This document shows, piece after piece, positions 1-64,000 of a DNA stretch of 64,000 bases. Every line of letters starts with the position of its first letter. Within the stretch, counting starts at the first letter, position 1. Source of the stretch: Limobrevibacterium gyesilva (GTDB lineage Bacteria; Pseudomonadota; Alphaproteobacteria; Acetobacterales; Acetobacteraceae); the NCBI RefSeq assembly GCF_025989185.1, contig NZ_JAPDNT010000001.1, positions 248,001 to 312,000 of the forward strand. The letters run 5' to 3'. The position numbers and the translations under genes are program-made. The notes under the pieces were generated by a model. It saw nothing but the letters and a program-made list of their open reading frames with translations. It searched no databases and was not told the origin of the DNA.

Positions 1-1104
1 GTCGTCGCGCACCTTGTGCCAGGCACCATTGAGGGTGAGGAGCGCATTGCCGGCGGAGGCCCAGGATGGCACCAGCAGCATCAACGAGAAGGTCATGCCG
101 AGCGTCTGCACCCATTGCGGCAGCGCAGTGTAGTGCAGGTGGTGAGAGCCCACCCACATATACATGAAGGTGATGCCCCAGAAACTGATGATCGACATCC
201 GATAGGAGAAGATCGGGCGACCTGCGCGCATGGGCAGGTAGTAGTACATCATGCCGAGGAAGCCGGAGGTGAGGAAGAACGCAACCGCGTTATGCCCGTA
301 CCACCATTGAGTCATCGCATCCTGTACGCCCGAGAACAGCGAATAACTCTTGGCGTGACCGAATGAGACCGGCACCGCGATGTTGTTGACGATATGCAGA
401 ACGGCCACGACCAGGATGAAGGCCATGTAGTACCAGTTGGCGACGTAGATGTGGGGCTCCTTGCGCCGCGCAAGTGTCCGCAGATAGATCAGGAAATAGA
501 CCACCCACACGATGACGAGCCAGATATCGGCATACCATTCGGGTTCGGCATATTCTTTCGATTGGGTCACACCCATCAGATAGCCGGTGACGGCGATGAG
601 GCAGAAGAGATTGTAGCCGACGAGCACGAACCACGGGCTCAGTTGATCGGGTAGACGAGCCCGCGACGTCCGCTGCAGAACATGCAACGAGGTCGCGATC
701 AGCGCATTGCCGCCGAAGCCGAAGATGACGCTCGTGGTGTGGACCGGCCGGATGCGACCGAAACTCGACCAGGCAGCATCGAAGGTGAGATCTGGATAGA
801 CGAGCTGCCAGGCGACCCAGTCGCCAACGAATAGGCCGAAGACGACCCAGACCATGGCGGCGATAATGCCCGCCTTGCTCGGGTCATCGTAATATTGCGA
901 CAGTCGTTCTTCGGCCGGTTGCGGCGTGTAATAGCCGGCGATCACGAAGAAGATCATGGGAACACAGAGCGCGATGATCAGCCAGCCATGGGCGCCGAGA
1001 GGATCGGCGCGGCCAGCGGCGGCCATCGCCAGGCCCACGCAGGCGAGTATGCCCAGGATGACGATTGCGAGCTCGCGTTCCCCCTTTGTCAGTGTCGAGA
1101 TCAT
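1..1104 (-). CDS. ccoN: cbb3-type cytochrome c oxidase subunit I (CcoN), 3' part missing
   Basis: This is the catalytic membrane subunit of a high-affinity cbb3 terminal oxidase, which reduces oxygen (and in some family members nitric oxide) at a heme b3/CuB site. The 368 visible residues hold the family landmarks. RPVHTTSVIFGFGGNA carries the low-spin heme ligand His122. WWYGHNAVAF carries CuB ligand His271. The pair His321-His322 lies in HHLHYTALP. About eight to nine membrane segments are visible. The ATG at 1104 is chosen because the protein then starts normally, and AAGG lies 10 nt upstream. The gene runs off the left edge, so the remaining heme ligands and any ccoOQP genes are not visible. 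Its neighbour upstream is a truncated globin, and a palindrome at 1282-1300 sits in its promoter region. The family call is very secure. Confidence 0.95.
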   Translation of the reverse strand, partial: MISTLTKGERELAIVILGILACVGLAMAAAGRADPLGAHGWLIIALCVPMIFFVIAGYYTPQPAEERLSQYYDDPSKAGIIAAMVWVVFGLFVGDWVAWQLVYPDLTFDAAWSSFGRIRPVHTTSVIFGFGGNALIATSLHVLQRTSRARLPDQLSPWFVLVGYNLFCLIAVTGYLMGVTQSKEYAEPEWYADIWLVIVWVVYFLIYLRTLARRKEPHIYVANWYYMAFILVVAVLHIVNNIAVPVSFGHAKSYSLFSGVQDAMTQWWYGHNAVAFFLTSGFLGMMYYYLPMRAGRPIFSYRMSIISFWGITFMYMWVGSHHLHYTALPQWVQTLGMTFSLMLLVPSWASAGNALLTLNGAWHKVRDD

Positions 1105-1430
1105 GGGTTCATCGCCTTCATGGGTCGAGCGCGAGTGCAGGCCGGCTTCTCGCAATTGCGGACGATGTGAGACGCGCGGTCACTCCGGGCAGCCCTGATC
1201 TCGTGCACATCCTGCTCCTGTCCTGATCCTTCCCGTCATCTCTTTGGCGAGCCCCGGGCGGTTGCAAGAATATTATATAAGAGATACTTCGCTTGTATCT
1301 TAAGTCCGCTGCCTCAGCAATATCGTCAAACGGGTCGAGACGTTCCGGCACAGGCGATTGGGCGGACGCATCAGCGCAACATTGACGTACGACCCGGCTT
1401 GATATCGGCCGTTCGACGAGGATGCAGTCT
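1105..1430. other. non-coding promoter region of ccoN
   Basis: No gene is visible between the ccoN start and the globin stop. The stretch is locally AT-rich around 1265-1310 and contains the palindrome listed separately at 1282-1300. It probably carries the ccoN promoter. Confidence 0.5.
1282..1300. promoter_or_regulatory. 19-bp palindrome, Rrf2-like operator candidate
   Basis: The sequence AGATACTTCGCTTGTATCT has perfect 6-bp arms (AGATAC/GTATCT) around a 7-nt spacer. It lies about 180 bp upstream of ccoN. The same 6-7-6 layout recurs at 2557-2575. Binding by an Rrf2-family regulator is inferred from the arm sequence and the neighbouring genes. Confidence 0.4.
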
Positions 1431-2024
1431 TCATTCGGCAGCGACGTTGACCTCTCCGGCCGAGCGCTCCCTTCGCTGATGGCGCATTTCGCCGCGCTGG
1501 CTGGCAATGCCAAGTTCAAGGCTGTCGGCGATGCGCCGCGCCCGATCCATGAAATGCGCTGCAGCGGCCGGAGGGCAGACCTCTTCTGCGGTCGTTTCGA
1601 AAAGGTCCAGCCACCGTTCGAAGTGGCTGGCATCAATCCTGAGCGGCAGATGTGCCTGCATCGGCTGCCCATGATAGCGGCCCGACATCAGGGCGACTGA
1701 CGACCAGAACGCCTTGAGCTTCTCGATATGCTGATCCCAATCCTCAACCTTCTCGGCAAAGATCGGCGCAAGGAGCGGATCCAGTTGAACGCGCGCATAA
1801 AAGATGGAAACGAGCTCCGCGATCATGGTCTCGTCGATGCCCGTGCGCTGCATGATCCCCTGCGTGATCCGCGCCCGCCGCTCGGGCCCGCCTTCTCGTG
1901 GAGCCGCGCTTTCGGGTCCGTCAGCTGCCATATTCTTCTCCGCCATCCGTTCCATCATCTTGTGGTCAGGCATCCCGTCTTGACCTGTGCGCGGCCTGCT
2001 GCGACTGCCCCAGTCACGTAGCAC
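1431..2024 (-). CDS. group III truncated hemoglobin
   Basis: This is a small globin of the truncated type III family, heme proteins usually linked to nitric oxide or low-oxygen chemistry in the cytoplasm. The globin fold starts near IAELVSIFYARVQ and includes the stretch DPLLAPIFAEKV, then WDQHIEKLKAFWSSV, then the HLPLRIDASHFERWL segment that in this family contains the distal and proximal helices. A GTG start at 2024 is chosen because a strong Shine-Dalgarno, AAGGAGG, sits 8 nt upstream. Internal ATGs at 1973 and further down (with GGAGAA) are alternatives that would remove a poorly conserved N-terminal tail. The C-terminal 20 residues are basic and variable. It is transcribed toward ccoN and has an NsrR-like palindrome at 2173-2195 in front of it. 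Confidence 0.88.
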   Translation of the reverse strand: MLRDWGSRSRPRTGQDGMPDHKMMERMAEKNMAADGPESAAPREGGPERRARITQGIMQRTGIDETMIAELVSIFYARVQLDPLLAPIFAEKVEDWDQHIEKLKAFWSSVALMSGRYHGQPMQAHLPLRIDASHFERWLDLFETTAEEVCPPAAAAHFMDRARRIADSLELGIASQRGEMRHQRRERSAGEVNVAAE

Positions 2025-2172
2025 CCCCCTGTCCTCCTTCGAGAACCGGGTGCGCCGCCTCAGATCCTCGTATATGTCACCGGGACAGCAGCACTCGTCG
2101 TCGGCCCGGATGAGCACATTGATCGTATGCGTCGGATCATCACCATCGGTCGTTAGGCACGTGGTTCACTTA

Positions 2173-2195
2173 AAGGTGTATTTCTTATGCATCTT
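2173..2195. promoter_or_regulatory. NsrR-like operator candidate upstream of the globin gene
   Basis: Two 11-nt half sites, AAGGTGTATTT and (reverse complement) AAGATGCATAA, flank a single C. This is the architecture of the NsrR consensus, with half site close to AAGATGCATTT. NsrR is an Fe-S nitric oxide sensor of the Rrf2 family. It lies 149 bp before the chosen globin start. The match is by eye and no nsrR gene is in the window. Confidence 0.5.
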
Positions 2196-2556
2196 ATATC
2201 TGAAAATCTCAAACGCAAGGGTCAGGAATGGTACCAAGCGCGCGGGATGAACGTGGAAACTACGCGGACAGTCCGCGCGGACCGGCCGATCAGGCGACTG
2301 GTGTGATGCCAAAAATCCGTCCGCGGCAGGACCCAATCTTTCAGTGTGTATTTGTCGAGGGTCGCGATGAAGGCGTCGAGCACCCTTCATCAGATGGGCG
2401 CGGGAGGTGCCATGGGCCTACGCAGCCTCCTCGATCGTGACCAGACACCTACCGCACGGCCACAAACGTCCGGAGGCGTGGCGATAGTGAGAAAAGCTGG
2501 TCAACCGGTGACGACCATCATGGCGTCCCCGGCTGCGGTGGGGAGGTCAAGTTAAA
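2196..2556. other. non-coding stretch between divergent units
   Basis: No convincing gene is seen in any frame. On the minus strand, about 2230-2400, one frame reads as a plausible decayed fragment (LDAFIATLDKYTLKDWVLP), but it has no start or recognisable family. The stretch separates the leftward globin/ccoN unit from the rightward DUF2249 operon. Confidence 0.35.
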
Positions 2557-2575
2557 AGGTATATTGACAATACCT
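2557..2575. promoter_or_regulatory. 19-bp palindrome upstream of the DUF2249 operon
   Basis: AGGTATATTGACAATACCT has perfect arms AGGTAT/ATACCT around 7 nt, the same 6-7-6 layout as at 1282-1300. The spacer contains TTGACA, an ideal -35 hexamer on the plus strand. A bound repressor would therefore block the promoter of the operon that starts at 2705. Confidence 0.45.
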
Positions 2576-2704
2576 CTTTTAGTGCCAAGATCGACTGCGA
2601 GCACAGCGGCCACGCAGCTTTGCCGCTGTGCTGTCTGCGGCGCCCGGCGACGTGTTTGCGATCGTCGGATCAGCCGCCGAGCAGCAACCTCAGGAGTAAA
2701 CCCG

Positions 2705-2965
2705 ATGCCACAGGCCACATCCCACTCAACAGAAAGCATCGTTGACGTCCGGACCCTCGTTCCGGCGCAGCGACACGCGAAAATCTTCGAGCTCGTCAAC
2801 GGTCTCGCTCCCGGAGCGTCGTTCATTCTGGTCAATGACCACGACCCGAAGCCGCTCTACTACCAGTTGGAGGCGGAATACCCGAAGCAGTTCACGTGGA
2901 CCTACGTCGAACGCGGACCGGAGGTGTGGCGTGTCGCGATCGGCAAGATCGCCCAGGCTGCTTGA
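2705..2965 (+). CDS. DUF2249 domain protein
   Basis: An 86-residue cytoplasmic protein consisting of one DUF2249 domain. The family features VDVRTLVPAQRHAKIFELVNGL, the HDPKPL motif after a short strand, and a final VWRVAIGK strand are all present (the first is read in two parts). The biochemical role of DUF2249 is not established. The family is often encoded beside denitrification and nitric oxide genes. The ATG at 2705 has AGGAG 8 nt upstream. It is the first gene of a five-gene rightward operon and sits behind a palindrome that overlaps a TTGACA hexamer. The HDPKPL motif is intact here, whereas both domains of the related protein at 4410 have lost it. Confidence 0.85.
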   Translation: MPQATSHSTESIVDVRTLVPAQRHAKIFELVNGLAPGASFILVNDHDPKPLYYQLEAEYPKQFTWTYVERGPEVWRVAIGKIAQAA

Positions 2966-2980
2966 CCCATATTCGATCGG

Positions 2981-4393
2981 ATGAACGCGTCGGACCGCGC
3001 CTTGTCCGACGCGGTCGCCTCGGAAAGGAACGCAACTTTGCCTGGCGTCTCGCTCTCCCGATGGACGATGTCGTATTTTGCCGCAGGGTTGATGTCGTTC
3101 GCTCTGGCGCAGGGCCTCATGGTGGCGGGATATGGCTACCCCCACGCGCCTGTTGAGGCACCTGAAACACTCGCTTTGGTGCATCTCATCGCGCTTGGTT
3201 GGCTGAGCCTTCTCCTGTGCGGCGCTTTGTTCCAGTTTGTGCCGGTGCTGGTGGCAAAACCGTTGCACGACAACGCGATGCCGCTGCCTACCCTTGTCTG
3301 CCTCCTTATCGGGCTGCTGGCTCTTTTGCTGGGATTTCTGCAACTCGGCGGCCAGATCAGCCTGTCCCTGCCGTTTTTCCCGGTGGCCGCCACACTGCTT
3401 GTTCTCGGCTTCACGCTCGTCCTGTGGAACCTCGGCCGCACCCTTTGGGCTGCGCGCCCCTTGCCGCTGCCGGCGCGCTTCGTTGTGACCGGCCTGTTCG
3501 GTATTGCCGGAACGGTGTTCCTTGGCGCCATCTTCGCTTTGGTTCTCGGCGGGGCGACCTCTCATCCTCACCTCATTGAACTGACCGCCAGGGGTGTCCC
3601 CATTCACGCCATTGCAGGGCTGGGCGGCTGGCTGACGCTTACGGCGATGGGTGTCAGCTATCGGCTTCTGGCGATGTTCATGCTCGCCCCCGAGCTCGAT
3701 CGGCTGTCCAGTCGTCTGGCTTTTCATCTCGGTAGCGGCGCACTGGCAGTCGCTTTCGTTGGCGGCGTGGTTGCGATCTGCTTCGAATGGCGTCTCGATT
3801 TTCCGTTGCTCACGGCAGCCCTGCTCGGCCTTGGCGCGCTCGCCCTTTACGGCAAGGACATGCTGTTCCTCTACCGTGCGCGCAAGCGGCGGACTCTCGA
3901 ACTGAACAGCCGCATGGCCGCTTTCGCGCTTCTATCGCTGGTCCTGGCGGCGGCGCTGGTCGTCGTCACGATTGCTCGTGGTGATTTGTCGACCCATGCC
4001 CCAGCCATCGTTTATCTCGTTGCATTCGGCTGGCTGTCGGGTCTCGGGCTGGCCAAGCTTTACAAAATCGTTGCCTTCCTCACCTGGCTCGAGTGCTACG
4101 GACCGGTCCTGGGCAAGATGCCGACACCACGCGTCCAGGATCTCGTCGTGGAGCCGCGTGCGGTGAAATGGTTCGGGCTCTATTTCCTTGCCGTCTGGGC
4201 AGGCACGGCCGCTCTCCTCTTCGATTATCCAGGAGTGTTCCGCGCCGCCACAGCGCTGTCGCTCATTGCCACGGTTGCAATCGCGATGCAGCTGTTTCGA
4301 ACACGCCGTCTTCGTGACGTGGAGCATGCCACCGCGGTCGCAGCCGGCGCCCGTCGGCCCCGGCTCTTATGGTCGCTATCGCGACAAGCCTGA
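2981..4393 (+). CDS. polytopic membrane protein of a NO/denitrification neighbourhood (NnrS-like or oxidase-I-like)
   Basis: A 470-residue integral membrane protein with about 12 hydrophobic segments between residues 29 and 442. Candidate metal or heme ligands sit in helices: His68 in LVHLIALGW and His209 in PIHAIAGLGGWLTLTAMG. The latter is followed by VSYRLLAMF. Repeated H..(G)GW helices recall the heme-copper oxidase subunit I/NnrS group of membrane proteins linked to nitric oxide handling. I cannot assign one family by eye. The ATG at 2981 has a weak ribosome site. A TTG at 3038 has AAAGGA 8 nt upstream and would remove a polar N-terminus, so the start is uncertain. It lies 15 bp after one DUF2249 gene and 16 bp before another, which suggests a single operon. 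Confidence 0.7.
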   Translation: MNASDRALSDAVASERNATLPGVSLSRWTMSYFAAGLMSFALAQGLMVAGYGYPHAPVEAPETLALVHLIALGWLSLLLCGALFQFVPVLVAKPLHDNAMPLPTLVCLLIGLLALLLGFLQLGGQISLSLPFFPVAATLLVLGFTLVLWNLGRTLWAARPLPLPARFVVTGLFGIAGTVFLGAIFALVLGGATSHPHLIELTARGVPIHAIAGLGGWLTLTAMGVSYRLLAMFMLAPELDRLSSRLAFHLGSGALAVAFVGGVVAICFEWRLDFPLLTAALLGLGALALYGKDMLFLYRARKRRTLELNSRMAAFALLSLVLAAALVVVTIARGDLSTHAPAIVYLVAFGWLSGLGLAKLYKIVAFLTWLECYGPVLGKMPTPRVQDLVVEPRAVKWFGLYFLAVWAGTAALLFDYPGVFRAATALSLIATVAIAMQLFRTRRLRDVEHATAVAAGARRPRLLWSLSRQA

Positions 4394-4409
4394 TACAAAG
4401 GAGAACCTC

Positions 4410-4943
4410 ATGACCACCCCATCCTTCGTCGATCTCGATGTCCGGCCAGTCCTGCGAGCGGGAGGTGAGCCGTTCGGGGCGATCATGGAGGCGATTGCGA
4501 CTCTGAAGCCGGGTCAGGGATTGCGGCTCCTTGCGACGTTCAAGCCGACGCCGCTCTTCCAGGTGCTCAGCTCGCGCGGCTTTGCGCATGAAGCTCGGGA
4601 ACTTGAAGGTGGTGATTGGGAAGTCCTGTTCCGGCCAACCGCGGCGGCGCCGGCCGCTGAGGGCGCGAAGACCGCTCCTTCCGACGATTCCCCCTGGCCC
4701 GAGCCCGTACAGCATCTCGACAACCGTGACCTCGACCCGCCGGAACCAATGGTCCGCATTCTCGCTGCAATCGAAGCCTTGAAGCCGGGGGAGGTTCTTT
4801 CAGCGCTTCTGTGCCGGGAACCCATCTTTCTGTTGCCGGAGCTTGCCAAGCGCGGACACGGTTGGCGTGGAGGGTTCGAAGCTGACGGAAAGACCTATCG
4901 CGTAGAGGTGCGGATCGGTGCGGGTGCGGAGGCAAAGGCATGA
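4410..4943 (+). CDS. two-domain DUF2249 protein
   Basis: A 177-residue protein with two tandem DUF2249 domains joined by a short Ala/Pro linker. The first domain (about 8-75) begins VDLDVRPVLRAGGEPFGAI. The second (about 105-170) begins LDNRDLDPPEPMVRILAAI. In both copies the HDPKPL signature of the family is replaced (FKPTPL and CREPIFL), so the two domains may have lost a ligand-binding function kept by the single-domain paralogue at 2705. The ATG at 4410 has AAAGGAGAA just upstream. The gene overlaps the next one by 4 bp (ATGA), which indicates translational coupling. The function is unknown and is tied by context to the membrane protein and the SufT-like protein. Confidence 0.82.
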   Translation: MTTPSFVDLDVRPVLRAGGEPFGAIMEAIATLKPGQGLRLLATFKPTPLFQVLSSRGFAHEARELEGGDWEVLFRPTAAAPAAEGAKTAPSDDSPWPEPVQHLDNRDLDPPEPMVRILAAIEALKPGEVLSALLCREPIFLLPELAKRGHGWRGGFEADGKTYRVEVRIGAGAEAKA

Positions 4944-5275
4944 GCGCCGCGTTGAATGACGGCCTCCCGGAGCGGATCAAGGATGCGCTGCGCCTCGTGA
5001 TCGATCCCGAGCTCGGATACAATATCGTCGACCTTGGTCTCGTCTACGACGTTAGCGTCGACGACAGCGGTGAGGCACGCGTCATCATGACGACAACGAC
5101 GCGTGGATGCCCAGCGACCGGCTACCTCAAGGACGGTGCTCGTGACAGTGTCGAGGCCACAGCGGGGGTCACTTCTGTCGACGTCGTACTGACGTATGAC
5201 CCGCCATGGACACCGAGAATGATGAGCGCCGATGCAAAGCGACACCTTGGCATTGCCGAGGGAGAGGGTTGGTGA
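4940..5275 (+). CDS. SufT/PaaD-like iron-sulfur assembly factor (DUF59/MIP18 family)
   Basis: A 111-residue protein of the MIP18 family. Members act in iron-sulfur cluster maturation or delivery. The hallmark IDPELGYNIVDLGLVYDV carries the conserved DPE and GL motifs. The reactive cysteine follows in TTTTRGCPATGYL. The C-terminal part carries VDVVLTYDPPWTP, also typical. The gene overlaps its upstream DUF2249 partner (ATGA) and its downstream 78-residue neighbour (GTGA). Translation coupling across three genes suggests they act together, perhaps to mature or repair a metal centre damaged by nitric oxide, but that role is inference. Family assignment is strong. Confidence 0.9.
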   Translation: MSAALNDGLPERIKDALRLVIDPELGYNIVDLGLVYDVSVDDSGEARVIMTTTTRGCPATGYLKDGARDSVEATAGVTSVDVVLTYDPPWTPRMMSADAKRHLGIAEGEGW

Positions 5276-5508
5276 ACGAACCTGCTCTGCCGCCGCCGCG
5301 CAGCGGCGCCGCCGACGGCTTCGCTGTGACCGTTGGGCTCGACGACCTTCTTCTTGATAGCCTCGCGCGCCTGGCTGCCGCCGGCGAAGTCGAGGCCGCG
5401 TGTCGCCTTGCAGGCAAGGCGTGCCAGCTACAGCGCCGAAGCAATGAAAGATCGGCGCACCGGTTCAACGCACTGCTGCATCGGCTGACGCCGCAGCTTC
5501 AATGGTGA
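5272..5508 (+). CDS. small unknown protein, last gene of the DUF2249 operon
   Basis: A 78-residue soluble protein that I do not recognise. The GTG start at 5272 overlaps the stop of the SufT-like gene (GTGA), and GAGGGAGAGGG lies just upstream, so translation is well supported. The middle, about 20-55, reads as amphipathic helix (LDDLLLDSLARLAAAG, then EVEAACRLAGKACQLQ) with two cysteines, and the end is basic (HRFNALLHRLTP). The helix pair resembles a TPR-like or adaptor unit. Its position in the operon suggests a role in the same nitrosative-stress or metal-centre function. Confidence 0.65.
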   Translation: MNEPALPPPRSGAADGFAVTVGLDDLLLDSLARLAAAGEVEAACRLAGKACQLQRRSNERSAHRFNALLHRLTPQLQW

Positions 5509-5541
5509 CAGGCAGCGCGGTAGGGCCGTGGGTTCCATGGA

Positions 5542-6246
5542 TCAACCGTTGGCCGAATCCTCCACCAGGATGGTGATATGCAAACTATAGGGCAGTTCTC
5601 CATCTTCGCCGTAGTACTGCTTCCCTGGAGAATGATCACCAGTCCGCGCGGCGTTACGCGCCGTGTACGGCGCGAGGGGTTCGATCCCAAAAGACTGGTT
5701 GTTAACTGTTCCGGGCGCATCGTTGCCGGCTCGCGCAGTTTCTGCCGCGGGTATCGCGCGCCGCGCATCAGGCACAACAGGACGCGATGTCTGGCGCAGT
5801 AGCGCGATGAGTTCGGGACTCGTGTATTCCACACGACCGGGTCTGCGGCGGTCGGGCACCCGCGGCGATGTCAGAGCAGGATTGGCCGATCCCCTGTTGA
5901 TTTGCGCAGCCGCTGGCGTCAGGGAAAGCTGCTGCCGGATCCCCTTGATCTGGAGCGCGTCCAATGCCGATGCAGGTGCATGATCCGAGGCAACGATGGG
6001 CGGGAGCGTCGGAATGTCCACATCCGTCGCATGCACCTTGTTCCCCAGAGACTGACCGGGGAGACACGACACTATATTAGCCAACGGATCTGGGAATGCC
6101 CGCTGACGTTCCTGACGGCAAAGCTCGAGCTCCACTGCCCAAGGAATGTGGGGATAGCGCCGCGCGGTCGGCTCCTGAGCGGCCGGATCGTATGACAAGC
6201 GATCAGGCAAGGGGCGCCATATCATTGCCCTCTCCGAGTCGGACAT
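5542..6246 (-). CDS. hypothetical protein, unrecognised
   Basis: An open frame of 234 codons with no recognised domain. It is Pro/Ala/Arg-rich with little predicted structure, has no signal peptide or membrane segment, and ends in a more ordered stretch, LPYSLHITILVEDSANG. A possible ribosome site, GAGGCGG, lies 11 nt before the ATG. No competing gene exists on either strand. Local GC is lower than in the neighbours, which would fit acquired DNA or a decaying region. It could equally be a chance open frame in GC-rich DNA, so confidence is low. Confidence 0.35.
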   Translation of the reverse strand: MSDSERAMIWRPLPDRLSYDPAAQEPTARRYPHIPWAVELELCRQERQRAFPDPLANIVSCLPGQSLGNKVHATDVDIPTLPPIVASDHAPASALDALQIKGIRQQLSLTPAAAQINRGSANPALTSPRVPDRRRPGRVEYTSPELIALLRQTSRPVVPDARRAIPAAETARAGNDAPGTVNNQSFGIEPLAPYTARNAARTGDHSPGKQYYGEDGELPYSLHITILVEDSANG

Positions 6247-6465
6247 CTGCGACAGCCGCCTCGCAAGCTTGCGACAGAAATTCCCACAAATTCATCCAGT
6301 GGATGACACTTAATCACTGACGAGCAGACGATTCAGATATGAATCCAGTCCAACAGCTAGCAGACTGGCATCAAATTTCGATTAAGAAACCCTACATCGT
6401 CGGCCACCCGCCCGCTTCACCGATGACGCGTAGGACACCCGCCGATCCCGAGGCTCGGGACAGCA

Positions 6466-9012
6466 TCATCGCGTCTGGCGCCTCTGCAGATCCAAGACCA
6501 GAATGCGAAGCTGCGGGTCTGCAGGGGAGAGCGTTAACAGCTCCCGCGCGTGCAGGAGTGCCGTGGCAAAATCACCCTGGGCCCGTGCGATCGAGACCAA
6601 GGCAGCAAGCACATCCCTGTCCGTCGGATGCTGTCGGTGAGTGCGCTCCAGCAGCGCTATTGCCTGCCGGGGCTCGCCGGAGGAATTCAGGGCGATGGCG
6701 TAGACGTAGGCATAGCGCGCATTGTCGGGCGCCAGCTCGCTCGCCTGCCGGAGCAGCCCCAGCGCCTCGGTATAGTTATGTTGGCGCACCAACAGCAGTC
6801 CGAGGGAATGCCGGACATCCGCATTGTTCGGGTCGATCGCCAGCGCCTTGCGCAGCAGTTCCGCCCCTTGCTGGTCCATGCCGCGCATCCGGTCGAGATC
6901 GGCAAGGTTTGCTAGCGCAGGCACGAAGTCAGGGGCCAGGCGCAGCGCCGTCCGGTACTCCGCTTCCGCATCGCCCAACTGCCCCCGGCGCGTATTCAGC
7001 AGGCCCAGGTTGAGATGCGCCTCGGGTCGATCGGCGTCGATCATCTCGGCGGCGATCAATTCCTGATAGGCGGCGTTGAAGGCGTTCCGCTGTCCCGGGC
7101 TCGTGGTGCGGGGATCGACCCCGGCAAGGGCACGCGCCGCCTCGATGCGAACCGCCCGGACGGGGTCGCTCAGCAACGACATGGCCGCCTGAACGGTGAC
7201 TGCCGACGCCGCAGCCGAGAGCGCGCGTGGCGCCGCCAATCGGACCAGCGGGTTGGGGTCGGCGATCCCCTTCAGGACCGCGGGTTCGGAAGCGGGAGAC
7301 GTGTAGCGCGGCAGCAGCAGCAAGGCGCTCGCCCGCGCGATCGCCGGCTGGCTCTGGTCCAGAATCAGGCGATCGAGCTGCTGCTCGGCGTCCCTTGCCC
7401 CGGTTCGGCCAGCGTCGAGCGCGGTGCCATAATGTGCGGTGGTCTGCCGCCCGTGCGGAAACCACCCTGCGGCTACCTGCGCGGCCCACTCGGGCGGGCG
7501 GCCAGCATGGCATTGGGTGCATGCATTGGGCGTGCCGATCGATACCGACAGGTCCGGCCGCGGGACGCGGAAGCTGTGGTCGCGCCGGGTATCAATCACC
7601 ATGTAGGTTTTCGTCGGCATATGGCAGTTCACGCATTGTGCGCCGGTGCCGCCAGGCTGGTGATGGTGGTGCGCGGGCACATCGAACTTCGCGGGCATAT
7701 GGCACTGAGCGCACAGGGAGTTGCCTTCCGCGCGCAGCTTCAGGCTATGCGGGTCATGACAATTGGAGCAGGTGACGCCTGCGAAATGCATGCGGCTTTG
7801 CACGAAGGAGCCGTATTCATAGACCTCTCCGTCGATCTGACCGTCGGCGTGATAGAGGCCAGGCTCAAGCAGCGCGGGCAAATACGAATCGAGGAACGGC
7901 GCACCAGCCGGGGCGTTTGTGGCGACCGTCTTCCGCCGGGAATGGCATCCCGCGCAAGCGTCGAGCTCCGCGGAGACGAGCGGCTCCGTGCGCCGTGCGA
8001 TGCCCGTCTCGGGCTGCATTTCCCAACGGCCGTGGTCGGTCGCCTTCAACCAGGCGACAATGCCCATTCGGTCCTGCGCGCCGGGACCGGATGCGTCCGT
8101 CCGTGCCGCATACGGTCCGGCACCCGGATGGTCCCTGGCCCAGGCAACATGGCGGGAGCCCGGGCCGTGACACGACTCGCAGGACACATCCACGTCGCTC
8201 CATGTGGTCGCATAGGTGTTCGTGCCGAGGTCGTAGTTCTTCCTGACGCCGGTCGAGTGGCAATCGGCACACATATAGTTCCAGGTCTGGTCGCGCCCGC
8301 TCCAGTGCAGTGGTCCGCCTGCCGGCAGCTTCTGATCGGGGTAGAGGTGGAACCAACGCTCGCCGCCCTGATCCTTCGGCCGGCTGTCCCATGCGATACC
8401 CAACGCCTGCAGCCGGCCGCCTGGCATGGCGATCAGGTATTGCTGCAGTGGGTAGACGCCGAACGTATAGGCGATCTCATAGTCGTGTAGGGCGCCGTCG
8501 GGACCGTCGGTCCGCACCATGAACGTGGCGCCGGCGCGGCTGAAAGTGGTCGCGACGCCGAAGTGCTCGAGACCAGCGCCGGAGAAATCGCCGAGGACAG
8601 TTGCCTCCGTGGCGCGCTGCATGGCGAGCGCATGGTGCGATCCTTCCCAACGCTCGGCTTCGGCCTGGTGGCAGCCGGCGCATGTCTGGGTGCCGACAAA
8701 GCTCACCGGCTCGTCCGCCCGCGCGCCACCCCCTTGGGTCAATGCCAAGCACGCGGCCAACAGAAGAACCGAAACGAGCGCAACGGCGGGCCGAGTTGAA
8801 GCTGTGGGTGAAGTCTCCGCAGCGCGCGTGCCGCCACTGGGAGCGGCCGCACGAAGCTTGGGCAGGATATCAGAAGGCGATGCCAACGCCCGGTACCGGG
8901 GCAATGGCAGGACATTGCCGCTGATGGTCTGCGTGCTGGCGGGCGAGGATGCATCCACCTCGCCGTTCCTTGAGCTGCATGCGGAGTGCCCAGCCTCGTG
9001 GTTCGGGACCAT
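6466..9012 (-). CDS. octaheme c-type cytochrome with HEAT and TPR repeats
   Basis: An exported multiheme cytochrome for periplasmic electron transfer. Eight CxxCH motifs occur at residues about 111, 248, 278, 353, 415, 434, 460 and 498, which predicts eight covalently bound hemes. A His-rich loop (HHHHQPGG) lies near 448. After the heme region come HEAT-like helical repeats (about 540-640) and then TPR-like repeats (about 655-845, e.g. AHLNLGLLNTRRGQLGDAE). This suggests a protein-binding platform attached to the electron-transfer domain. The export signal is the hydrophobic stretch at about 75-98. It is preceded by about 75 polar residues, so the true start is probably internal and not fixed here. 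No partner oxidoreductase is adjacent, and the electron donor and acceptor are unknown. Confidence 0.85.
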   Translation of the reverse strand: MVPNHEAGHSACSSRNGEVDASSPASTQTISGNVLPLPRYRALASPSDILPKLRAAAPSGGTRAAETSPTASTRPAVALVSVLLLAACLALTQGGGARADEPVSFVGTQTCAGCHQAEAERWEGSHHALAMQRATEATVLGDFSGAGLEHFGVATTFSRAGATFMVRTDGPDGALHDYEIAYTFGVYPLQQYLIAMPGGRLQALGIAWDSRPKDQGGERWFHLYPDQKLPAGGPLHWSGRDQTWNYMCADCHSTGVRKNYDLGTNTYATTWSDVDVSCESCHGPGSRHVAWARDHPGAGPYAARTDASGPGAQDRMGIVAWLKATDHGRWEMQPETGIARRTEPLVSAELDACAGCHSRRKTVATNAPAGAPFLDSYLPALLEPGLYHADGQIDGEVYEYGSFVQSRMHFAGVTCSNCHDPHSLKLRAEGNSLCAQCHMPAKFDVPAHHHHQPGGTGAQCVNCHMPTKTYMVIDTRRDHSFRVPRPDLSVSIGTPNACTQCHAGRPPEWAAQVAAGWFPHGRQTTAHYGTALDAGRTGARDAEQQLDRLILDQSQPAIARASALLLLPRYTSPASEPAVLKGIADPNPLVRLAAPRALSAAASAVTVQAAMSLLSDPVRAVRIEAARALAGVDPRTTSPGQRNAFNAAYQELIAAEMIDADRPEAHLNLGLLNTRRGQLGDAEAEYRTALRLAPDFVPALANLADLDRMRGMDQQGAELLRKALAIDPNNADVRHSLGLLLVRQHNYTEALGLLRQASELAPDNARYAYVYAIALNSSGEPRQAIALLERTHRQHPTDRDVLAALVSIARAQGDFATALLHARELLTLSPADPQLRILVLDLQRRQTR

Positions 9013-9315
9013 AGGAGCGCGTGACGCCGGTTGTCAGGTAAACATCGCGAAGACCGAACTGGCCCCGGACACCGGGGTCATGCCGGCTCTGGGGGCCTTT
9101 CAACGCGCACACGGACGACTTCTTGGTCGACGGCCGGGCGCTCGAAGCCGAGTTGCCGGCAGACCTCTGCGGTTGCCATCGCGGCGCCCTGCTTCCGCGG
9201 CGCCCCGAGAAGGCGTTCGCGGGGCTCAGGCCAGCCCTGCAGAATCGCTATTGCGAATCAATTGCAATTACCCTAGCTAGGATACGTTGGACCATGGTTG
9301 GAGGATGGTTTCGGC
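9013..9315. other. intergenic region between the octaheme gene and bfd
   Basis: No gene is supported. The region ends with the Fur-like palindrome at 9250-9268 and the bfd ribosome site. A minus-strand frame through 8870-9112 ends in GVGIAF, like an outer-membrane barrel terminus, but has no further support. Confidence 0.4.
9250..9268. promoter_or_regulatory. Fur-box-like palindrome upstream of bfd-bfr
   Basis: ATTGCGAATCAATTGCAAT is a 19-bp imperfect palindrome (seven of nine base pairs, central C). The layout and TTGC/GCAA arms resemble alphaproteobacterial Fur-type sites. It lies 47 bp upstream of bfd, the first gene of an iron storage and uptake locus. Iron control is inferred. Confidence 0.5.
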
Positions 9316-9513
9316 GTGTACATCTGCATCTGCAATGCGCTGACCGACAGCCATGTGAAGCAGGCCATCGGCGAGGCCGGCTCGACGCGGCCAAGCGAAG
9401 TGTACGCTGCCTGCGGCTGCCGGGCGCAGTGCGGCAACTGCGTGAAGAAGCTGCTGGGGATCCTTCGCGACCTCGCCGACCAGGGCGCCGGCGAACTGCA
9501 AGGCGCGGACTGA
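9316..9513 (+). CDS. bfd: bacterioferritin-associated ferredoxin
   Basis: A 65-residue [2Fe-2S] protein that delivers electrons to bacterioferritin so that stored ferric iron can be released. With the GTG start at 9316 the cluster cysteines fall at 4, 6, 39 and 42 (CIC ... CGNC), the spacing of the known Bfd fold. This supports that start over an in-frame TTG at 9298. Two further cysteines, 33 and 35, are present. GGAGG lies 11 nt upstream of the GTG, slightly long. The gene sits directly before bfr, its functional partner, and behind a Fur-like palindrome. Induction under iron limitation is therefore expected. Confidence 0.92.
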   Translation: MYICICNALTDSHVKQAIGEAGSTRPSEVYAACGCRAQCGNCVKKLLGILRDLADQGAGELQGAD

Positions 9514-9586
9514 ACCGCTCGCCCGGGACTCTGGACGGCGGGGTAAGCAACACTGCTTCCTATCGGCGAACACACAGGAGAGCCCC

Positions 9587-10075
9587 ATGTTGCGAGACCC
9601 GAAAGTCGTCGAATATCTCAACACGCAGCTGACCAACGAGCTGACCGCCATCAACCAGTATTTCCTGCACGCCCGCACTTTGCGGCATTGGGGCGTGACC
9701 AGGCTCGGACAGCACGAATACGCCGAATCAATCGACGAGATGAAGCATGCGGACGCGTTGATCGAGCGCATCCTGTTCCTCGATGGCCTTCCGAACGTGC
9801 AGCGGCTGAACCCGATCGCGGTCGGCGAGTCCGTCGAAGAGATCCTGAGGGCTGACCTTCAATTGGAGGAGAAGGCGCTGGACGATCTGCGCGAGGGCAT
9901 CGCCTATTGCGAGGGCGTGCGGGACTTCGTGTCCCGCGACCTGCTGCAGGGCATTCTCGCCAGCGAGGAAGAGCATGTCGACTTCCTCGACCGGCAGTTC
10001 GATCTGATCGAGCGCATTGGCATCGAGCGCTACATCCTTCTGAACGCTGCACCGGCGCCCGAGCAGGAGGCGTAG
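9587..10075 (+). CDS. bfr: bacterioferritin
   Basis: A 162-residue ferritin-family subunit that assembles into a 24-mer iron-storage shell. All six ferroxidase-centre ligands are present at the standard positions: Glu18, Glu51, His54, Glu94, Glu127 and His130. Met52, the axial ligand of the inter-subunit heme, is in IDEMKHAD. It is therefore a true heme bacterioferritin and not a Dps or a heme-free ferritin. The ATG at 9587 has AGGAGAG upstream. It follows bfd by 73 bp and precedes an iron importer, so storage, release and uptake are grouped. A few C-terminal residues (APAPEQEA) are an unstructured tail. Confidence 0.96.
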   Translation: MLRDPKVVEYLNTQLTNELTAINQYFLHARTLRHWGVTRLGQHEYAESIDEMKHADALIERILFLDGLPNVQRLNPIAVGESVEEILRADLQLEEKALDDLREGIAYCEGVRDFVSRDLLQGILASEEEHVDFLDRQFDLIERIGIERYILLNAAPAPEQEA

Positions 10076-10253
10076 GCCGGCCGCAGCTGCGCCCGGCTCG
10101 CATGCGTCGGCAACGGCGGCGTCGGTCATGCGCAGGCGCCCGAGGACATTTGATGAAAACACCATCGGCGATGTTGCCGACGCTTGACAGGCCAGGGTGC
10201 TTCGGCCGATATGCTGAGTTGCGACTGCCTCTCAATTGCAAGAAAGTTTCACG

Positions 10254-11282
10254 ATGACCCTGATGAACCGGCGAGCCCTGGTACGCACCGGGCTCGGCAT
10301 GTGTGGCGCTGCCCTCGCCTTCGCGGCGAAGCCTGGCGAAGCAGTAGCCGCGGACCAGGAAGCCCTGGTTCTCTATAGCGGGCAGCATCGCCAGACGACG
10401 GAGGCGCTGGTCGCCGCTTTCACCAAAGCGACGGGCATCAAGGTCACGGTGCGCAATGGCGAAAGCCCGCAGCTTGCCGGCCAGCTGCTTGAAGAGGGTG
10501 AGCGCAGCCCCGCCGACCTGTTCTATTCCGAGACAAGCCCGCCCATCGCGGCCCTGGAGGCCAAGGGAATGCTCGCGCCGATCGAGGCGGGCACCCTGCA
10601 GCAGATTCCTGCGGCCTACTCCGCCCGGACCGGGACCTGGGTTGGCAGCACCGTGCGCTGCCGCATCGTGGCGTACAATAAAAAGATGGTCGCTCCGGAC
10701 CAGCTCCCCGCCTCCGTGCTGGATTGCGCAACCTCTGCCTGGCAGGGCCGGGTGGCGTATGTGCCAAAGGACGGTTTCCAGGAACAGGTAATGGCGATTG
10801 CGCATGTCAAAGGACGCGACGCGGCGCTCGCCTGGCTCAAGGGTCTGAAGCAATATGCCCGCGCCTACAACTCCAACTCCGCTGCCATGCGCGCGGTCGA
10901 GGCGGGCGAGATCGCCACGGCGCTGACCAACCATTATTATTGGTACAGCCTGGCCAGAGAGGCCGGCGCGGACCGGTTGAACTCGGCACTCCATTATGTC
11001 GCCAGGCAGGACGTCGGCGCGCTGCGCACGGTATCGGCCGCCGGCATCCTGAAGACGACGAAGAAGGCCGCGATCACGCAGCGCTTCCTGGCCTTCATGG
11101 TCAGCGAGGACGGCCAGAGAGCGATCGCCGGATCTGTCGCGGAATACCCGGTGCGGCCGGGCGTCGCGTCCCCCTTCCCGCTGCGGCCGCTCGAAGACTT
11201 CGCGGGAGCCCCGGTCACCGCCGCCGATATCGGTAGCGCCGCGGACGCTTATGCCCTGCAGCGCGAGGCCGGAATCGCTTGA
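10254..11282 (+). CDS. fbpA: periplasmic ferric iron-binding protein of an ABC importer
   Basis: A 342-residue substrate-binding protein of the FbpA/AfuA type. The N-terminus has a twin-arginine-like export signal (NRRALVRTGLG then a hydrophobic run to AVAAD). The mature part starts LVLYSGQHRQTTEALVAAF, typical of ferric-binding proteins. The iron-ligand region with adjacent tyrosines is in ALTNHYYWYSLA. ATG at 10254 is chosen; ATG at 10263 and an upstream TTG at 10236 are alternatives. It delivers Fe3+ to the permease encoded next and probably belongs to the same unit as bfd-bfr or has its own promoter in the 178-bp gap. A 6-bp tandem repeat follows the stop codon. Confidence 0.9.
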   Translation: MTLMNRRALVRTGLGMCGAALAFAAKPGEAVAADQEALVLYSGQHRQTTEALVAAFTKATGIKVTVRNGESPQLAGQLLEEGERSPADLFYSETSPPIAALEAKGMLAPIEAGTLQQIPAAYSARTGTWVGSTVRCRIVAYNKKMVAPDQLPASVLDCATSAWQGRVAYVPKDGFQEQVMAIAHVKGRDAALAWLKGLKQYARAYNSNSAAMRAVEAGEIATALTNHYYWYSLAREAGADRLNSALHYVARQDVGALRTVSAAGILKTTKKAAITQRFLAFMVSEDGQRAIAGSVAEYPVRPGVASPFPLRPLEDFAGAPVTAADIGSAADAYALQREAGIA

Positions 11283-11285
11283 GCG

Positions 11286-11330
<45 letters not shown>

Positions 11331-11337
11331 ATTGAGC

Positions 11338-12885
11338 ATGCAATTGCGCGCCAGGGGGCTGCGACCGGCGCCATCTCCCTGGCTCGTACTCCTGGCCGCT
11401 ATTCCGATAGGCCTGGTCATCCTGCCCATGGGCTACATACTCGGACGGGCCTGGGACGCAGGTCCGGCCGGTCTGTGGTCGGAGCTCGCACGGCCCTACA
11501 CGATGGGCCTGCTGGTCAATACGGTCACCTTGGCCGTTTCGGTGACGGCTGGGGCCGCGGTGCTCGGCACGGCTGCAGCCTGGTGCACGGAGCGGTGCGA
11601 CCTGCCGGGGCGGCAGATCTGGCGGATCGTGACGAGCCTGCCGCTCGCCATGCCCGCCTTCGTGGCCAGCTACGCCTGGGCGTCACTCGGCCCCTGGTTC
11701 CAGGGGATGCTCGGCGCGGTGGTGATCCTTACCCTGTCCAGCATGCCGCTGATCTATCTGCCGGTCGCGGCTGCGCTGCGCGGCATGGATCCGAGCCTGG
11801 AGGACGTTGCCCGCTCTCTCGGGCATGGGCCGTGGCGCTGCTTTTTCCGGATCGTGCTGCCGCAGGCCCTGCCGGCGCTCGGCGGTGGTGCATTGCTGGT
11901 TGCGTCGCACATGCTGGCGGAATTCGGTGCGCTGTCGCTGCTGCGTGTGCAGACCTTCACCACCGCGATTTTCGATCAGTACCAGATGCAGTTCAATCCG
12001 TCCGCCGCGGCGCTGCTCGCCGCCGGGTTGATGGCCTTGAGCTTGCCGATCGCCTTCGCTGAGATGCGCCTGCGCCACGGTAGGCGCTTCGCCAGGGTCG
12101 GACGCGGCAATTCCCGCCGGCTGCCGCTTTCGCCGCTTGGCCGGCTGAAGCCCGTGGTCCTGGCGGGCTTTGCCGGCACCGCGGCGCTCTCTCTTGGCGT
12201 ACCACTCATGACCCTCGGCTTTTGGCTCTGGCATGGCAGTTCCGCCGGGCGTGGCGTGGGCACGATCGTGCCCGCGCTGCTCGGCTCGCTGAGCCTCGCT
12301 TTGCCCGGCGCCGTGCTGACCACCCTGTTCGCCGTGCCGCTGGTGATGCTCTCGATCCGCTACCAGGGCCGGCTCACCGCTTTGGCCGATCGCTTGCCCT
12401 ATGTCGTGCACGGCCTGCCGGGCATCGGTGTGGCCCTCGCCCTCGTGTTCCTGTCGGTCCACTACGCACCGGCGATCTATCAGACGCGCCTGCTCGTGCT
12501 GCTGGCCTATACGGTGCTGTTCCTGCCGCTGGCGCAGTCGTCCCTGCGCGCCTCGGCGGAGCTGGTGCCGCCGGGTCTTGAGGACGTGGCGCGCAGCCTG
12601 GGCCGGGGTCCCTTCCTCGCCTTCCTGACGGTGACGCTGCCCAATCTCGCGCCTGGTGTCGGTGCGGCGCTGGCATTGGTCACCTTGCAGCTGATGCGGG
12701 AGCTGACGGCGACACTGTTGCTGGCCTCGTCCGACGTGACCACGCTGGCGACTGAACTCTGGTCCTACACCGGCGAGGTCGCCTATGCAGCGGCGGCCCC
12801 CTTCGCCGCGGCTCTGGTGTTGATCTCCGGTGTGCCCGTATATGTGTTCACGCTGCGCACCCTGAATGTCGATGAGCCGCGATGA
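11338..12885 (+). CDS. fbpB: ferric iron ABC importer permease, two fused transmembrane domains
   Basis: A 515-residue inner-membrane protein made of two homologous permease domains, the usual form of FbpB. Each carries the EAA loop that docks on the ATPase: EDVARSLGHGPWRCFFRIVL (about 160) and EDVARSLGRGPFLAFLTVTL (about 417). Roughly 12 membrane segments are present. The ATG at 11338 gives a normal N-terminus. An in-frame start further left would add a Gly-His repeat encoded by the hexanucleotide array, which is unlikely but possible. No clear ribosome site precedes the ATG. Translation may be coupled to short ATG-GGC frames in the repeat. It overlaps fbpC by 4 bp. Confidence 0.92.
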   Translation: MQLRARGLRPAPSPWLVLLAAIPIGLVILPMGYILGRAWDAGPAGLWSELARPYTMGLLVNTVTLAVSVTAGAAVLGTAAAWCTERCDLPGRQIWRIVTSLPLAMPAFVASYAWASLGPWFQGMLGAVVILTLSSMPLIYLPVAAALRGMDPSLEDVARSLGHGPWRCFFRIVLPQALPALGGGALLVASHMLAEFGALSLLRVQTFTTAIFDQYQMQFNPSAAALLAAGLMALSLPIAFAEMRLRHGRRFARVGRGNSRRLPLSPLGRLKPVVLAGFAGTAALSLGVPLMTLGFWLWHGSSAGRGVGTIVPALLGSLSLALPGAVLTTLFAVPLVMLSIRYQGRLTALADRLPYVVHGLPGIGVALALVFLSVHYAPAIYQTRLLVLLAYTVLFLPLAQSSLRASAELVPPGLEDVARSLGRGPFLAFLTVTLPNLAPGVGAALALVTLQLMRELTATLLLASSDVTTLATELWSYTGEVAYAAAAPFAAALVLISGVPVYVFTLRTLNVDEPR

Positions 12886-14021
12886 GTCGTTTACGTGTGA
12901 ATGGGCTGCGCAAGCGCTACGACCGGCAGCCGGTGCTCGATGGCGTCGATCTGGAGCTGGCGGAGGGCTGCATCGTCGCCGTGCTTGGCGCCTCCGGCTG
13001 CGGCAAGACCACGCTGCTGCGCCTTGTTGCCGGCTTCGACCGGGTCGATGACGGCGAGATCGCCATCGGCGGCGACCTCGTTGCGTCGGCTGGCCTGCAC
13101 GTGCCGCCGGAGCGCCGGCGCATCGGCTACGTGCCGCAGGAGGGCGCGCTGTTTCCGCACCTCACCGTGGCGGAAAACGTCGCCTTCGGTCTGGACCGGA
13201 GCGAGCGGCGCAGCGGGCGGGTCGAGGAGGTGCTGCGTTTGACGGGGATGCAGGGCCTGGACCGGCGCTATCCGAACGAGCTGTCCGGCGGCCAGCAGCA
13301 ACGCGCCGCGCTCGCCCGCGCGCTGGCTCCACGGCCCGCGCTGGTGTTGCTGGACGAGCCCTTCAATGCCCTCGACCTGGAACTGCGACGCACCGTCTGC
13401 GAGGACGTCATCGCCGCCATCCGCGTCGCCGGCGCCACTGCCGTCTTGGTCACGCATGATCCGCAGGAAGCCTTCGCCAGCGCCGACCGCCTCGCGATCA
13501 TGCGCGCGGGCCTGGTGGCACAGTGCGACCACCCCGCCATGGTCTATCACGCGCCCGTTGATCCTGCCGTCGCGCGACTGACGGGTGCGGCGGTGTTCCT
13601 GGACGCGACACTCAGCGACGGCGGCGCCGAGACGGCGCTTGGCCGGGTCAGGCTCCACCCGGGCTGCCCGATGCCGGCCGGGCCGGCGGTGGTTCTGCTG
13701 CGGCCGGAACAGGTTGCCCTCGCCCCGCCCGGCCAGGGCGTTGCAGGGGGGGTGGTGGCGCGGGCTTTCCGCGGCGACCACACGCTCGTGACCGTCGCGT
13801 TGGAGGGCATGCAATTGCAGCTGCGCCTGGCAGATGCCCCGCCCCTTGGTGCGGTGGTGCACCTGCGCGTAACCGGTGCATGTGCGGCCTTCCCGCCGAA
13901 CGCGATGCCGGCTGGTGCCGCTCAGAGTATTTCATCTGCCGGACGTGACGTGCCCGTCGCGGTGCCTGCCGCCGCTCGAGATCCTTTACCAGCATACCCG
14001 GCCGTGCATCAGCGGGCGTGA
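12882..14021 (+). CDS. fbpC: ferric iron ABC importer ATPase
   Basis: A 379-residue ABC ATPase that powers Fe3+ import. Walker A is GASGCGKT (36-43), the signature LSGGQ is at 134-138, and Walker B VLLDEP is at about 154-159, followed by the switch histidine in LVTHDPQEA. A C-terminal regulatory TOBE-like region (about 240-345) has the ALVVLLRPEQVAL type strand (here AVVLLRPEQVAL). The last 40 residues are a Pro/Ala-rich tail beyond the normal family end. It overlaps fbpB (ATGA), so the permease and ATPase are translationally coupled. The gene ends convergently with repA, with two palindromes in between. Confidence 0.93.
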   Translation: MSRLRVNGLRKRYDRQPVLDGVDLELAEGCIVAVLGASGCGKTTLLRLVAGFDRVDDGEIAIGGDLVASAGLHVPPERRRIGYVPQEGALFPHLTVAENVAFGLDRSERRSGRVEEVLRLTGMQGLDRRYPNELSGGQQQRAALARALAPRPALVLLDEPFNALDLELRRTVCEDVIAAIRVAGATAVLVTHDPQEAFASADRLAIMRAGLVAQCDHPAMVYHAPVDPAVARLTGAAVFLDATLSDGGAETALGRVRLHPGCPMPAGPAVVLLRPEQVALAPPGQGVAGGVVARAFRGDHTLVTVALEGMQLQLRLADAPPLGAVVHLRVTGACAAFPPNAMPAGAAQSISSAGRDVPVAVPAAARDPLPAYPAVHQRA

Positions 14022-14040
14022 GTCCCGCAAACGCCGGCGC

Positions 14041-14077
14041 GTGCCAATCGGGCACGAGCTGCCGTCCCCGCGGGGAC
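14041..14077. terminator. two palindromes between convergent fbpC and repA
   Basis: GTGCCAATCGGGCAC (14041-14055, 5-bp stem) and the perfect 14-bp palindrome GTCCCCGCGGGGAC (14064-14077) lie in the 153-bp gap between two gene ends. No T-run follows. A terminator or attenuator is inferred from position. Confidence 0.4.
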
Positions 14078-14174
14078 CATTCCGCACGCCGATCGGGCGG
14101 CGAGCGATGGCACAGGGAGGCCGAACGCCGCCGAATACCTCTGACGTCGCCGTCGGTGAGGCGGTTCCGCGCCT

Positions 14175-15557
14175 TCAGCGCCAGCCCGGTGCCGGAACCT
14201 TCCGCACGCGGCTCGCCATCTGCTCAAGCGAGTCGATCTGACCGTGCCAGAAGTCGTCGATGAGATCACGGTTGACGTTGGCCCATGCGGCAACCCTCTC
14301 GAAGTCGCGCGCATAGAGCCCGCCCACGATCTGAACAACGATCGGTTCGAGCGCCAATACTGTCACGTTTTCAGGGTCGTAGCGCCCACCCGGCGTCACT
14401 TCGATGACCACCTCGCCGTTGCCGCTCCTGCGCTGCAGCCATATGACCTGCCGCAAGCCGGTCAGGTGGGATTTCAGACTGACTTTCTGGGCCAATCCAT
14501 TCCGGACCACCTGTCCGTCCTCCGAACCGACAAGCGTCGCGCCGGCCAGCTCGGCGGCGGAATCGTCGTCCGGGTCGATGGGAGCGTCAGTGCCTGCGGC
14601 GGGTCGATCGGCAATCGCAGGAAAACGCTCAGCTTCAGGAGCGGGCATATCGGGCAGCGCAGGCAGGTCCGCATCGGAAGCCGCCGTCGCAGATGCCGCG
14701 GCCGGAGCCTGCGGAGGTGCCGGATGCGGGGCCGGCGTCGCCGATGTGACGGGCCTGGCCCGCCGCACATCGCGCCCGCCCTGGCGAACTTCCACCCCGT
14801 CCGCGCCGAACACGAGCGAGACCGACGGACACGCTGCCGACACCTGCTGAAGGCTCTGCTCGAAGGCCGGCCGGAAATCGTCCATCTTGGCTGCTGCCGT
14901 CCCGAACTGCCGCAGCAGGCGTTCCCACGGCACCACCAGAGAGCCTTGCGGGCACGACAGCGTGTATGCGACCCAGGCATAGGCATCGAGCGCCATCACG
15001 GAATCGGTCAGGGCCGCGACGACCGCCCGCTCCAGGGGCACCGCGCTCTGCGTCAGGCTTTCGAAGAACCTGCTGTTCAGCCTGATGCCCGGGCGCCACT
15101 CCAATCCGGCCGCGCGTGCCTTGCCGCGCCCATCGAACACGGTGAAGCTCGCCTTGCCGTCGATGGAAACGGCGATCTTGGCGGCCGCAAGTCGCTCGTA
15201 TTGCTCGGAGAGCTCACGCAGCTTCTGCCCCTCGATGTCCAGCCCCATCTGCCGGGAGAGTGCGGCCGGGCTTTCGCCGACATCGATGACCGGACTGGCG
15301 GAGCGGATGGCGGCGCTGAAGAGATGGATCAGCAACAGGCGAAGGGATCGGCCGGTCGGCATCGGCGGCGCATCCGCTCCGGCGGCCGAAATCGTCACCG
15401 CCGCTGTGCCGATATCGCGACTCCAGCTTCCTTTGGAGGAAGCGCGGACCGGCAACGCAAGCTGGCAGAGTGCTGGATGGTGCCAGAAGAAGTCACCGGA
15501 AACCGGCGCAAGGGCTTCAGTCGCCGCAGACGGACGCGGGCCGCCGAGTGTGTCCAT
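14175..15557 (-). CDS. repA: RepA-like plasmid replication initiator (RepA_C family) with C-terminal extension
   Basis: A 460-residue protein whose first 265 residues match the RepA_C family of plasmid initiators: FFWHHPALCQLALPVR, then GRSLRLLLIHLFSAAIRSASP, the GESPAALSRQMGLDIEG helix-turn region, and LDAYAWVAYTLSCPQ (long ones abbreviated). Such proteins bind the plasmid origin and start replication. A Pro/Ala-rich linker (about 268-345) leads to an unusual C-terminal module (350-460) that ends AWANVNRDLIDDFWHGQIDS. I do not know this module from typical RepA. No parA, parB or obvious iterons are next to it. It is either an active initiator of this replicon or a relic of plasmid integration. 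Start ATG at 15557 has only a weak ribosome site. Confidence 0.8.
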   Translation of the reverse strand: MDTLGGPRPSAATEALAPVSGDFFWHHPALCQLALPVRASSKGSWSRDIGTAAVTISAAGADAPPMPTGRSLRLLLIHLFSAAIRSASPVIDVGESPAALSRQMGLDIEGQKLRELSEQYERLAAAKIAVSIDGKASFTVFDGRGKARAAGLEWRPGIRLNSRFFESLTQSAVPLERAVVAALTDSVMALDAYAWVAYTLSCPQGSLVVPWERLLRQFGTAAAKMDDFRPAFEQSLQQVSAACPSVSLVFGADGVEVRQGGRDVRRARPVTSATPAPHPAPPQAPAAASATAASDADLPALPDMPAPEAERFPAIADRPAAGTDAPIDPDDDSAAELAGATLVGSEDGQVVRNGLAQKVSLKSHLTGLRQVIWLQRRSGNGEVVIEVTPGGRYDPENVTVLALEPIVVQIVGGLYARDFERVAAWANVNRDLIDDFWHGQIDSLEQMASRVRKVPAPGWR

Positions 15558-15837
15558 GTCGATGGGAGCCTAATCGGGTCGTGGTGTCAGGTGGGTCAAT
15601 CGCCCGCTTATGCCGGGTTGGCGCGTATTTGAATGCGGCCATGGTGCATAGCGGGCCCAGTCGATAGAGGTAATCCGGCGCTAAATCAAGTGGTTCGGCG
15701 CCGGGGGTGGGCACCAAAATCCCGTGCCGGCGGGGCGGCTTGGCGGAGCTATACTTCGTCGCGGCGGGCGTGGGAAACGAAGAGAGTGATCACGCCGAAC
15801 ATTCGCTCTTCTGTCAGCAGTCGGGAGGAAATATGCC
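15558..15837. other. repA upstream region, possible origin, no clear iterons
   Basis: This 280-bp gap between repA and the GYD gene could hold the replication origin or the repA promoter. I see no tandem iterons. One inverted pair, GAAGAG/CTCTTC, spans about 15779-15811. Confidence 0.3.
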
Positions 15838-16131
15838 GTGACCACCTATGTCATGCTGGCCAAATGGACTGACCAAGGCATGCGCACCATCGGGGAGGTT
15901 CCGAAGCGCCTCGCCGCGGCCAGGAAGCTTCTGGAGGACATGGGCGGTCACTTCGGGTCGGTCTACATGACCATGGGCGAGTATGATCTTATTGGAATCT
16001 ACGACGCACCGGACGATGCGGTGGCAGCCCGATTCATCCTGATGCTCGGGAAAATCGGCAATGTGCGGACGACGTCGCTGAAAGCCTTCCCGGAACTGGC
16101 GATGCGGGAGATCATCAATTCGGTTGGCTAG
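15838..16131 (+). CDS. GYD domain protein
   Basis: A 97-residue single-domain protein of the GYD family, named for its conserved Gly-Tyr-Asp (here GEYDLIGIYDAPDD). The family has a ferredoxin-like dimeric alpha/beta-barrel fold of unknown biochemical role. The start TTYVMLAKWTDQGMRTI and the core MGGHFGSVYMTMGEYDL match it well. GTG at 15838 is chosen because GGAGG lies 9 nt upstream and the frame then covers the entire domain. A three-codon ATG-CCG-TGA frame overlaps the start and could tune initiation. It stands alone between repA and a small unknown gene. Confidence 0.88.
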   Translation: MTTYVMLAKWTDQGMRTIGEVPKRLAAARKLLEDMGGHFGSVYMTMGEYDLIGIYDAPDDAVAARFILMLGKIGNVRTTSLKAFPELAMREIINSVG

Positions 16132-16180
16132 ACCAATCTTCCTGGCACGCTCGACCCGAAGCAAAGGCCGGAGCTGGCGT

Positions 16181-16429
16181 CTAGCTGCGCTTCGCCGGTA
16201 CGGGCGCCGGGTGCACCAGTTCGACAGTCTTCGCACCGTAGATCAACGCGATCTCTTGCTTGATGTTGTCGTTCGTCCAATGACGGCGAGGAGAGCCATG
16301 CTTCGTCTCGCCGCGCCCACTGCTGAATTCGATGCCGTCGCCAACCTTGTAGACCGTGATGAACAGCTTGGTGTTCGGCTCCGCGATGGCGACCGCATCG
16401 CACAGAAATTTCTGACGTGTCTCGGACAT
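16181..16429 (-). CDS. small unknown cytoplasmic protein
   Basis: An 82-residue protein that I do not recognise. It begins MSETRQKFLCDAVAIAEPN, continues with a beta-rich stretch (TKLFITVYKVGDGIEFSSG) and a basic region (SPRRHWTNDNIKQEI), and ends VELVHPAPVPAKRS. ATG at 16429 is preferred, because GAGG lies about 8 nt upstream. The frame extends 17 codons further but without a ribosome site. It is convergent with the GYD gene and may be transcribed from the AT-rich stretch near 16480-16520. No function is proposed. Confidence 0.6.
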   Translation of the reverse strand: MSETRQKFLCDAVAIAEPNTKLFITVYKVGDGIEFSSGRGETKHGSPRRHWTNDNIKQEIALIYGAKTVELVHPAPVPAKRS

Positions 16430-16914
16430 TCCTACGCCTCTTTCGTTCGACAAGAGAGATTTCGATCCGCTTCCGCACATGAATAGATAATCTTAGAGCG
16501 CGTGCGCGAATAGCGAAAGTTAGATCGCTTTAACACTCCCGCCTGTCCGCCAACGGCATGCCGGCGTTGACCTATTGTCGCAGCTGCCCGGGTGTGCGGG
16601 GCAGGGCAAGCCAGCTTCCAGACACCGCACAACTCTTTCGCCAACCCGGCCCACGGACGAAATTCCCCGGTCATTCAGCCAACTTCAGGGCGTCCCTGCA
16701 GTGGATCGACGGCACGTGGCAGACACCAACTGCCTGCGGCGACGCCCGCCCGATCAAGCTGCATCGTGTTTGTTGGGGCACCGGTGGCGATTGGCGCGCG
16801 TGCACAAATACGTATCGGCGCCGCAATCCCCGACTTTGCTCGGCCGAGCCACGCCGATTGGGTTATCATCCCGCCGTTGTCGGCCGGAACGGCCGCTAAC
16901 TGTGGGAGGCGACG
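16430..16914. other. intergenic, no gene seen
   Basis: This 485-bp stretch between the divergent small gene and dodecin 1 shows long shadow frames but no credible gene. The end (16881-16910) carries the hairpin-like CGGCCGGAACGGCCG and the dodecin ribosome site GGGAGG. Confidence 0.4.
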
Positions 16915-17118
16915 ATGGCAGTAGCAACAGTGACGAAGATCACAGCGGCCTCGACCAAGAGTTTCGACGACGCCATCCGCGAAGGCTTGGGTCGCGCCAG
17001 CAAGACCTTGCGCGGCATCACCGGCCTCCATGTTGTCGAGCAGAAAGCGAGCGTGTCAGACGGCAAGATCGCGGAATACAGGGTGACCATGGAGATCACC
17101 TTCATCCTGGAGAGCTGA
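16915..17118 (+). CDS. dodecin-family protein without the flavin-stacking tryptophan
   Basis: A 67-residue dodecin-fold protein, a family that assembles into 12-mers. The pattern [16 protein letters not shown], then [18 protein letters not shown], then [14 protein letters not shown] fits the family. The residue that stacks on flavin in classic dodecins (Trp in the RWFEV motif) is His39 here, and the conserved Gln of YQVT is Arg. It therefore belongs to the dodecin subgroup that lacks classical flavin binding (SecE2/calcium-dodecin-like), and its ligand is unknown. ATG at 16915 has GGGAGG upstream. A classical dodecin is encoded 222 bp downstream. Confidence 0.88.
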
Positions 17119-17221
17119 GACGCAGGAAGCGGTTCGCTGCGAGGCCCGGCTGGCAGAGCCGGCTTCGCTGCACGGCCGACCGGGCTCTGGAGCCGACCGT
17201 GCCGCGTCGCGATCGCGTTCG

Positions 17222-17329
17222 ATGCGAGCGGCGATTTGGTCTTTCGTTTCGGCCGGCGTCGCAATCGCCGCTACCACCGGCGCGGATGCTGCGCCGAGCG
17301 CACCGTCCATCACGCCCGCGCAGCAATAG
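17222..17329 (+). CDS. possible 35-residue exported peptide between the dodecins
   Basis: A short frame reads [20 protein letters not shown] followed by [15 protein letters not shown]. This looks like a signal peptide with a tiny mature part. It has no ribosome site, and its stop overlaps the ribosome site of dodecin 2. It is probably chance, but its position between two dodecins is noted. Confidence 0.15.
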
Positions 17330-17339
17330 GAGAACCGCC

Positions 17340-17552
17340 ATGCCAGAGCACGTTTACAAGGTTGTCCAACTCGTTGGATCCTCTGATAAAAGCATCGAGG
17401 ATGCTATCGAGCGCGCTGTCGCGAAGGCGTCTGCAACGATCCGTAATCTGAGATGGTTCGAGGTTCTGGAGACGCGCGGCCATATCGAAGGTGGAAAGGT
17501 CGATCACTATCAGGTAACGCTGAAAGTCGGCTTCACCCTGGACGAAAAGTGA
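17340..17552 (+). CDS. dodecin (classical flavin-binding type)
   Basis: A 70-residue dodecin, a small protein that forms a hollow 12-mer and stores flavin. The diagnostic residues are intact: Trp39 in [11 protein letters not shown] stacks on the isoalloxazine ring, and Gln in [10 protein letters not shown] contacts it. The N-terminal [19 protein letters not shown] and helix [15 protein letters not shown] complete the fold. The ATG at 17340 has TAGGAGAACCGCC upstream, so translation is well supported. It lies downstream of a divergent dodecin subtype at 16915, and both may serve stress-related cofactor buffering. The pairing of two subtypes is unusual at this distance. Confidence 0.93.
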
Positions 17553-17707
17553 TGCGTGGGCCGCGCGTCGCGGAACCGGCGACGGCGCCGTCGCAATAGC
17601 TGTGCACGCGCTTACAGCCTCCTGCCCTTGCCAGGATGCCCCCGTGGAGATTTGAGACGGCGACGGATCCTCTCGTCGCTGTCACCAGCGACGAGAGTTT
17701 GCTGTTC

Positions 17708-18007
17708 TCATCTGATGTGCTCGAAGAGATCACGCCATTCCATCGCGACCCTGACGAGTATGGCGCGAGCCTCGCGCTCACGACGTACGCCCGTCTTTTT
17801 GACCAGGTTCACCAGGTCCGGGTCGTCGAGGAGGTACCCGTGGCATTCGCGGTGGTGCAGTGCGTAAAATTTCCCAACACGACGCTCAACGACTGCGAAG
17901 TGCTCCCCGTCCGATACCAGCACGTAGTGCTCTTGTTCGTCGAGAACGTTAATCATCGGTTTTGCCCCATCTCGAATGAGACTCAAGGCGAACCCGCTCT
18001 TGGGCAT
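17708..18007 (-). CDS. small unknown protein
   Basis: A roughly 99-residue soluble protein with no family recognised. The core reads as beta strands (EHYVLVSDGEHFAVVERRVG and KFYALHHRECHGYLL) followed by a basic helix (KKTGVRREREARAILVRVA). ATG at 18007 has CAGGG 6 nt upstream. Alternatives are ATG at 17956 or at 18073. A plus-strand frame covers the same DNA, but the minus product looks more protein-like because of its balanced composition. It is convergent with dodecin 2. Confidence 0.5.
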   Translation of the reverse strand: MPKSGFALSLIRDGAKPMINVLDEQEHYVLVSDGEHFAVVERRVGKFYALHHRECHGYLLDDPDLVNLVKKTGVRREREARAILVRVAMEWRDLFEHIR

Positions 18008-18357
18008 AAAAAGCCCTGAGGATTCGTTTTTCTCGGGGTTCGCCGCCAAGTGCGCGATTTGCTGGAGATGCATCCGCCCAGGCCCGTATTCAGGGGCCGA
18101 CGGGCACCAGCGAGCACCGACGCGGCACCATGACTCCTGGGCCGCCGGCGATCAACACCAAAGAGGATAGGCACGCCAAGTTGCCGCGTCGGACCTTCGC
18201 CCGGCCGCGAGTGTGACCCGGTTCATATGCCCACGGAACCTATGCGTGCATCGTCCTGATGCTTGGTCGCGACGTGCCCTGATCCTGACAGGATCGTGCC
18301 GAAATCCAGACATGTCGGAGCGCTAGCATCAAACTGGACGCGGGGGAGACCTGCAAA
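18008..18357. other. intergenic, no gene seen
   Basis: No credible gene or RNA is recognised in this 350-bp stretch. It precedes a small membrane protein and probably carries its promoter. Confidence 0.35.
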
Positions 18358-18570
18358 ATGCAAGTAGCAGATGGCTTTCGTGGGATCGGATACGCCATCG
18401 TTCTGATCGTCTCGTTGATGGCCCTGTTCGGCCTGTGCGTCGGCAATGCGTGGGCGGCAAGCGCGTTCGTCCTGACAGGTGCATTGCTGACCGCGCTCAT
18501 CGAAGGAGTGATCCCCGCGCCATCACGCAGTACCACCCGCGACGAATTCAGTGGCGGCCGCAGGCGGTAG
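18358..18570 (+). CDS. small membrane protein with two hydrophobic segments
   Basis: A 70-residue protein with two membrane helices, about 10-30 (GYAIVLIVSLMALFGLCVG) and 34-52 (ASAFVLTGALLTALIEGVI), joined by a tight turn. It has a basic C-terminal tail ending GGRRR. The orientation is probably with both ends in the cytoplasm. ATG at 18358 has GGAGA about 10 nt upstream. I do not recognise the family. It is convergent with the permease gene at 18588, with only 17 bp between the two stops, so transcripts may overlap. Confidence 0.6.
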   Translation: MQVADGFRGIGYAIVLIVSLMALFGLCVGNAWAASAFVLTGALLTALIEGVIPAPSRSTTRDEFSGGRRR

Positions 18571-18587
18571 GCTCGCTTGAGGGCGCC

Positions 18588-19370
18588 TCAGGTCCGGCCA
18601 ATCGTGCGGGTGAATCCCACCAGCCGATCCACCGTCAGCACCACCACGACAGTGACGGCGATCAGCGCCACCGCCAGGGCCGCGACCAGCGGGTCGGTGC
18701 GGCTCTCCGTATAGCGGAACAGTGCTACCGACAGCGTGGTCAGACGTGGGCCGACCAGGAACAGGCTGATCACCACTTCGTCGAAACTGACCAGGAAAGC
18801 CAGGGTGGCTGCGGCGATGGCACCCGGGGCCGCCAGCGGCAGCGTCACCCGCCAGAACACGCGCAATGGGGAAGCGCCAAGTGTGGCCGCCGCCGCCTCC
18901 AGTTCGGCTGGCAGGGCTGACAACGCGGTGGTCATGATTCGTACCACGAAGGGCAATACCACCACGATATGGGCCAGTGCCAATCCCGGCCATGTGGCCA
19001 CAAGTGCCAGCGGCTGCAACGCCATCAGCAGCGCCAGGCCCAGCACCAGCGTGGGCAACAGCAGCGGGGCGGATAGCAGCGCCGCAACCGCGCCGGGAAC
19101 CCAGCCTCGCGCCACTGCCAGCGCCGCGGGCAACCCGGCCGCCAATGCCAGCAGCGTGACCACGCTGGCCAGCAACAGGCTGGTGCGCGCGGCCTGCAGC
19201 ATCGCCCCGTTCGCCACCAGCGCCCCGAACCAGCGCAGCGACCAGCCGGACGGCGGGAAGGTCAGGTAGTCGTCCGCCGAGAAGCTCAGCAGGCATACCA
19301 GCAGCAACGGCGACAGCAGGAAGCCGTAGCCGCATGCGGCCAACACGGCGGTAAACCGGCCAACCTTCAT
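18588..19370 (-). CDS. ABC importer permease 2 (PotC/FbpB-like)
   Basis: A 260-residue inner-membrane permease with about six helices. The ATPase-docking EAA loop is LEAAAATLGASPLRVFWRV (about 170), with the following LP and AAPGAIAA typical of spermidine/putrescine and ferric-type importers. It forms the translocation pore with the permease encoded just upstream, overlapping it by 4 bp. It is the last gene of the leftward operon RraA-like, binding protein, ATPase, permease 1, permease 2. The substrate is not deducible. The family includes polyamine, iron and small organic acid systems. Confidence 0.9.
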   Translation of the reverse strand: MKVGRFTAVLAACGYGFLLSPLLLVCLLSFSADDYLTFPPSGWSLRWFGALVANGAMLQAARTSLLLASVVTLLALAAGLPAALAVARGWVPGAVAALLSAPLLLPTLVLGLALLMALQPLALVATWPGLALAHIVVVLPFVVRIMTTALSALPAELEAAAATLGASPLRVFWRVTLPLAAPGAIAAATLAFLVSFDEVVISLFLVGPRLTTLSVALFRYTESRTDPLVAALAVALIAVTVVVVLTVDRLVGFTRTIGRT

Positions 19371-20203
19371 GCTGCCGCCCGCCGCGACAGTGTGCCATGC
19401 GCAAGCATCAGCACCAGCAGCAGAACCAACGCATAGATCGACAGTGCCGCCGCGGCCGGCCAGTCCAGCGTCTGGGTGGCCGCGTCATAAATCTCGGTCG
19501 CCAGCACGAACACTCGCCCGCCGCCCATCAGATGCGGCGTCACGAAGGCCGAGATCGCCAGCACGAAGGCCAGCAGCCAGCCGGCGGAGACGGCCGGCAA
19601 TGTCAGCGGGAAGGTGACCCGCCAGAATGCCCGCAGCGGCCGCGCACCGAGCGTCGCCGCGGCCTCCTCCAGCCGCGGGTCGAGACGGCCGAATCCGGCC
19701 AGCAGCGCCAGCACCGTATAGGGCATCACGCTTTCGGTCAGGCCGATGCGCACGCCGGTCCAGTTGTTGATCAGATGCTGGGTGGGCAGGCCGATTGCGT
19801 GCAGTGCAGCATTCACCATGCCGCCATCGCCGAGGATGGCAAGCCAGCCGATCACGCGGCCGGTGCCGGAGACCAGCAACGGCGCGATCGCCGCGATCGC
19901 CAGCAGGTTGCGCCATCGGCTGCGGGTGCGGAACAGGAACAGCGCCATGGGATAGGCCAGCAGCAGGGCCGAGGTCGCGCATCCGGCCGACAGAACCAGG
20001 CTGTCGCGCGTGACCTGCCAGGTGAACGCGTCCTCGGCCAGCTTCACATAGGTCGCGGTCGAGACCGTCTCGACCAGCATGCCGGACTCCGAGGTCTCGT
20101 TCAGGCTCATGCGCGCCAGGATGGCCATGGGCCACAGGAAGGCCAGCGTCAGCAGGGCCAGTGCCGGCAGGCATAGCAGCCACCCGGCCTGCCGCCGGCT
20201 CAT
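19367..20203 (-). CDS. ABC importer permease 1 (PotB-like)
   Basis: A 278-residue permease with a first membrane segment at 10-30 and about six helices in total. The EAA loop is LEEAAATLGARPLRAFWRV (about 180), followed by FPLTLPAVSAGWLLAF. It pairs with the permease encoded by the next gene, and overlaps it and the upstream ATPase gene by 4 bp each, indicating coupled translation and fixed stoichiometry. The family is the spermidine/putrescine-ferric group, consistent with the binding protein at 21272. Confidence 0.9.
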   Translation of the reverse strand: MSRRQAGWLLCLPALALLTLAFLWPMAILARMSLNETSESGMLVETVSTATYVKLAEDAFTWQVTRDSLVLSAGCATSALLLAYPMALFLFRTRSRWRNLLAIAAIAPLLVSGTGRVIGWLAILGDGGMVNAALHAIGLPTQHLINNWTGVRIGLTESVMPYTVLALLAGFGRLDPRLEEAAATLGARPLRAFWRVTFPLTLPAVSAGWLLAFVLAISAFVTPHLMGGGRVFVLATEIYDAATQTLDWPAAAALSIYALVLLLVLMLAHGTLSRRAAA

Positions 20204-21246
20204 GCCGCGAACCAGATCGTGTCGGTGGCCCGCCAGCCCAGACGGATCGGCTGGCCAGGCTGCCGCGCCCGCCAGGCGCCGTCGGCCGTGGCCACGTCCA
20301 CCGGGACACGGCCGACCGGCGTGTCGACCTGCAATTGCGCAACTTCGCCGGTGTAGTCGATGGCGGCGATGGTGCCGTCGAGGGCGTTCTCTGCGGTGTC
20401 GCCATCCGCCAGCACCCGGATCCGGTGCGGACGGACGAACACCTCCACGGCTCCTGTTGCAGGCAGCCCGGCAGCATGGATGGCCATTCCGCCGGCGCGC
20501 ACGGCACCACCCTCCGCCTGCCCGGCGAAGCGCGCACTGCGGCCCACGAACGTGGCGACGAACGGCGTCCGGGGGCGCTCGAACACGTCCTCGGGCGTGC
20601 CGAGCTGGGCGATGCGGCCCTGGTCCATTACCGCCACCATGTCGGCCATGGCCAATGCCTCGGCCTGGTCATGGGTCACGAACACCGATGTTGCCCCGAC
20701 CCGTTGCTGGATGGCGCGCATCTCGCTGCGCAACTCCTCGCGCAGCTTCGCGTCGAGCGCCGACAGCGGCTCGTCCAGCAGCAGCACGTCCGGCTCGATG
20801 GCCAGCGCGCGGGCCAGGGCCACGCGCTGCTGCTGCCCGCCAGAGAGCTGGCGCGGCCGCTTCTGGGCGTGGTCGGCCAGTCCGACCAGGGTCAGCGCCT
20901 CCGCCGCGCGGCGCACGCGCTCGCCGCGCGGCACGCCGTGCATCTCAAGCCCGAAGGCGACGTTCGCCGCAGCGGTCATATGGGGGAACAGCGCGTACGA
21001 CTGGAACACCACGCCCATGCGCCGCCGGTGCGGCGCCAGTGGCGTCACGTCACGCCCTTCCACCAGGATGCGGCCGGCGTCCGGCGCTTCCAGTCCCGCC
21101 ACCATGCGCAAGGTGGTGGTCTTGCCGCAGCCGGATGGGCCCAGGAGCGCCAGCAGGCTGCCGCGCTCCACGGACAGCGATACGCCCTGCACCACGGGCC
21201 GCCCGCCATAGGCGCGCGTCAGCCCTTCCAGGACCAGATGGGTCAT
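20200..21246 (-). CDS. ABC importer ATPase (PotA-like)
   Basis: A 348-residue ATPase. Walker A GPSGCGKT is at 36-43, the signature LSGGQ is at 134-138, Walker B VLLLDEP is near 154-160, and the switch is [11 protein letters not shown]-terminal TOBE-type region (about 235-340) with [13 protein letters not shown] is typical of the spermidine/putrescine class and may bind substrate or partner regulators. It is positioned between the binding protein and the permeases. The start overlaps nothing upstream (25 bp gap), and the end overlaps permease 1 by 4 bp. Confidence 0.93.
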
Positions 21247-21271
21247 GGCCGGGCAATCCCTGCAGGAACAA

Positions 21272-22318
21272 TCACCGAGTGGCGGCCGAGATCACCTCAC
21301 GCCGCCAGCGCTGGTTCCAGCTGTCACGCAGCTTGATCATCTCGTTCCAGTCGAGCGGAATCACCCGCGCCTTGTTCTCCGCCGCCGCGGCCGTGCGTGC
21401 CGCGGCTTCCGGGGCGATCTGTGCGTGCGAGTTGGTGGGGCCGTAGTACATGCGCTCGGTGAAGGCTTTCTGTGCCGTGGGGGACAGGGCATAGGCCATG
21501 AATGCCAGCGCCGCGTCGCGGTTATGCGCACCCTTCACCACGTTGATGGTGTTGATCTGGAACACCGTGCCTTCGCTGGGCAGCAGCACGCCCACCCGGC
21601 CGGCGGAGCGGTCATGATAGAGCTGGGCACGGGCGTTCCAGCCAGTGGCGAAGGTGACGGTGTTGTTCAGGATCAGGTTGTAGCCGTCCGGCTGCGGATC
21701 GAAGGTCTGCACCGACGGGGCCAGGTCCTTGAGCGCGCGGAAGGCACCGTCCGCGTTCCGCCAGTTGCCGCTGTCGGCGTGCGCCATGATCGCGGTCAGC
21801 GCCAGGCCCTGGATGTTCGGCGGTGCGGATACGCTGATACGGCCGCGCCATTTCGCGTCCCACATGGCGCGCAGTGAGGTGGGCGGCGGCACCACTGCGC
21901 GGCTGTCATAGACGATGACGAGATGGTCGAAGGTGACGGCCGGGCCGCACTCCCCACCGCCGCTGCGCGCCTGCGGATCGAGCTCGTCGAGCACCGGCAT
22001 CATGGCCGGCGTGATCTTTTCCACCAACCCCTCGGCGCAGGCGAGGGCCGCGGTGGTGGCGTCCATGATGACCACGTCGAGCTGCGGGTCGTTCTTCTGC
22101 GTACGCAGCTGGCCCAGCATGCTCGCGGAGGTATCGCCGCCGACATACTCCACCTTCGCCGCGCCCTTGGCGTTGAACGGCTTGACCACGACATCCGTGT
22201 AATTGTCCTGGAACACGCCGGAATACGTGAGCAGGCGGGCCGGGTCGGCCGAGGCGGGCGCGAGCGGGGCAGCCAGGCCGAGAGCGGCGGTCAGTGTGGC
22301 GATCAGGGTCGGGCGCAT
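21272..22318 (-). CDS. ABC importer periplasmic binding protein (family 1)
   Basis: A 348-residue exported binding protein. The Sec signal runs MRPTLIATLTAALGLAAPLA, then PASADPARL. The mature part starts LLTYSGVFQDNYTDVVVKPF and includes ASMLGQLRTQKNDPQLDVVI, a pattern of the PotD/FbpA-like group. ATG at 22318 is chosen because GGAG lies 6 nt upstream; an in-frame TTG lies 12 nt further left. It captures the substrate for the ATPase and permeases that follow. The 103-bp gap to the RraA-like gene upstream suggests one operon. The substrate is unknown. Iron is less likely because no tyrosine pair is obvious. Confidence 0.9.
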   Translation of the reverse strand: MRPTLIATLTAALGLAAPLAPASADPARLLTYSGVFQDNYTDVVVKPFNAKGAAKVEYVGGDTSASMLGQLRTQKNDPQLDVVIMDATTAALACAEGLVEKITPAMMPVLDELDPQARSGGGECGPAVTFDHLVIVYDSRAVVPPPTSLRAMWDAKWRGRISVSAPPNIQGLALTAIMAHADSGNWRNADGAFRALKDLAPSVQTFDPQPDGYNLILNNTVTFATGWNARAQLYHDRSAGRVGVLLPSEGTVFQINTINVVKGAHNRDAALAFMAYALSPTAQKAFTERMYYGPTNSHAQIAPEAAARTAAAAENKARVIPLDWNEMIKLRDSWNQRWRREVISAATR

Positions 22319-22421
22319 CGAAAACTCCAACGAACAGACGGCTATGCCAACGAGGACGCAGACGGCGCTAGCGAAAACGAAAACGGCGGGCGGGGCAATG
22401 TTCTAGTGGGAGAGAGACGCC

Positions 22422-23087
22422 TCAGAGACCCGCCAGCACCTTGGTCGTGGCGCCGCTCAGTGCGCCCAGCTTCTCGCCGGCCTGCACCTTGCCCTGGCTG
22501 ACCAGGCCGGCCTGCTGCCGGGCGATGGCGCGCCGGGCCTCGGCCTCGGCCTCGTCGGGCGGCAGCACGACCACGCCGCTTTCGTCGCACAGCACGGCAT
22601 CACCCGGCATCACCACCGCCCCGCCGATCGATACCGGCTTGTTCAGCCGGCCGCCGAGGTCGTACAGCCGCGTGGTGATCGGCGCGATGCCACGGCACCA
22701 CAACGGAAAATCCGAGGTCTCGACCTCTTCCAGATCGGTGCAGGGCCCGTCCACCACACCGGCCCTGGCGCCCGCGGCCTTGGCCGCAACGGTCACCCCG
22801 CCGCCCCAACAGGCGTGGCGGTCATCGCCCAGCCGATCCACGACCAGGATGTCGCCGGGGCGCAGCAGCCCGAGCGCGTGGTGCAACAGGGTGGAATCCG
22901 GGCCCGGGATGGCCAGCGTCACCGCGGTGCCGGCCACGCGCCGCCGGCGCAGTAAGGGTTGGATGCCCCGGTCGCAGAAACCCCAGTGGCGCCAATGCCC
23001 GATCGTGGCCGTCTCGGTCTGTTCCAACAGAGCGACAACCTCGGCGCTGAGTTGGGCGGGCATCTTCTCGATTTCGTATTTCGGCAT
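22422..23087 (-). CDS. RraA-like protein with altered active site
   Basis: A 221-residue member of the RraA/4-hydroxy-4-methyl-2-oxoglutarate aldolase fold. Family marks are RVAGTAVTLAIPGPDSTLLH, then LRPGDILVVDRLGDDRHACWGGG, then VVDGPCTDLEEV, and VMPGDAVLCDESGVVVLP (each is shown only in part). Active enzymes have an Arg-Asp pair in the DGxxRD motif. Here the Arg is Thr117 while Asp118 remains. It may be inactive, have another substrate, or act as a regulator. It leads the importer operon (18588-22318). A second paralogue at 47174 keeps Arg117-Asp118. ATG at 23087 has a weak ribosome site. Confidence 0.85.
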   Translation of the reverse strand: MPKYEIEKMPAQLSAEVVALLEQTETATIGHWRHWGFCDRGIQPLLRRRRVAGTAVTLAIPGPDSTLLHHALGLLRPGDILVVDRLGDDRHACWGGGVTVAAKAAGARAGVVDGPCTDLEEVETSDFPLWCRGIAPITTRLYDLGGRLNKPVSIGGAVVMPGDAVLCDESGVVVLPPDEAEAEARRAIARQQAGLVSQGKVQAGEKLGALSGATTKVLAGL

Positions 23088-23838
23088 CAGCGTCGCTTTC
23101 GTTCACGCGGGAATCGGGGCCATGGACGCTAGAGCATCTTCGCGGCCGGTGGAATCACCACCACAGGATGATTCCGGCGGCGAGCAGTGCAAAGTGCGCG
23201 CCTGGCGTTGCGATCCTTTCTTCCAGGCGAGACCGGGACACTCACAACCGTCCCCTGCGGTTGCAAACCACAGCACAACCGAAAGGTGGCGACCCCGCGC
23301 AAACGCACCAGCGCAAGGTGCGCGATCCACGCCGACGCAGCGCCCGCGACGGCCGCAACCTATTGAAAACACACAGCTTCAGGACACCAAAGTCCGTTAA
23401 ATAACGATTTTGTCTTTTTTCAACAACGAATGTTGCGGCATTTGATTATATGCTGCTATGCTTAATATGGATTTAGATCGGATCAGCCCGCTCGGCGTCA
23501 ATGTGCGAACGATCTGGAGAAAATTGTGGCTTATGCCATGAACAAGAAAAGAACCGTTTCTCTGTTTCGCTTCGAAATCTCTTCTACCCTTCTTATACCC
23601 GGATTCCGGTACTTGACTCCCCTTCGAATACTTGGCCTCGGAGGGCCGTGCTTCTTTGGATCTCAGAGCCGTTGGATCCCAAGGCCATCCGTCTCCATAA
23701 ATGCGCGAACCCGACCCGGGCACCGAGCAGTCGTCCCGACGCCTTCGAGAATCGGGCGGGAACAGTTTTTGGCGTCGCTGCAGAACCGGTACCGCGACGC
23801 GCGCGGCCGGGCGCGGCCACCCCGTTACCGAGGTATCT
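23088..23838. other. long intergenic region with AT-rich promoter core
   Basis: No gene is supported over 750 bp. The segment 23390-23480 is much more AT-rich than its surroundings and carries the promoter candidate listed at 23398-23426. Between 23500 and 23838 shadow frames exist on both strands, without ribosome sites or domains. Confidence 0.4.
23398..23435 (-). promoter_or_regulatory. sigma-70-like promoter and small palindrome before the RraA-like operon
   Basis: On the minus strand TTGTTG (23426-23421) and TATTTA (23403-23398) are separated by 17 nt, pointing at the gene at 23087. The inverted repeat CAAC-GAAT-GTTG (23424-23435) overlaps the -35, a good place for a repressor. Both are by-eye matches. 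Confidence 0.35.
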
Positions 23839-24549
23839 ATGAACGATGCCGATCGCATGCCCACGGGCAATCACATATTGGATTCGCTGCTGCAACCCGA
23901 CTTCGAGCGCATTCAGCCGCATCTGGAGCCGGTTTCTCTGCCAGTGCGGCATGTGATCGAGAGCCCCGGACAAGAGGTGACGTCCGCCTATTTCGTCACC
24001 GCCGGGATGCTTTCCGTTGTCCATACGCTCAAGGACGGTTCATCCGTCGAGGTTGGCATCATCGGCAATGAAGGACTCTGCGGCATCTCGGGCCTGCTCG
24101 GTGCGGCGTACGGAACCAACGAAGTCATCGCCCAGGGCAATGGGCGCGCCTTCCGTGTCGATATCGACATCCTGCGCCGCGAGCTCGCCGAGCGGCCCGG
24201 GGTTCAGAACGTAATATTCCCATACATCGTCTTCGTGCTGGCGCGCGTCTCGCAGACCGCCGTCTGCAACGTCCGCCATGGCGTGGCCCAGCGTTTCGCG
24301 CGGTGGATCCTGACCGCCAGCGATTGCTTTGGAACGAGCCAGTTTCCACTCACGCATGAATTCCTCGCGATGATGCTCGGCGTGCGGCGGCAGGGCGTGA
24401 CCGTTGCCGCCGGCGCGCTGCAGAAGTCCGGGCTCATCCAGTATCGGCACGGGCATATCAGCATCCGCGATCGCGACGGTCTGGAGGCCGCGGCCTGCGA
24501 GTGCTACGCGACGATGCGGGCCAGGGTCGAGCTGCTCCGACACGGATGA
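23839..24549 (+). CDS. Crp/Fnr-family transcription factor
   Basis: A 236-residue regulator with a cyclic-nucleotide-type sensory domain (about 20-125) and a C-terminal Crp-type winged helix (about 150-215). The recognition region is FPLTHEFLAMMLGVRRQGVT, then VAAGALQKSGLIQY. No N-terminal cysteine cluster is present, so it is not an oxygen-sensing FNR in the classic sense. Proteins of this subtype are common in Rhizobiales and Rhodospirillales. ATG at 23839 has GAGG 5 nt upstream. It may control the nearby stress genes (universal stress protein, response regulator), but its signal is not visible in the sequence. Confidence 0.9.
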   Translation: MNDADRMPTGNHILDSLLQPDFERIQPHLEPVSLPVRHVIESPGQEVTSAYFVTAGMLSVVHTLKDGSSVEVGIIGNEGLCGISGLLGAAYGTNEVIAQGNGRAFRVDIDILRRELAERPGVQNVIFPYIVFVLARVSQTAVCNVRHGVAQRFARWILTASDCFGTSQFPLTHEFLAMMLGVRRQGVTVAAGALQKSGLIQYRHGHISIRDRDGLEAAACECYATMRARVELLRHG

Positions 24550-24753
24550 GGCATCTTCGCAGGTCGCGCGCCAGGCCGGGGTCCATGCCGGTGCCGTTCT
24601 GGACAGGAATGCCTTCCATCCGGCACCCCGTTACGCCGCCTGGATATTTTCCGATCATCGTGGATCGGGACGTGCTCTAATCTCTTCCGCGGGGAGACGA
24701 CCGGCAACGGCCGGGCGCGCACCTGGTCGAGCTTACACCAACGGGAAACGCAG

Positions 24754-25191
24754 ATGTACAAGCATATCCTGATACCGACCGACGGCTCCGAACTCGCCGA
24801 CAAGGCGGTTCGTCACGGAATCGCACTGGCCAGGAGTCTTGCCGCCACCGTCACGATCCTCACGGCGTCGACTCCTTTTCGCATCTTCACGACGGTTCCG
24901 GAAATGCTCGAGGACACGCCGGCGGAGTACCGCAAGCACATGCAGCTTCACGTGGCCAACACGCTTGGTGCGGCGGCCGATATCGCCAGAGCCGCTGGCG
25001 TGGCGTGCGACACGGTCGGGATCGAGCACGAGCACCCCTACCAGGCGATCATCGACACCGCGACGTCCAAGGGCTGCGACCTCATCGTCATGGCCTCGCA
25101 CGGCCGGCATGGCATGGCAGCGCTTGTGCTGGGAAGCGAGACCATGAAGGTGCTCACGCATTCCACCATCCCTGTCCTCGTCCACCGCTAA
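24754..25191 (+). CDS. universal stress protein (UspA family)
   Basis: A 145-residue Usp domain. It starts MYKHILIPTDGSELADKAVR, as expected for the nucleotide-binding fold, and ends with the conserved MASHGRHG ... LGSETMKVLTHSTIPVLV. The glycine-rich loop GRHG followed by GS is the ATP-binding motif of this family. It acts in the cytoplasm in survival under stress such as oxygen limitation. It follows the Crp-type regulator by 204 bp and precedes a convergent response regulator gene, forming a small stress island. ATG at 24754 follows AACGGGAAACGCAG, a modest ribosome site. Confidence 0.92.
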   Translation: MYKHILIPTDGSELADKAVRHGIALARSLAATVTILTASTPFRIFTTVPEMLEDTPAEYRKHMQLHVANTLGAAADIARAAGVACDTVGIEHEHPYQAIIDTATSKGCDLIVMASHGRHGMAALVLGSETMKVLTHSTIPVLVHR

Positions 25192-25214
25192 GGCCGCGGG
25201 CCCCAGCCATAAGC

Positions 25215-25403
25215 GTGGACCGGCATCACTGCGGCCCTGCCGCGGCCCTATTCGGACTCGTCATAGGTGTCGTGGCCGGCGCGGCGATCGTGGCCGTGGG
25301 CTGCCAGTACCGCGGCGGCCGGCGTGGCCGATGGTTCGACCGACACGGAACGACGATGCCGGCCCGCGTCACGAGCCACCGCCTAGTCGCGCCACGCCGA
25401 TAG
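25215..25403 (+). CDS. possible small membrane protein overlapping the response regulator end
   Basis: A 62-codon frame from GTG has one hydrophobic segment (AALFGLVIGVVAGAAIVAVG) ending near Cys31 and a basic tail. It has no ribosome site and its end overlaps the convergent gene at 25383. It is listed only because the gap is otherwise empty. It may be a shadow frame. Confidence 0.15.
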   Translation: MDRHHCGPAAALFGLVIGVVAGAAIVAVGCQYRGGRRGRWFDRHGTTMPARVTSHRLVAPRR

Positions 25404-26105
25404 ATTGTTCCGCAGGCGATAGCCGCCGGCCTCATTCACCAGCAGGCGTGCCTCGGAAGAATCGGGCTCGATCTTCCGTCGTAGCCGGTAGACGGTTGAC
25501 TCGACCGTTTCGCTGTCCGTGTCTTCGCTGTACCCCCACACCTCGCGCAGCAGCGTCTGACGCGCCACCGGTCGACCGGCGGCGTGGTACAGGTATTTCA
25601 GAATCGCAGCTTCCTTGTATGTCAGCCGCACGTGGCGGCCGCCCGCCGGAGCGGCCAGCGATCGGGTCGCTGGGCGAAACACGTAAGGGCCGATCGCCAG
25701 TACCGCGTCCTCGCTGGCCTGGTGGGCGCGGATCTGCGCGCGCAACCGTGCCTTGAGCTCGGCCGGGCGGAGCGGCCCCACCATGTAATCGCTCGCGCCG
25801 CTATCGAGACCCAGCACTACGTCCGGCTCCGAACCTGCCTCCGCCAGGATGATCACGGGCGCGCGCAGGCCGGAGCGGCCGAGTTCGCTCAGCATCTCGG
25901 GCACCACCGCACTGGGATGAGCCACATGCAGAAGCACCGCGTCAACGTGGGTGGTAGGAACCATCGCCGACAGGCCGGGCCCAGGTCCACCCATGGGGGC
26001 GGCTATGGTCACGCGGAACGCGCCGCCGTGCTGCAACGCTTCGGCCACCGGCCCGGAACCGGCGCCGTCGCCTGTCACGATCAGTACATCTCGCGCCTGT
26101 GCCAT
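25383..26105 (-). CDS. OmpR-type response regulator lacking the phospho-acceptor aspartate
   Basis: A 240-residue protein with a receiver-like domain (about 5-120) and a winged-helix DNA-binding domain (about 145-235: RLTYKEAAILKYLYHAAGRP, then TVESTVYRLRRKIE). In normal receivers the acceptor Asp ends a LLD strand. Here the same position is His60 (DAVLLHVAHPS), and the acidic pocket near the N-terminus reads VTGDGAG. It therefore probably works without phosphorylation, as an atypical regulator. No histidine kinase is nearby. ATG at 26105 (MAQARDVLIV) starts the domain normally; the open frame extends 31 codons further without support. Target genes are unknown. Confidence 0.85.
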   Translation of the reverse strand: MAQARDVLIVTGDGAGSGPVAEALQHGGAFRVTIAAPMGGPGPGLSAMVPTTHVDAVLLHVAHPSAVVPEMLSELGRSGLRAPVIILAEAGSEPDVVLGLDSGASDYMVGPLRPAELKARLRAQIRAHQASEDAVLAIGPYVFRPATRSLAAPAGGRHVRLTYKEAAILKYLYHAAGRPVARQTLLREVWGYSEDTDSETVESTVYRLRRKIEPDSSEARLLVNEAGGYRLRNNLSAWRD

Positions 26106-26654
26106 TAGGCGTCTGTCCGCCCGATCATACAAAGAAAGCCGAGTGGCGTTCCGCTCCGCGCAACGCCACGGGAGCCAAAAGCCGATACGCGGCCACATCC
26201 TCGCCGGATGCCGCTCTCGGAGCCATCATCGCGCGAATTCTCGACGTTGTTCGCAACGTTTCCATGACATTACCTCTGGTCCACCGGGCTTGGCCGCCTT
26301 TCGATCACATCAACGCGAGGCACACCGCCTCAGATGACGCAGGTTGCAATCGCAGGGCCACGTGGCCGCGACATTTGTCGTGCGACGCCGCCGGTTTCTG
26401 CCTAGCGCCATCTTCTCAACGAATTTCATGGCTTTTTCGTTATCGACCCTTGTCGGGAATGTGGCGGCGCAGCCCGCGGGCGTCGCGCGAGGCGTTCGAT
26501 ATGAAGGCGATCATTAATTCGATTTTCGGTGGCGGACACGTGGCGCGAAGGCAGCCGCCCGTATCGTCATGTCATTGGCGGTGTGCACCGCTGGTGTCGC
26601 CGACCAACCCCCGCAGGACCTGCCGCTGGCGGTCCGCACCGAAGGAGGCGACCG
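26106..26654. other. intergenic, no firm gene
   Basis: This 550-bp stretch lies between the divergent regulator and a small secreted protein. A 29-codon signal-like frame (26569-26658) overlaps the next ATG but has no ribosome site. The promoters of both flanking genes must be here. Confidence 0.35.
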
Positions 26655-26882
26655 ATGAAGGCTGCGCTGTTTTCCGCTGCTGCGGTGGTTGGCCTGGTGA
26701 TGGCCGCACCGGCTTTCGCGAGTTGTGACCAGCATGCACCTGCCGCCTCGACCGTACGCCATGAGGCCGTCGGCAGGCAGGCGCTGACCGCCCCGAAGGG
26801 GAGCCAGGGGCGTCCCCTCTATCAGCAGTTCGCGGGTCACGGCAAAGAGGGTGGGTCCTTTCAGGTGGGCGGCGACTACTAG
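26655..26882 (+). CDS. small secreted protein of unknown function
   Basis: A 75-residue protein with a clear Sec signal peptide (MKAALFSAAAVVGLVMAAPA, cleavage after AFA) and a 50-residue mature part that starts with SCDQHAPAAS. The single cysteine directly after the cleavage site is two residues from the end of the signal, without a proper lipobox. The rest is polar and Gly/Gln-rich (QFAGHGKEGGSFQVGGDY). GAAGGAGG sits 7 nt before ATG 26655, one of the best ribosome sites in the window. I recognise no family. It could be a stress-induced periplasmic peptide, given the neighbouring Usp and regulator genes. Confidence 0.75.
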   Translation: MKAALFSAAAVVGLVMAAPAFASCDQHAPAASTVRHEAVGRQALTAPKGSQGRPLYQQFAGHGKEGGSFQVGGDY

Positions 26883-26962
26883 ATCGTACCTCGCCTGAGC
26901 CGGGTGACATCCATCCGTACGTCTGGCTATCCCGTCCGCGGCGGGGGCGGTGCGCACGCCAT

Positions 26963-29020
26963 TCACGCCATTGCCGCGCCAGCAACCTCCAGTTCCAGCC
27001 AACCGCGCGCATCGAAACGGCCGCGGTCGCCGGGGCGGAACAGCACGGTGGTGGTATCGGATTCCACGATCGCGGGCCCGGTAACCACCTGCTCGGGAAC
27101 GAGCCCCGCGAACGGATGCACCGGAACGCTCTGCCAGGACTCCAGATGCACGCGGCGATGCAGGACAGCCCCGGGCCGTTCGAGCGGCGCTGCGCGCGTT
27201 GCCAGGGCTGGCAACACGCCGGCCACCGATACGCGGGCATTCACCAGTACCGGCGCGCGGTCGCGCAAGGCATAGGTGAATAGAGCCTCGTGCCGGCGAT
27301 GGAATGCCTCGGCCAAGGCAGCGGCAAAGCCCGGGGCGCCCATATCGAGGTCGTCGAACGGCACCGCGATCTCCGACACCTGCTCGCCGTAGCGCATGTC
27401 GGCGCTACGGCGCACCTGGATGTCGCCCTGGAACCAGCGAAGCCGGTCGCGACCCTCCTGCTCCATCACATCGCAGACGATGCGTAGGGCCTGCGGATCG
27501 ATGGCGCCGCCCTGCGCCAGGCTGCGCATCATTTCCACCCGGAGATCGGTATTCAGCATGCCCCAGGCCGACAGCACCGCGGCCTGCAGCGGCACCAGCA
27601 CGCGCGCCACCCGCAGCGCCGCCGCCACGGACGCGATGTGCAGCCCGGCGGCACCCCCGAAGGACAGCAATGCGAACCGGCGCGGATCGACGCCGCGCCG
27701 CACTGTGGCCACTCGCAGCCCGTCGACCATGCGCGCGTTCACCAGCCGATGGATGCCCGCGGCCGTCGCGACGGCATCGAGGCCCAGCGGGCGGCCTAGC
27801 GCCGTCAACGCCGCCTCCGCCGCCATTGTGTCCAGCCGCCGCCGTCCGCCCAGGAACGAGGCGGGATCGAGATAGCCCAGAATCAGGTTCGCATCGGTCA
27901 CCGTCGCCGACCGCCCGCCGGCGCCGTAGCAGGCCGGCCCTGGATCGGCGCCGGCGCTTTGCGGCCCCACTTGCAGCAGGCCGGCACGGCTGACATGCGC
28001 GATCGAGCCGCCGCCGGCCCCCAGCGTCACGATGTCCAGGCTGGGCAGGGCGATGCGCGCCTCGCCCACACCGCGCCCACCCGTCAGCACGGGCTGACCC
28101 GCTTGCACCAATGCGATGTCCGTGCTGGTGCCGCCCATGTCGAACGTAATGAGGTCTTGCGAGGTTCCCTGCCGGGCCAGTGCTACCGCTGCCGCCACAC
28201 CGCCGGCGGGGCCGGACAACGCCGTGCCTGCTGCGAGCCGCACGGCTTCGTCCACCGAGGCGACGCCGCCGTGCGACAGCATGATGAACAACGGCCCACC
28301 GAACCCCGCCTGAAGCAGCCGGTCCTGCAGCCGGCGCAGATAGCCGGCTACGACCGGCCCCACCGCCGCGTTGGCAACCGTCGTCGAGAACCGCTCGAAT
28401 TCCTTGATCTGCGGCAGCACGTCCGACGACGCCGTGACGAACGCGCCTTGCAACCGCGCCTGCACCGCCGCTGCCGCCGCCCGCTCATGCGCGGGATTGC
28501 ACCAGGCGTGCAGGAAGCACACCGCCACCGCGTCCACGTTCTGCTCCGCCAGTGCATCGACCGCGGCGGCCAGTGAAGTGGGATCGAGCGGCGTTTCCAC
28601 CGAGCCATCGGCGCGCAGCCGCTCACGCACGGGCAGCCGGCGTGCGCGGGGCACCAGCGGTGGCGGTGGGGCCATGCGCAGGTCGTAGCGCTCGGGCTTC
28701 AGTCCCTCGCGCATCTCGATCACGTCACGATGCCCTTCGGTGGTCAGCAGCCCTACCCGCGCGCCCTTGCCTTCCAGCAGCGCGTTGGTGGCGACGGTGG
28801 TGCCATGCACAATGCGCTCGGTGGCCGCCAGCAGCGCGCCCAGCTCCAGGCCGAGGCGCTCGCCCAGCAGGCGCAGTCCGGCGATCACGCCCTCCGACTG
28901 GTCGGCAGGCGTGGTGGCCGCCTTGGCGGTGGTCACGGCGCCATCACTGTCCACCGCGACGACATCGGTGAAAGTGCCGCCGACATCGATACCGATCGAG
29001 ATCGTCACGGCCTGCCCCAT
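26963..29020 (-). CDS. hyuA: hydantoinase/oxoprolinase subunit A
   Basis: A 685-residue ATP-dependent amidohydrolase subunit of the HyuA/5-oxoprolinase family, which opens cyclic amides such as hydantoins, oxoproline or related lactams. The ATP fold begins SIGIDVGGTFTDVVAVDSDG. A second nucleotide loop is LITFDMGGTSTDIALV. HGTTVATNALLE and the GGAAGLHI region are also family marks. ATG at 29020 (MGQAVTISIG) is chosen because the N-terminus then matches the family; a longer frame adds Arg-rich shadow. It overlaps hyuB by 16 bp. The pair is at the end of an ABC-importer operon, so the imported compound is probably its substrate or a precursor. Confidence 0.93.
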   Translation of the reverse strand: MGQAVTISIGIDVGGTFTDVVAVDSDGAVTTAKAATTPADQSEGVIAGLRLLGERLGLELGALLAATERIVHGTTVATNALLEGKGARVGLLTTEGHRDVIEMREGLKPERYDLRMAPPPPLVPRARRLPVRERLRADGSVETPLDPTSLAAAVDALAEQNVDAVAVCFLHAWCNPAHERAAAAAVQARLQGAFVTASSDVLPQIKEFERFSTTVANAAVGPVVAGYLRRLQDRLLQAGFGGPLFIMLSHGGVASVDEAVRLAAGTALSGPAGGVAAAVALARQGTSQDLITFDMGGTSTDIALVQAGQPVLTGGRGVGEARIALPSLDIVTLGAGGGSIAHVSRAGLLQVGPQSAGADPGPACYGAGGRSATVTDANLILGYLDPASFLGGRRRLDTMAAEAALTALGRPLGLDAVATAAGIHRLVNARMVDGLRVATVRRGVDPRRFALLSFGGAAGLHIASVAAALRVARVLVPLQAAVLSAWGMLNTDLRVEMMRSLAQGGAIDPQALRIVCDVMEQEGRDRLRWFQGDIQVRRSADMRYGEQVSEIAVPFDDLDMGAPGFAAALAEAFHRRHEALFTYALRDRAPVLVNARVSVAGVLPALATRAAPLERPGAVLHRRVHLESWQSVPVHPFAGLVPEQVVTGPAIVESDTTTVLFRPGDRGRFDARGWLELEVAGAAMA

Positions 29021-30585
29021 CCGCCGCCACCGCCTGACAGCACATGCAGGCGGCTGCCGGACGGCACGGCGATGCCGACCTCCTTGGTGCGCAACTCCCG
29101 CACGACCCCGTCGGGGCGGTGCAGCACGTAGCAGTGCGGAGCGCCGTCCTGACCGCCGAGCATCCCGCGCGCGCCATGGCGGACGCCGTCGCCGGCGGTG
29201 TTGGCGGTGGCGGGGCCGTCCGTCTCGATGCGCAGCCACATCTCGCCGCCGTCGCCGCCGCAGTGCCGGCCAGCGCCGCCCGAGCCAAGGCGGAACTCGT
29301 GCTGCTCGAAGAACAACGGGAAGCGTGCCTCTGCCACCTCCACGCTGCCGAATTTCAGGCCGCCGACACTGTGCCACTCGCCCGCCGTCGGCCAGCCGTC
29401 ACCCGCGGAGGATGCACCGCCGCCCGGACGGGCGTGGAACATGTGCCAGATGAAGCGCCGCCCGGTGCGCCCGTCGCGCCCCTCGAACGCCACCCGGAAC
29501 CGCCGCCCCCAGCCGCCCATGGCACGGTCGGGACAGGCGCCGGACAATGCGACGACGATTGCCTCCACGATCTCGTTCGAGCAGTGGCTGGTGCACATCG
29601 TCACCGGGGCGCCCTCGCGCGCCCATACCACCGTGCCTTCGCGCGCGACCACATGCAGCGGCCGGAACGCGCCGGCATTGCGCGCGCAATCGGGGTCGAG
29701 CAGGAAGGCGAAGGCCATCGCCACCGCCGACTGCATGTTGGCGTACGACGAATTGACGAAGCCCTGCACCTGCGGGTCCGACTGCGTCAGGTCCACGGTG
29801 ACATCACTGCCGGAAACCGTCACGCGGGCGCGGATGGTCACGTTCTCGATGCCGTGGCCGTCGTCGTCCAGCACCGCTTCGCCCTCGTAGGCGCCATCCA
29901 TCCAGGTGACGACGATGGCGCGGGCATGCTGTTCGGCGGCATCCAGGATCGCCTCGACGGACTCCTGCAGCACCTTAGCGCCGAACTCCGCGAGCGTCTG
30001 GGCGAGGCGCCGCTCGCCGAGACGTGCGGCGCCGATCATCGCCGCCAGATCGCCGCGGAAATCCTGGGGATGACGCACATTGGCGGCGAGCATGGCCACG
30101 AGGTCATCGCGGATCATGCCGCCCTCGGTCAGGCGGATCGGCGGCACGCGCAGGCCTTCCTGCCAGATCTCGGTGGCGCCGGGGTTGTAGCCGCCCATGG
30201 TGGCGCCGCCGATATCGCTCTGATGCGCCCGCACCACCGACCAGAACGCGAGTCGCCCCTCGGCGAAGGACGGTACGAAGGCTGTCAGGTCGGGCAGGTG
30301 GCTGCCGCCGTGATACGGATCGTTCAGCAGGAACACGTCGCCGGGCGACTGTGTGGGGAACACCTCCATCAACGCCAGCACGGCCCAGGGCAGCGCCCCG
30401 ACATGTACGGGAATATGGTCTGCTTGCGCCACCAGCCGGCCATGGGAATCGACCAACCCGATCGAAAAGTCGCGCGAGGAGTTCAGGATCTGCGAATAGG
30501 TGGTGCGCAGCATCGCCTCGCCCATCTCCTCGGCGATGGCCGACAGGCGGTTCTGCAGGACGGCAACGGTGACGGGATCGGTCAT
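29005..30585 (-). CDS. hyuB: hydantoinase/oxoprolinase subunit B
   Basis: A 526-residue HyuB-family subunit that works with HyuA. Marks include VLQNRLSAIAEEMGEAMLRT, the metal-linked loop FLLNDPYHGGSHLPDLTAF, VVRAHQSDIGGATMGGYNP, and the Gly-rich end VLSGGGGGWGRP. ATG at 30585 (MTDPVTVAVL) gives a standard start and overlaps the ATPase stop by 4 bp (ATGA). The upstream frame extension is Arg-rich shadow. The subunits are encoded as B then A. Translation coupling to the importer ATPase indicates uptake and hydrolysis are made together. The exact cyclic amide cannot be read from sequence. Confidence 0.94.
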   Translation of the reverse strand: MTDPVTVAVLQNRLSAIAEEMGEAMLRTTYSQILNSSRDFSIGLVDSHGRLVAQADHIPVHVGALPWAVLALMEVFPTQSPGDVFLLNDPYHGGSHLPDLTAFVPSFAEGRLAFWSVVRAHQSDIGGATMGGYNPGATEIWQEGLRVPPIRLTEGGMIRDDLVAMLAANVRHPQDFRGDLAAMIGAARLGERRLAQTLAEFGAKVLQESVEAILDAAEQHARAIVVTWMDGAYEGEAVLDDDGHGIENVTIRARVTVSGSDVTVDLTQSDPQVQGFVNSSYANMQSAVAMAFAFLLDPDCARNAGAFRPLHVVAREGTVVWAREGAPVTMCTSHCSNEIVEAIVVALSGACPDRAMGGWGRRFRVAFEGRDGRTGRRFIWHMFHARPGGGASSAGDGWPTAGEWHSVGGLKFGSVEVAEARFPLFFEQHEFRLGSGGAGRHCGGDGGEMWLRIETDGPATANTAGDGVRHGARGMLGGQDGAPHCYVLHRPDGVVRELRTKEVGIAVPSGSRLHVLSGGGGGWGRP

Positions 30586-31664
30586 GCCGATTCGGCCGGG
30601 GGAATCTCGACGATGCGCGCCGGGTCGATCCCGATCCACACGGCGTCGCCGAGGCCATGCACATCCTGGGGCGACGTCGCGACCCGCAGCCGCAGATCCG
30701 ACCCGTCGGGCTGGACGCCGTAATCCCAGTGCTCGCCCAGGAACGCCCGCTCCACGATGCGGCCGGGAAAGCACCAGATACCATCCGCCGCGGGCTGGGT
30801 GCGATGCAGCGCCACGGTGTTCGGCCGCACCGAGAAACTGACCGGGCGCGGCGCCAGCTTCAGCCCGGGGACCATGCCGGCGGGAGCGGCAATACCCGGG
30901 AAGACCGCCATTCCGCCGTCGATATGCCCGTCAAGGAAGTTGGTTCGGCCGATGAAGCCGGCGACGAAGCGGGTGCGTGGCCGGTTGTACAGCGACACCG
31001 GATCGTCCACCTGTTCGATCCGCCCCTGGCTCATCACCACGATGCGGTCGGAGGTGACCATCGCCTCGGACTGGTCGTGCGTGACATAGACCGTCGTGAT
31101 CCGGAACTCGTCGTGCAGCCGCCGGATCTCGGCGCGCATCTCCTCGCGCAGGTTGGCGTCGAGGTTCGACAGCGGCTCGTCCAGCAGCAGCACCTCCGGC
31201 TCGATGACGATGGCGCGCGCCAGGGCGACGCGTTGCTGCTGGCCGCCGGATAACTCGGCCGGATAGCGGTCGGCCAGCGCGCCCAGCCGCACCACGTCCA
31301 GGATCAGGTTCAGCCGGCGCTGCATGTCCTCGCCGGGCATCCGCCGCAGCTTCAGCCCGAAGGCCACGTTCTCGCGCACGGTCATGTTCGGCCAGATCGC
31401 GTAGCTCTGGAAGATCATGGACATGCCGCGCTTTTCCGGCGGCACGACACGGTGGGGGTCGGACAGCAGCGCCCCGTTCATCTCGATCCGCCCGGCCGTC
31501 GGCTTGATGAAGCCCGCGATCATGCGCAGCGTCGTGGTCTTGCCGCAGCCGGACGGGCCCAGCAATGAGACGAACTCGCCCGGCGCCAGCGCCAGCGACA
31601 CGCTCTGCACGGCCGCGGTCTGGCCGAAGCTGCGCCCGAGATCGACGAGTGCGAGCTTGGTCAT
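30582..31664 (-). CDS. ABC importer ATPase, coupled to hydantoinase genes
   Basis: A 360-residue ATPase with Walker A GPSGCGKT (36-43), signature LSGGQ (138-142), Walker B VLLLDEP and switch VTHDQSEAM. The C-terminal TOBE-like part (about 245-355) with FSVRPNTVALH places it in the ferric/polyamine class. It overlaps the permease by 4 bp upstream and hyuB by 4 bp downstream. With the binding protein and permease it forms one importer. The linkage to hydantoinase genes argues for an organic nitrogen substrate rather than iron. Confidence 0.94.
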   Translation of the reverse strand: MTKLALVDLGRSFGQTAAVQSVSLALAPGEFVSLLGPSGCGKTTTLRMIAGFIKPTAGRIEMNGALLSDPHRVVPPEKRGMSMIFQSYAIWPNMTVRENVAFGLKLRRMPGEDMQRRLNLILDVVRLGALADRYPAELSGGQQQRVALARAIVIEPEVLLLDEPLSNLDANLREEMRAEIRRLHDEFRITTVYVTHDQSEAMVTSDRIVVMSQGRIEQVDDPVSLYNRPRTRFVAGFIGRTNFLDGHIDGGMAVFPGIAAPAGMVPGLKLAPRPVSFSVRPNTVALHRTQPAADGIWCFPGRIVERAFLGEHWDYGVQPDGSDLRLRVATSPQDVHGLGDAVWIGIDPARIVEIPPAESA

Positions 31665-33361
31665 GACCGACCCCGGCGCAGCATGAAATCACCCCCGACC
31701 AGACGGAACCCGACGCCCACGATCACGATGGTCGCCGCCAGCAGCAGGAAGCCCAGTGCCGCCAGCCGCTCGAAATTGCCTTCCTCGCTCAGGTCCAGCA
31801 GCATCACCGACATGGTGCGCGTGCGTGGGCCGTACAGAAACATCGCCGTGCTGAGCTCGCGGGTCGCGGGGATGAACACCAGCAGCCACGCGCCGACCAG
31901 GCTGCGCTTCATCAGCGGCGCCATCACCCGGCGCACCGCCAGCAGCCGCCCGCCGCCCAGGATGCGTACCGCCTCCTCCATTTCCGGATTGATGCCGCGA
32001 ATCGCCGCCGAGGCATTCGCGTAGCCGATCGGCAGGAAGCGCGTGGTGAAGGCCAGGATCAGGATCAGCGCCGTGCCGTACAGCGCCAACGGCGGCGGTG
32101 CATAGGCGGCGTAGAAGGCGATGGCGAGCACGATGCCGGGCACCACGAAGGGCGCCATGCACAGGAAGCTCAGCATGCCCGCGAACGGAAGCAGGCGGCG
32201 GTTGACGATATAGGCGATCGACAGCGACAGGCCGATCGCCAGGCATGCGGCCGCCCCGGCATACAGGAAGCTGTTGACAACCGACCGTCCAGCCGTCTCG
32301 TGCTCGAACAGCAGATAGTAGAAATTGCCCAGCGTCAGGTTGGCGAAACTCCAGCCCTGGCCCCAGGCGCGCGCCAGCGCCGCCTGCGACAGCGACGCAT
32401 ATGGCAGCAGCACCGACAGCGACAGCACGAACAGCGCGTAGCCCAGCAGCACGAAGCGCCACGGGCCGAGCGCGATCAGCCGGCGCTCGCCGCCTTTGCC
32501 GGTCAGCGCCACGAAGCCCTTGCGCGCGATCAGCCGCCGCTGCAGGGCGAACATCGCCACCGTGACCAGCAGCAACGGCACCGCATAGGCGGCCGCCACC
32601 TCCGAACGTACGGGTGGACTGAAGAACTGCTGTAGCTGGGTGGTCACCACGTTGAACCGCGCGGGGATGGCGATCAGCGCCGGCGAGCCGAACAGCGCGA
32701 TCGTCTCCAGGAAGGTGACGATCGCGCCGCCGAGGATTGCCGGCAGGACCATCGGCAGCGTCACCTTCAGCACGGTGCGCAGCGTGCCCGCGCCGAGGAT
32801 GTTGGCGGCGTCCTCCATCTCCGACGACACCACGTCCAGTGCCGAGGCGGTAAAGATGAACAGGTATGGGAACGAATAGATGGCGATGATGAAGGTCAGG
32901 CCGGGGAAGGAGTAGATGTCCAGCACCCCCTCCGGCGCTCCGGTCAGCGCCATCCACAGCCGGTTCAGCCAGCCGGCATTGGGGCCCGCGAGCAGGATCC
33001 AGCCGATCGCGCCGAGATAGGGCGGCGTGATGAAAGCCCCCAGCACCATCAGCCGCACCGCGCCCTTCCCCGGCATGTCCGTGCGCGACACCGCCCAGGC
33101 GATCGGCAGCGCGAAGAACAGGCACAGCACGGTGACCGACGCGCCGAGCCACAGCGAGTTCCACAGCGCCTGGACGTAGCGCGGGCGGCCATAGGCGGCG
33201 AGATAGTTGGCGATCGTGAAGGTGCCGGTGTCCGGCGCCTCCAGGCTGGTCAGGATCAGCCGCAGCAGCGGGTTCACGACCAGGAACCCCAGCACCGCGG
33301 CCAGCGCGACCCATAGCAGGATCAGCGGGTCGAACCGGCGCGAGACGACGTGGGCGCGCAT
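31661..33361 (-). CDS. ABC importer permease, two fused transmembrane domains
   Basis: A 566-residue FbpB-like permease with two domains of about six helices each. EAA loops: EMEDAANILGAGTLRTVLKV (about 205) and EMEEAVRILGGGRLLAVRRV (about 485). ATG at 33361 is used, because it shares one base with the stop of the binding protein gene (TGATG). A longer frame from 33385 would overlap that gene. The fused form is characteristic of ferric-type systems, but the context is hydantoinase genes. The last gene-to-gene overlap with the ATPase is 4 bp. Confidence 0.93.
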   Translation of the reverse strand: MRAHVVSRRFDPLILLWVALAAVLGFLVVNPLLRLILTSLEAPDTGTFTIANYLAAYGRPRYVQALWNSLWLGASVTVLCLFFALPIAWAVSRTDMPGKGAVRLMVLGAFITPPYLGAIGWILLAGPNAGWLNRLWMALTGAPEGVLDIYSFPGLTFIIAIYSFPYLFIFTASALDVVSSEMEDAANILGAGTLRTVLKVTLPMVLPAILGGAIVTFLETIALFGSPALIAIPARFNVVTTQLQQFFSPPVRSEVAAAYAVPLLLVTVAMFALQRRLIARKGFVALTGKGGERRLIALGPWRFVLLGYALFVLSLSVLLPYASLSQAALARAWGQGWSFANLTLGNFYYLLFEHETAGRSVVNSFLYAGAAACLAIGLSLSIAYIVNRRLLPFAGMLSFLCMAPFVVPGIVLAIAFYAAYAPPPLALYGTALILILAFTTRFLPIGYANASAAIRGINPEMEEAVRILGGGRLLAVRRVMAPLMKRSLVGAWLLVFIPATRELSTAMFLYGPRTRTMSVMLLDLSEEGNFERLAALGFLLLAATIVIVGVGFRLVGGDFMLRRGRS

Positions 33362-34404
33362 CAGCTGCCGAAGGTATCGCGCCACTGCTCGATCACCTCC
33401 GGGATGCCCTTCTGGATCTCGGCGGTGGACAGGCGGATGATCTTCGCCTCGCTGAACGGCTTCGCGCCCGCCTTGGGCAGGACGCCCGGCCGCAGCGATT
33501 CATTGCGCGACTCGACCGACAGGCGCGCATGATCGTCGCTCAGCAGGAATTCCATGAACAGCCGTGCCGCGTTCGGATGCGGTGCATTTGCCATCACCGC
33601 CGAGGGCGACACCAGCAGCACCGCGCCGTCGGTGGGATAGATCAGCGCCAGCGGATTGCCCTTGTCGGCGCTCATCAGCGTGGTGCCGGAAGGCCCCGCG
33701 GCCACCGACCGCTCGCCGGAATTCAGCATCGTCACCGTGTCGTTCACGGAGCGGCCGATCTGCGGCTGGTTCTTCTCCAGCTTCTCGAAATACTGCCAGC
33801 CATAAAGGTTGCGCATTGCCAGCACCCAGGTGCCGACATAGCCGGAGAAGGCGGGATGCCCCACCGAGATCTGCCGGCGCCATTTCGGATCCAGCAGGTC
33901 GGGCCAGTTCTTCGGCGCGTCCTCCGCCTTCACTTTCTTGGTGTTGTAGGTGATCAGCACCAGCCCGGCGGAAGTCGGGTAGTAGGTGCCGTCGGGGTCC
34001 ACGCCCTGGAACGGCGCGCTGAGTCCGGCGGCGTTCTGCGGCGTGATCTTGGCCAGCAGGCCGCGTTTCTTCAGCGCCTCGTCATGGCCGGGGTCGGTGG
34101 AGCTGAACACGTCACATTGCGCAACATTGTTCTTGATGTCCTGCAACAGCCGCTCATAAGCCACCTGCGCAGTGGTGCGGATCACCGAGACCTTGACGCC
34201 CGGATAGGCGGCGGTGAAGGCGCGGCCGGTGGCCTCGGCGGTCTCGCCGTCGGTATGGGCGGTGTACCAGGTCAGCGTGCCTTCCTTGCGCGCGGCCTCC
34301 ACCAGAGCCTCGAACTCGGCCCGTGCGGGGCGCGGCAGCATCTGCGCGAGCCCCAGTGCCCCAAGTCCGGTTGCCACGCTGCGGCGGCTGATCTTTCCCG
34401 ACAT
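33361..34404 (-). CDS. ABC importer binding protein, twin-arginine-type signal
   Basis: A 347-residue binding protein. The signal contains SRRSVATGLGALGLAQML with a twin arginine, so Tat export of the folded protein is possible. The mature part, FEALVEAARKEGTLTWYTAH, is typical of the AfuA/FbpA-like family 1. It shows TSAGLVLITYNTKKV and GPSGTTLMSADKGNP in the expected order. ATG at 34404 has AAGGGGGG 4-8 nt upstream; the frame runs 27 codons further without support. It opens the leftward operon binding protein, permease, ATPase, hyuB, hyuA, and is divergent from the AtzG-like gene 139 bp away. The ligand is probably an organic nitrogen compound. Confidence 0.92.
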   Translation of the reverse strand: MSGKISRRSVATGLGALGLAQMLPRPARAEFEALVEAARKEGTLTWYTAHTDGETAEATGRAFTAAYPGVKVSVIRTTAQVAYERLLQDIKNNVAQCDVFSSTDPGHDEALKKRGLLAKITPQNAAGLSAPFQGVDPDGTYYPTSAGLVLITYNTKKVKAEDAPKNWPDLLDPKWRRQISVGHPAFSGYVGTWVLAMRNLYGWQYFEKLEKNQPQIGRSVNDTVTMLNSGERSVAAGPSGTTLMSADKGNPLALIYPTDGAVLLVSPSAVMANAPHPNAARLFMEFLLSDDHARLSVESRNESLRPGVLPKAGAKPFSEAKIIRLSTAEIQKGIPEVIEQWRDTFGS

Positions 34405-34543
34405 CGTTCCCCCCTTGGTCTTGCTTGTTGCCGTGGAGCATAAGCGAAAGGCGCGGTCCTGCCATCCCGCGAAGCCGGGCTTCATCCGCGCACGAACTCG
34501 TGGCTATGCTGGCGGCCCAGCTTCCGCGCAGGAGACGTCGCCG

Positions 34544-34732
34544 ATGAAGACAAAAATCAGCGAGGCGGATTTCGCCGTGCTCGCGGCCCAGACCGGACTG
34601 AGGCTCACCGACGCGCAGCGCCGCGAGATCCATGCCGCCTACGGCACCATCGAGGCAATGCTGGCGCGCATCGGCAGCGAGCGCCCGCGCGAGGCCGAGC
34701 CTGCACTGATCTTCCGCGCGGAAACGGAATGA
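34544..34732 (+). CDS. AtzG-like small subunit of an amidase
   Basis: A 62-residue protein of the AtzG/HpxX-like group (DUF4089). In the 1-carboxybiuret and oxalurate pathways such proteins bind and stabilise a GatA-type amidase. The visible features are a helical body, FAVLAAQTGLRLTDAQRREI, and AAYGTIEAMLARIGSERPRE, ending PALIFRAETE. ATG at 34544 has AGGAGAC 7-8 nt upstream. Its stop overlaps the start of the amidase (ATGA), so a 1:1 complex is likely. The family call is from length, position and sequence pattern, and is moderately sure. Confidence 0.75.
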   Translation: MKTKISEADFAVLAAQTGLRLTDAQRREIHAAYGTIEAMLARIGSERPREAEPALIFRAETE

Positions 34733-36117
34733 TGGGCCCGTTCCCGACCATCTCCGAAGCGTCGGCGCAGATCGCCGCCCGCAAGCTCTCGCCGGTGGAG
34801 CTTACCCGCCATTGCCTCGATCGCATCGCCACCCTCAATCCGGTGCTGCACGCCTTCATTCGCCGCACCGAGGACCGCGCGCTGGCCGAGGCGCGCGCTG
34901 CCGAGGCGCGGGTGATGGCGGGGGCGGCAAAGGGCCCGCTCGACGGCATCCCGATCGCGCACAAGGACATCTATAATACCGCCGGCATCGCCACCACCGC
35001 GCACTCCAAGCTGTTGCAGGACCATGTGCCCGCTGCGGACGGCACCGCCGTGCGCCGGCTGGCCGAGGCCGGCACGGTGATGCTGGGCAAGCTCGCCACC
35101 CATGAATTCGCCTTCGGCGGCCCGAGCTTCGACCTGCCCTGGCCACCCGCCCGTAACCCCTGGAACACCGACCACTTCACCGGCGGCAGCAGCAGCGGCA
35201 CCGGGGCGGCGGTGGCGGCGGGCCTGATCCTCGGCGGCACCGGGTCGGATACCGGCGGCTCAATCCGCGGCCCGGCCTCGTTCTGCGGCATCGCGGGCAT
35301 CAAGCCGACTTATGGCCTGGTCAGCCGCGCCGGCATCCAGCCGCTGTCGTTCTCGCTGGACCACGCGGGGCCCATGGCCTGGACGGTCGAGGACTGCGCC
35401 ATGCTGCTGCAGGCCATGGCCGGCCACGATGCTGCGGACCCGGCCAGCGCCGACCGGGCCGTGCCGGATTTCAGCGCGAAGCTCCGCCAGGGCGTGCGCG
35501 GCCTGCGCATCGGCGTGATCCGCCATTTCCACGAAGTCGACGTGCCCGTGGCCGACACCACGCGCCAGGGCATCGAAGCGGCGCTGGAGGTGTGGCGCGG
35601 CCTTGGGGCAGAGATCCGCGACGTCACGCTCTCGCCGCTGACCGACTATCAGGCGGTCGGCATGGTCGTGATGCTTGCCGAAGCCTATGCGGTGCATGAG
35701 CCGTGGCTGAAGACCCGCTTCAACGACTACGGCGAGATCTTCCGCGATCGCATGGCACTGGGCGGAATGATCCGCGCCGCGGACTACGTGCAGGCGCTGC
35801 GCCGGCGGCGGGAGCTGTGGGCGGAAATGAAGGCTGCCTTGGACAGTGTGGACATCCTGGTCACCGCCTCGACCAGCAGCGAGGCACCGCGCATCGACGC
35901 GGCGTTGAAATGGGTGCTGTTCACCACGCCCAATTTCACCTTCCCCTGCAACGTCACCGGCTTTCCGGCGCTGTCGCTGTGCTGCGGCTTCACCCCGGCC
36001 GGGCTGCCGCTATCGCTGCAGCTCATCGCCCGGCCGTTCGATGAAGCGACGCTGTTCCGGGCCGGCCACGCCTACGAGCAGGCAACTCCCTGGCGTGGCC
36101 GGCGGCCTGCCGTTTGA
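34729..36117 (+). CDS. amidase signature family enzyme (GatA/AtzE-like)
   Basis: A 462-residue amidase with the Ser-cisSer-Lys triad: Lys79 in IAHKDIYN, Ser154 in GGSSSGTGA and nucleophile Ser178 in SDTGGSIRGPA. The spacing matches known amidases. It hydrolyses a linear amide or carboxyamide. It overlaps the AtzG-like gene and lies opposite the hydantoinase operon, which would produce N-carbamoyl or related amides, so it may take the next step. A substrate such as a ureido acid or carboxybiuret-like compound is inference. It ends 1 bp before the convergent aldolase stop, with no room for a terminator. Confidence 0.93.
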   Translation: MMGPFPTISEASAQIAARKLSPVELTRHCLDRIATLNPVLHAFIRRTEDRALAEARAAEARVMAGAAKGPLDGIPIAHKDIYNTAGIATTAHSKLLQDHVPAADGTAVRRLAEAGTVMLGKLATHEFAFGGPSFDLPWPPARNPWNTDHFTGGSSSGTGAAVAAGLILGGTGSDTGGSIRGPASFCGIAGIKPTYGLVSRAGIQPLSFSLDHAGPMAWTVEDCAMLLQAMAGHDAADPASADRAVPDFSAKLRQGVRGLRIGVIRHFHEVDVPVADTTRQGIEAALEVWRGLGAEIRDVTLSPLTDYQAVGMVVMLAEAYAVHEPWLKTRFNDYGEIFRDRMALGGMIRAADYVQALRRRRELWAEMKAALDSVDILVTASTSSEAPRIDAALKWVLFTTPNFTFPCNVTGFPALSLCCGFTPAGLPLSLQLIARPFDEATLFRAGHAYEQATPWRGRRPAV

Positions 36118-36118
36118 G

Positions 36119-36928
36119 CTATGCCGGCGCCGGGGTCGCGCCCTTGCCTTCCAGCGCGCGCAGGAAGGAGGCGCGGCGCGACCCGGCTTCCATGATCATG
36201 CCGTGGTCGGACGTGGCCAGGACCATGTGCGCGCCTCGGCTGATGTAATGCGGCGCCCATTCGTCGTCGCCGATGCCGCCCATGCCCACGTATTTGCCGT
36301 GCCTGCGGCAGGCCTCGCCGACGCGGTGATAGGCGTCCTGCACCTTCTGGTGGCCCCATTGCCCGGGGATGCCCATCGTCGTCGTCAGGTCGGTGGTGCC
36401 GATCATCAGCACATCGATGCCCGGCACCCGCGCGATGTCCTCGACATTGCCGATGGCTTCTTCGGTTTCGATCATGGCGCAGACCAGCACCTCGCGGTTG
36501 AGGATGGCCTGCGCCTCGCCCAGGGAAGGACCGCCATACAGGAACGCCGCGGGGGGCGCGCCCCAGCTGCGCCGGCCGATCGGCGGGAACCGGAACGCCT
36601 CGGCCACGCGCTTTGCCTGCGCACCGGTATCGACATGCGGCACGATGATGCCCATGGCGCCGTTGTCGAGTGCGCGTGTGCCCTCGTCCAATGCATCGGC
36701 GCAAACGCGCACGATCGGGGTGATGCCGAGCGGGATCGCCGCGTAGCACATCTGCGAGGCTTCCTGCACCGTAAAGGCGCCGTGCTCGGTGTCGATGAAC
36801 AGCCAATCGTGCCCGGTGGCATGTGCGAGCATGGCGGATGCGGAGGTGCGCAGGTGATAGGCGCAGAAGCCCAGGGCCAGTCTGCTCTCGCGCAGGCGCA
36901 GGAGAGTCGGATTCGGGATCATCGACAC
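36119..36928 (-). CDS. HpcH/HpaI-family aldolase
   Basis: A 269-residue class II aldolase of the HpcH/HpaI family, which cleaves or forms 2-oxo-3-deoxy acids such as 4-hydroxy-2-oxoheptanedioate. Features: WLFIDTEHGAFTVQEASQM, the metal-ligand Glu in VCAMIETEEAIGNVE, and PGIDVLMIGTTDLTTTMG with the Asp ligand. GTG at 36928 is chosen, because AGGAGG lies 9 nt upstream; ATG at 36922 is the alternative. It is divergent from the enolase-superfamily gene, so the two probably share a promoter region and a pathway: dehydration to a 2-oxo-3-deoxy acid, followed by aldol cleavage. Confidence 0.92.
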   Translation of the reverse strand: MSMIPNPTLLRLRESRLALGFCAYHLRTSASAMLAHATGHDWLFIDTEHGAFTVQEASQMCYAAIPLGITPIVRVCADALDEGTRALDNGAMGIIVPHVDTGAQAKRVAEAFRFPPIGRRSWGAPPAAFLYGGPSLGEAQAILNREVLVCAMIETEEAIGNVEDIARVPGIDVLMIGTTDLTTTMGIPGQWGHQKVQDAYHRVGEACRRHGKYVGMGGIGDDEWAPHYISRGAHMVLATSDHGMIMEAGSRRASFLRALEGKGATPAPA

Positions 36929-37048
36929 GCGGTGCTTCCTCCTTGATTTTGGCAGAGGATGACTGCCCGCGGCGGCCTGGGCAATACGCACGGACAGCGA
37001 GGCATGGACGCGTTGCGAAAAATCTGCTGCCCTTTCGACGGTAAAACG

Positions 37049-38239
37049 GTGACCCGGGGGGCCACATTGCGCATCACCGAAGTCGAACCGATCCTGTTGC
37101 GTGGCGATCGGGCCTACCGCGCCGCTGCCGGCGCCGAGGAGGCCACGGACAACGGGGACTGGCAGCTGCTGGTGCGCGTCGGCACCGACGAGGGGCTGAC
37201 CGGCTGGGCCGACGCTGAAACGCTGGCACCGGCGGCAGTGGCGATCATCGCCGGTCAGAGCATGGGCATCATGGGCTTTCGCACCCTGAGCGAGTTGCTG
37301 ATCGGCGAGAACCCGCTGGATGTCGAGCGGCTTTGGGACAAGTTGTATGTCGGCAGCGCCTATTACGGGCGGCGCGGCGTTGCGATGCAGTGCCTGTCCG
37401 CCATCGACAACTGCCTGTGGTCCATCCGCGCCCAGGCCGCCGGCATGTCGCTGGCGCGGCTGCTTGGCGGGCGGCGGCGGGATCGCATCACTGCCTATGC
37501 CTCCACGCTGTTCCGCGAGACGCCGGAAGCGATGGAGGAGGCCGCACGCGGCTATGTTTCGCGGGGCTTCCGTGCGGTGAAATTCGGCTGGGGTGTGTTC
37601 GGCGAGGATCCCGGCCGCGACCGGGAACTGGTGGCCGCGGCGCGGGCGGCATTGGGGCCGGACCGGCACCTGCTGGTTGATCCTGGCTGGTATCCAGTCG
37701 GGTGGAAGACGCCCGGGCCGATGCGCAGCAGGCGGCAGGCGGAGGCGTTGTGCGACTGGCTGGCAGACTATGATGTCGGCTGGGTCGAGGATTTCATCCA
37801 CCCCGAGCGCTTCGACGAATATGCTTATGTGCGCGCCCGCAGCCCCGTGCCGATCGCCGCCGGCGAGCAAGTGGCGACGATCTGGGACTTCCAGCGTTTC
37901 ATTGGCGAAGGCTGTGTGGACGTGATCCAGCCCGACCTGTCGCGCTGCGGCGGGGTGAGCGTGGCCACGAAGGTCGCGGGGCTGGCCGAGCAGGCCGGCA
38001 TCGACCTGGTGCCGCATTCCTGGCTGACGCATCTGTTGACCGGTTACAGCCTGCAACTGATCGCCACTTTGCCTCGTGCCCGCTTCGTGGAGTTCAACGT
38101 CAGCCAGAGTCCGCTGACCGCCGGCATCGCCCGCGCCAGCTTCGCGCTGGACGCCGACGGCGCGGTGCCGATCCCGGACAGCCCGGGCATTGGCGTGGAG
38201 GTGGACCTCGATTTCATTCGCGCGCACCGGGTGAACTGA
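37049..38239 (+). CDS. enolase-superfamily enzyme (mandelate racemase/muconate lactonizing group)
   Basis: An approximately 396-residue enzyme that abstracts a proton next to a carboxylate, usually dehydrating an acid sugar. The N-terminal capping domain starts LRITEVEPILLR. The barrel contains the catalytic Lys in FRAVKFGWG, metal ligands in HLLVDPGWYP (Asp), VGWVEDFIHPE (Glu) and PIAAGEQVATI (Glu), and the general base His in LVPHSWLTH. The start is uncertain: GTG at 37049 is used, TTG at 37067 matches the family N-terminus better, and an ATG lies at 37004. The next gene follows after 2 bp. With the divergent aldolase it suggests acid-sugar or related catabolism. Confidence 0.88.
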   Translation: MTRGATLRITEVEPILLRGDRAYRAAAGAEEATDNGDWQLLVRVGTDEGLTGWADAETLAPAAVAIIAGQSMGIMGFRTLSELLIGENPLDVERLWDKLYVGSAYYGRRGVAMQCLSAIDNCLWSIRAQAAGMSLARLLGGRRRDRITAYASTLFRETPEAMEEAARGYVSRGFRAVKFGWGVFGEDPGRDRELVAAARAALGPDRHLLVDPGWYPVGWKTPGPMRSRRQAEALCDWLADYDVGWVEDFIHPERFDEYAYVRARSPVPIAAGEQVATIWDFQRFIGEGCVDVIQPDLSRCGGVSVATKVAGLAEQAGIDLVPHSWLTHLLTGYSLQLIATLPRARFVEFNVSQSPLTAGIARASFALDADGAVPIPDSPGIGVEVDLDFIRAHRVN

Positions 38240-38241
38240 CC

Positions 38242-39282
38242 ATGACACGCGAAATCGTCCGGCCCGCCGGCCTGGACCTCGAATCTCCTGGGCGGCGGGA
38301 CTACTACGTGGCATTGGAGCACGACTCGATCTGGGGCGACCACCTGATTCCGCTGACGGTGTTCGTCGGTCCGCGGGCGCGGCCCGGGCAAGGCCTGGTG
38401 GCGTTCGGCGCCAACCACGGCAACGAATACGAGGGCCCCGTGGCAATCCGCCATCTGCTGCGGGAGATCGACATCGCCGATGTGACCGGCCGCATCATTC
38501 TGGTGCCAGTGCTGAACGTGGCCGCGTTCCGCGCCGGCACGCGCGACAGCACGCTGGACGACCGGGTCAACCTGAACCGGGCCTTCATCGACGGCGCGGG
38601 CCATCGTGCTGCGCTGGCCGGCATCACCCATCGCATCGCCGACTTCGTTCGCGCCCATCTCTGGCCGCAGGTGCACGTGGTGATTGACCTGCATGCTGGC
38701 GGCCAGGTGGCCCGTTTCGCGCTTGGCACCAGTTTCCACCGGATCGACCATCCCGACCAGGGGCGCCTGATCGAAGAGACCGCGCGCTGGTTCGGCACTC
38801 CGCTGGTGATCACCTACCAGAACGAGACGCCGGGCCTGCTCCCAAGCGAAGCCGAGCGGTTAGGCAAGATCGCCATCGGCGGTGAGTTCGGCTGGGGTGG
38901 GGCGATCCAACCCGAAGGCGTGCGCTACGCCCGCCATGGCGTGCTGGCGGCCGCCATCCATCACGGCCAGCTTCGCGGACAGGTCGACAAGATCGCATAC
39001 CACGCTGACGGCACCCAGCGCCTGGTCGATATGGCGGACCGCGACTGCCTCACCATCGCGCCGTTCGCCGGCCACTACGAGCCGCTGCTGCACTGCGGGA
39101 CGGACGTGGCAAAAGGCGAACAGGTCGGCTGGCTGCACGACTTCGAGCGGCTGGACCTTGATCCCTGGCCCGTGCGCGCCGGCGTGGACGGCATCGTCGT
39201 CGCCCAGGCCTGGGCCGCCCCGGTCCTGCAAGGGCAGCATATCCTTTGCACGGGACGGGTGAAGGGGCGGAAGCCCTTTTGA
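38242..39282 (+). CDS. aspartoacylase/succinylglutamate desuccinylase-like zinc deacylase
   Basis: A 346-residue zinc amidohydrolase that removes an acyl group from an N-acylated amino acid or amine. Zinc ligands: His59 and Glu62 in GANHGNEYEG, and His151 in VVIDLHAGGQ. The domain ends with a beta-rich part (AGVDGIVVAQAWAAPVLQGQ) that resembles the family C-terminal lid, also seen in the ectoine-derived deacetylase DoeB. ATG at 38242 follows the enolase gene by 2 bp, so one operon is clear. Together with the amidase and hydantoinase genes it supports a region for breaking down N-substituted amino acids. The exact acyl group is unknown. Confidence 0.9.
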   Translation: MTREIVRPAGLDLESPGRRDYYVALEHDSIWGDHLIPLTVFVGPRARPGQGLVAFGANHGNEYEGPVAIRHLLREIDIADVTGRIILVPVLNVAAFRAGTRDSTLDDRVNLNRAFIDGAGHRAALAGITHRIADFVRAHLWPQVHVVIDLHAGGQVARFALGTSFHRIDHPDQGRLIEETARWFGTPLVITYQNETPGLLPSEAERLGKIAIGGEFGWGGAIQPEGVRYARHGVLAAAIHHGQLRGQVDKIAYHADGTQRLVDMADRDCLTIAPFAGHYEPLLHCGTDVAKGEQVGWLHDFERLDLDPWPVRAGVDGIVVAQAWAAPVLQGQHILCTGRVKGRKPF

Positions 39283-39372
39283 TCCCCTTACATTAACCGG
39301 TGTGGGGACGGAGGCCCGAGGTACGCCGCTGCAGGCGACCCTTGCCCCGGGGGCTCCACCCCAAGGTGCGGT

Positions 39373-40104
39373 CTAGTCCGAGGTGACGCCGAGGAACTGC
39401 CTGAACTCAGAAGTACTCGGCCTTCCGAACAGTTCCTTCGACGATCCGGTTTCATGAACGAGACCTTTGTACATAAACACGGTCGTTGTCGCGACGCGTC
39501 GGGCGAACTCCATCTCGTGTGTCACAAGCAGCATGGTCATTCCCTCTGCCGCGAGGCGTTCCATCACGTTGAGAACTTCTCCTGTGAGTTCGGGATCCAA
39601 GGCCGAGGTCACTTCGTCGAACAACATGACACGTGGCTGCATCGCCAGAGAGCGGGCAATCGCGACACGTTGCTGCTGCCCGCCGGAAAGCTGGTCCGGG
39701 TACACGTCGGCCTTGTCGATCAGGCCGACTTTCCCGAGCATCTCCATTGCAAGCTCGCGCGCTTCCCGCTTGGGCGTCTTCTTGACCACGCGCGGCGCCA
39801 GCATGACATTCTCGGCCGCCGAAAGATGTGGGAACAGGTTGAAGCTCTGAAAGACGATCCCGACGTCCTTGCGTAATGCACGCAGTGCCGCAGGAGCGTA
39901 GCTCATCACGTGCCCGCCTATCTCGATTCGCCCGCTGCTGATGGTCTCAAGGCCATTAAGACAGCGGAGCAGGGTACTTTTGCCCGAGCCGCTCCGCCCG
40001 AGGAGAGCCACCACCTGCCCGCGCTCGACGGACAGCGAGATGCCCTTCAGGACCTCGAGTGAGCCAAAGCTCTTCCGCAGATCCTCAACCAGCACGATAG
40101 GCAT
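39373..40104 (-). CDS. polar amino-acid ABC importer ATPase (GlnQ-like)
   Basis: A 243-residue ATPase with Walker A GRSGSGKST (36-44), signature LSGGQ (139-143), and Walker B VMLFDEVTSALDPE, which is typical of the amino-acid class. The switch is LVTHEMEFARRVATT. It is the last gene of the leftward importer unit and overlaps the permease at 40085 by 20 bp. It should serve both permeases and the binding protein at 41524. Candidate ligands are polar or modified amino acids. The 90-bp gap downstream separates it from a convergent deacylase gene. Confidence 0.95.
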   Translation of the reverse strand: MPIVLVEDLRKSFGSLEVLKGISLSVERGQVVALLGRSGSGKSTLLRCLNGLETISSGRIEIGGHVMSYAPAALRALRKDVGIVFQSFNLFPHLSAAENVMLAPRVVKKTPKREARELAMEMLGKVGLIDKADVYPDQLSGGQQQRVAIARSLAMQPRVMLFDEVTSALDPELTGEVLNVMERLAAEGMTMLLVTHEMEFARRVATTTVFMYKGLVHETGSSKELFGRPSTSEFRQFLGVTSD

Positions 40105-40741
40105 TGAACTGCGCCTCCAGACGGCGAGCTATGAGAGACAACGGATAGCAGATGATGAAGTAAATCGCCGCGACAGACAGGAAGACGGGAAACGGCTCGA
40201 AGGTCGCATTGTTGACCAATTGCCCGGCCCGCGTGAGCTCGACCACGCCCACAATCGACACAATGGATGTGTTCTTGATTAGCTGGACAAGGAATCCGAC
40301 CGTCGGCGGCAATGCAATTCGAACCGACTGTGGGATGATGACGTAGCGATATTGCTGGCCCCTGGTCAGAGCCAGGGAGGCAGATGCTTCCCATTGCTGC
40401 AGCGCGACAGACTCGATCGCACCGCGCCAGATGTCCCCAAGATAGCCGCTCGCATAGATCCCCAGGGACAGGGACGCCGCGATCAACGGAGGCAGATCAA
40501 ACCCCATCGTGGACAGGCCGTAGTAAGCCAGAAACAGCAAGATCAGTACCGGGATACCCTGGACGACCGTGATGTAGCCCGATGCGGCGGTGCGAAGGAC
40601 GTTGCTCACGGAGACGCGCGCCAAGGCGACCGCGAGCCCGAACAGGCCGCCGAGCGCCAACGCGGCGAGGGAGAGCACACTCGTCCAGCGTGCCGCCTCG
40701 AACAGAAACAGGATCTCGTCGGAGCCGAATGGTCGTATCAC
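40085..40741 (-). CDS. amino-acid ABC importer permease (HisM/GlnP-like) 2
   Basis: A 218-residue permease of the polar amino-acid class with about five helices. It includes a GLFGLAVALARVS segment, the GIPVLILLFLAYYGLSTMGF signature of the family, and the docking loop SVALQQWEASASLALTRGQQ. It overlaps the other permease gene by 4 bp at 40738-40741 and the ATPase gene by 20 bp. The pair forms the transmembrane heterodimer. No signal peptide is expected. Confidence 0.93.
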   Translation of the reverse strand: MIRPFGSDEILFLFEAARWTSVLSLAALALGGLFGLAVALARVSVSNVLRTAASGYITVVQGIPVLILLFLAYYGLSTMGFDLPPLIAASLSLGIYASGYLGDIWRGAIESVALQQWEASASLALTRGQQYRYVIIPQSVRIALPPTVGFLVQLIKNTSIVSIVGVVELTRAGQLVNNATFEPFPVFLSVAAIYFIICYPLSLIARRLEAQFNAYRAG

Positions 40742-41448
40742 CGCAGCCCTCCCGGCTCAGCGGCCAGCTTCGCCTTGCGGGGAGCGGTACCGGGCCTGCG
40801 GAAAAGGCGTTCCCCGACACTGGCAAGTGCTGACTTGAGCAGGATCGCGAAGCCCAGGTAAACGGCACCCACGATGATGTATACTTCGAAGCTTCGGAAG
40901 GTGGCGGATTGTATGGTCGCCGCGGCGCCGCTGAGTTCCTCGACGGAGACGAACGAGCATACGCTCGATGTAAGCATGATCAGAATGAATTGGCTGACGA
41001 GCGAAGGCCAAACCTTTGAGACCGCCGGCGCGAGGATCACATGGACGAGAATCTGCGGGCGCGTGAGAGCAAGCGAAGCGCCCGCTTCGATTTGTGATCT
41101 ATGGATCGACTCGATACCGGCGCGGAAAATCTCCGCTGCATAGGCCCCGAGGTTGATCGTCATCGCGATTATGCTCGCCTGGATGGCGGAGACCCTGACG
41201 CCAACCGAAGGCAAGCCGAAGAAGACGATGTAGAGTTGAACGAGGAACGGCGTGTTGCGGATGAGTTCGACGTAGGCGCTGACCAGCCACCTAACGAAGC
41301 GCGGCCCCATGTTGCGGGCCATCGCTGCCGCAAGGCCAAGGGCACCCCCCAGGAGAATGGCAGCAACCGTTAACTCAATCGTCAGCCAAAAACCTCGCAG
41401 CAGGGCGGGCGTTTCCGCCAGGGCCGGGGCAAACTGAAGTTGGAACAA
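40738..41448 (-). CDS. amino-acid ABC importer permease (HisM/GlnP-like) 1
   Basis: A 236-residue permease. The class marks YVELIRNTPFLVQLYIVFFG and the docking loop ESIHRSQIEAGASLALTRPQ are present. The start is a TTG at 41448, preceded by AGAGGAAG about 5 nt upstream. No ATG gives a full N-terminus, so TTG seems real. It overlaps permease 2 by 4 bp. The binding protein gene is 75 bp upstream in the same direction, so all four importer genes form one unit. Confidence 0.9.
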   Translation of the reverse strand: MFQLQFAPALAETPALLRGFWLTIELTVAAILLGGALGLAAAMARNMGPRFVRWLVSAYVELIRNTPFLVQLYIVFFGLPSVGVRVSAIQASIIAMTINLGAYAAEIFRAGIESIHRSQIEAGASLALTRPQILVHVILAPAVSKVWPSLVSQFILIMLTSSVCSFVSVEELSGAAATIQSATFRSFEVYIIVGAVYLGFAILLKSALASVGERLFRRPGTAPRKAKLAAEPGGLR

Positions 41449-41523
41449 CGCCGCTTCCTCTCGCGCGCACTCCGGGCGAAGCAGACCAGGCGCGGCGCAT
41501 GTCAGCGCGCCGCGCCATCGGGA

Positions 41524-42315
41524 TCAGAACACCGGCATCTGAGGCAGAGGCTTACCGGTCCATTTCTTGGAGATGTCGTCCAACTCGCCATTTTGCTTGA
41601 TGAACGAGATCGTCGTATTGAGCCACTGCCGCAGCTCGGGCGCATCACGACGGACGGCGATCGACATGAACTGGTTGAAGAAGGTGAACTTCGGCTCGAA
41701 CCCGATGTCGGGACGCGCCTTGAGCAGTTCCGTGAAGACTGTTTCAGGAATGGCCACGGCGTCCACCTGCCGCGATACCAGGGACTGCATCGTTGTCGAG
41801 TCGTCGTCAAATCGCGTGATTGCGGCTTCCTTGGGGGCGGCGCGTATCAATGCAACCTCCTGTGGCGTTCCCCGCGAAACGCCCACTTTCTTGCCGGCGA
41901 GATCCGCCACCGACTTGATCGAACTGCTCTTCGGGGCGATGACGACGAGCTGGAAGGTGCTGTAAGGCATGGTGAACTGAACCGTCCGCGCCCGTTCCGG
42001 GGTCGGCGACAGAGTGGCCACGACCAGATCTACCTTGCCGGCTTCCAGCGCGGGGATGCGCGCGGCCGTGGTGTAGGGCACAATCTCCACAGGCAGGCCG
42101 AGATACTTTCCGATCAGGTTGGCTGTGTCCACGTCGTATCCGACAGGATTGCCTTTGGCGTCGACGATGCTGAACGGCGGCGCTCCGCTGTTGACCCCGA
42201 TCCGCACCTTGCCACGCGAGATGACGTCGGACAGCGAATCGGCCCGCGCGAGACCGGGCACGGCGACTGCCATGCCCAGAACGAGCGCCAGAAGCTGCTT
42301 GGCTATATGTCTCAT
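41524..42315 (-). CDS. amino-acid ABC importer binding protein
   Basis: A 263-residue periplasmic binding protein of family 3. The Sec signal is MRHIAKQLLALVLGMAVAVP with cleavage after ARA. The mature protein starts DSLSDVISRGKVRIGVNSGA, with GYDVDTANLIGKYLGLPVEI and the ligand-contact region DLVVATLSPTPERARTVQF. ATG at 42315 has GGGAAACG just before it; the frame extends 39 codons upstream without support. A TGTCACGACA site (42336-42345) lies 21 bp upstream and may be a GntR operator. The ligand is probably a polar amino acid or a related modified acid. Confidence 0.94.
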   Translation of the reverse strand: MRHIAKQLLALVLGMAVAVPGLARADSLSDVISRGKVRIGVNSGAPPFSIVDAKGNPVGYDVDTANLIGKYLGLPVEIVPYTTAARIPALEAGKVDLVVATLSPTPERARTVQFTMPYSTFQLVVIAPKSSSIKSVADLAGKKVGVSRGTPQEVALIRAAPKEAAITRFDDDSTTMQSLVSRQVDAVAIPETVFTELLKARPDIGFEPKFTFFNQFMSIAVRRDAPELRQWLNTTISFIKQNGELDDISKKWTGKPLPQMPVF

Positions 42316-42335
42316 CGTTTCCCACTTTCTATTCT

Positions 42336-42345
42336 TGTCACGACA
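42336..42345. promoter_or_regulatory. TGTCACGACA element, putative GntR operator
   Basis: A palindrome with perfect 4-bp arms TGTC/GACA, 21 bp before the binding protein start. It matches TGTCAYRAC, which also occurs at 44559-44568 (inverted) and 44671-44680, all around the GntR gene. Confidence 0.4.
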
Positions 42346-42419
42346 CGAACTCTTCGGTGATGCCTGTGTTGGTCCACCGGAACATCCGCCCCGGCTCGTC
42401 GTACACCCGATGCCGGGCG

Positions 42420-43313
42420 CTATCTGCCCCACGGCGAGCGTGGCGCCAGCAGATCCTCTGGTCGCAGCGCATCCATGGACGACACGAACTCGTACCGCGT
42501 CACGTCCAATGCTGCGGTGAAATACTCAACAGGGCGACCTCCTTGCGCGTAGGAAACGCGGTCCACCTCGAAGACATTGCTGCGCAGGGGAAGCTGCAGC
42601 AGATTCGCTTCCTCGGCCGTCGCCTCTCGGACAAGCAGTCGTTGCTCGGCGTGGTCCACGACGTGGCCGTATCGACTTTCGAGCATTTGCAACAATGAAC
42701 CGGAGAGGTCGCTCAGCAACAGATCGGGACAGACATCGCAAGGGATGAAGGAGACCTGGTAGCTCAGAGGCCTGCCGTCGCTCTCATGCAGCCTCGAGAT
42801 CCGGTAGCAGGGCGCCTCTTCAGGAAGGTGCAGGTAGCGGTTGGCGGTCGTCCAGATACCCTGCGCCACCTCGATAACGCGTGCGCTCGGGCGGTGACCG
42901 GATGCCAGCGCATCGTCCGAAAAGAAGCCGCGAAGACGATTGACGTGGTGCTTCAATTTGACAGGCGCCCATCGAAGCCGCCCGCGCGTTTTTGGCCGCC
43001 AGATGGTGCCGTCGGCCATCATCTCATCCAGGGCGCGTCGAACCGTTATCCGGCTGACGTTGAACTTCTGCACGATTTCCTGCTCGGTCGGCAGATCCTC
43101 GTCCGGGCCATATCGGTCCCGCCAGGTCGCCTCGAGCGCCTGGCTGAGTTGATGGTACAAGGGTATGGGACTGGACGGGTTCAGTGCCGTCGCATGCGGT
43201 GCGACCGGGGCCATCGCCGTCGTGGGCCCGCCTTGCGGCTGCTTCCGCCCGATCGGCGATGATGCCTCCTTGCGGGGGGGAGCCGCCCCACGCCTGTCAC
43301 TCGTTGCGGTCAT
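42420..43313 (-). CDS. GntR-family regulator with UTRA ligand domain (HutC-type)
   Basis: A 297-residue regulator. The N-terminal winged helix (about 55-125) has IPLYHQLSQALEATWRDRYG and TEQEIVQKFNVSRITVRRAL, followed by the UTRA ligand-binding domain (about 145-285: PCYRISRLHESDGRPLSYQV). ATG at 43313 gives a basic 50-residue leader; ATG at 43214 would remove it. Regulators of this class respond to small metabolites and repress transport and catabolic genes. It lies downstream of the GH88 gene and upstream of the importer on the same strand. The motif TGTCAYRAC recurs in three local promoters. Confidence 0.93.
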   Translation of the reverse strand: MTATSDRRGAAPPRKEASSPIGRKQPQGGPTTAMAPVAPHATALNPSSPIPLYHQLSQALEATWRDRYGPDEDLPTEQEIVQKFNVSRITVRRALDEMMADGTIWRPKTRGRLRWAPVKLKHHVNRLRGFFSDDALASGHRPSARVIEVAQGIWTTANRYLHLPEEAPCYRISRLHESDGRPLSYQVSFIPCDVCPDLLLSDLSGSLLQMLESRYGHVVDHAEQRLLVREATAEEANLLQLPLRSNVFEVDRVSYAQGGRPVEYFTAALDVTRYEFVSSMDALRPEDLLAPRSPWGR

Positions 43314-43415
43314 GCGAGCTTCCAATCCATTCCCGGACACCAGGGCCGTACCACGCGCGCTTGCCACGGAACCGGCGCGCGGCAGGTGTGAGGACAGCGA
43401 CCGGCCCCCAGCCCT

Positions 43416-44519
43416 TCAGTGAACATGGCGACCGCCTGCATCCAAACTCATCGTCTTGAGCGAGATCAACGACTTCAGATAGTAGAAGTCGCCATACATC
43501 GTGGATTCATCGATCCCCAATCCGTGCGGCAGGTCGGCGGTCGAATGCAGCAGCAATCCGCCGCGATCCGTCTTGTTGCCGCAGGTTGACGCCAGTGCGT
43601 GCAGCAGCTTGGAGGCCGCGTCGAAGTACATCCGGTTTCCCGTCACCCGAAACAGCTTCTGGAAGCCGTAGCTTGCGATCGCTCCGGCCGCCGAGTCCTT
43701 GGGCTGGTCGTTGCCCGTTGCCTTGAAGTCCCATGGCGGCACGCCGTCAGCTGGCAAGTGATCCAGGAAGTAAGCTGCAACGCGTTCACTTGCAGCGAGA
43801 TACTCCGGCGCTCCGGTCATCTGCGCGAGGATGCCGAGGCCGGTGATGGCCCAGGATTGGCCCCGCGCCCATGAACTGTCCGGGGCGAGCCCCTGATACG
43901 TGTCGCCGCCGCGCGGCTGTCCGCTCGCCGGGTCGAACCTGTAGACGTGAAAGACAGAGCCGTCGTGGCGAAGGTGATTGCGAAGGGTCGTTTCGACCTG
44001 CCGGTGGACAACGTCCATCAATCCTGGGCCAGCCCCCCGCTCCGCCGCCCAAACCAGCAGCGGGAGATTCATCAGGGTGTCGACAAGGACCGAGCCGCTC
44101 CAGTCTTCGCCGCCGAAGAACCCCCAGCCGGGAATGTATCCCGCTCGGGTATTGAACTGTCCGGCAAGCGCGTAGGCGGCCCGGATCGCGCCTTCGTGGA
44201 AGCGCTGCTCGCCGGTCAGTTGCCAACCCCTGACCGCGCTGGGAAAGAACATGAAGCCAAGGTCGTGGTTATGCTTGTCCTCGGCCCGCAATAGCAGCCG
44301 ATCGGTGAAAGCTGTGGCCGCCTTCAAGGTGCGATCTTCTTGGTCGGTCTTCCAGGCCAGCCAGAGCAGGCCGGCCCAAAAGCCGCCTGTCCACACGCCG
44401 TCCGGCGTGCACTGCCACGTCCCGTTCTCGGTGATATGCGGGAAATCGGCTGTCTCCGCGGCGATACCCTTCAGACGGCTCAGGGCCCGAGCAATCGCAT
44501 CGTCGATCCACAGGCCCAT
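43416..44519 (-). CDS. GH88/GH105-type unsaturated uronyl hydrolase
   Basis: A 367-residue alpha/alpha-barrel glycoside hydrolase of the GH88/GH105 type, which removes unsaturated glucuronyl or galacturonyl ends left by polysaccharide lyases. Family marks are DGVWTGGFWAGLLWLAWKTD, the HNHDLGFMFFPSAV region with the probable catalytic Asp, and SSWARGQSWAITGLGILAQM. ATG at 44519 has GGGAGGGGGG directly upstream; the longer frame has no support. There is no signal peptide, so it acts in the cytoplasm on imported oligosaccharides. It precedes the GntR gene and is divergent from a CoA-transferase. It may work with the uronate-type genes at 47174-53554. Confidence 0.9.
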   Translation of the reverse strand: MGLWIDDAIARALSRLKGIAAETADFPHITENGTWQCTPDGVWTGGFWAGLLWLAWKTDQEDRTLKAATAFTDRLLLRAEDKHNHDLGFMFFPSAVRGWQLTGEQRFHEGAIRAAYALAGQFNTRAGYIPGWGFFGGEDWSGSVLVDTLMNLPLLVWAAERGAGPGLMDVVHRQVETTLRNHLRHDGSVFHVYRFDPASGQPRGGDTYQGLAPDSSWARGQSWAITGLGILAQMTGAPEYLAASERVAAYFLDHLPADGVPPWDFKATGNDQPKDSAAGAIASYGFQKLFRVTGNRMYFDAASKLLHALASTCGNKTDRGGLLLHSTADLPHGLGIDESTMYGDFYYLKSLISLKTMSLDAGGRHVH

Positions 44520-44558
44520 ACCCCCCTCCCTCGCGTTCTTCGCTTTCGCCCTTCTAAT

Positions 44559-44568
44559 GTTATGACAC
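44559..44568. promoter_or_regulatory. GTTATGACAC element upstream of the GH88 gene
   Basis: Reverse complement GTGTCATAAC matches nine of ten bases of GTGTCATGAC at 44671-44680. The two lie inverted in the 195-bp divergent region between the GH88 and CoA-transferase genes, a typical operator arrangement. Confidence 0.4.
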
Positions 44569-44670
44569 CAGGACATGCAAGCAGATTTTTTCTGCACTCA
44601 CTCCAGGAACTGGCGCCACGTCGGACCTCCATGGGCGCTCCGGTGAATGGAAGCGTATTGCCAAGTCTTA

Positions 44671-44680
44671 GTGTCATGAC
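44671..44680. promoter_or_regulatory. GTGTCATGAC element upstream of the CoA-transferase gene
   Basis: Contains the perfect 8-bp palindrome GTCATGAC, plausible as a GntR-type operator. It overlaps the alternative ATG at 44676 and lies 35 bp before the preferred TTG start. Confidence 0.4.
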
Positions 44681-44714
44681 TTACACCACTGCCCGAAAAC
44701 AGGGGAGTGTTGCG

Positions 44715-46289
44715 TTGACCAAGGTCATGTCGGCCACCGAGGCAGCTCATTTGGTTCGCGATGGCGACACGGTCCTCGTCGACGGTTCAGGCGGTGGTGT
44801 GAATGAACCCGGCCTCGTCCTGTTGGCGTTGGCGGACCGGTTCCTGCGCGAAAGCCATCCGACAAGACTGACGATCGTGCATCCGAGTGGCATCGGCGAC
44901 GGGCAGGGCGGCGGGATCGATTACCTCGCGCATCCGGGCCTCGTCAGCAGAGTCATCGGCGGGCACTGGAACTGGTGTTCCCGCATGCAGGCCCTTGCCA
45001 CCTCCGAGCAGATCGAGGCGTACTGCCTCCCGCAAGGCGTCATCTCCCACCTTTTCCGCGCCATCGCGGGCGGCAAGCCGGGGGTCTTCACCCATGTCGG
45101 CCTGGGAACGTTCGTCGATCCCCGCATCGATGGGGGGAGGTTGAACGCAAAGGCGAAGGATCAGCTCGTCGAGACGATCGAAATTCGTGGGCGAGAATAC
45201 CTGTTCTATCCGTCCTTCAAGGTTGATGTCGCGATCATCCGCGGCACCACCGCTGATGCGTTCGGAAACATCACCATGGAAGGCGAGGGTCTCTACGCCG
45301 AGACGTTGGCCGCTGCGCAAGCCGCTCGAAACTCCGGCGGCCGCGTGATCGCGCAGGTGAAAACCCTTGTGAAAGCCGGCGAGCTCGACCCCCGCATCGT
45401 CAAGGTTCCGGGAACGGTGGTGGATGCGGTCGTGGTCAATCCGGATCAGCGTTTATCGTTCCTGACGCAACAGGATCCGAGCCTGACCGGGGCGCTGCGC
45501 GTATCGAGCACCGACATACCAGCGTTGCCGCTGAACGAGCGCAAGATCATCGCGCGACGCGCGGCGTTCGAGCTGCATAGCGGCGACGTCGCCAATCTCG
45601 GGTACGGGATGCCGGACGGCGTCGCAACGGTCCTGGCCGAGGAGGGATTGAGCGACCACGTCACCTTCACGCTTGAACAGGGCCATTATGGCGGCGTGCC
45701 TGCCACCGGGGCCGATTTCGGGATGGCCAGGAATCAGATGGCGATGATCGACGCAGGCGCACAGTTCGACTTCTACGACGGCGGCGGACTTGATGTTGCG
45801 GTCTTGTCGTTCGCGCAGGTCGATCCGAAGGGCAACGTGAACGTCAGCAAGTTCGGCGGCCGGATTGCGGGTATCGGCGGCTTCGTCAACATCGCCCAGG
45901 GCGCCAAGCGCGTGGTCTTCGTCGGAACTCTGCGGGCGGGGAAGCAGACGGTCAGCATCACCGGAGATGGCATCTCCGTGCAGCACGAAGCGAAGTCGCC
46001 CAAATTCGTCTCGGCGGTCGAGCAGATCTCCTTCGGCGGCGCTTATGCTCTTCAACGCGAAGTCCCCGTCACCTACGTGACCGAGCGCGCGGTATTCGAG
46101 TTGGCGGAAGACGGCCTGGTACTCACGGAAGTGGCGGCCGGCCTTGATCTTGAGAGAGACGTCCTTCAGCAGATGGAGTTCAGGCCCCGTATCGCCGCGG
46201 CGTTGAAGACGATGGACGCACGCCTGTTCGCCACGATGCCGATGGGCCTGCAACTGGCGCCGCGCCCTGCCGGCACGGAGCGGTACTGA
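44715..46289 (+). CDS. acyl-CoA:acetate/3-ketoacid CoA-transferase (YdiF-like)
   Basis: A 524-residue single-chain family I CoA-transferase that moves CoA between a carboxylic acid and an acyl-CoA. The N-terminal half starts TKVMSATEAAHLVRDGDTVL. The catalytic Glu is in FTLEQGHYGGVPATGADFG, the EQG(x)GG motif of the family. The C-terminal half has FGNITMEGEGLYAE and the ending ATMPMGL. TTG at 44715 is preferred, because AGGGGAG lies 7 nt upstream and the family starts there; ATG at 44676 would add 13 residues and has no ribosome site. It is followed by an enoyl-CoA hydratase gene overlapping by one base, so a CoA-dependent acid degradation step is likely. Confidence 0.9.
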   Translation: MTKVMSATEAAHLVRDGDTVLVDGSGGGVNEPGLVLLALADRFLRESHPTRLTIVHPSGIGDGQGGGIDYLAHPGLVSRVIGGHWNWCSRMQALATSEQIEAYCLPQGVISHLFRAIAGGKPGVFTHVGLGTFVDPRIDGGRLNAKAKDQLVETIEIRGREYLFYPSFKVDVAIIRGTTADAFGNITMEGEGLYAETLAAAQAARNSGGRVIAQVKTLVKAGELDPRIVKVPGTVVDAVVVNPDQRLSFLTQQDPSLTGALRVSSTDIPALPLNERKIIARRAAFELHSGDVANLGYGMPDGVATVLAEEGLSDHVTFTLEQGHYGGVPATGADFGMARNQMAMIDAGAQFDFYDGGGLDVAVLSFAQVDPKGNVNVSKFGGRIAGIGGFVNIAQGAKRVVFVGTLRAGKQTVSITGDGISVQHEAKSPKFVSAVEQISFGGAYALQREVPVTYVTERAVFELAEDGLVLTEVAAGLDLERDVLQQMEFRPRIAAALKTMDARLFATMPMGLQLAPRPAGTERY

Positions 46290-47077
46290 TGACTCTCCTC
46301 GTCCAGGACAGGGACAAGGCGCCCGGCGTCCTCCTGCTCACACTGAATCGGCCGGAACGCCATAATGCGCTCGGCCGGCCGCTTCTCATGGAACTGGACC
46401 AGACGCTACAGCAGATTGCCAGCGATGAAGGCGTTCGCTGTGTGGTGATTACCGGCGCCGGTGATCGCGCGTTCAGCGCCGGTGCCGATATCAATGAACA
46501 GACCGGCTTCACGCCGGAGCATGCCTACGCCCACATGCGATGGGGCCAGGATATCTTCAGCCGGCTGGAGCGGCTTGCCAAACCCACCATCGCGGCGATC
46601 AATGGCTTTGCTTTGGGTGGAGGCCTGGAACTGGCGCTTGCATGCGATCTCCGCACCGCAAGCGAAGCGGCCCAGCTCGGCCTGCCCGAGGTAACGCTCG
46701 CGAGCCTCCCGGGATGGGGTGGCACCCAACGGCTGCCCAGGCTTATCGGCGCGTCCCAGGCCAAGATGATAGCGATGTCGGGTCAGCGCGTTCAGGCCGA
46801 ACGCTGTCTTCAACTCGGACTTGTGAACGCCGTCTATCCTCACGCCGAGCACTTGACCAAGACCCTGGACCTCGCTGCACAGATCGCGTCGCACACGCTC
46901 GATTCACTCCAGGCCATCAAGCAGGTCATCGATGACGGCCTCGTCGGCAGCCTGGCCGGCGGCATGGAAGCTGAAGCGCGGGCCGTGGCACGACTGTGGG
47001 GGACACCCGCCCAAAAACAAGCGCAGAAGGAGTTCTTTTCAAGGCGAACAGGAAAAGCGGCGACATCAGCCTCTTAG
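46289..47077 (+). CDS. enoyl-CoA hydratase/isomerase
   Basis: A 262-residue crotonase-fold enzyme that hydrates enoyl-CoA. The oxyanion-hole loops are FSAGADINEQTG and INGFALGGGLELALACDLR. Acidic residues around PEVTLASLPGWGGTQRLPRL match hydratase positions. ATG at 46289 shares its A with the stop of the CoA-transferase (TGATG), so the two are translationally coupled. The pair suggests activation of an organic acid as a CoA ester followed by hydration. No thiolase or dehydrogenase is next to it, although an acyl-CoA dehydrogenase is at 53617. Confidence 0.94.
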   Translation: MTLLVQDRDKAPGVLLLTLNRPERHNALGRPLLMELDQTLQQIASDEGVRCVVITGAGDRAFSAGADINEQTGFTPEHAYAHMRWGQDIFSRLERLAKPTIAAINGFALGGGLELALACDLRTASEAAQLGLPEVTLASLPGWGGTQRLPRLIGASQAKMIAMSGQRVQAERCLQLGLVNAVYPHAEHLTKTLDLAAQIASHTLDSLQAIKQVIDDGLVGSLAGGMEAEARAVARLWGTPAQKQAQKEFFSRRTGKAATSAS

Positions 47078-47173
47078 CGGGCGACGGAAAAGCAACCATC
47101 GGCGACGGCGGCGGAGGACTCGCCGCCGTGGTGGAAGGCCGCAGCGCCCTGGCCCCTCCTCCTTGTCCTGCCC

Positions 47174-47827
47174 CTACAAGATGCCGTACTTGGCGTAGAC
47201 TGCGCCAAGAGAGATGCCGGCTTGCAGGTCGGCGAGGGTTTTGCGTTCGCCTTTGAGCTTCTCATAGGCGGCAGCCAGGGCCTGGGCTTCCACTTGTTGC
47301 GGAACCACGACAACGCCGTCGGCGTCGGCGACGATCAGGTCGCCGGGGGCGATGCGTACGCCGGCGCATTCCACCGGCACGTCGACGGCCATGATCTTGC
47401 CGCGGCCTTTGCTGTCCAGCGGCCCGATGCCGCCGTGGAAGACTGGGAAGCCCATGGTGCGGATGGCCTTGATGTCGCGCACCATCCCGTCCATCAGCGC
47501 ACCGGCGGCGCCGCGGACCTTCGCGGCCGTGCTGAGCAGTTCCCCCCAGGGGGCGATGCGCCCGGTCCTACCACAGGAGAAGACGGGGATCTGGTCGGGC
47601 TGCAGGCTGTCGATCAGCCTGATTTCCAGGTCATACGGGTTCTCGTCGGGCTCGACCTCATACACGTCCATGAACAGGGCGGTCCGTGCCCGGCCGACCA
47701 TGACGCTGGACTCGTCGAGCGGGCGGATTGCCGGCGGCAGCGCCTGGTTCATGTAGCCAAGGGAGTCCAGCACATCCGAAACCAGGGAAGCAAACAGCTT
47801 GCTGCGGATATCCTGAAGATCGGCCAA
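47174..47827 (-). CDS. RraA-like aldolase/decarboxylase-type protein with intact active site
   Basis: A 217-residue protein of the RraA/4-hydroxy-4-methyl-2-oxoglutarate aldolase family. The family core is present: APWGELLSTAAKVRGAAGAL, LMDGMVRDIKAIR with the Arg117-Asp118 pair, and APGDLIVADADGVVVVPQ. It contrasts with the paralogue at 22422, which has Thr in place of this Arg. TTG at 47827 has GGGAGG 6 nt upstream and starts the domain correctly (ADLQDIRSKLFASLVSDVLD). It is divergent from a uronate-dehydrogenase-like gene, and together with the SelA-like enzyme and sugar importer it fits acid-sugar catabolism. Confidence 0.9.
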   Translation of the reverse strand: MADLQDIRSKLFASLVSDVLDSLGYMNQALPPAIRPLDESSVMVGRARTALFMDVYEVEPDENPYDLEIRLIDSLQPDQIPVFSCGRTGRIAPWGELLSTAAKVRGAAGALMDGMVRDIKAIRTMGFPVFHGGIGPLDSKGRGKIMAVDVPVECAGVRIAPGDLIVADADGVVVVPQQVEAQALAAAYEKLKGERKTLADLQAGISLGAVYAKYGIL

Positions 47828-47915
47828 CGTTGTCCTCCCTTGCGCATGTTCTTGCGGGAGCTTGATCACCCCCGGTTGCGGGGTCAAGCTGTCCGGGGAA
47901 ATGGGGGCCCGGGGA

Positions 47916-48728
47916 ATGATTGATCCGCATACCGACCGCGTGTTGATTACCGGCGCGGCCGGTGAGATCGGCAAGGCGCTGCGGTCGGGATTGCGGGCCG
48001 AATGGCGGCATCTGCGGCTGACCGATATACGGCCGATCCCTGATCTTGCCGCGAATGAGGAAGCGGTGATCGCCGATATCGGTGACCGCCCGGCACTGGA
48101 GCGCATGATGCAAGGCGTCACTGCACTGGTGCACATGACCGGCGCCCCGGCCGAGCACGACCTTGAGATGCTGTTCCGGGTGAACGCGCGGGGCCTGTTT
48201 GACATGTTCGAGGCGGCACGGCTGGCCGGCGTGCGGCGGATCGTGTTCGCCAGCAGCAACCACGCCTTCGGCTGCTATCCGATCGAGGAGCCGGTGACGC
48301 CGGCCCACCCGGCGCGGCCGGACAGCCTGTATGGCGTGTTCAAGGTGCTGGGCGAGACGATGCTGCGGTACTATTTCGACCGGCATGATATCCGCTCGGT
48401 GTCGCTGCGCATCGGCACCTACCGTCGGCTGCCGATCGACCAGCGTTCGCTGGCGACATGGCTGAGCCCGCGCGACGTGGTGCAGCTGGTGGAACGGTCG
48501 CTGCGCCATCCCGATCCCGGATGCCTGGTGGCGAATGGCTATTCCGCTAATACCCGGATCAAGGTGCGCGATCCCAACTGGGACTTCCTGGGCTACCGCC
48601 CGGTGGACAATGCCGAGGACCATGTGGAGATGCTGCGGGGCATGGGCGTGGATGTCGATGGCGCGTGGGAGTGGCCGGAGCATGGCGGGGCGTTCGCGCG
48701 CATGCCCGAGCGGCCGGCGCGGGCGTGA
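47916..48728 (+). CDS. NAD-dependent epimerase/dehydratase, uronate dehydrogenase-like
   Basis: A 270-residue extended short-chain dehydrogenase. The Rossmann loop is VLITGAAGEIGKALR, the catalytic Ser is in IVFASSNHAFGCYP, and the Tyr-Lys pair is in SLYGVFKVLGETML. SSNHAFG and RPDSLYG resemble uronate dehydrogenase, which oxidises glucuronate or galacturonate to the aldarolactone. ATG at 47916 gives a standard N-terminus; ATG at 47901 is the alternative. Its neighbours, the divergent RraA-like gene and the convergent sugar importer (8 bp between stops), fit use of uronic or related sugar acids, possibly those freed by the GH88 enzyme. Confidence 0.85.
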   Translation: MIDPHTDRVLITGAAGEIGKALRSGLRAEWRHLRLTDIRPIPDLAANEEAVIADIGDRPALERMMQGVTALVHMTGAPAEHDLEMLFRVNARGLFDMFEAARLAGVRRIVFASSNHAFGCYPIEEPVTPAHPARPDSLYGVFKVLGETMLRYYFDRHDIRSVSLRIGTYRRLPIDQRSLATWLSPRDVVQLVERSLRHPDPGCLVANGYSANTRIKVRDPNWDFLGYRPVDNAEDHVEMLRGMGVDVDGAWEWPEHGGAFARMPERPARA

Positions 48729-48736
48729 ACACGGCG

Positions 48737-49585
48737 TCAGCCCTTCAGGCCGGTCAGCGCCATGTTCTCGATGATCCGCCGCCGCAGCAGCAGGAAGATG
48801 GCGAGCATGGGCACCACGCTGACCACTGAGCCCGCCATCAGCTTGCCGGTGTCGCTGCTGAAGCGGAACTGGAAGGCGGTCAGGCCCAGCTCCATGTTGA
48901 ACAGCAACTGGTCGTTGGCGATCAGCAGCGGCCAGATGAAGATCCCCCAGCCCTGGATGAATGCGAAGATGCCGACCGCCGCCAGGGCATTGCCCGACAG
49001 CGGCGCGATCACGCGCCGCAATATCCACCACTCGCCGGCGCCGTCCACGCGCGCCGCTTCCATCAGCTCGCTGGGGATGGCCGATGCGACGTGCTGGCGC
49101 ATCAGGAAGATGCCGAAGGCCATGAACAAGTAGGGCAGGATGATGCCCTGATAGGTGTTGATCCACTCGATCGAGACGAGCTGCAGATAGAGCGGGATCA
49201 TGTACGCCTCGAACGGCACGATGGCGGTCGCCAGCACCAGCGCGAACAGGAACTGCCGGCCGGGGAAGCGGTATTTCGCGAACACGGCGCCGGCCACGAG
49301 GGATGTGGCGGCCACGAAGATGGTGGCGACGCCGGCGATGAACACGCTGTTGAGGAAGAACCGCCCGAACGGAGCGGTTGCGAAAGCGCCGGTGTAGTTC
49401 TCCAGGCTCGGCGCCTGCGGCAGGAACACCGGCGGCCACCGAGCGATTTCTGGCGCCGGCTTGAGCGACGTCGCAACCATCCAGATCATCGGCATGACCA
49501 TGACCAGGGCGCCCGCCATCAGCACGCCGTGAGCCAGGAGGGTCCCGAGGCGCGCGGCAACGCGGCGGTGTCGGCGGCGCGCCAT
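48737..49585 (-). CDS. sugar ABC importer permease (MalG-like)
   Basis: A 282-residue permease of the carbohydrate class with about six helices. It carries the docking loop ELMEAARVDGAGEWWILRRV followed by IAPLSGNALAAVGIFAFIQGW. It forms a heterodimer with the permease at 49587, whose stop is 1 bp upstream. It ends 8 bp from the stop of the uronate-dehydrogenase-like gene. No ATPase gene follows, which is unusual and suggests a shared ATPase encoded elsewhere. Confidence 0.93.
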   Translation of the reverse strand: MARRRHRRVAARLGTLLAHGVLMAGALVMVMPMIWMVATSLKPAPEIARWPPVFLPQAPSLENYTGAFATAPFGRFFLNSVFIAGVATIFVAATSLVAGAVFAKYRFPGRQFLFALVLATAIVPFEAYMIPLYLQLVSIEWINTYQGIILPYLFMAFGIFLMRQHVASAIPSELMEAARVDGAGEWWILRRVIAPLSGNALAAVGIFAFIQGWGIFIWPLLIANDQLLFNMELGLTAFQFRFSSDTGKLMAGSVVSVVPMLAIFLLLRRRIIENMALTGLKG

Positions 49586-49586
49586 C

Positions 49587-50552
49587 CTACGCCTCCTTCG
49601 CGGGATCGTTGCGCACCAGGCCGAACTGGACGACGGTGAGGCCGAGCACGATCAGGGTGAGCGTGACCGCCTCGGCCGAGGCGTAGCCCATGCGGAAGAA
49701 CTGGAAGCCGTTGGTGTAGATGTCGAGCACCAGCATGCGCACCGCTTGCCCCGGGGCCGACTGCGAGCCCAGCGTCATCACATAGACCTGGGTGAACACG
49801 TTGTAGGCGTTGATCGTGGCGGTCACGAGCACATAGAGCAAAATGGGCTTGAGGAGCGGCAGCGTGATGCGCCAGAAGCGCTGCCAGTCGGACGCGCCAT
49901 CCAGCGCCGCGGCTTCGAGATATTCGTGTGGGATGTTGCGGATACCCACCAGGAACAGCACCAGATTGTAGCCGATCACCTTCCACACGCCCATGATCAC
50001 CAGGGCCCACAGGGCGATGTCGGGATCGGTGAGCCAGGGCACCGCGGGCAGGCCGACCAGCGACAGCCCGTAGTTCAGGATGCCGTAATTGTAGTCGTAG
50101 ATCCATTTCCAGGCGATCGACATCGGCACCAGCGGCGTGATGACCGGCAGGAAATAGACGGTCTGGTAGAACGCCGAGAGCCGGCCGGGGCGGCTGAGGA
50201 ACACCGCCAGCGGCAGCGCCAGCACCGTGCTGAGCGCCACCGTGGAGAACGAGTAGATGGTGGTGTTCTTGAGCGCGAGCAGGAAGTTCTCGTCGCTCAT
50301 CAGCGTTACGTAGTTGTCGAAGCCGACGAACGGCTTGCGCGGGCTGATCAGGTTCCATTTGTAGAAGCTGAGCAGGAACCCGAAGCCGATCGGAATGATG
50401 CGCACGTACAGGAACAGCGCCAGTACCGGCAGCAGGGCCACGTAGCAGAACAGCGGTATGCGGGCGCGGCGGAGGCGCCTGCGCAGCCGCAAGGCCATGC
50501 CGTCCGCGGGCACGCCGACGGCGAGCGGCGTGGCTTCGGCGCCGCTGGCCAT
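49587..50552 (-). CDS. sugar ABC importer permease (MalF-like)
   Basis: A 321-residue permease with a cytoplasmic N-terminus (basic RLRRRLRRAR) and about six helices. The docking loop is HEYLEAAALDGASDWQRFWR, followed by ITLPLLKPILLYVLVTATIN. ATG at 50552 (MASGAEATPL) directly follows the binding protein stop by 4 bp; a longer frame enters that gene. It works with the permease at 48737 and binding protein at 50557. Sugar versus uronate substrate is not distinguishable by sequence, but the context favours sugar acids. Confidence 0.92.
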   Translation of the reverse strand: MASGAEATPLAVGVPADGMALRLRRRLRRARIPLFCYVALLPVLALFLYVRIIPIGFGFLLSFYKWNLISPRKPFVGFDNYVTLMSDENFLLALKNTTIYSFSTVALSTVLALPLAVFLSRPGRLSAFYQTVYFLPVITPLVPMSIAWKWIYDYNYGILNYGLSLVGLPAVPWLTDPDIALWALVIMGVWKVIGYNLVLFLVGIRNIPHEYLEAAALDGASDWQRFWRITLPLLKPILLYVLVTATINAYNVFTQVYVMTLGSQSAPGQAVRMLVLDIYTNGFQFFRMGYASAEAVTLTLIVLGLTVVQFGLVRNDPAKEA

Positions 50553-50556
50553 GGGA

Positions 50557-51921
50557 CTACCTGGTGCCGTAGAGGTCGGCGTCCTTGAGGATCTGATCGG
50601 TCTGCATCGCCCATTTATGGACGGCGTCCGCAACCTTCTGCGGGTTGTCCTTCAGCGTCGGGTCCACATAGGCGCCCGGGAGCTGGTCGGCGAGGCGGCT
50701 CTCGATCTCGTTCCAGGGGGACAGCACCGGCTCCAGGTAGAACTGGATGTCCTTGGGCGGCGTCACGAAGCCTTCGTATTGCGGGGTCTGCTTCAGCAGC
50801 GGCGACCAGTCCACGTCCTGGCGGGCCGCGACCCAACCCGACTTCATCGTCAGCAGCACGCTGTTCTCCGGGTTGGTCAGGAACCGCATGAAGTCGTACG
50901 CGGCCGGCATGTTGCGGCTCCTGCCGCTGACATACAGCCCATCGTGCTGCAGCAGGGTCTTCTTCGGGCCGCCTGCGGTCCAGGCCGGGATGGGATAGAC
51001 GCCATATTCGAGCGCGGGGTTCTTCTGCTGGATCTCGCCGATCACCCAGGCTTCGCGGAACAGCATCGCGGTGTTGCCGGCGACGAAGGCGTCGGCATCA
51101 TGCTGGACCTTGGGGTCGTCGACATGGTGCACCTGCACGGCGTCGATATAGTATTTCAGCGCGGCGCGGCCGGCTTCGTTGTCGTAGCCCTGGTGGTATT
51201 TCCCGCTCGGCGTGCGCACGATCAGCGACCCGCCGGCCGGCTCGAGCACGAAGCGGAACTTCTCGGCGATGCCGCTGCCCTGGCCGGACAGGCGCAGGCT
51301 CATGCCGCTGCGAATCATCTTGCCGGTGCTGTCGAACTTCACCAGCTTCTTCGCGTCGTCCATCATTTCGCCGTAGGTATCGGGCGGGCCGGCGATGCCG
51401 GCCTCGCGGAACATCGCCTTGTTCCAGAACATCGCGGGCGTGCTGAACAGCAGCGGCAGGCCGTAGGTCTTGCCGTCGGTGGTGAACTGGTCGACGCTGA
51501 CATCCTTGTAGGCGCCGCTGCGCAGCTGCTTGTCGACCTCGGGCGGATTCGGCTTCAGCAGGCCGGCCTCGATGAAGCTGATGCTGAGGATCTGGCCGAC
51601 ATCGAACAGGTCGGGGCCGGTGCCGGTGGGCATGGCGGCCGCCAGCTTCTGTTCGTGCTCGCGCAACGTGGTGCTGAACACCGTGACCTTGGTGCCGGGA
51701 TTGGCCCTCGCGTAGGCGTCGCCGACGGCCTGGTACCAGGGCACGAGCTCGGGATATCCGGTCCAGACGCTGAGCGTGACGTCGGCGGCATTCGCGCTGT
51801 GGCCGGCGAGGCCGGCCGCGGCGGCTCCGGCCGCAAGCTTGAGGGCGCTCCGCCGGCCGACCCATGGCCCCGTGGAATTTGCGTCGCCGGACGTCGCGCC
51901 ATTCGGCTTCGTCGTGTCCAT
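50557..51921 (-). CDS. sugar ABC importer binding protein, Tat-type signal
   Basis: A 454-residue family 1 sugar-binding protein. The signal has the twin arginine GRRSALKLAAGAAAAGLAG, so it may be exported by Tat. The mature part begins ADVTLSVWTGYPELVPWYQA. The central region contains AMLFREAWVIGEIQQ and AYDFMRFLTNPENSVLLTM, which are typical of the class. ATG at 51921 has GGGGAGG 8-9 nt upstream; the extended frame to 52026 has no support. It is divergent from the SelA-like gene 151 bp away, so both may be coregulated. Ligand: probably a sugar or sugar acid. Confidence 0.93.
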   Translation of the reverse strand: MDTTKPNGATSGDANSTGPWVGRRSALKLAAGAAAAGLAGHSANAADVTLSVWTGYPELVPWYQAVGDAYARANPGTKVTVFSTTLREHEQKLAAAMPTGTGPDLFDVGQILSISFIEAGLLKPNPPEVDKQLRSGAYKDVSVDQFTTDGKTYGLPLLFSTPAMFWNKAMFREAGIAGPPDTYGEMMDDAKKLVKFDSTGKMIRSGMSLRLSGQGSGIAEKFRFVLEPAGGSLIVRTPSGKYHQGYDNEAGRAALKYYIDAVQVHHVDDPKVQHDADAFVAGNTAMLFREAWVIGEIQQKNPALEYGVYPIPAWTAGGPKKTLLQHDGLYVSGRSRNMPAAYDFMRFLTNPENSVLLTMKSGWVAARQDVDWSPLLKQTPQYEGFVTPPKDIQFYLEPVLSPWNEIESRLADQLPGAYVDPTLKDNPQKVADAVHKWAMQTDQILKDADLYGTR

Positions 51922-52072
51922 CTCGCACGCCTCCCCGTTACAGGATCGGAAAACTCTACGCCTCGGGGAACGTTCGTTGCAACGCCCCGGGTGGAACGTC
52001 GTGCGTGGCGCATATTCCGCTCGCAAGAATGCCCGTGCTTGGGTTTACTTGGACAACCCAACGGAGGCGGTA

Positions 52073-53554
52073 ATGACAAGAAATGCCAACCCCTATCTGG
52101 CGCTGGGCGTCAGGCCCTTCATCAACTGCTGCAGCGTGCGGACCGTCTTCGGCGGCAGCCTGATGCTGCCTGAGGTGCGGGCGGCGATGGCCGACGCTTC
52201 GCGGCAATTCGTCAACCTCGACGAGTTGATGGAGGCGGCGGGGGCGCGTCTGGCGGAGCTGACGGGGGCGGAATGGGGCATCGTCACCTGCGGCAGCGCC
52301 GCCGCGGTGGCGCTGGCAACCGCAGCCTGCGTGGCCGGCAACGATCCCGCGAAGATGCTGCGGCTGCCGTTCACCGAGGGGATGGCGAACCGGGTGATCA
52401 TGCCGCGCAACCAGCGCTTCGTCTATGATCAGGCGATCCGCATGATCGGCACGCATATCGTCGAGATCGATGACCGCGCCGGCCTGGATGCGGCACTGGC
52501 CGAGCCGGTGGCGATGGTGGCCCTTCTGGGCACGCACGAACATCTGTCGGGGATCAGGCTGGAGGAAATCGCCGCGGTGGTGAAGCCGCGCGGCATTCCA
52601 ATCCTGGTCGATGCGGCATCGGAACACCTGGAACGGCCGTCGCCGTGGCTGGTGCGCGGGGCCGACCTGGTTGTCTACAGCGGCGGCAAGTTCCTGCGCG
52701 GCCCGCAGACCAGCGGGCTGCTGCTGGGCTCCAAGCCGCTGGTGCAGGCAGCCTGGCGCAATTCCTCGCCACACCAGGCGCTGGGGCGGCCGATGAAGGT
52801 TTCGAAGGAGGATGTGGTCGGGCTGCTGGCGGCGGTGGAGTACTGGTTCAACGATCGCGACGCGGCGGCCGAGCGGCGGCGTTGGCGCGACGACGTCGAG
52901 ACCATCGCCCGCAAGCTCGCAGGGGTGGCGCAGACGGAGGTGCTGGAGCCGACTGGCGTGGAGCGGGTGCCCCGGCTGCTGGTGCGCTGGGATCCGGCGG
53001 AGGTCGGATTTGACGGTGTGGGCCTGCGCCAGCGCCTGCTGGACGGCACGCCACGGATCGTGCTGGACGATATGTCCGCAACGTCGGACTCGATCGCGAT
53101 CGAGCCGTTCAGCCTGCAACCCGGCGAAGCGGCCGCCGTGGGCGACGCCATTGCCGCGGCCTTGGCCGCCGGCGCGCGAGCGACTGCGGCGGCGCCGCCG
53201 GCAACGGGGCCCGGGCCGGATGTGGCGGGCGAGTGGGAGTTGCGGGTGCGGTTCCTGCACGGCGAGCGGGTGCACCGGCTGCGGATCGGCCGCAGCGGCA
53301 GCGAGCTGACCGGGCAGCATCAATCGGCCGAGTTCGATGGGCCGGTGAGGATGCGGCTGACGCCTGCGGGGATCTTTTTCGGCTTCGACCTGCGCTATGA
53401 GGGCAACACGATCGCCTATCAGTTCGACGGCCGGGTGGCAGCCGACGAAATGGGCGGCACCGTGGTGCTGGGGAGCGCCACGGACCACCACCAGGGGGTG
53501 GTCGGCCTAAGCCAGTTCGGCACCGGAGAGTGGCAGGCGGTGCGGCTGCGTTGA
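52073..53554 (+). CDS. SelA-like PLP enzyme with C-terminal beta-rich domain
   Basis: A 493-residue pyridoxal-phosphate enzyme of the SelA-like group that includes D-glucosaminate-6-phosphate ammonia-lyase (DgaE). The cofactor Lys is Lys206 in VVYSGGKFLRGPQTSG; Asp180 in IPILVDAASE is the ring-nitrogen contact. A Pro/Ala linker at about 365-380 leads to a beta-rich domain (382-493: GEWELRVRFLHGERVHRLRI) that the usual family members lack. ATG at 52073 has CGGAGGCGG upstream. It is divergent from the sugar importer, so it may deaminate an imported amino sugar acid. The added domain may bind carbohydrate, which is inference. Confidence 0.85.
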   Translation: MTRNANPYLALGVRPFINCCSVRTVFGGSLMLPEVRAAMADASRQFVNLDELMEAAGARLAELTGAEWGIVTCGSAAAVALATAACVAGNDPAKMLRLPFTEGMANRVIMPRNQRFVYDQAIRMIGTHIVEIDDRAGLDAALAEPVAMVALLGTHEHLSGIRLEEIAAVVKPRGIPILVDAASEHLERPSPWLVRGADLVVYSGGKFLRGPQTSGLLLGSKPLVQAAWRNSSPHQALGRPMKVSKEDVVGLLAAVEYWFNDRDAAAERRRWRDDVETIARKLAGVAQTEVLEPTGVERVPRLLVRWDPAEVGFDGVGLRQRLLDGTPRIVLDDMSATSDSIAIEPFSLQPGEAAAVGDAIAAALAAGARATAAAPPATGPGPDVAGEWELRVRFLHGERVHRLRIGRSGSELTGQHQSAEFDGPVRMRLTPAGIFFGFDLRYEGNTIAYQFDGRVAADEMGGTVVLGSATDHHQGVVGLSQFGTGEWQAVRLR

Positions 53555-53571
53555 TGCCCGGGGGCAGTGAC

Positions 53572-53606
53572 GGCGGACAGGGCCTGGAACCGGGCCCTGT
53601 CCAGCC
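53572..53606. terminator. strong hairpin between convergent genes
   Basis: A perfect 10-bp stem, GGACAGGGCC (53575-53584) with GGCCCTGTCC (53593-53602), closes an 8-nt loop. It extends by GGC/GCC with one bulge. It lies between the SelA-like and acyl-CoA dehydrogenase stops and probably ends both transcripts. No T-run is present. Confidence 0.75.
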
Positions 53607-53616
53607 GCCGGGTCCA

Positions 53617-54783
53617 TTACCTCCTTGAATCGAGAACGCGGCGGGCGATCACCATGCGGTGGACTTCCGACGGGCCTTCGTACACCCGCATGGTGCGCAC
53701 CTTCTGCATCATCAGTTGCAGCGGCAGTTCCTTGGTCATCCCCATGGCGCCATAGGCCTGCATGGCGTGGTCGATCACATCCTGCGCCATTTCGGTGGCG
53801 AACACCTTGACCATCGACGCCTCGGTCCGCACGTCCTGGCCGGCATCCTGCTTGGCCGCCGCGTCCAGCACCATCAGGCGGCAGGCATGGATCTTCGTCG
53901 CCGCCTCGGCGATCCACCACTGGACCGCCTGCCGGTCGGCCAGGCGCACCCCGAAAGTGGAGCGCTGCCTGGCGTGGCTGCACAGCATGTCCAGCGCGCG
54001 GACGGCCATGCCCGTGCACCAGGCGCCCATCTGCAGGCGGCGGATGGTCAGGCGCAGCTGCATCGGCGCGAAGCCCTGGCCCAGGCGGCCGAGCATCTGG
54101 GCCTCGGGCACACGGCAGTCCTCTAACAGCACTTCGTAGGTGCGCTGGCCGCCGAGCATCGGGATTTCGCGCTCGATATGGAAGCCGGGCGTGCCCTTCT
54201 CGACGATGAAGGCTGTGATGCCCTCGTGGCGCTTGCCCTCGCCGGTGCGGGCCATGACGATGGTAAAGTCGGCATAGGGTACGCGGCTGATCCAGATCTT
54301 GCGGCCGTTGATCACCCAGTCGCCGCCATCCTTCACCGCGCGCGTGATCATGGCCGCAGGGTCGCCGCCGGCGCCGGGCTCGGAGATGGCGATGGCCGAT
54401 TTCGCCTCACCCCTGGCGTAGGGGTCGAGGTAGAGCCGGCGCTGTTCGGGGTTGGCGGCGGCCATGAGCATGTGCAGATTTGGGGAGTCGGGCGGGAAGT
54501 AGAACGGAACGGGGGTGCGGCCAAGCTCCTCGTTCATGCCCATCAGCGCCACGACGGGAAGGTTTGCGCCGCCCAGTTCCGCCGGTACATCAAGGCCCCA
54601 CAAGCCGAGCTCCTTGCACCTGGCGTGCAGCCGCGCCTCCTCCTCGTCGGTCAGGCCGACCTTCTGGCCCTGGGCCTCGCGGGCGAGCACGGCCGGCTCC
54701 AGCGGCATCAGTTCCCGGTCGACGAACTTCGCCACCAGGTCCTTCAACATACGGTGCTCTTCGGACAGCTCGAACATCATCAC
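53617..54783 (-). CDS. acyl-CoA dehydrogenase
   Basis: A 388-residue flavoprotein that oxidises acyl-CoA at the alpha-beta bond. The N-terminal helical domain starts MFELSEEHRMLKDLVAKFVD. The FAD/substrate loops are KSAIAISEPGAGGDPAAMIT and WVINGRKIWISRV. The C-terminal helices include HAMQAYGAMGMTKELPLQLM and RVYEGPSEVHRMVIARRVL. The latter form resembles the ACAD10/11-like subgroup. ATG at 54783 has GGAGG 7 nt upstream; two more ATGs follow immediately. It stands alone, divergent from an acyltransferase gene. It could supply enoyl-CoA to the hydratase at 46289. Confidence 0.93.
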   Translation of the reverse strand: MMMFELSEEHRMLKDLVAKFVDRELMPLEPAVLAREAQGQKVGLTDEEEARLHARCKELGLWGLDVPAELGGANLPVVALMGMNEELGRTPVPFYFPPDSPNLHMLMAAANPEQRRLYLDPYARGEAKSAIAISEPGAGGDPAAMITRAVKDGGDWVINGRKIWISRVPYADFTIVMARTGEGKRHEGITAFIVEKGTPGFHIEREIPMLGGQRTYEVLLEDCRVPEAQMLGRLGQGFAPMQLRLTIRRLQMGAWCTGMAVRALDMLCSHARQRSTFGVRLADRQAVQWWIAEAATKIHACRLMVLDAAAKQDAGQDVRTEASMVKVFATEMAQDVIDHAMQAYGAMGMTKELPLQLMMQKVRTMRVYEGPSEVHRMVIARRVLDSRR

Positions 54784-54879
54784 GTTTCCTCCATATGGGC
54801 ATCATCCGTTCGGGCACCGCCGGAAACAAGGTTGCCTCTCCACGCGATTCACGAGCCAAGGCGGGTGCATCTGTGAGCG

Positions 54880-56055
54880 GTGAGGGCGCACGTATTGCCG
54901 GACCCGGCGGTGGCCGGTAACGTTACGGACCGGCGGAGATCCTTGCCGTCGCAACTGGAGATTCCCGCTGCTGTGGACCGGGTCTCCGCTATCAACGGGC
55001 TGCGCGGCCTGGCCATCCTGGCGGTGCTTTGGCATCACGCCGGCGTCCAGGTCGGGCACATCGACCCTCCCGCTTTGCAGACTCTGCTGGCAGCGGTACT
55101 CGCAAGCGGCTGGTCCGGGGTCAATCTCTTCTTCATTTTGTCGGGCTTCGTGCTGTTCCTGCCCTATGCCGAGGGCAAGCGCAGGCTGACGGGCTGGGCG
55201 GATGCCTCGGCGTTCTACCGTCGCCGCTTCCTGCGCCTGATGCCGCTGTATTATTTCGCCGCCTTCGTGGTGTTGATCTTGCGAGCGAACGACTTCGCCG
55301 CCGCGGCGCATCTACAGTCGGCGAAGGAGTTGTTAACCTTCAGCTACGTGTTCCAGCGTTATGCCTTCATGCCCTCGGCCAATCCGCCGCTCTGGTCGCT
55401 GGGCGTGGAGGTGTTGTTCAGCATCGTCTTTCCGGTGCTGGTCATCGGATTCGTCCGGTTCGGCGCGCTGCGGGTCCTGGTTGCGGCCCTGGCGGCGGCG
55501 CTGCTGTTGCGCATCGCCGGCCGCATGTGGAACCTGGAGGTGCACGGCGCGCATTTTGTATGCGACAATATCTTCGGTCGTATCGACGAATTCGTCATCG
55601 GCATGGCGATCGCACGGTTGCACGCAGCGGGACGCATCCCGGCCTGGGCTTCGTGGCTGTGGGTACCAGGAATCCTGCTGATCCTGCTTGCGTGGACGGG
55701 GTTCTACGCCTTCGGCCAGGTTGCCCATGTGCCGATCGTCCCGCTGTCGCTGCTGAACAATATCCTCGATGCCGGTTACGGCGCCATCATGCTGGCGGCG
55801 TTGCGGGAGGGCTCGGCTGCCGGGCGCCTGCTATCCTTGCCGGCGTTACAGGTGCCGGGGATGATGTGCTACAGCCTGTATATCTGGCATGTGCCGATCT
55901 CCGAGCAGGTCGGGACGAAATACGGAACGGCCGCGGGGCTGCTGATGACCGTTATCGTTGCCGCATTTACCTATCGCTACATCGAGTTCCGCAATGTCGC
56001 GAACTGGCGCGCATTATTCCTGTTACCGTCAGCGAAACGGGCCAGCACGGCCTGA
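54880..56055 (+). CDS. acyltransferase 3 family membrane protein
   Basis: A 391-residue inner-membrane acyltransferase of the OafA/YrhL type, which O-acylates sugars of exported polysaccharides or lipids. The catalytic region starts INGLRGLAILAVLWHHAGV with the conserved Arg and His. FFILSGFVLFLPY, the YRRRFLRLMPLYYF segment and NPPLWSLGVEVLFSIVFPVL complete the pattern, with about ten helices. The start is GTG at 54880; an internal ATG is not obvious because the catalytic motif begins at about residue 38. It lies convergent with the GT87-like gene, with 26 bp between stops. The two may both serve cell-surface polysaccharide assembly. Confidence 0.93.
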   Translation: MRAHVLPDPAVAGNVTDRRRSLPSQLEIPAAVDRVSAINGLRGLAILAVLWHHAGVQVGHIDPPALQTLLAAVLASGWSGVNLFFILSGFVLFLPYAEGKRRLTGWADASAFYRRRFLRLMPLYYFAAFVVLILRANDFAAAAHLQSAKELLTFSYVFQRYAFMPSANPPLWSLGVEVLFSIVFPVLVIGFVRFGALRVLVAALAAALLLRIAGRMWNLEVHGAHFVCDNIFGRIDEFVIGMAIARLHAAGRIPAWASWLWVPGILLILLAWTGFYAFGQVAHVPIVPLSLLNNILDAGYGAIMLAALREGSAAGRLLSLPALQVPGMMCYSLYIWHVPISEQVGTKYGTAAGLLMTVIVAAFTYRYIEFRNVANWRALFLLPSAKRASTA

Positions 56056-56081
56056 TCGTGCCTGGCGCCGATCCGCGCGCA

Positions 56082-57458
56082 TCATGCCGTGGCGCCGGCG
56101 CGCCGCAGGCCGATGAGGGTGCCGAGAGGGCGAGGAAAGCAGAATGCCTCCGCAATCGCCAGCACCGTCCAGGTCTCGAACCAGGGCACGTAATTGTTAT
56201 GAACGGCGTTGCCCCCGGCCATCACCAGGATGGTGATGACCGCGAAAGTGCTACAGATGTGCGGCTCTCGCCCAAGCGCGAGGCGCAGCGCCAGGATCCC
56301 GATCGGAACCAGCAGTAGGGCCCGCGCCACCAGAACCAGGCCATGCGGTGCGCCGAACACCCAGGAATCCGTGTCGGGTTCCATGATAGCCCCCCATAGC
56401 ATGGCATTGTTCACGAAGCCGCGCGCATCCAAAACGATCCACGGCAGCATCCAGATGGCGCACGCGGCCACGAAAGCCGCCAGGGCGCGCCATGACCGCA
56501 GCATCGGCAGCAAGATGAGAAACAGGGCAGCCGGCATGATCTTGCTGCTGACGGCCAGAGCCAGTGCCACGCCGGCGACGGCCGAATAACCGCGCATCGC
56601 CAGCAGCAAAGCCGAGAAGCCGAACAGCAGGGGCCACACATCGGTGGCCGTCCAGAACATGAAATAGAAGCCGATCATCGGGTCCAGCATCAGCGCGGCG
56701 AGCCCCAGGCCGGCCCCCGCGAGACCGGCGCCAGCCGAATACAAAACCAGGGCGAGCACCGCGAACAAGGCCAGGCAGGCGGTGCCGTTACTGAGCGGCA
56801 CCGCCGCCGGACCGGTCAGCTTTCCGAGCGCGGCCGTGATCAGCAGCGGAACCGGCCCGTATTTGTAGCCAAGCAGCGCGGCCTCGCGCCGTGCCACGCT
56901 TGGTGCATCGGCGTGCGGCGCTGGCAGCAAGGCCGCACGGCTCGAAGGATCTAACGAGAGCAGATAGCGTTCGAGTTCCGGTTCAACCGCGTCCGCGGCT
57001 ATCATCGGTCCAATCCCGGCCGCCAGGCGCTTGGGCAAGCGGGATTTGTACGAGGTATCGTCGACCAGCGCGCCGCGGGCGTAGGGGTTCTCACCTTGCC
57101 ACAAAAGCCGTGCGGCGACCCAGGTCGTCCGTCCCTCGTCGAGCCGGATGCGGTTGGTGTGGTTGGCAGCATAGGCCGCCTGCCGGATGGTGCGCACCGC
57201 GAGCAGCGAAGTTGCGAGCAGGACGGCCGCGAGTGTGACCCGGATGACGGCGCCGCCGGGCAGGCTGCGCGGCTCCGCCGGGGCACAACGACGCAAGGCA
57301 ACCACGAACAGCAGCATCAGTGCCAGCAAGCCAAGCCGGACAAGGCCGTAACCCCAGTAGAATTCGCCGAACAGCGCAAGCGAGGCCTCAAACAGTGCCA
57401 GGCAAAGAGAGTAAGGGAGAGCGCCGGTTGGCAGTCGCAGCGTCACCGTGTCCGCCAT
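56082..57458 (-). CDS. GT87-like (DUF2029) polytopic glycosyltransferase candidate
   Basis: A 458-residue membrane protein with about 11-12 helices. After the third segment comes the periplasmic motif LLWQGENPYARG, like the GxNPY of the DUF2029/GT87 mannosyltransferase family. A YKYGPVPLLI motif follows at about 198, where the family has YPP(L). Such proteins use polyprenyl-linked sugars outside the membrane. ATG at 57458 is near the expected start, and the first helix follows at about 14. It is convergent with the acyltransferase. The family call is by motif and topology, so moderately sure. Confidence 0.7.
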   Translation of the reverse strand: MADTVTLRLPTGALPYSLCLALFEASLALFGEFYWGYGLVRLGLLALMLLFVVALRRCAPAEPRSLPGGAVIRVTLAAVLLATSLLAVRTIRQAAYAANHTNRIRLDEGRTTWVAARLLWQGENPYARGALVDDTSYKSRLPKRLAAGIGPMIAADAVEPELERYLLSLDPSSRAALLPAPHADAPSVARREAALLGYKYGPVPLLITAALGKLTGPAAVPLSNGTACLALFAVLALVLYSAGAGLAGAGLGLAALMLDPMIGFYFMFWTATDVWPLLFGFSALLLAMRGYSAVAGVALALAVSSKIMPAALFLILLPMLRSWRALAAFVAACAIWMLPWIVLDARGFVNNAMLWGAIMEPDTDSWVFGAPHGLVLVARALLLVPIGILALRLALGREPHICSTFAVITILVMAGGNAVHNNYVPWFETWTVLAIAEAFCFPRPLGTLIGLRRAGATA

Positions 57459-57686
57459 GTGGGTTGTACTGGTTCAGTACGCCGTCCGAATTTCACCCTA
57501 ATTGCTGCGCCGCGCCCCATGCGAGTCGTTCAACGGCTCTTGGACGATGATGTTATACTGGTGTGCTGGATCGCGGCCATACCGCGCGCCTGCGCCGCCG
57601 TCACCTATGGGCTGACGGGGTGGTGACTTGCGGCACCGGCGCCGCTAGGCTTCGGCATCAAACAGAAAACACGAAGAGAGGCAGAC

Positions 57687-59084
57687 ATGTCGCTTGCCAA
57701 TACCCCCGATCCCGAGGCCCGGAAGGCCGTCGTCCGGCAAGACCTTGGCAATGTGCTGCACCCGATCGTGCAGCACAAAGTGCTGGAGCAGCAGCAGATC
57801 GTCGTGACCTCGGCGCAGAACTCCACGATCGTGGATGCCGACGGGACGGCCTATCTCGACGCCATGGCCGGGCTGTGGTGCGTGAACATCGGCTACGGCC
57901 GTACAGAGCTTGCCGCGGTGGCGGCCGAGCAGATGCAACAGCTTGCCTACTACCCGCACACGGCAATGAACGTGCCGGCCGCGGCATTGGCCGAGAAGAT
58001 CAACGGGTTGCTGGGTGGCGACAACCATATCTACTTCGTCAACTCGGGGTCGGAGGCCAACGAGGCCGGGTTCAAGATCGCGCGCCAGTACATGAAGCAG
58101 GAGCATCCCGGCGAGTTCCGCTACAAGACCATAACCCGCTATTTCTCGTATCACGGAACCACGCTGGGCACGCTCGCGGCCGGCGGCATGGGCGAGCGGA
58201 AGACGAAATTCGAGCCGCTGAGCGGGGACTTCATCCATGTGGCGCAGCCATACTGCTACCGCTGCCCGTTCGGCCTGACCTATCCGTCCTGCGCGCTGGC
58301 CTGCGTGAAGAACATGGAAACGACGATCCTGGGCGAAGGGCCGGAGACGGTCGCCGAGATCATCGTCGAACCCATCATGAGCGGCGTCGGCGTGGCGGTG
58401 CCGCCCGACGAGTACCTGCCTGAAGTCGAGAAGCTGTGCCGGAAATACGGCCTGCTGTTGCACGTGGACGAGGTCATCAACGGGTTCGGCCGCACCGGCA
58501 AGATGTTCGGACACCAGCATTGGGGCATCTCGCCGGACATCATCAGCATCGCCAAGGGCATTTCGAGCGCTTATCTGCCCATCGCTGCCACGGTGGTGAA
58601 GAACCACGTGTTCCAGTCGTTCTATGGCGACGCGTCCGACAACCGGCAGGTGGCGCAGGTGAACACCTATGGCGGGCATCCCGCCGCAGCCGCGGTGGCC
58701 CTGCGCAACATCGAGATCATGCAGGAAGAGCGACTGGCGGAACGTGCCGCGGAGATGGGCGCCTATCTGATGGACGGACTGCGCGGCCTGATGCACCACC
58801 CCTGGATCGGTGACGTACGCGGCAAAGGCCTGCTGGTGGGCGTGGAACTCGTGCTGGACCGCCAGACCAAGGAGCCGGTGACGTCGGCGCATATCCAGAG
58901 CGTGGTCGATTTCTGCCGCAACAACGGCGTGATCGTCGGGCGCTCGGGCGGCGGTCGGCGTTACAGCAATACCATTACTCTGTGCCCGCCGCTGGTGATC
59001 ACCCGTGGCGAGATCGACCGCATCGTGGAAGTGCTCGGCCAAGCGGTGGCGTCGCTGGGGCGGCAATTGGCCAGCGCGGCCTGA
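57687..59084 (+). CDS. class III aminotransferase, taurine-pyruvate type
   Basis: A 465-residue PLP aminotransferase of class III. The N-terminal LHPIVQHKVLEQQQIVVTSA and the YLDAMAGLWCVNIGYGRTEL region resemble taurine-pyruvate and omega-amino acid-pyruvate aminotransferases. The cysteine-containing segment YCYRCPFGLTYPSCALACVK is also found in that group. The cofactor Lys is in IISIAKGISSAYLPIAATV. It would convert taurine or a related amine plus pyruvate to sulfoacetaldehyde and alanine. The taurine/sulfonate-type importer at 61905-64000 supports this, but 2.8 kb separates the two. ATG at 57687 has AAGAGAGG upstream. Confidence 0.9.
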   Translation: MSLANTPDPEARKAVVRQDLGNVLHPIVQHKVLEQQQIVVTSAQNSTIVDADGTAYLDAMAGLWCVNIGYGRTELAAVAAEQMQQLAYYPHTAMNVPAAALAEKINGLLGGDNHIYFVNSGSEANEAGFKIARQYMKQEHPGEFRYKTITRYFSYHGTTLGTLAAGGMGERKTKFEPLSGDFIHVAQPYCYRCPFGLTYPSCALACVKNMETTILGEGPETVAEIIVEPIMSGVGVAVPPDEYLPEVEKLCRKYGLLLHVDEVINGFGRTGKMFGHQHWGISPDIISIAKGISSAYLPIAATVVKNHVFQSFYGDASDNRQVAQVNTYGGHPAAAAVALRNIEIMQEERLAERAAEMGAYLMDGLRGLMHHPWIGDVRGKGLLVGVELVLDRQTKEPVTSAHIQSVVDFCRNNGVIVGRSGGGRRYSNTITLCPPLVITRGEIDRIVEVLGQAVASLGRQLASAA

Positions 59085-59170
59085 ACCGACCCCCACGTTG
59101 CGCATCAGGACCTGATGCGCAACGTGCGGCGGTTGGTCCGACGCTCGGCTGCCATGCGTGTCTCAGCGTG

Positions 59171-59755
59171 TCACCCCATCCTGCCCATCGGGCCCAACAG
59201 CAACTCGTCGGCGATCGACTTTTGCGCATCGCTTAGAACGCCGTAGAGCGCCTTGCCGGCTGCCGTCGTGGCCTTGATCGCATCCAGCCGCGCAGACATG
59301 ATCTGCAGCATGGTATCGGCGCGCGCCGGGAATGTCGCCGGCATGCCTGCCTGCAGGACCTTCGCCATAGCCTCCTGTGTGGTCTTGGCGCCGTCGCGAA
59401 GCGCCTGGGCGAAGGCATTCCATTGCGGCAACTGCGCATCGGTGATCGCAAGTTCCGCCTTCAGAAATGCGATGCGGCCCTCGATATGGTCGAACGGCAT
59501 CATCGCCATGTCGCCGGGCATCATCCGCATCATGGGCATCATCTGGCCCATGCCGCCACGCATCATCCCGTTCATGTCCATCATCGGCATCGCCCCGGTC
59601 TGACCGGCCGTTGGGGACATGGGAGCGACCTGTGCAACCCTGCCGGCGGAGTTGCCGGAAAGATGGGCGGCATGGTCCTGCGCAGTCTGCGCATGAGCCA
59701 GGGCAACGCCACCGAGCATGGCGGCTGCGAATGCGAGGCGGAAGATGGTGATCAT
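59171..59755 (-). CDS. methionine-rich Spy/CpxP-like periplasmic protein
   Basis: A 194-residue exported protein with a Sec signal (MITIFRLAFAAAMLGGVALA, cleavage after AHA). A methionine/glycine-rich stretch (about 55-90: GAMPMMDMNGMMRGGMGQMM and more) precedes a helical domain with LTxxQ-like motifs: ELAITDAQLPQWNAFAQALR and LYGVLSDAQKSIADELL. The helical part is like the Spy/CpxP chaperones. The Met run could bind copper or silver, as in Met-rich copper proteins. ATG at 59755 has GGAG 6 nt upstream; ATG at 59767 is an alternative. It stands alone and is convergent with the aminotransferase gene. A metal-stress role is inference. Confidence 0.85.
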   Translation of the reverse strand: MITIFRLAFAAAMLGGVALAHAQTAQDHAAHLSGNSAGRVAQVAPMSPTAGQTGAMPMMDMNGMMRGGMGQMMPMMRMMPGDMAMMPFDHIEGRIAFLKAELAITDAQLPQWNAFAQALRDGAKTTQEAMAKVLQAGMPATFPARADTMLQIMSARLDAIKATTAAGKALYGVLSDAQKSIADELLLGPMGRMG

Positions 59756-60165
59756 TTTGCGCTCCATTGTCTGGGTGCGGCAGTCTCCTGCGCGTCGCTA
59801 CGCAATGCGGGCATTGCGGGCATTTCTCCATAGGTGCGAATCTAACGGGTTGAGGCGACGTGGGACCATGTGATTCGTATAGGGGATGCATCGAGCATCT
59901 TTGGACGATGGCCGTTGATATATGGGCCTGGCAATTGTCGTTGCGTGGCACGGCCGCAGCGGCCGACGCAGCCAACTGTCAGGTGATTACCGTCTCAGCA
60001 CAGGAAGCTGAACCTGAAGGACTATAATCAGGCGTTTGCCAAGTTGCATGAATAGCTGGCAGCCAAACCATCTGCGCGACCACTTTGCCGGCAGGTTCGA
60101 ATGGTTCTCCCGTCTGTCAACATGGTTCCGGTCGGGGCTCCTGGCTGGCTCGGCGCCGCGGCGGC
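59756..60165. other. intergenic with a possible gene remnant
   Basis: No intact gene is seen. Around 60007-60072 one plus frame reads KLNLKDYNQAFAKLHE, stop, LAAKP, a helix-like segment interrupted by TAG and lacking a start. It may be the end of a decayed gene. Confidence 0.3.
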
Positions 60166-60477
60166 TCAGGTCAGGAGTTCGCTGAATTGCAGAAGCGGCT
60201 TGATATTGGTGAATTTCGGGATATCGCCCATCACCTCCTGCCCGTGCTGCGCTACGGCTTTCTCGAAGTCGGATGCCGACGGGAACGTAAGATGGGCGAT
60301 GGCCAGGTATGCAGGCTGCCCACCACCAGGCGCCCCAGTTCCCCGCAATACCCGGATGTCGCGCACGCCGAACGCGGTCCAGAGGGACTGCACCATCGGG
60401 ATATGTGTCTTCATGTAGTAGTCGAAGTCAAAGGCCGTGTCATCCTCGGTGGGATACATGACGCTGACGACGAACAT
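60166..60477 (-). CDS. EthD family protein
   Basis: A 103-residue protein of the EthD type, a small dimeric alpha/beta-barrel fold of unclear chemistry first linked to ether degradation. The pattern FVVSVMYPTEDDTAFDFDYY, then MKTHIPMVQSLW, is diagnostic. VAQHGQEVMGDIPKFTNIKP occurs at the end. ATG at 60477 has GGGAGAG 4-8 nt upstream. It is 116 bp downstream of the pentapeptide gene on the same strand and might belong to that unit. No ether-degrading enzymes are nearby, so the function here is open. Confidence 0.9.
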   Translation of the reverse strand: MFVVSVMYPTEDDTAFDFDYYMKTHIPMVQSLWTAFGVRDIRVLRGTGAPGGGQPAYLAIAHLTFPSASDFEKAVAQHGQEVMGDIPKFTNIKPLLQFSELLT

Positions 60478-60593
60478 GGTGCTCTCCCTGGTTCATTGGC
60501 CGGCCCCTCGGACCGGGACTTCTTCATGTCGAACGCCTGTCCGGCCGCTTTCGGTCTGATGCTGGTCACTGCCGCGCGATGGCGCAGCCGGCA

Positions 60594-61478
60594 TCAGTTT
60601 CGAATGGCGCGCGACAGATTCCGGGCCTTGTCGAGGTTCTTCGCTTCACCAAGATCCGCCACTCCTGTCAGCCGTGCAGAGGCCAAATCCGCACCGGTAA
60701 AGTCCGCTCCAGCGACGTGGGCGCCCTCGAAATCGGCGCCGGCCGCTTCCAGGCCAATAAGCTGCGCCCCGGTGAGGTTTGCTCCTTTGAGATTCGCAAA
60801 CTCCACAACCGCGCGCGAAAGGTTCGCACCCGACAGATCCGCCCCTTCCAGATTCGCCGATGTCAGCACGCCGCGCATCAGCCCCATGGACTGGTTGCGC
60901 ATGTCGGCGCTGAGGTCCGCGCCCACCAGCTTCGCCCGCGTGAGGTTCGCCCGCGAGAGGTCGCCGGCGATGCGGGCGCCACTGAGATCGGCGCCGTCCA
61001 GCCTGGCGTCTTGCAGCTGCGTGCCAAACATCCCCGCGCGGCGGAGGCTCGCTCCTCGGAGGTCTGCCTTCAGCATCCAGGCCTGGTCGAGTATGACACC
61101 GTCCAGCCGCGCACCGCCCAGCTTCACCCCATTCATGCGGGCGGCCCGGAAGCTGGTGCGAGTGAAGTTCAGGCCGGAAAGATCCAGCCCGTTCAGCCTC
61201 TTCCCGCTGAAATCGGGGGCGTGACCCGGCTGAGCCGCCTGCAGCACGGCTTCAATCTCGGCTCGCGTCATCTCGGCCGTCGTCATGGCCGGCGAGCTCA
61301 AGTCCAGGAATTTCAACAGATCCTGCGCCTCAACTGGCCCGGCGAGCAAAAGCGCAACCAGCACGGTGGCGCCTACCTCACGCCACGAAGGCATGGCCCG
61401 CCCGGCGACAACGCCTGACTTGGCGCGGAAGACAAGCTCGTTCTCCAACCACGGTGTTGACCAAATATGCGCGTTCAT
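60594..61478 (-). CDS. pentapeptide-repeat protein, exported or membrane-anchored
   Basis: A 294-residue protein with a hydrophobic segment at about 32-52 (REVGATVLVALLLAGPVEA) that may be a signal peptide or anchor. It is followed by about 36 pentapeptide units from about 88 to 275 (pattern A-N/D-L-x-x: NLTRAKLVGADLS, NLEGADLSGANLSRA). This forms a right-handed quadrilateral helix. ATG at 61478 overlaps the upstream gene by 4 bp (ATGA), which fixes the start. The function is unknown. Most known pentapeptide proteins bind other proteins or DNA topoisomerases, but the exported form suggests a periplasmic scaffold. The pair with the small secreted protein upstream is notable. Confidence 0.9.
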   Translation of the reverse strand: MNAHIWSTPWLENELVFRAKSGVVAGRAMPSWREVGATVLVALLLAGPVEAQDLLKFLDLSSPAMTTAEMTRAEIEAVLQAAQPGHAPDFSGKRLNGLDLSGLNFTRTSFRAARMNGVKLGGARLDGVILDQAWMLKADLRGASLRRAGMFGTQLQDARLDGADLSGARIAGDLSRANLTRAKLVGADLSADMRNQSMGLMRGVLTSANLEGADLSGANLSRAVVEFANLKGANLTGAQLIGLEAAGADFEGAHVAGADFTGADLASARLTGVADLGEAKNLDKARNLSRAIRN

Positions 61479-61846
61479 TGCGAGGGCCCGCCTCGGCGGC
61501 AAGATGCCACGTCGGCGTCGCGAATTTCGAAGATCAGGTCCCGCGTCAGGTCGACGTCCCGCTTCACGCAAATGTGACCCTTGCTGTCGACCAGCTTGAC
61601 GTCGAACTTGCCGCGGGCGATCCCGGTCAGTGACAGCCGCTCCGACCTGTCCAGGGACTTGTCCTTGTCGTTCAACGCCTGGTTTGGTCCCCAATGCTCG
61701 GTCCCCGCCGGGGCGAGATAGACGCCAGCAAAATCGGTCGTCGTGGTCAGGTTATAGGCAAAGAACCTGTCGGCGGCCGCCGCGTTCCCGGCGGTGCAGG
61801 CAACGCCCAGCAACAGCGCAAGCCGCAAAGCACGAAGCAAGACCAT
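61475..61846 (-). CDS. small secreted protein coupled to the pentapeptide gene
   Basis: A 123-residue protein with a Sec signal (MVLLRALRLALLLGVACTAG, cleavage after AAA). The mature part, RFFAYNLTTTTDFAGVYLAP and then KFDVKLVDSKGHICVKRDV, is predicted beta-rich like an immunoglobulin-like fold. It has two cysteines (ICVK and ASCRRGG). ATG at 61846 has GGGAGAGACGTC, a good ribosome site. Translation is coupled to the downstream pentapeptide gene. I cannot name a family. It resembles small periplasmic proteins encoded with c-type cytochrome or PQQ enzymes, which is only an impression. It lies 58 bp downstream of the importer ATPase gene, so one operon is possible. Confidence 0.75.
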   Translation of the reverse strand: MVLLRALRLALLLGVACTAGNAAAADRFFAYNLTTTTDFAGVYLAPAGTEHWGPNQALNDKDKSLDRSERLSLTGIARGKFDVKLVDSKGHICVKRDVDLTRDLIFEIRDADVASCRRGGPSQ

Positions 61847-61904
61847 GACGTCTCTCCCAGCTCCGTTGTCCACCAGCCTATGCTGCCGGTGGCGCGCGGG
61901 GCAA

Positions 61905-62639
61905 TCACGGTGAGGCGGCCGGCCGATCCTCGCCGGTACCCAGGAACGGGAACCGCAGGAGCAGCGTCTCCCGCATGAGCGCGACCGCCGCACCATCCGT
62001 CGCTTCCGGCACCGCGAGGTCGGCCGCCAACGTGGCAGGATGGCCGAACAGCACCAGCACACGGTCCGCGACTGCCAGTGCCTGGTCCAGGTCATGCGTC
62101 GCCAGCAGCACCGTCGCCCCCCGCCGGCGCGCCCAACGCGCCGTCATCGTCGCCAATGATGCCCCGAGCTGTGGATCCGTTGATGCGAACGGCTCGTCCA
62201 GCACCAGCAGATCCGGTGTGACCGCAAGCGCCCGCGCGAGCGCCGCCCGCCGGGCCATGCCAAGCGACAGCTCTCGCGGCATGTGGCCCCCCCCACCTGA
62301 CAGGCCGACCTCGTCCAGCAATGTCGGAATGTCGGGCGCGGGCACCCCGTCGGTTGCCACCAGGCGCAGGTTATCGGCGACATTCAACCACGGGGCCAGC
62401 CGCGGCTCCTGGAAGACAACGCCAATGCGGCCGCGCCCTCGCCGCACTCGTCCAGTGAAGGCGGTGTCCAGCCCCAGCACGATTCGCAACGTCGTCGTCT
62501 TGCCGACGCCGGATGGTCCGAACAGGGCGATGAATTCTCCGGGGGCGGCGCGAAACCGGACTTCGCGCAGCACCGTCGCCTGTCCGGCGTGAAAAGTCTT
62601 CGCCTCAATGCAGACGTCAAGCGCCACGTCGCCAGGCAT
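61905..62639 (-). CDS. taurine/sulfonate-type ABC importer ATPase
   Basis: A 244-residue ATPase of the nitrate/sulfonate/taurine class. Walker A GPSGVGKT is at 41-48 and Walker B LLVLDEP is near 144-150. VFQEPRLAPWLNVADNL is the class signature after the Q-loop. The ABC signature is unusual: LSLGM (124-128) instead of LSGGQ. The switch is LLATHDLDQAL. The C-terminal tail is short. It overlaps the permease gene by 23 bp. Organic sulfur or nitrogen compounds are the usual substrates. The aminotransferase at 57687 makes taurine a good guess, but it is not proven. Confidence 0.92.
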   Translation of the reverse strand: MPGDVALDVCIEAKTFHAGQATVLREVRFRAAPGEFIALFGPSGVGKTTTLRIVLGLDTAFTGRVRRGRGRIGVVFQEPRLAPWLNVADNLRLVATDGVPAPDIPTLLDEVGLSGGGGHMPRELSLGMARRAALARALAVTPDLLVLDEPFASTDPQLGASLATMTARWARRRGATVLLATHDLDQALAVADRVLVLFGHPATLAADLAVPEATDGAAVALMRETLLLRFPFLGTGEDRPAASP

Positions 62640-63438
62640 TGGCCCGTTGCTCCCAAGGCTGCAGCAGCGCTGCCTCCACCACCAGCATGATCACTGCGAA
62701 CACCAGGCCATAGGCCAGGATGCCCGCAACGTTAAAGTTCTGAAAGAATAGGTTCAGAGCAAAGCCAACGCCGTTGGGCCGCCCCAGCAACTCAACGACC
62801 AGAACGATCTTCCACGTGACCGACAATCCCCCACGGCCCGCCGCCGCGAGATAAGGCGCGAGTTGCGGCAGTATGATCCACCGGAGGCGCCGCAGCCGTG
62901 GCAGACGATAGACGAACGCCACCTCCTCCAGCGCCGGATCGAGCGCGCGGGCCCCCTCGCGGACTGTCACCATCACCGTCGGTGCCTTGACGATTGCCAC
63001 CGCCAGCACCGCCGCCACCTCATTCAGCCCGACCCAGATATAGACCAGGATGACCACGACCAGCACCGGCAAGTTCAGCGCGATGGTCAACCACGGATCC
63101 ATCAATGCGTTGGCCCGTGCCGAACGTCCGGCAAAATATCCGGCAACACTGCCCGCCGCCATGGACACGCCGAACGCAACTACGACACGCAGCAGCGTGG
63201 CACCGATGTCTCGAGGCATGTCGCCGTCCAGCAGCGCGGTCCAGGCCACTCGCAGCACCTGTGCAGGCGAGGGCAGGAACTGCGGGGACGCAGCGAGGCG
63301 GGCGCCAATCCACCACAACACTGCGAACCCTGCCAGCGATACGAAGCGCCCGCCGACGGGCCACGAGAGGTTCGCCCAGCCCACCTTGCTCCAATTGGCA
63401 GTCGCCAGATTCGTCTTTGCGCCGCTCTCCGTCGTCAC
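62617..63438 (-). CDS. taurine/sulfonate-type ABC importer permease
   Basis: A 273-residue permease with about six helices. The first is near 30-48 (RFVSLAGFAVLWWIGARLAA), and the docking loop is LDPALEEVAFVYRLPRLRRL with LPQLAPYLAAAGRGGLSVTW. This is the SsuC/TauC class. It sits 2 bp after the binding protein stop and overlaps the ATPase gene by 23 bp, so the order is binding protein, permease, ATPase. The N-terminal 25 residues are polar, so the exact start might be slightly downstream. Confidence 0.93.
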   Translation of the reverse strand: MTTESGAKTNLATANWSKVGWANLSWPVGGRFVSLAGFAVLWWIGARLAASPQFLPSPAQVLRVAWTALLDGDMPRDIGATLLRVVVAFGVSMAAGSVAGYFAGRSARANALMDPWLTIALNLPVLVVVILVYIWVGLNEVAAVLAVAIVKAPTVMVTVREGARALDPALEEVAFVYRLPRLRRLRWIILPQLAPYLAAAGRGGLSVTWKIVLVVELLGRPNGVGFALNLFFQNFNVAGILAYGLVFAVIMLVVEAALLQPWEQRANAWRRGA

Positions 63439-63440
63439 CG

Positions 63441-64000
63441 TCAGCCTTCGCGATCCGTGGCGCGCCAGAAAACCCCGGCGGGCAAGGCGTCGACGCCGCC
63501 CGTCGCCTTCTCCCCCCCGGTGCGCATCAGGATGTCAAGCAGCAGCTGCGCCGCGGCCTGTTGGGCGTTCACGGAGGGATGGCTGATCCCGGCAACAAAG
63601 CGCGCCCGCAATTGCGCGAATACGGTGTCATCTTCGGCGTCCATCAGCCTGCGGAGCGACTGCCACTCCGCATCGGATGTGGCGAGCAGATCCTCGGCTG
63701 CCCTGGCCGCGGCAAGGAAGCCATCGATCGCCGCTCGATGCTGCTCTGCCCAGTCCTCATGGAACACATAGCCGATCAAGGGCGTCGTCGCAGGCAGGCC
63801 CAGCGCCCCGGAGCAGTCGGCTACCGAGATCACCTCGCGACAACCGGCGGCGAGTAGCCGCGCCGCAAAGTTCCAGAACGTGAGCACTGCGTCGAGCTCG
63901 CCTTGTTCGAGCTTGGCACCCAGTAAGGGCGGTGCGCCGTAGACCACCCGGGCTGCGGCGGCGAGGTCGATCCCGGCGATGGAGCGGCCGGCTGCCTGCA
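63441..64000 (-). CDS. taurine/sulfonate-type ABC importer binding protein, 5' part missing
   Basis: The C-terminal 186 residues of a periplasmic binding protein of the SsuA/TauA type. It reads IDLAAAARVVYGAPPLLGAK, then LEQGELDAVLTFWNFAARLL, and ends VDALPAGVFWRATDREG. A frame from an internal GTG at 63947 exists, but the reading continues in frame to the window edge, so the gene begins outside. It is the first gene of the importer unit. A ligand such as taurine, another sulfonate or an amine cannot be told from this part. Confidence 0.88.
   Translation of the reverse strand, partial: QAAGRSIAGIDLAAAARVVYGAPPLLGAKLEQGELDAVLTFWNFAARLLAAGCREVISVADCSGALGLPATTPLIGYVFHEDWAEQHRAAIDGFLAAARAAEDLLATSDAEWQSLRRLMDAEDDTVFAQLRARFVAGISHPSVNAQQAAAQLLLDILMRTGGEKATGGVDALPAGVFWRATDREG

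Follow-up and report, generated by a model that had tools for sequence, protein, structure and literature searches.

DUF2249 proteins, a family that we take to be the same as COG4309, have no known function and recur in bacterial and haloarchaeal gene islands for denitrification and nitrate respiration. Proteins with heme-copper-oxidase homology (HCOH), reportedly described by Pei et al. in 2014, a study cited in PMC11218638, are said to combine the heme-copper-oxidase (HCO) fold with two conserved histidines, a denitrification context and DUF2249 neighbours. NnrS, a 12-helix heme-type membrane protein, belongs to N-oxide regulons and is, with Hmp and RIC, one of the established arms of N-oxide responses. 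According to the accessible text of PMC1274295, COG4309 is co-transcribed with nor under NsrR/NnrR-type control. In Thermus thermophilus, deletions of drpA/drpB alter Pnar and Pdnr activity and abolish the nitrate dependence of NarG; in the drpAB double mutant NarG is made with a tenth of the wild-type activity (90 vs 900 U), drpA single mutants are wild-type-like in activity under anoxia with nitrate, and DrpA is located in the periplasm (PMC6282519, accessible text). The authors of that study concluded, with promoter data, that the mutants lose nitrate sensing at the transcription level. For the SufT/MIP18 (DUF59) proteins, the available portions of two papers report that depletion of SufT elsewhere reduces both Fe-S repair and the ability to survive NO (PMC9045647), and that an Nfu_N-SufT fusion occurs in Oligotropha (PMC4982691).

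The window analysed here, a stretch of 64,000 nucleotides from Limobrevibacterium gyesilva, contains a five-gene module that unites relatives of these proteins (Table 1). The gene coordinates confirm that all five genes lie on one strand and that the last three are coupled by 4-bp overlaps, ATGA at 4940-4943 and GTGA at 5272-5275.

Table 1. Features of the module and its upstream region (positions within the window)
Feature	Position	Strand	Remarks
Globin (bacterial-like/truncated haemoglobin)	1431..1853	-	Pfam PF01152, E 4.8e-8
Decayed nsrR-like Rrf2 gene	2309..2507	-	Both ends preserved, central part lost; one stop codon in frame
Candidate NsrR-type palindromic operator	2557..2577		AGGTATATTGACAATACCTCT; includes TTGACA, a -35-like hexamer
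DUF2249 gene, single domain	2705..2965	+	86 aa, of DrpA/COG4309 type; retains the DHDPKPL motif
Membrane protein gene	2981..4393	+	470 aa; predicted 12-helix heme-copper-oxidase fold; His68 and His209 the only invariant histidines
Tandem DUF2249 gene	4410..4943	+	177 aa; HDP absent from both domains, which are TusA-like but lack the cysteine of TusA
SufT/MIP18-type (PF01883) gene	4940..5275	+	111 aa; invariant Cys57
Small-protein gene	5272..5508	+	78 aa; GTG start; probably helical, judging from sequence

The neighbourhood survey covered 85 loci with the membrane protein, a sample dominated by the best 80 of 372 matches and therefore by near relatives, in which some genomes contribute two loci; three loci, L011, L012 and L014, supplied part of the queries and match by construction. 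The tandem DUF2249 gene is present in all 85 loci and the SufT-like gene in 80; one of the five loci lacking the latter is on a contig that ends there. The 4-bp overlap between these two genes recurs in 48/80 loci. The single DUF2249 gene occurs in 59/85 loci when either strand and any place are counted, and lies directly upstream on the same strand in 53 (54 with the window). Relatives of the 78-residue gene were found in 46/85 loci (tblastn, E <= 1e-4); their shared sequence pattern indicates that it is a real gene, and its product has no Pfam match at E <= 1. Gene order and linkage thus go far beyond chance, which bears out the original prediction that the five families form a unit. In Agrobacterium, both DUF2249 genes are kept without the membrane and SufT-like genes. 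Among the 60 nearest genomes searched for the membrane protein, the own genome alone matched, and a class survey found it in 4/385 genomes, too few to support a presence/absence test. Fisher p values treat genomes as independent and ignore relatedness.

The predicted structure of the membrane protein (pLDDT 90.6, pTM 0.89) superimposes on cbb3 oxidase with Z 34.1 and rmsd 3.3 over 400 residues, and Foldseek matched it to 3mk7_A (E 1.6e-6). An alignment of 41 family members (A5; the window plus 40 of 56 usable loci, those without the WTM motif or a clear start being dropped) includes five that match the COX1 profile (best E 6.7e-4). By its modelled fold the protein is a remote HCO homologue of the subunit I type. 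Searches of Pfam (E <= 1) and of PDB sequences gave no match, and hhalign comparison of the family with small alignments of NnrS, NorB and CcoN yielded weak matches; the identity was settled by comparing folds. Catalytic heme-copper oxidases and NO reductases have six conserved metal-ligand histidines; with just two invariant histidines in 41 sequences, the protein was rejected as such an enzyme. It resembles NnrS in being a 12-helix heme-type candidate of N-oxide regulons; however, the NnrS family (PF05940) matched 0/41 members at E <= 1, hhalign against four NnrS sequences gave E 0.14 over a small alignment, and this identity was rejected as well. The fold together with the two invariant histidines makes a heme partner plausible. 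Likewise, the fold, histidine pair, denitrification context and DUF2249 association agree with what is said of HCOH proteins; the SufT-like/Nfu_N partner, the 78-residue protein and the operator come from the present analysis.

Both DUF2249 proteins exceed the cut-off of Pfam PF10006, the single one with E 1.1e-30 and the double one with E 1.3e-38 over two stretches; a PDB sequence search gave no match for the single protein. The difference noted between them is general, as the HDP motif is kept in 54/54 single and 0/86 double proteins, window included. The double protein also exceeds the Pfam TusA cut-off (E 4.6e-9; the best-matching stretch lies in the second copy), and its best TusA match by Foldseek is 3lvj_C (E 4.6e-3, TMt 0.79), nothing being found at E <= 0.001. 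Judged at what we take to be the TusA cysteine position, the catalytic residue is lost, and 42 aligned tandem proteins have no invariant or near-invariant Cys; the assignment as a TusA sulfurtransferase with a catalytic cysteine was rejected accordingly.

The name SufT-like holds at the domain level (Pfam FeS_assembly_P, PF01883, E 2.7e-18) and fails at that of the equivalog, as the protein reaches the curated cut-off of none of the NCBIfam SufT/PaaD models (93.5 bits vs 143.4 for TIGR02945; 77.9 vs 202.6 for TIGR03406). Cys57 is present in 81/81 sequences. In 16/80 loci an Nfu_N domain is fused to the protein, which strengthens the iron-sulfur link; an apparent extra gene between the double DUF2249 and SufT-like genes proved to be this Nfu_N part of a longer protein. 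PF01883 domain, invariant Cys and Nfu_N fusion are features shared with the described SufT/MIP18 and Nfu proteins (PMC4982691 and PMC9045647, as far as their available portions go), whereas the module gene sits outside suf operons and inside an N-oxide-type module.

The palindrome upstream of the module has the spacing of the published NsrR motif (gATGyAT-N5-ATrCATc, in the available part of its source). In the own genome (5.37 Mb), this is the single place with <=3 mismatches to the module palindrome consensus; the reversed pattern and 100 window shuffles gave 0. Such a palindrome (<=5 mismatches) is present in 42/84 upstream regions, a count that omits two of the 85 loci with the module start near a contig edge and uses a consensus derived from the same loci, and the reversed-pattern control gave 0. 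FNR/NnrR-type sites (TTGN8CAA) occur in 24/37 palindrome-less vs 4/41 palindrome-bearing loci, with 1.7 expected in 37 (78 genome loci only). On the strength of the candidate operator, the module qualifies as a predicted member of the NsrR regulon. This resembles the described COG4309 regulons, with their nor co-transcription and NsrR/NnrR-type control; however, the accessible text of PMC1274295 names COG4309 only and not the membrane or SufT-like partners. A sigma-70 scan of 2000-6400 returned 0 promoter-like sites. An Rrf2 gene is found in 26/80 loci, and NsrR is the best NCBIfam match, below the equivalog cut-off, for 5/6 tested Rrf2 proteins. The decayed copy in the window was recognized by tblastn in two pieces, 2507-2364 (E 5e-7 with L026, 9e-6 with L017) and 2386-2309 (E 0.001 to 0.008). 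Since this local gene is decayed, the module may here be expressed constitutively or controlled by a different Rrf2 factor; an intact Rrf2 protein elsewhere in the genome scores 138 for RirA vs 131 for NsrR, both below cut-off.

In several loci nor, nirK, nnrS, nos, nap or nar genes adjoin the module; together with the NsrR-type or FNR/NnrR-type sites they support the predicted N-oxide link. Within ~8-12 kb we found CcoN in 11, NosZ in 13, NirK in 12 and NorB in 7 of the 85 loci, and L019, L024, L028, L030 and L033 are among those without any queried denitrification gene. NirK exceeds the cut-off in 31/50 module genomes (those of 50/80 loci, chosen mostly in list order) vs 15/240 class genomes; within the class sample it does so in 1/4 module genomes, the window's genome not being that one. 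There, a search that covered NirK and NorB gave a best NirK match of 37 bits, below the cut-off, and a best NorB match of 24.5 bits, no clear cNOR; the module here therefore does not belong to a denitrification island of the NirK/cNOR kind.

The membrane protein, with its two histidines, recurs in the Thermus drp locus (hhalign 98.6%, E 5.1e-16), as does a PF01883 gene coupled by a 4-bp overlap; both lie downstream of the DUF2249 gene drpA and the tandem-DUF2249 gene drpB. On these sequence matches the locus is a distant version of the module. It differs by an extra DUF1858 in DrpB and by encoding two further proteins, a protoglobin and one of 144 aa that is COX1-like; the published study, in its accessible text (PMC6282519), treats just drpA and drpB.

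The module probably helps bacteria to keep respiratory enzymes working under nitric oxide or nitrate respiration. Our favoured explanation, to which we give an even chance, is an accessory operon that responds to NO or N-oxides and maintains the assembly or repair of respiratory enzymes with iron-sulfur clusters (perhaps also heme); its computed support comprises the gene set, the upstream sites, the HCO fold, the TusA-like domains lacking a conserved Cys and PF01883/Nfu_N. The Rrf2 genes of other loci, the frequency of NirK in module genomes, the Thermus drp locus with the low NarG activity of its double mutant, and the effects of SufT depletion under NO also speak for it. NO (or nitrite) would relieve an NsrR-type repressor or activate an NnrR-type factor, the SufT-like protein would hand on or re-insert Fe-S clusters, and the DUF2249 proteins would act as non-catalytic adaptors linking it to its targets. 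The membrane protein may bind one heme via His68/His209, anchor the complex at the membrane and sense NO or supply electrons. Against this explanation stand the transcriptional reading of the drp mutants and the wild-type-like drpA single mutants, the Agrobacterium genes without partners and the loci without a SufT-like gene, the single NirK-bearing module genome of the class sample, the loci without any queried denitrification gene and the Rrf2 scores below the NsrR equivalog cut-off. PF01883 proteins serve other roles too, PaaD models also match, and the periplasmic location of DrpA fits a cytosolic Fe-S role poorly.

Linkage and overlaps extending from Proteobacteria to Thermus refute a chance neighbourhood of unrelated genes, which we regard as exceedingly improbable. 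A factor dedicated to the biogenesis of one respiratory enzyme (cNOR/qNOR, cbb3, Nar or Nos), and not to general repair, would explain the cco, nos, nor, nirK and nar neighbours and agrees with the relevance to NO reductase that Rodionov et al. proposed for COG4309 in the accessible text; however, the neighbours differ by locus with no enzyme common to them, and the own genome has neither NirK over the cut-off nor a clear cNOR, so that we find this rather unlikely. Unlikely, and somewhat more so, is a sensor or regulator of the kind proposed for DrpA/DrpB, in which nitrate or NO would be sensed by the DUF2249 proteins together with the heme membrane protein and transcription adjusted to it. 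The locus does encode DrpA/DrpB-type proteins, the promoter and NarG effects of the drp deletions point that way, and two-histidine heme proteins can serve as gas sensors. Yet a PF01883 protein, at times fused to Nfu_N, would be an unusual component of a sensor, the control sites fit a target of known N-oxide regulators, NarG of the double mutant is made and mostly inactive, and on one Thermus plasmid, where 13 kb were inspected, the six-gene block is present and nar genes are absent.

A bolder form of the favoured accessory-operon explanation, possible though doubtful, is a membrane-docked machine for both repair and insertion of Fe-S clusters in N-oxide-stressed respiration, from Proteobacteria to Thermus. 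Here a catalytically dead HCO relative would be the NO sensor or electron inlet, its single heme lying in a pore that holds no heme in true oxidases (a placement that depends on motif register), catalytically dead TusA-like DUF2249 proteins would be adaptors, and an Nfu/MIP18-type carrier would deliver clusters. DrpA and DrpB would then be parts of the machine, and their nitrate-sensing effect a result of failed enzyme maturation. The original Fe-S/NO interpretation is partly supported, by the family unit, the N-oxide and Fe-S links and an HCO fold that suits a heme partner; the system that it put forward as a candidate for an undescribed one has in part been described before. The HCO homologues with DUF2249 neighbours reportedly found by Pei and colleagues are one earlier description. 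Others are the COG4309 regulons (PMC1274295), DrpA/DrpB (PMC6282519) and the Nfu_N-SufT fusion (PMC4982691), each as given in the accessible text; that of PMC6710368 makes no mention of the module. What we take to be the S. meliloti locus tags had no match in the searched literature. A unit of DUF2249, oxidase-like heme candidate and cluster-transfer protein offers a concrete, testable hypothesis tied to the Thermus mutants, and an Fe-S maintenance arm would join N-oxide responses beside Hmp, NnrS and RIC. Relatives of the globin encoded upstream of the module occur in 10/85 loci, and this neighbour may belong to the same response.

The five genes of the module (see the table) lie on the same strand at the positions of the original prediction, and 4-bp overlaps joining the tandem DUF2249, PF01883 and 78-aa genes are confirmed in the window sequence. 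Relatives of the membrane protein were found in 112 plasmid records by a plasmid search, and 372 were recovered by a scan of genome contigs; five plasmid records and the best 80 of the 372 genome-contig relatives gave 85 loci. According to tblastn, the tandem DUF2249 gene is present in all 85, the SufT-like gene in 80, the single DUF2249 gene in 59 and the 78-aa gene in 46, which bears out the expectation that these families co-occur as one unit; the module is very likely a real unit. The 78-aa relatives share a common sequence pattern with a leucine/arginine-rich helix at its end. Record titles place the loci in Alpha-, Beta- and Gammaproteobacteria, and across the class as a whole few genomes carry the module (4 of the 385 sampled). 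On some annotated plasmids the block lies within nor/nirK/nnrS islands, on others it adjoins nos genes or has nnrS and nosR nearby. Two further families recur near the module in the 80 genome loci, DUF6522 (17/80) and the DUF1971 cupins (15/80), the latter being the family of E. coli YeaR.

Features of the module, its surroundings and related loci (window coordinates unless another locus is named)
Feature	Position	Strand	Evidence or remark
Decayed nsrR-like Rrf2 gene	2309-2507	-	between palindrome and globin gene
Globin gene			beside decayed nsrR-like gene; Pfam E 4.8e-8
Palindrome	2557-2577
Single DUF2249 gene	2705-2965	+	Pfam DUF2249
Membrane protein, 470 aa	2981-4393	+	no family in Pfam scan
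Tandem DUF2249 gene	4410-4943	+	Pfam DUF2249
PF01883 (SufT-like) gene	4940-5275	+	Pfam FeS_assembly_P
78-aa protein, GTG start	5272-5508	+	no family in Pfam scan
Large protein, cytochrome c554/CXXCH regions and TPR repeats	6466-9012	-	adjoins module, opposite strand
BFD-like ferredoxin, then ORFs resembling bacterioferritin and iron ABC transporter	9298-14021		ferredoxin by Pfam, ORFs by eye only
Intact Rrf2 gene, contig 56 of the same genome	1091-1980 (L097)		overlaps upstream ORF, globin-like by eye, no Pfam match
Thermus drp locus, six genes including HCO-fold protein and TTHB138-type SufT	7510-11308 (L103); 3662-7460 (L107)		pTF21c copy without nar genes in the stretch inspected

The AlphaFold2 model of the membrane protein, built from 41 sequences (pLDDT 90.6, pTM 0.89), has twelve long helices, and its best Foldseek matches are the catalytic subunits of cbb3 oxidase and NO reductase (3mk7_A, E 1.6e-6; 4xyd_A, E 2.3e-6). 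A second aligner superimposed it on cbb3 with Z 34.1 and an rmsd of 3.3 over 400 residues, and a direct match to COX1 was obtained for 5 of the 41 members (best E 6.7e-4). In true oxidases six histidines serve as ligands; the only invariant histidines among the 41 members are His68 and His209, located six and eight residues, respectively, before the tryptophan of a GW motif, in a register that resembles His413 and His411 of CcoN from the same genome in a sequence alignment. Given the three-fold pseudo-symmetry of the oxidase fold and the GW-motif register, both residues would point towards the pore formed between four-helix units one and two; in oxidases this pore carries no heme.

As first observed, the single DUF2249 protein retains its motif (DHDPxPL; HDP in 54/54) and the tandem protein has lost it (HDP in 0/86). 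A cysteine-rich tail ends three of the 54 single proteins, all rhizobial (L012, L013 and L015); the window protein is without it. The tandem protein exceeds the Pfam TusA cut-off, and its model is nearest, weakly, to TusA (best E 4.6e-3, TMt 0.79). An alignment of 42 tandem sequences shows no conserved cysteine, so sulfur transfer through a TusA cysteine is unlikely. Cys57 of PF01883 is kept in 81/81 SufT-like proteins, and phmmer detected an N-terminal Nfu_N region in the SufT-like frame at 16 of 80 loci; Pfam bears out two of these fusions (E 7.9e-21 and 2.2e-24). A similar fusion in Oligotropha carboxidovorans has been cited as backing joint action of Nfu and SufT in Fe-S maturation (PMC4982691), and a mycobacterium depleted of SufT reportedly showed less Fe-S repair and poorer survival when exposed to NO (PMC9045647). 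The best single reading of the module is a role in Fe-S maintenance, to which we give an even chance. The module was also put forward as a candidate for an undescribed system: we found no description of these parts as one module in searches of an open-licence library, but the parts are known separately, as COG4309 regulons, DrpAB, HCO homologs and the Nfu_N-SufT fusion.

The tandem DUF2249 protein is 36.8% identical (E 1e-16) to Thermus proteins encoded after narGHJIKT that agree with DrpB in size and in domain make-up (DUF1858 and two DUF2249). Genes for a 144-aa COX1-like protein, a protoglobin, a 383-aa membrane protein and, overlapping by 4 bp, a metal-sulfur cluster assembly factor lie 3' of the drpB-type gene. 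The 383-aa protein is homologous to the window membrane family (hhalign 98.6%, E 5.1e-16, 294 columns), keeps the equivalents of both His68 and His209, and is nearly whole in fourteen Thermus plasmid records; in HB8 the match is limited to its residues 253-383, and the SufT-like gene beside this remnant persists as TTHB138 (solved structure 2cu6). In strain NAR1, a drpAB double mutant is reported to contain at least as much NarG as the wild type, with 90 versus 900 units of NarG activity in the presence of nitrate and none without it; single drpA mutants were near normal, and the authors located DrpA to the periplasm and concluded a role in nitrate sensing, backed by promoter data (PMC6282519). 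That conclusion and those data speak for the module as a sensor, which we consider improbable; the published numbers may reflect NarG left inactive by failed cofactor maturation. An assembly factor dedicated to one enzyme is a rather unlikely alternative. On Thermus brockianus pTF21c the neighbours of the six-gene block are genes for sugar and carboxylate transport, and the 13 kb inspected contain no nar gene.

Upstream of the modules we identified a palindrome with the consensus AGATRTATTGACAATAYATCT. At up to five mismatches, 42 of 84 upstream regions contain it (36 at up to three), whereas a reversed-pattern control gave none. It has the 7-5-7 geometry of the published NsrR motif, gATGyAT-N5-ATrCATc (PMC1274295). 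Elsewhere in these loci the palindrome also stands before ccoN and before ferredoxin, DUF6522 and DUF2249 genes. TTGN8CAA sites (FNR/NnrR type) occur in 24 of 37 palindrome-less versus 4 of 41 palindrome-bearing genome loci, where shuffling predicts 1.7 in the former. Likewise, Crp/Fnr genes accompany 22/37 palindrome-less versus 6/41 palindrome-bearing loci, and Rrf2 genes 19/41 palindrome-bearing versus 7/37 palindrome-less ones; NsrR is the best match for five of six Rrf2 proteins tested, all below the NsrR cut-off. From these two site classes and the skew in regulator genes, the module seems to have come under one or the other of two N-oxide regulators, and its control by such regulators is likely.

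Among 50 module-bearing genomes, 31 encode NirK over the cut-off, versus 15 of 240 class genomes, taxonomy being uncontrolled; counting against the association, it is present in only one of the four module genomes of the class sample (G221), where its gene adjoins the membrane gene. The L. gyesilva genome has no NirK over the cut-off and no clear cNOR, and therefore N-oxides may come from an external source or from other enzymes. When up to three mismatches are allowed, the palindrome before the module has no second occurrence in this 5.37-Mb genome (control 0). The nearby nsrR-like gene has a recognizable start and end, a missing middle and one in-frame stop, and the cbb3 oxidase genes ccoNOP, with DUF2189 and ccoI, lie upstream of globin on the minus strand. 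The intact Rrf2 protein from contig 56 is 52% identical to that of module locus L017 and scores 138 bits with RirA and 131 bits with NsrR, both below the cut-off.
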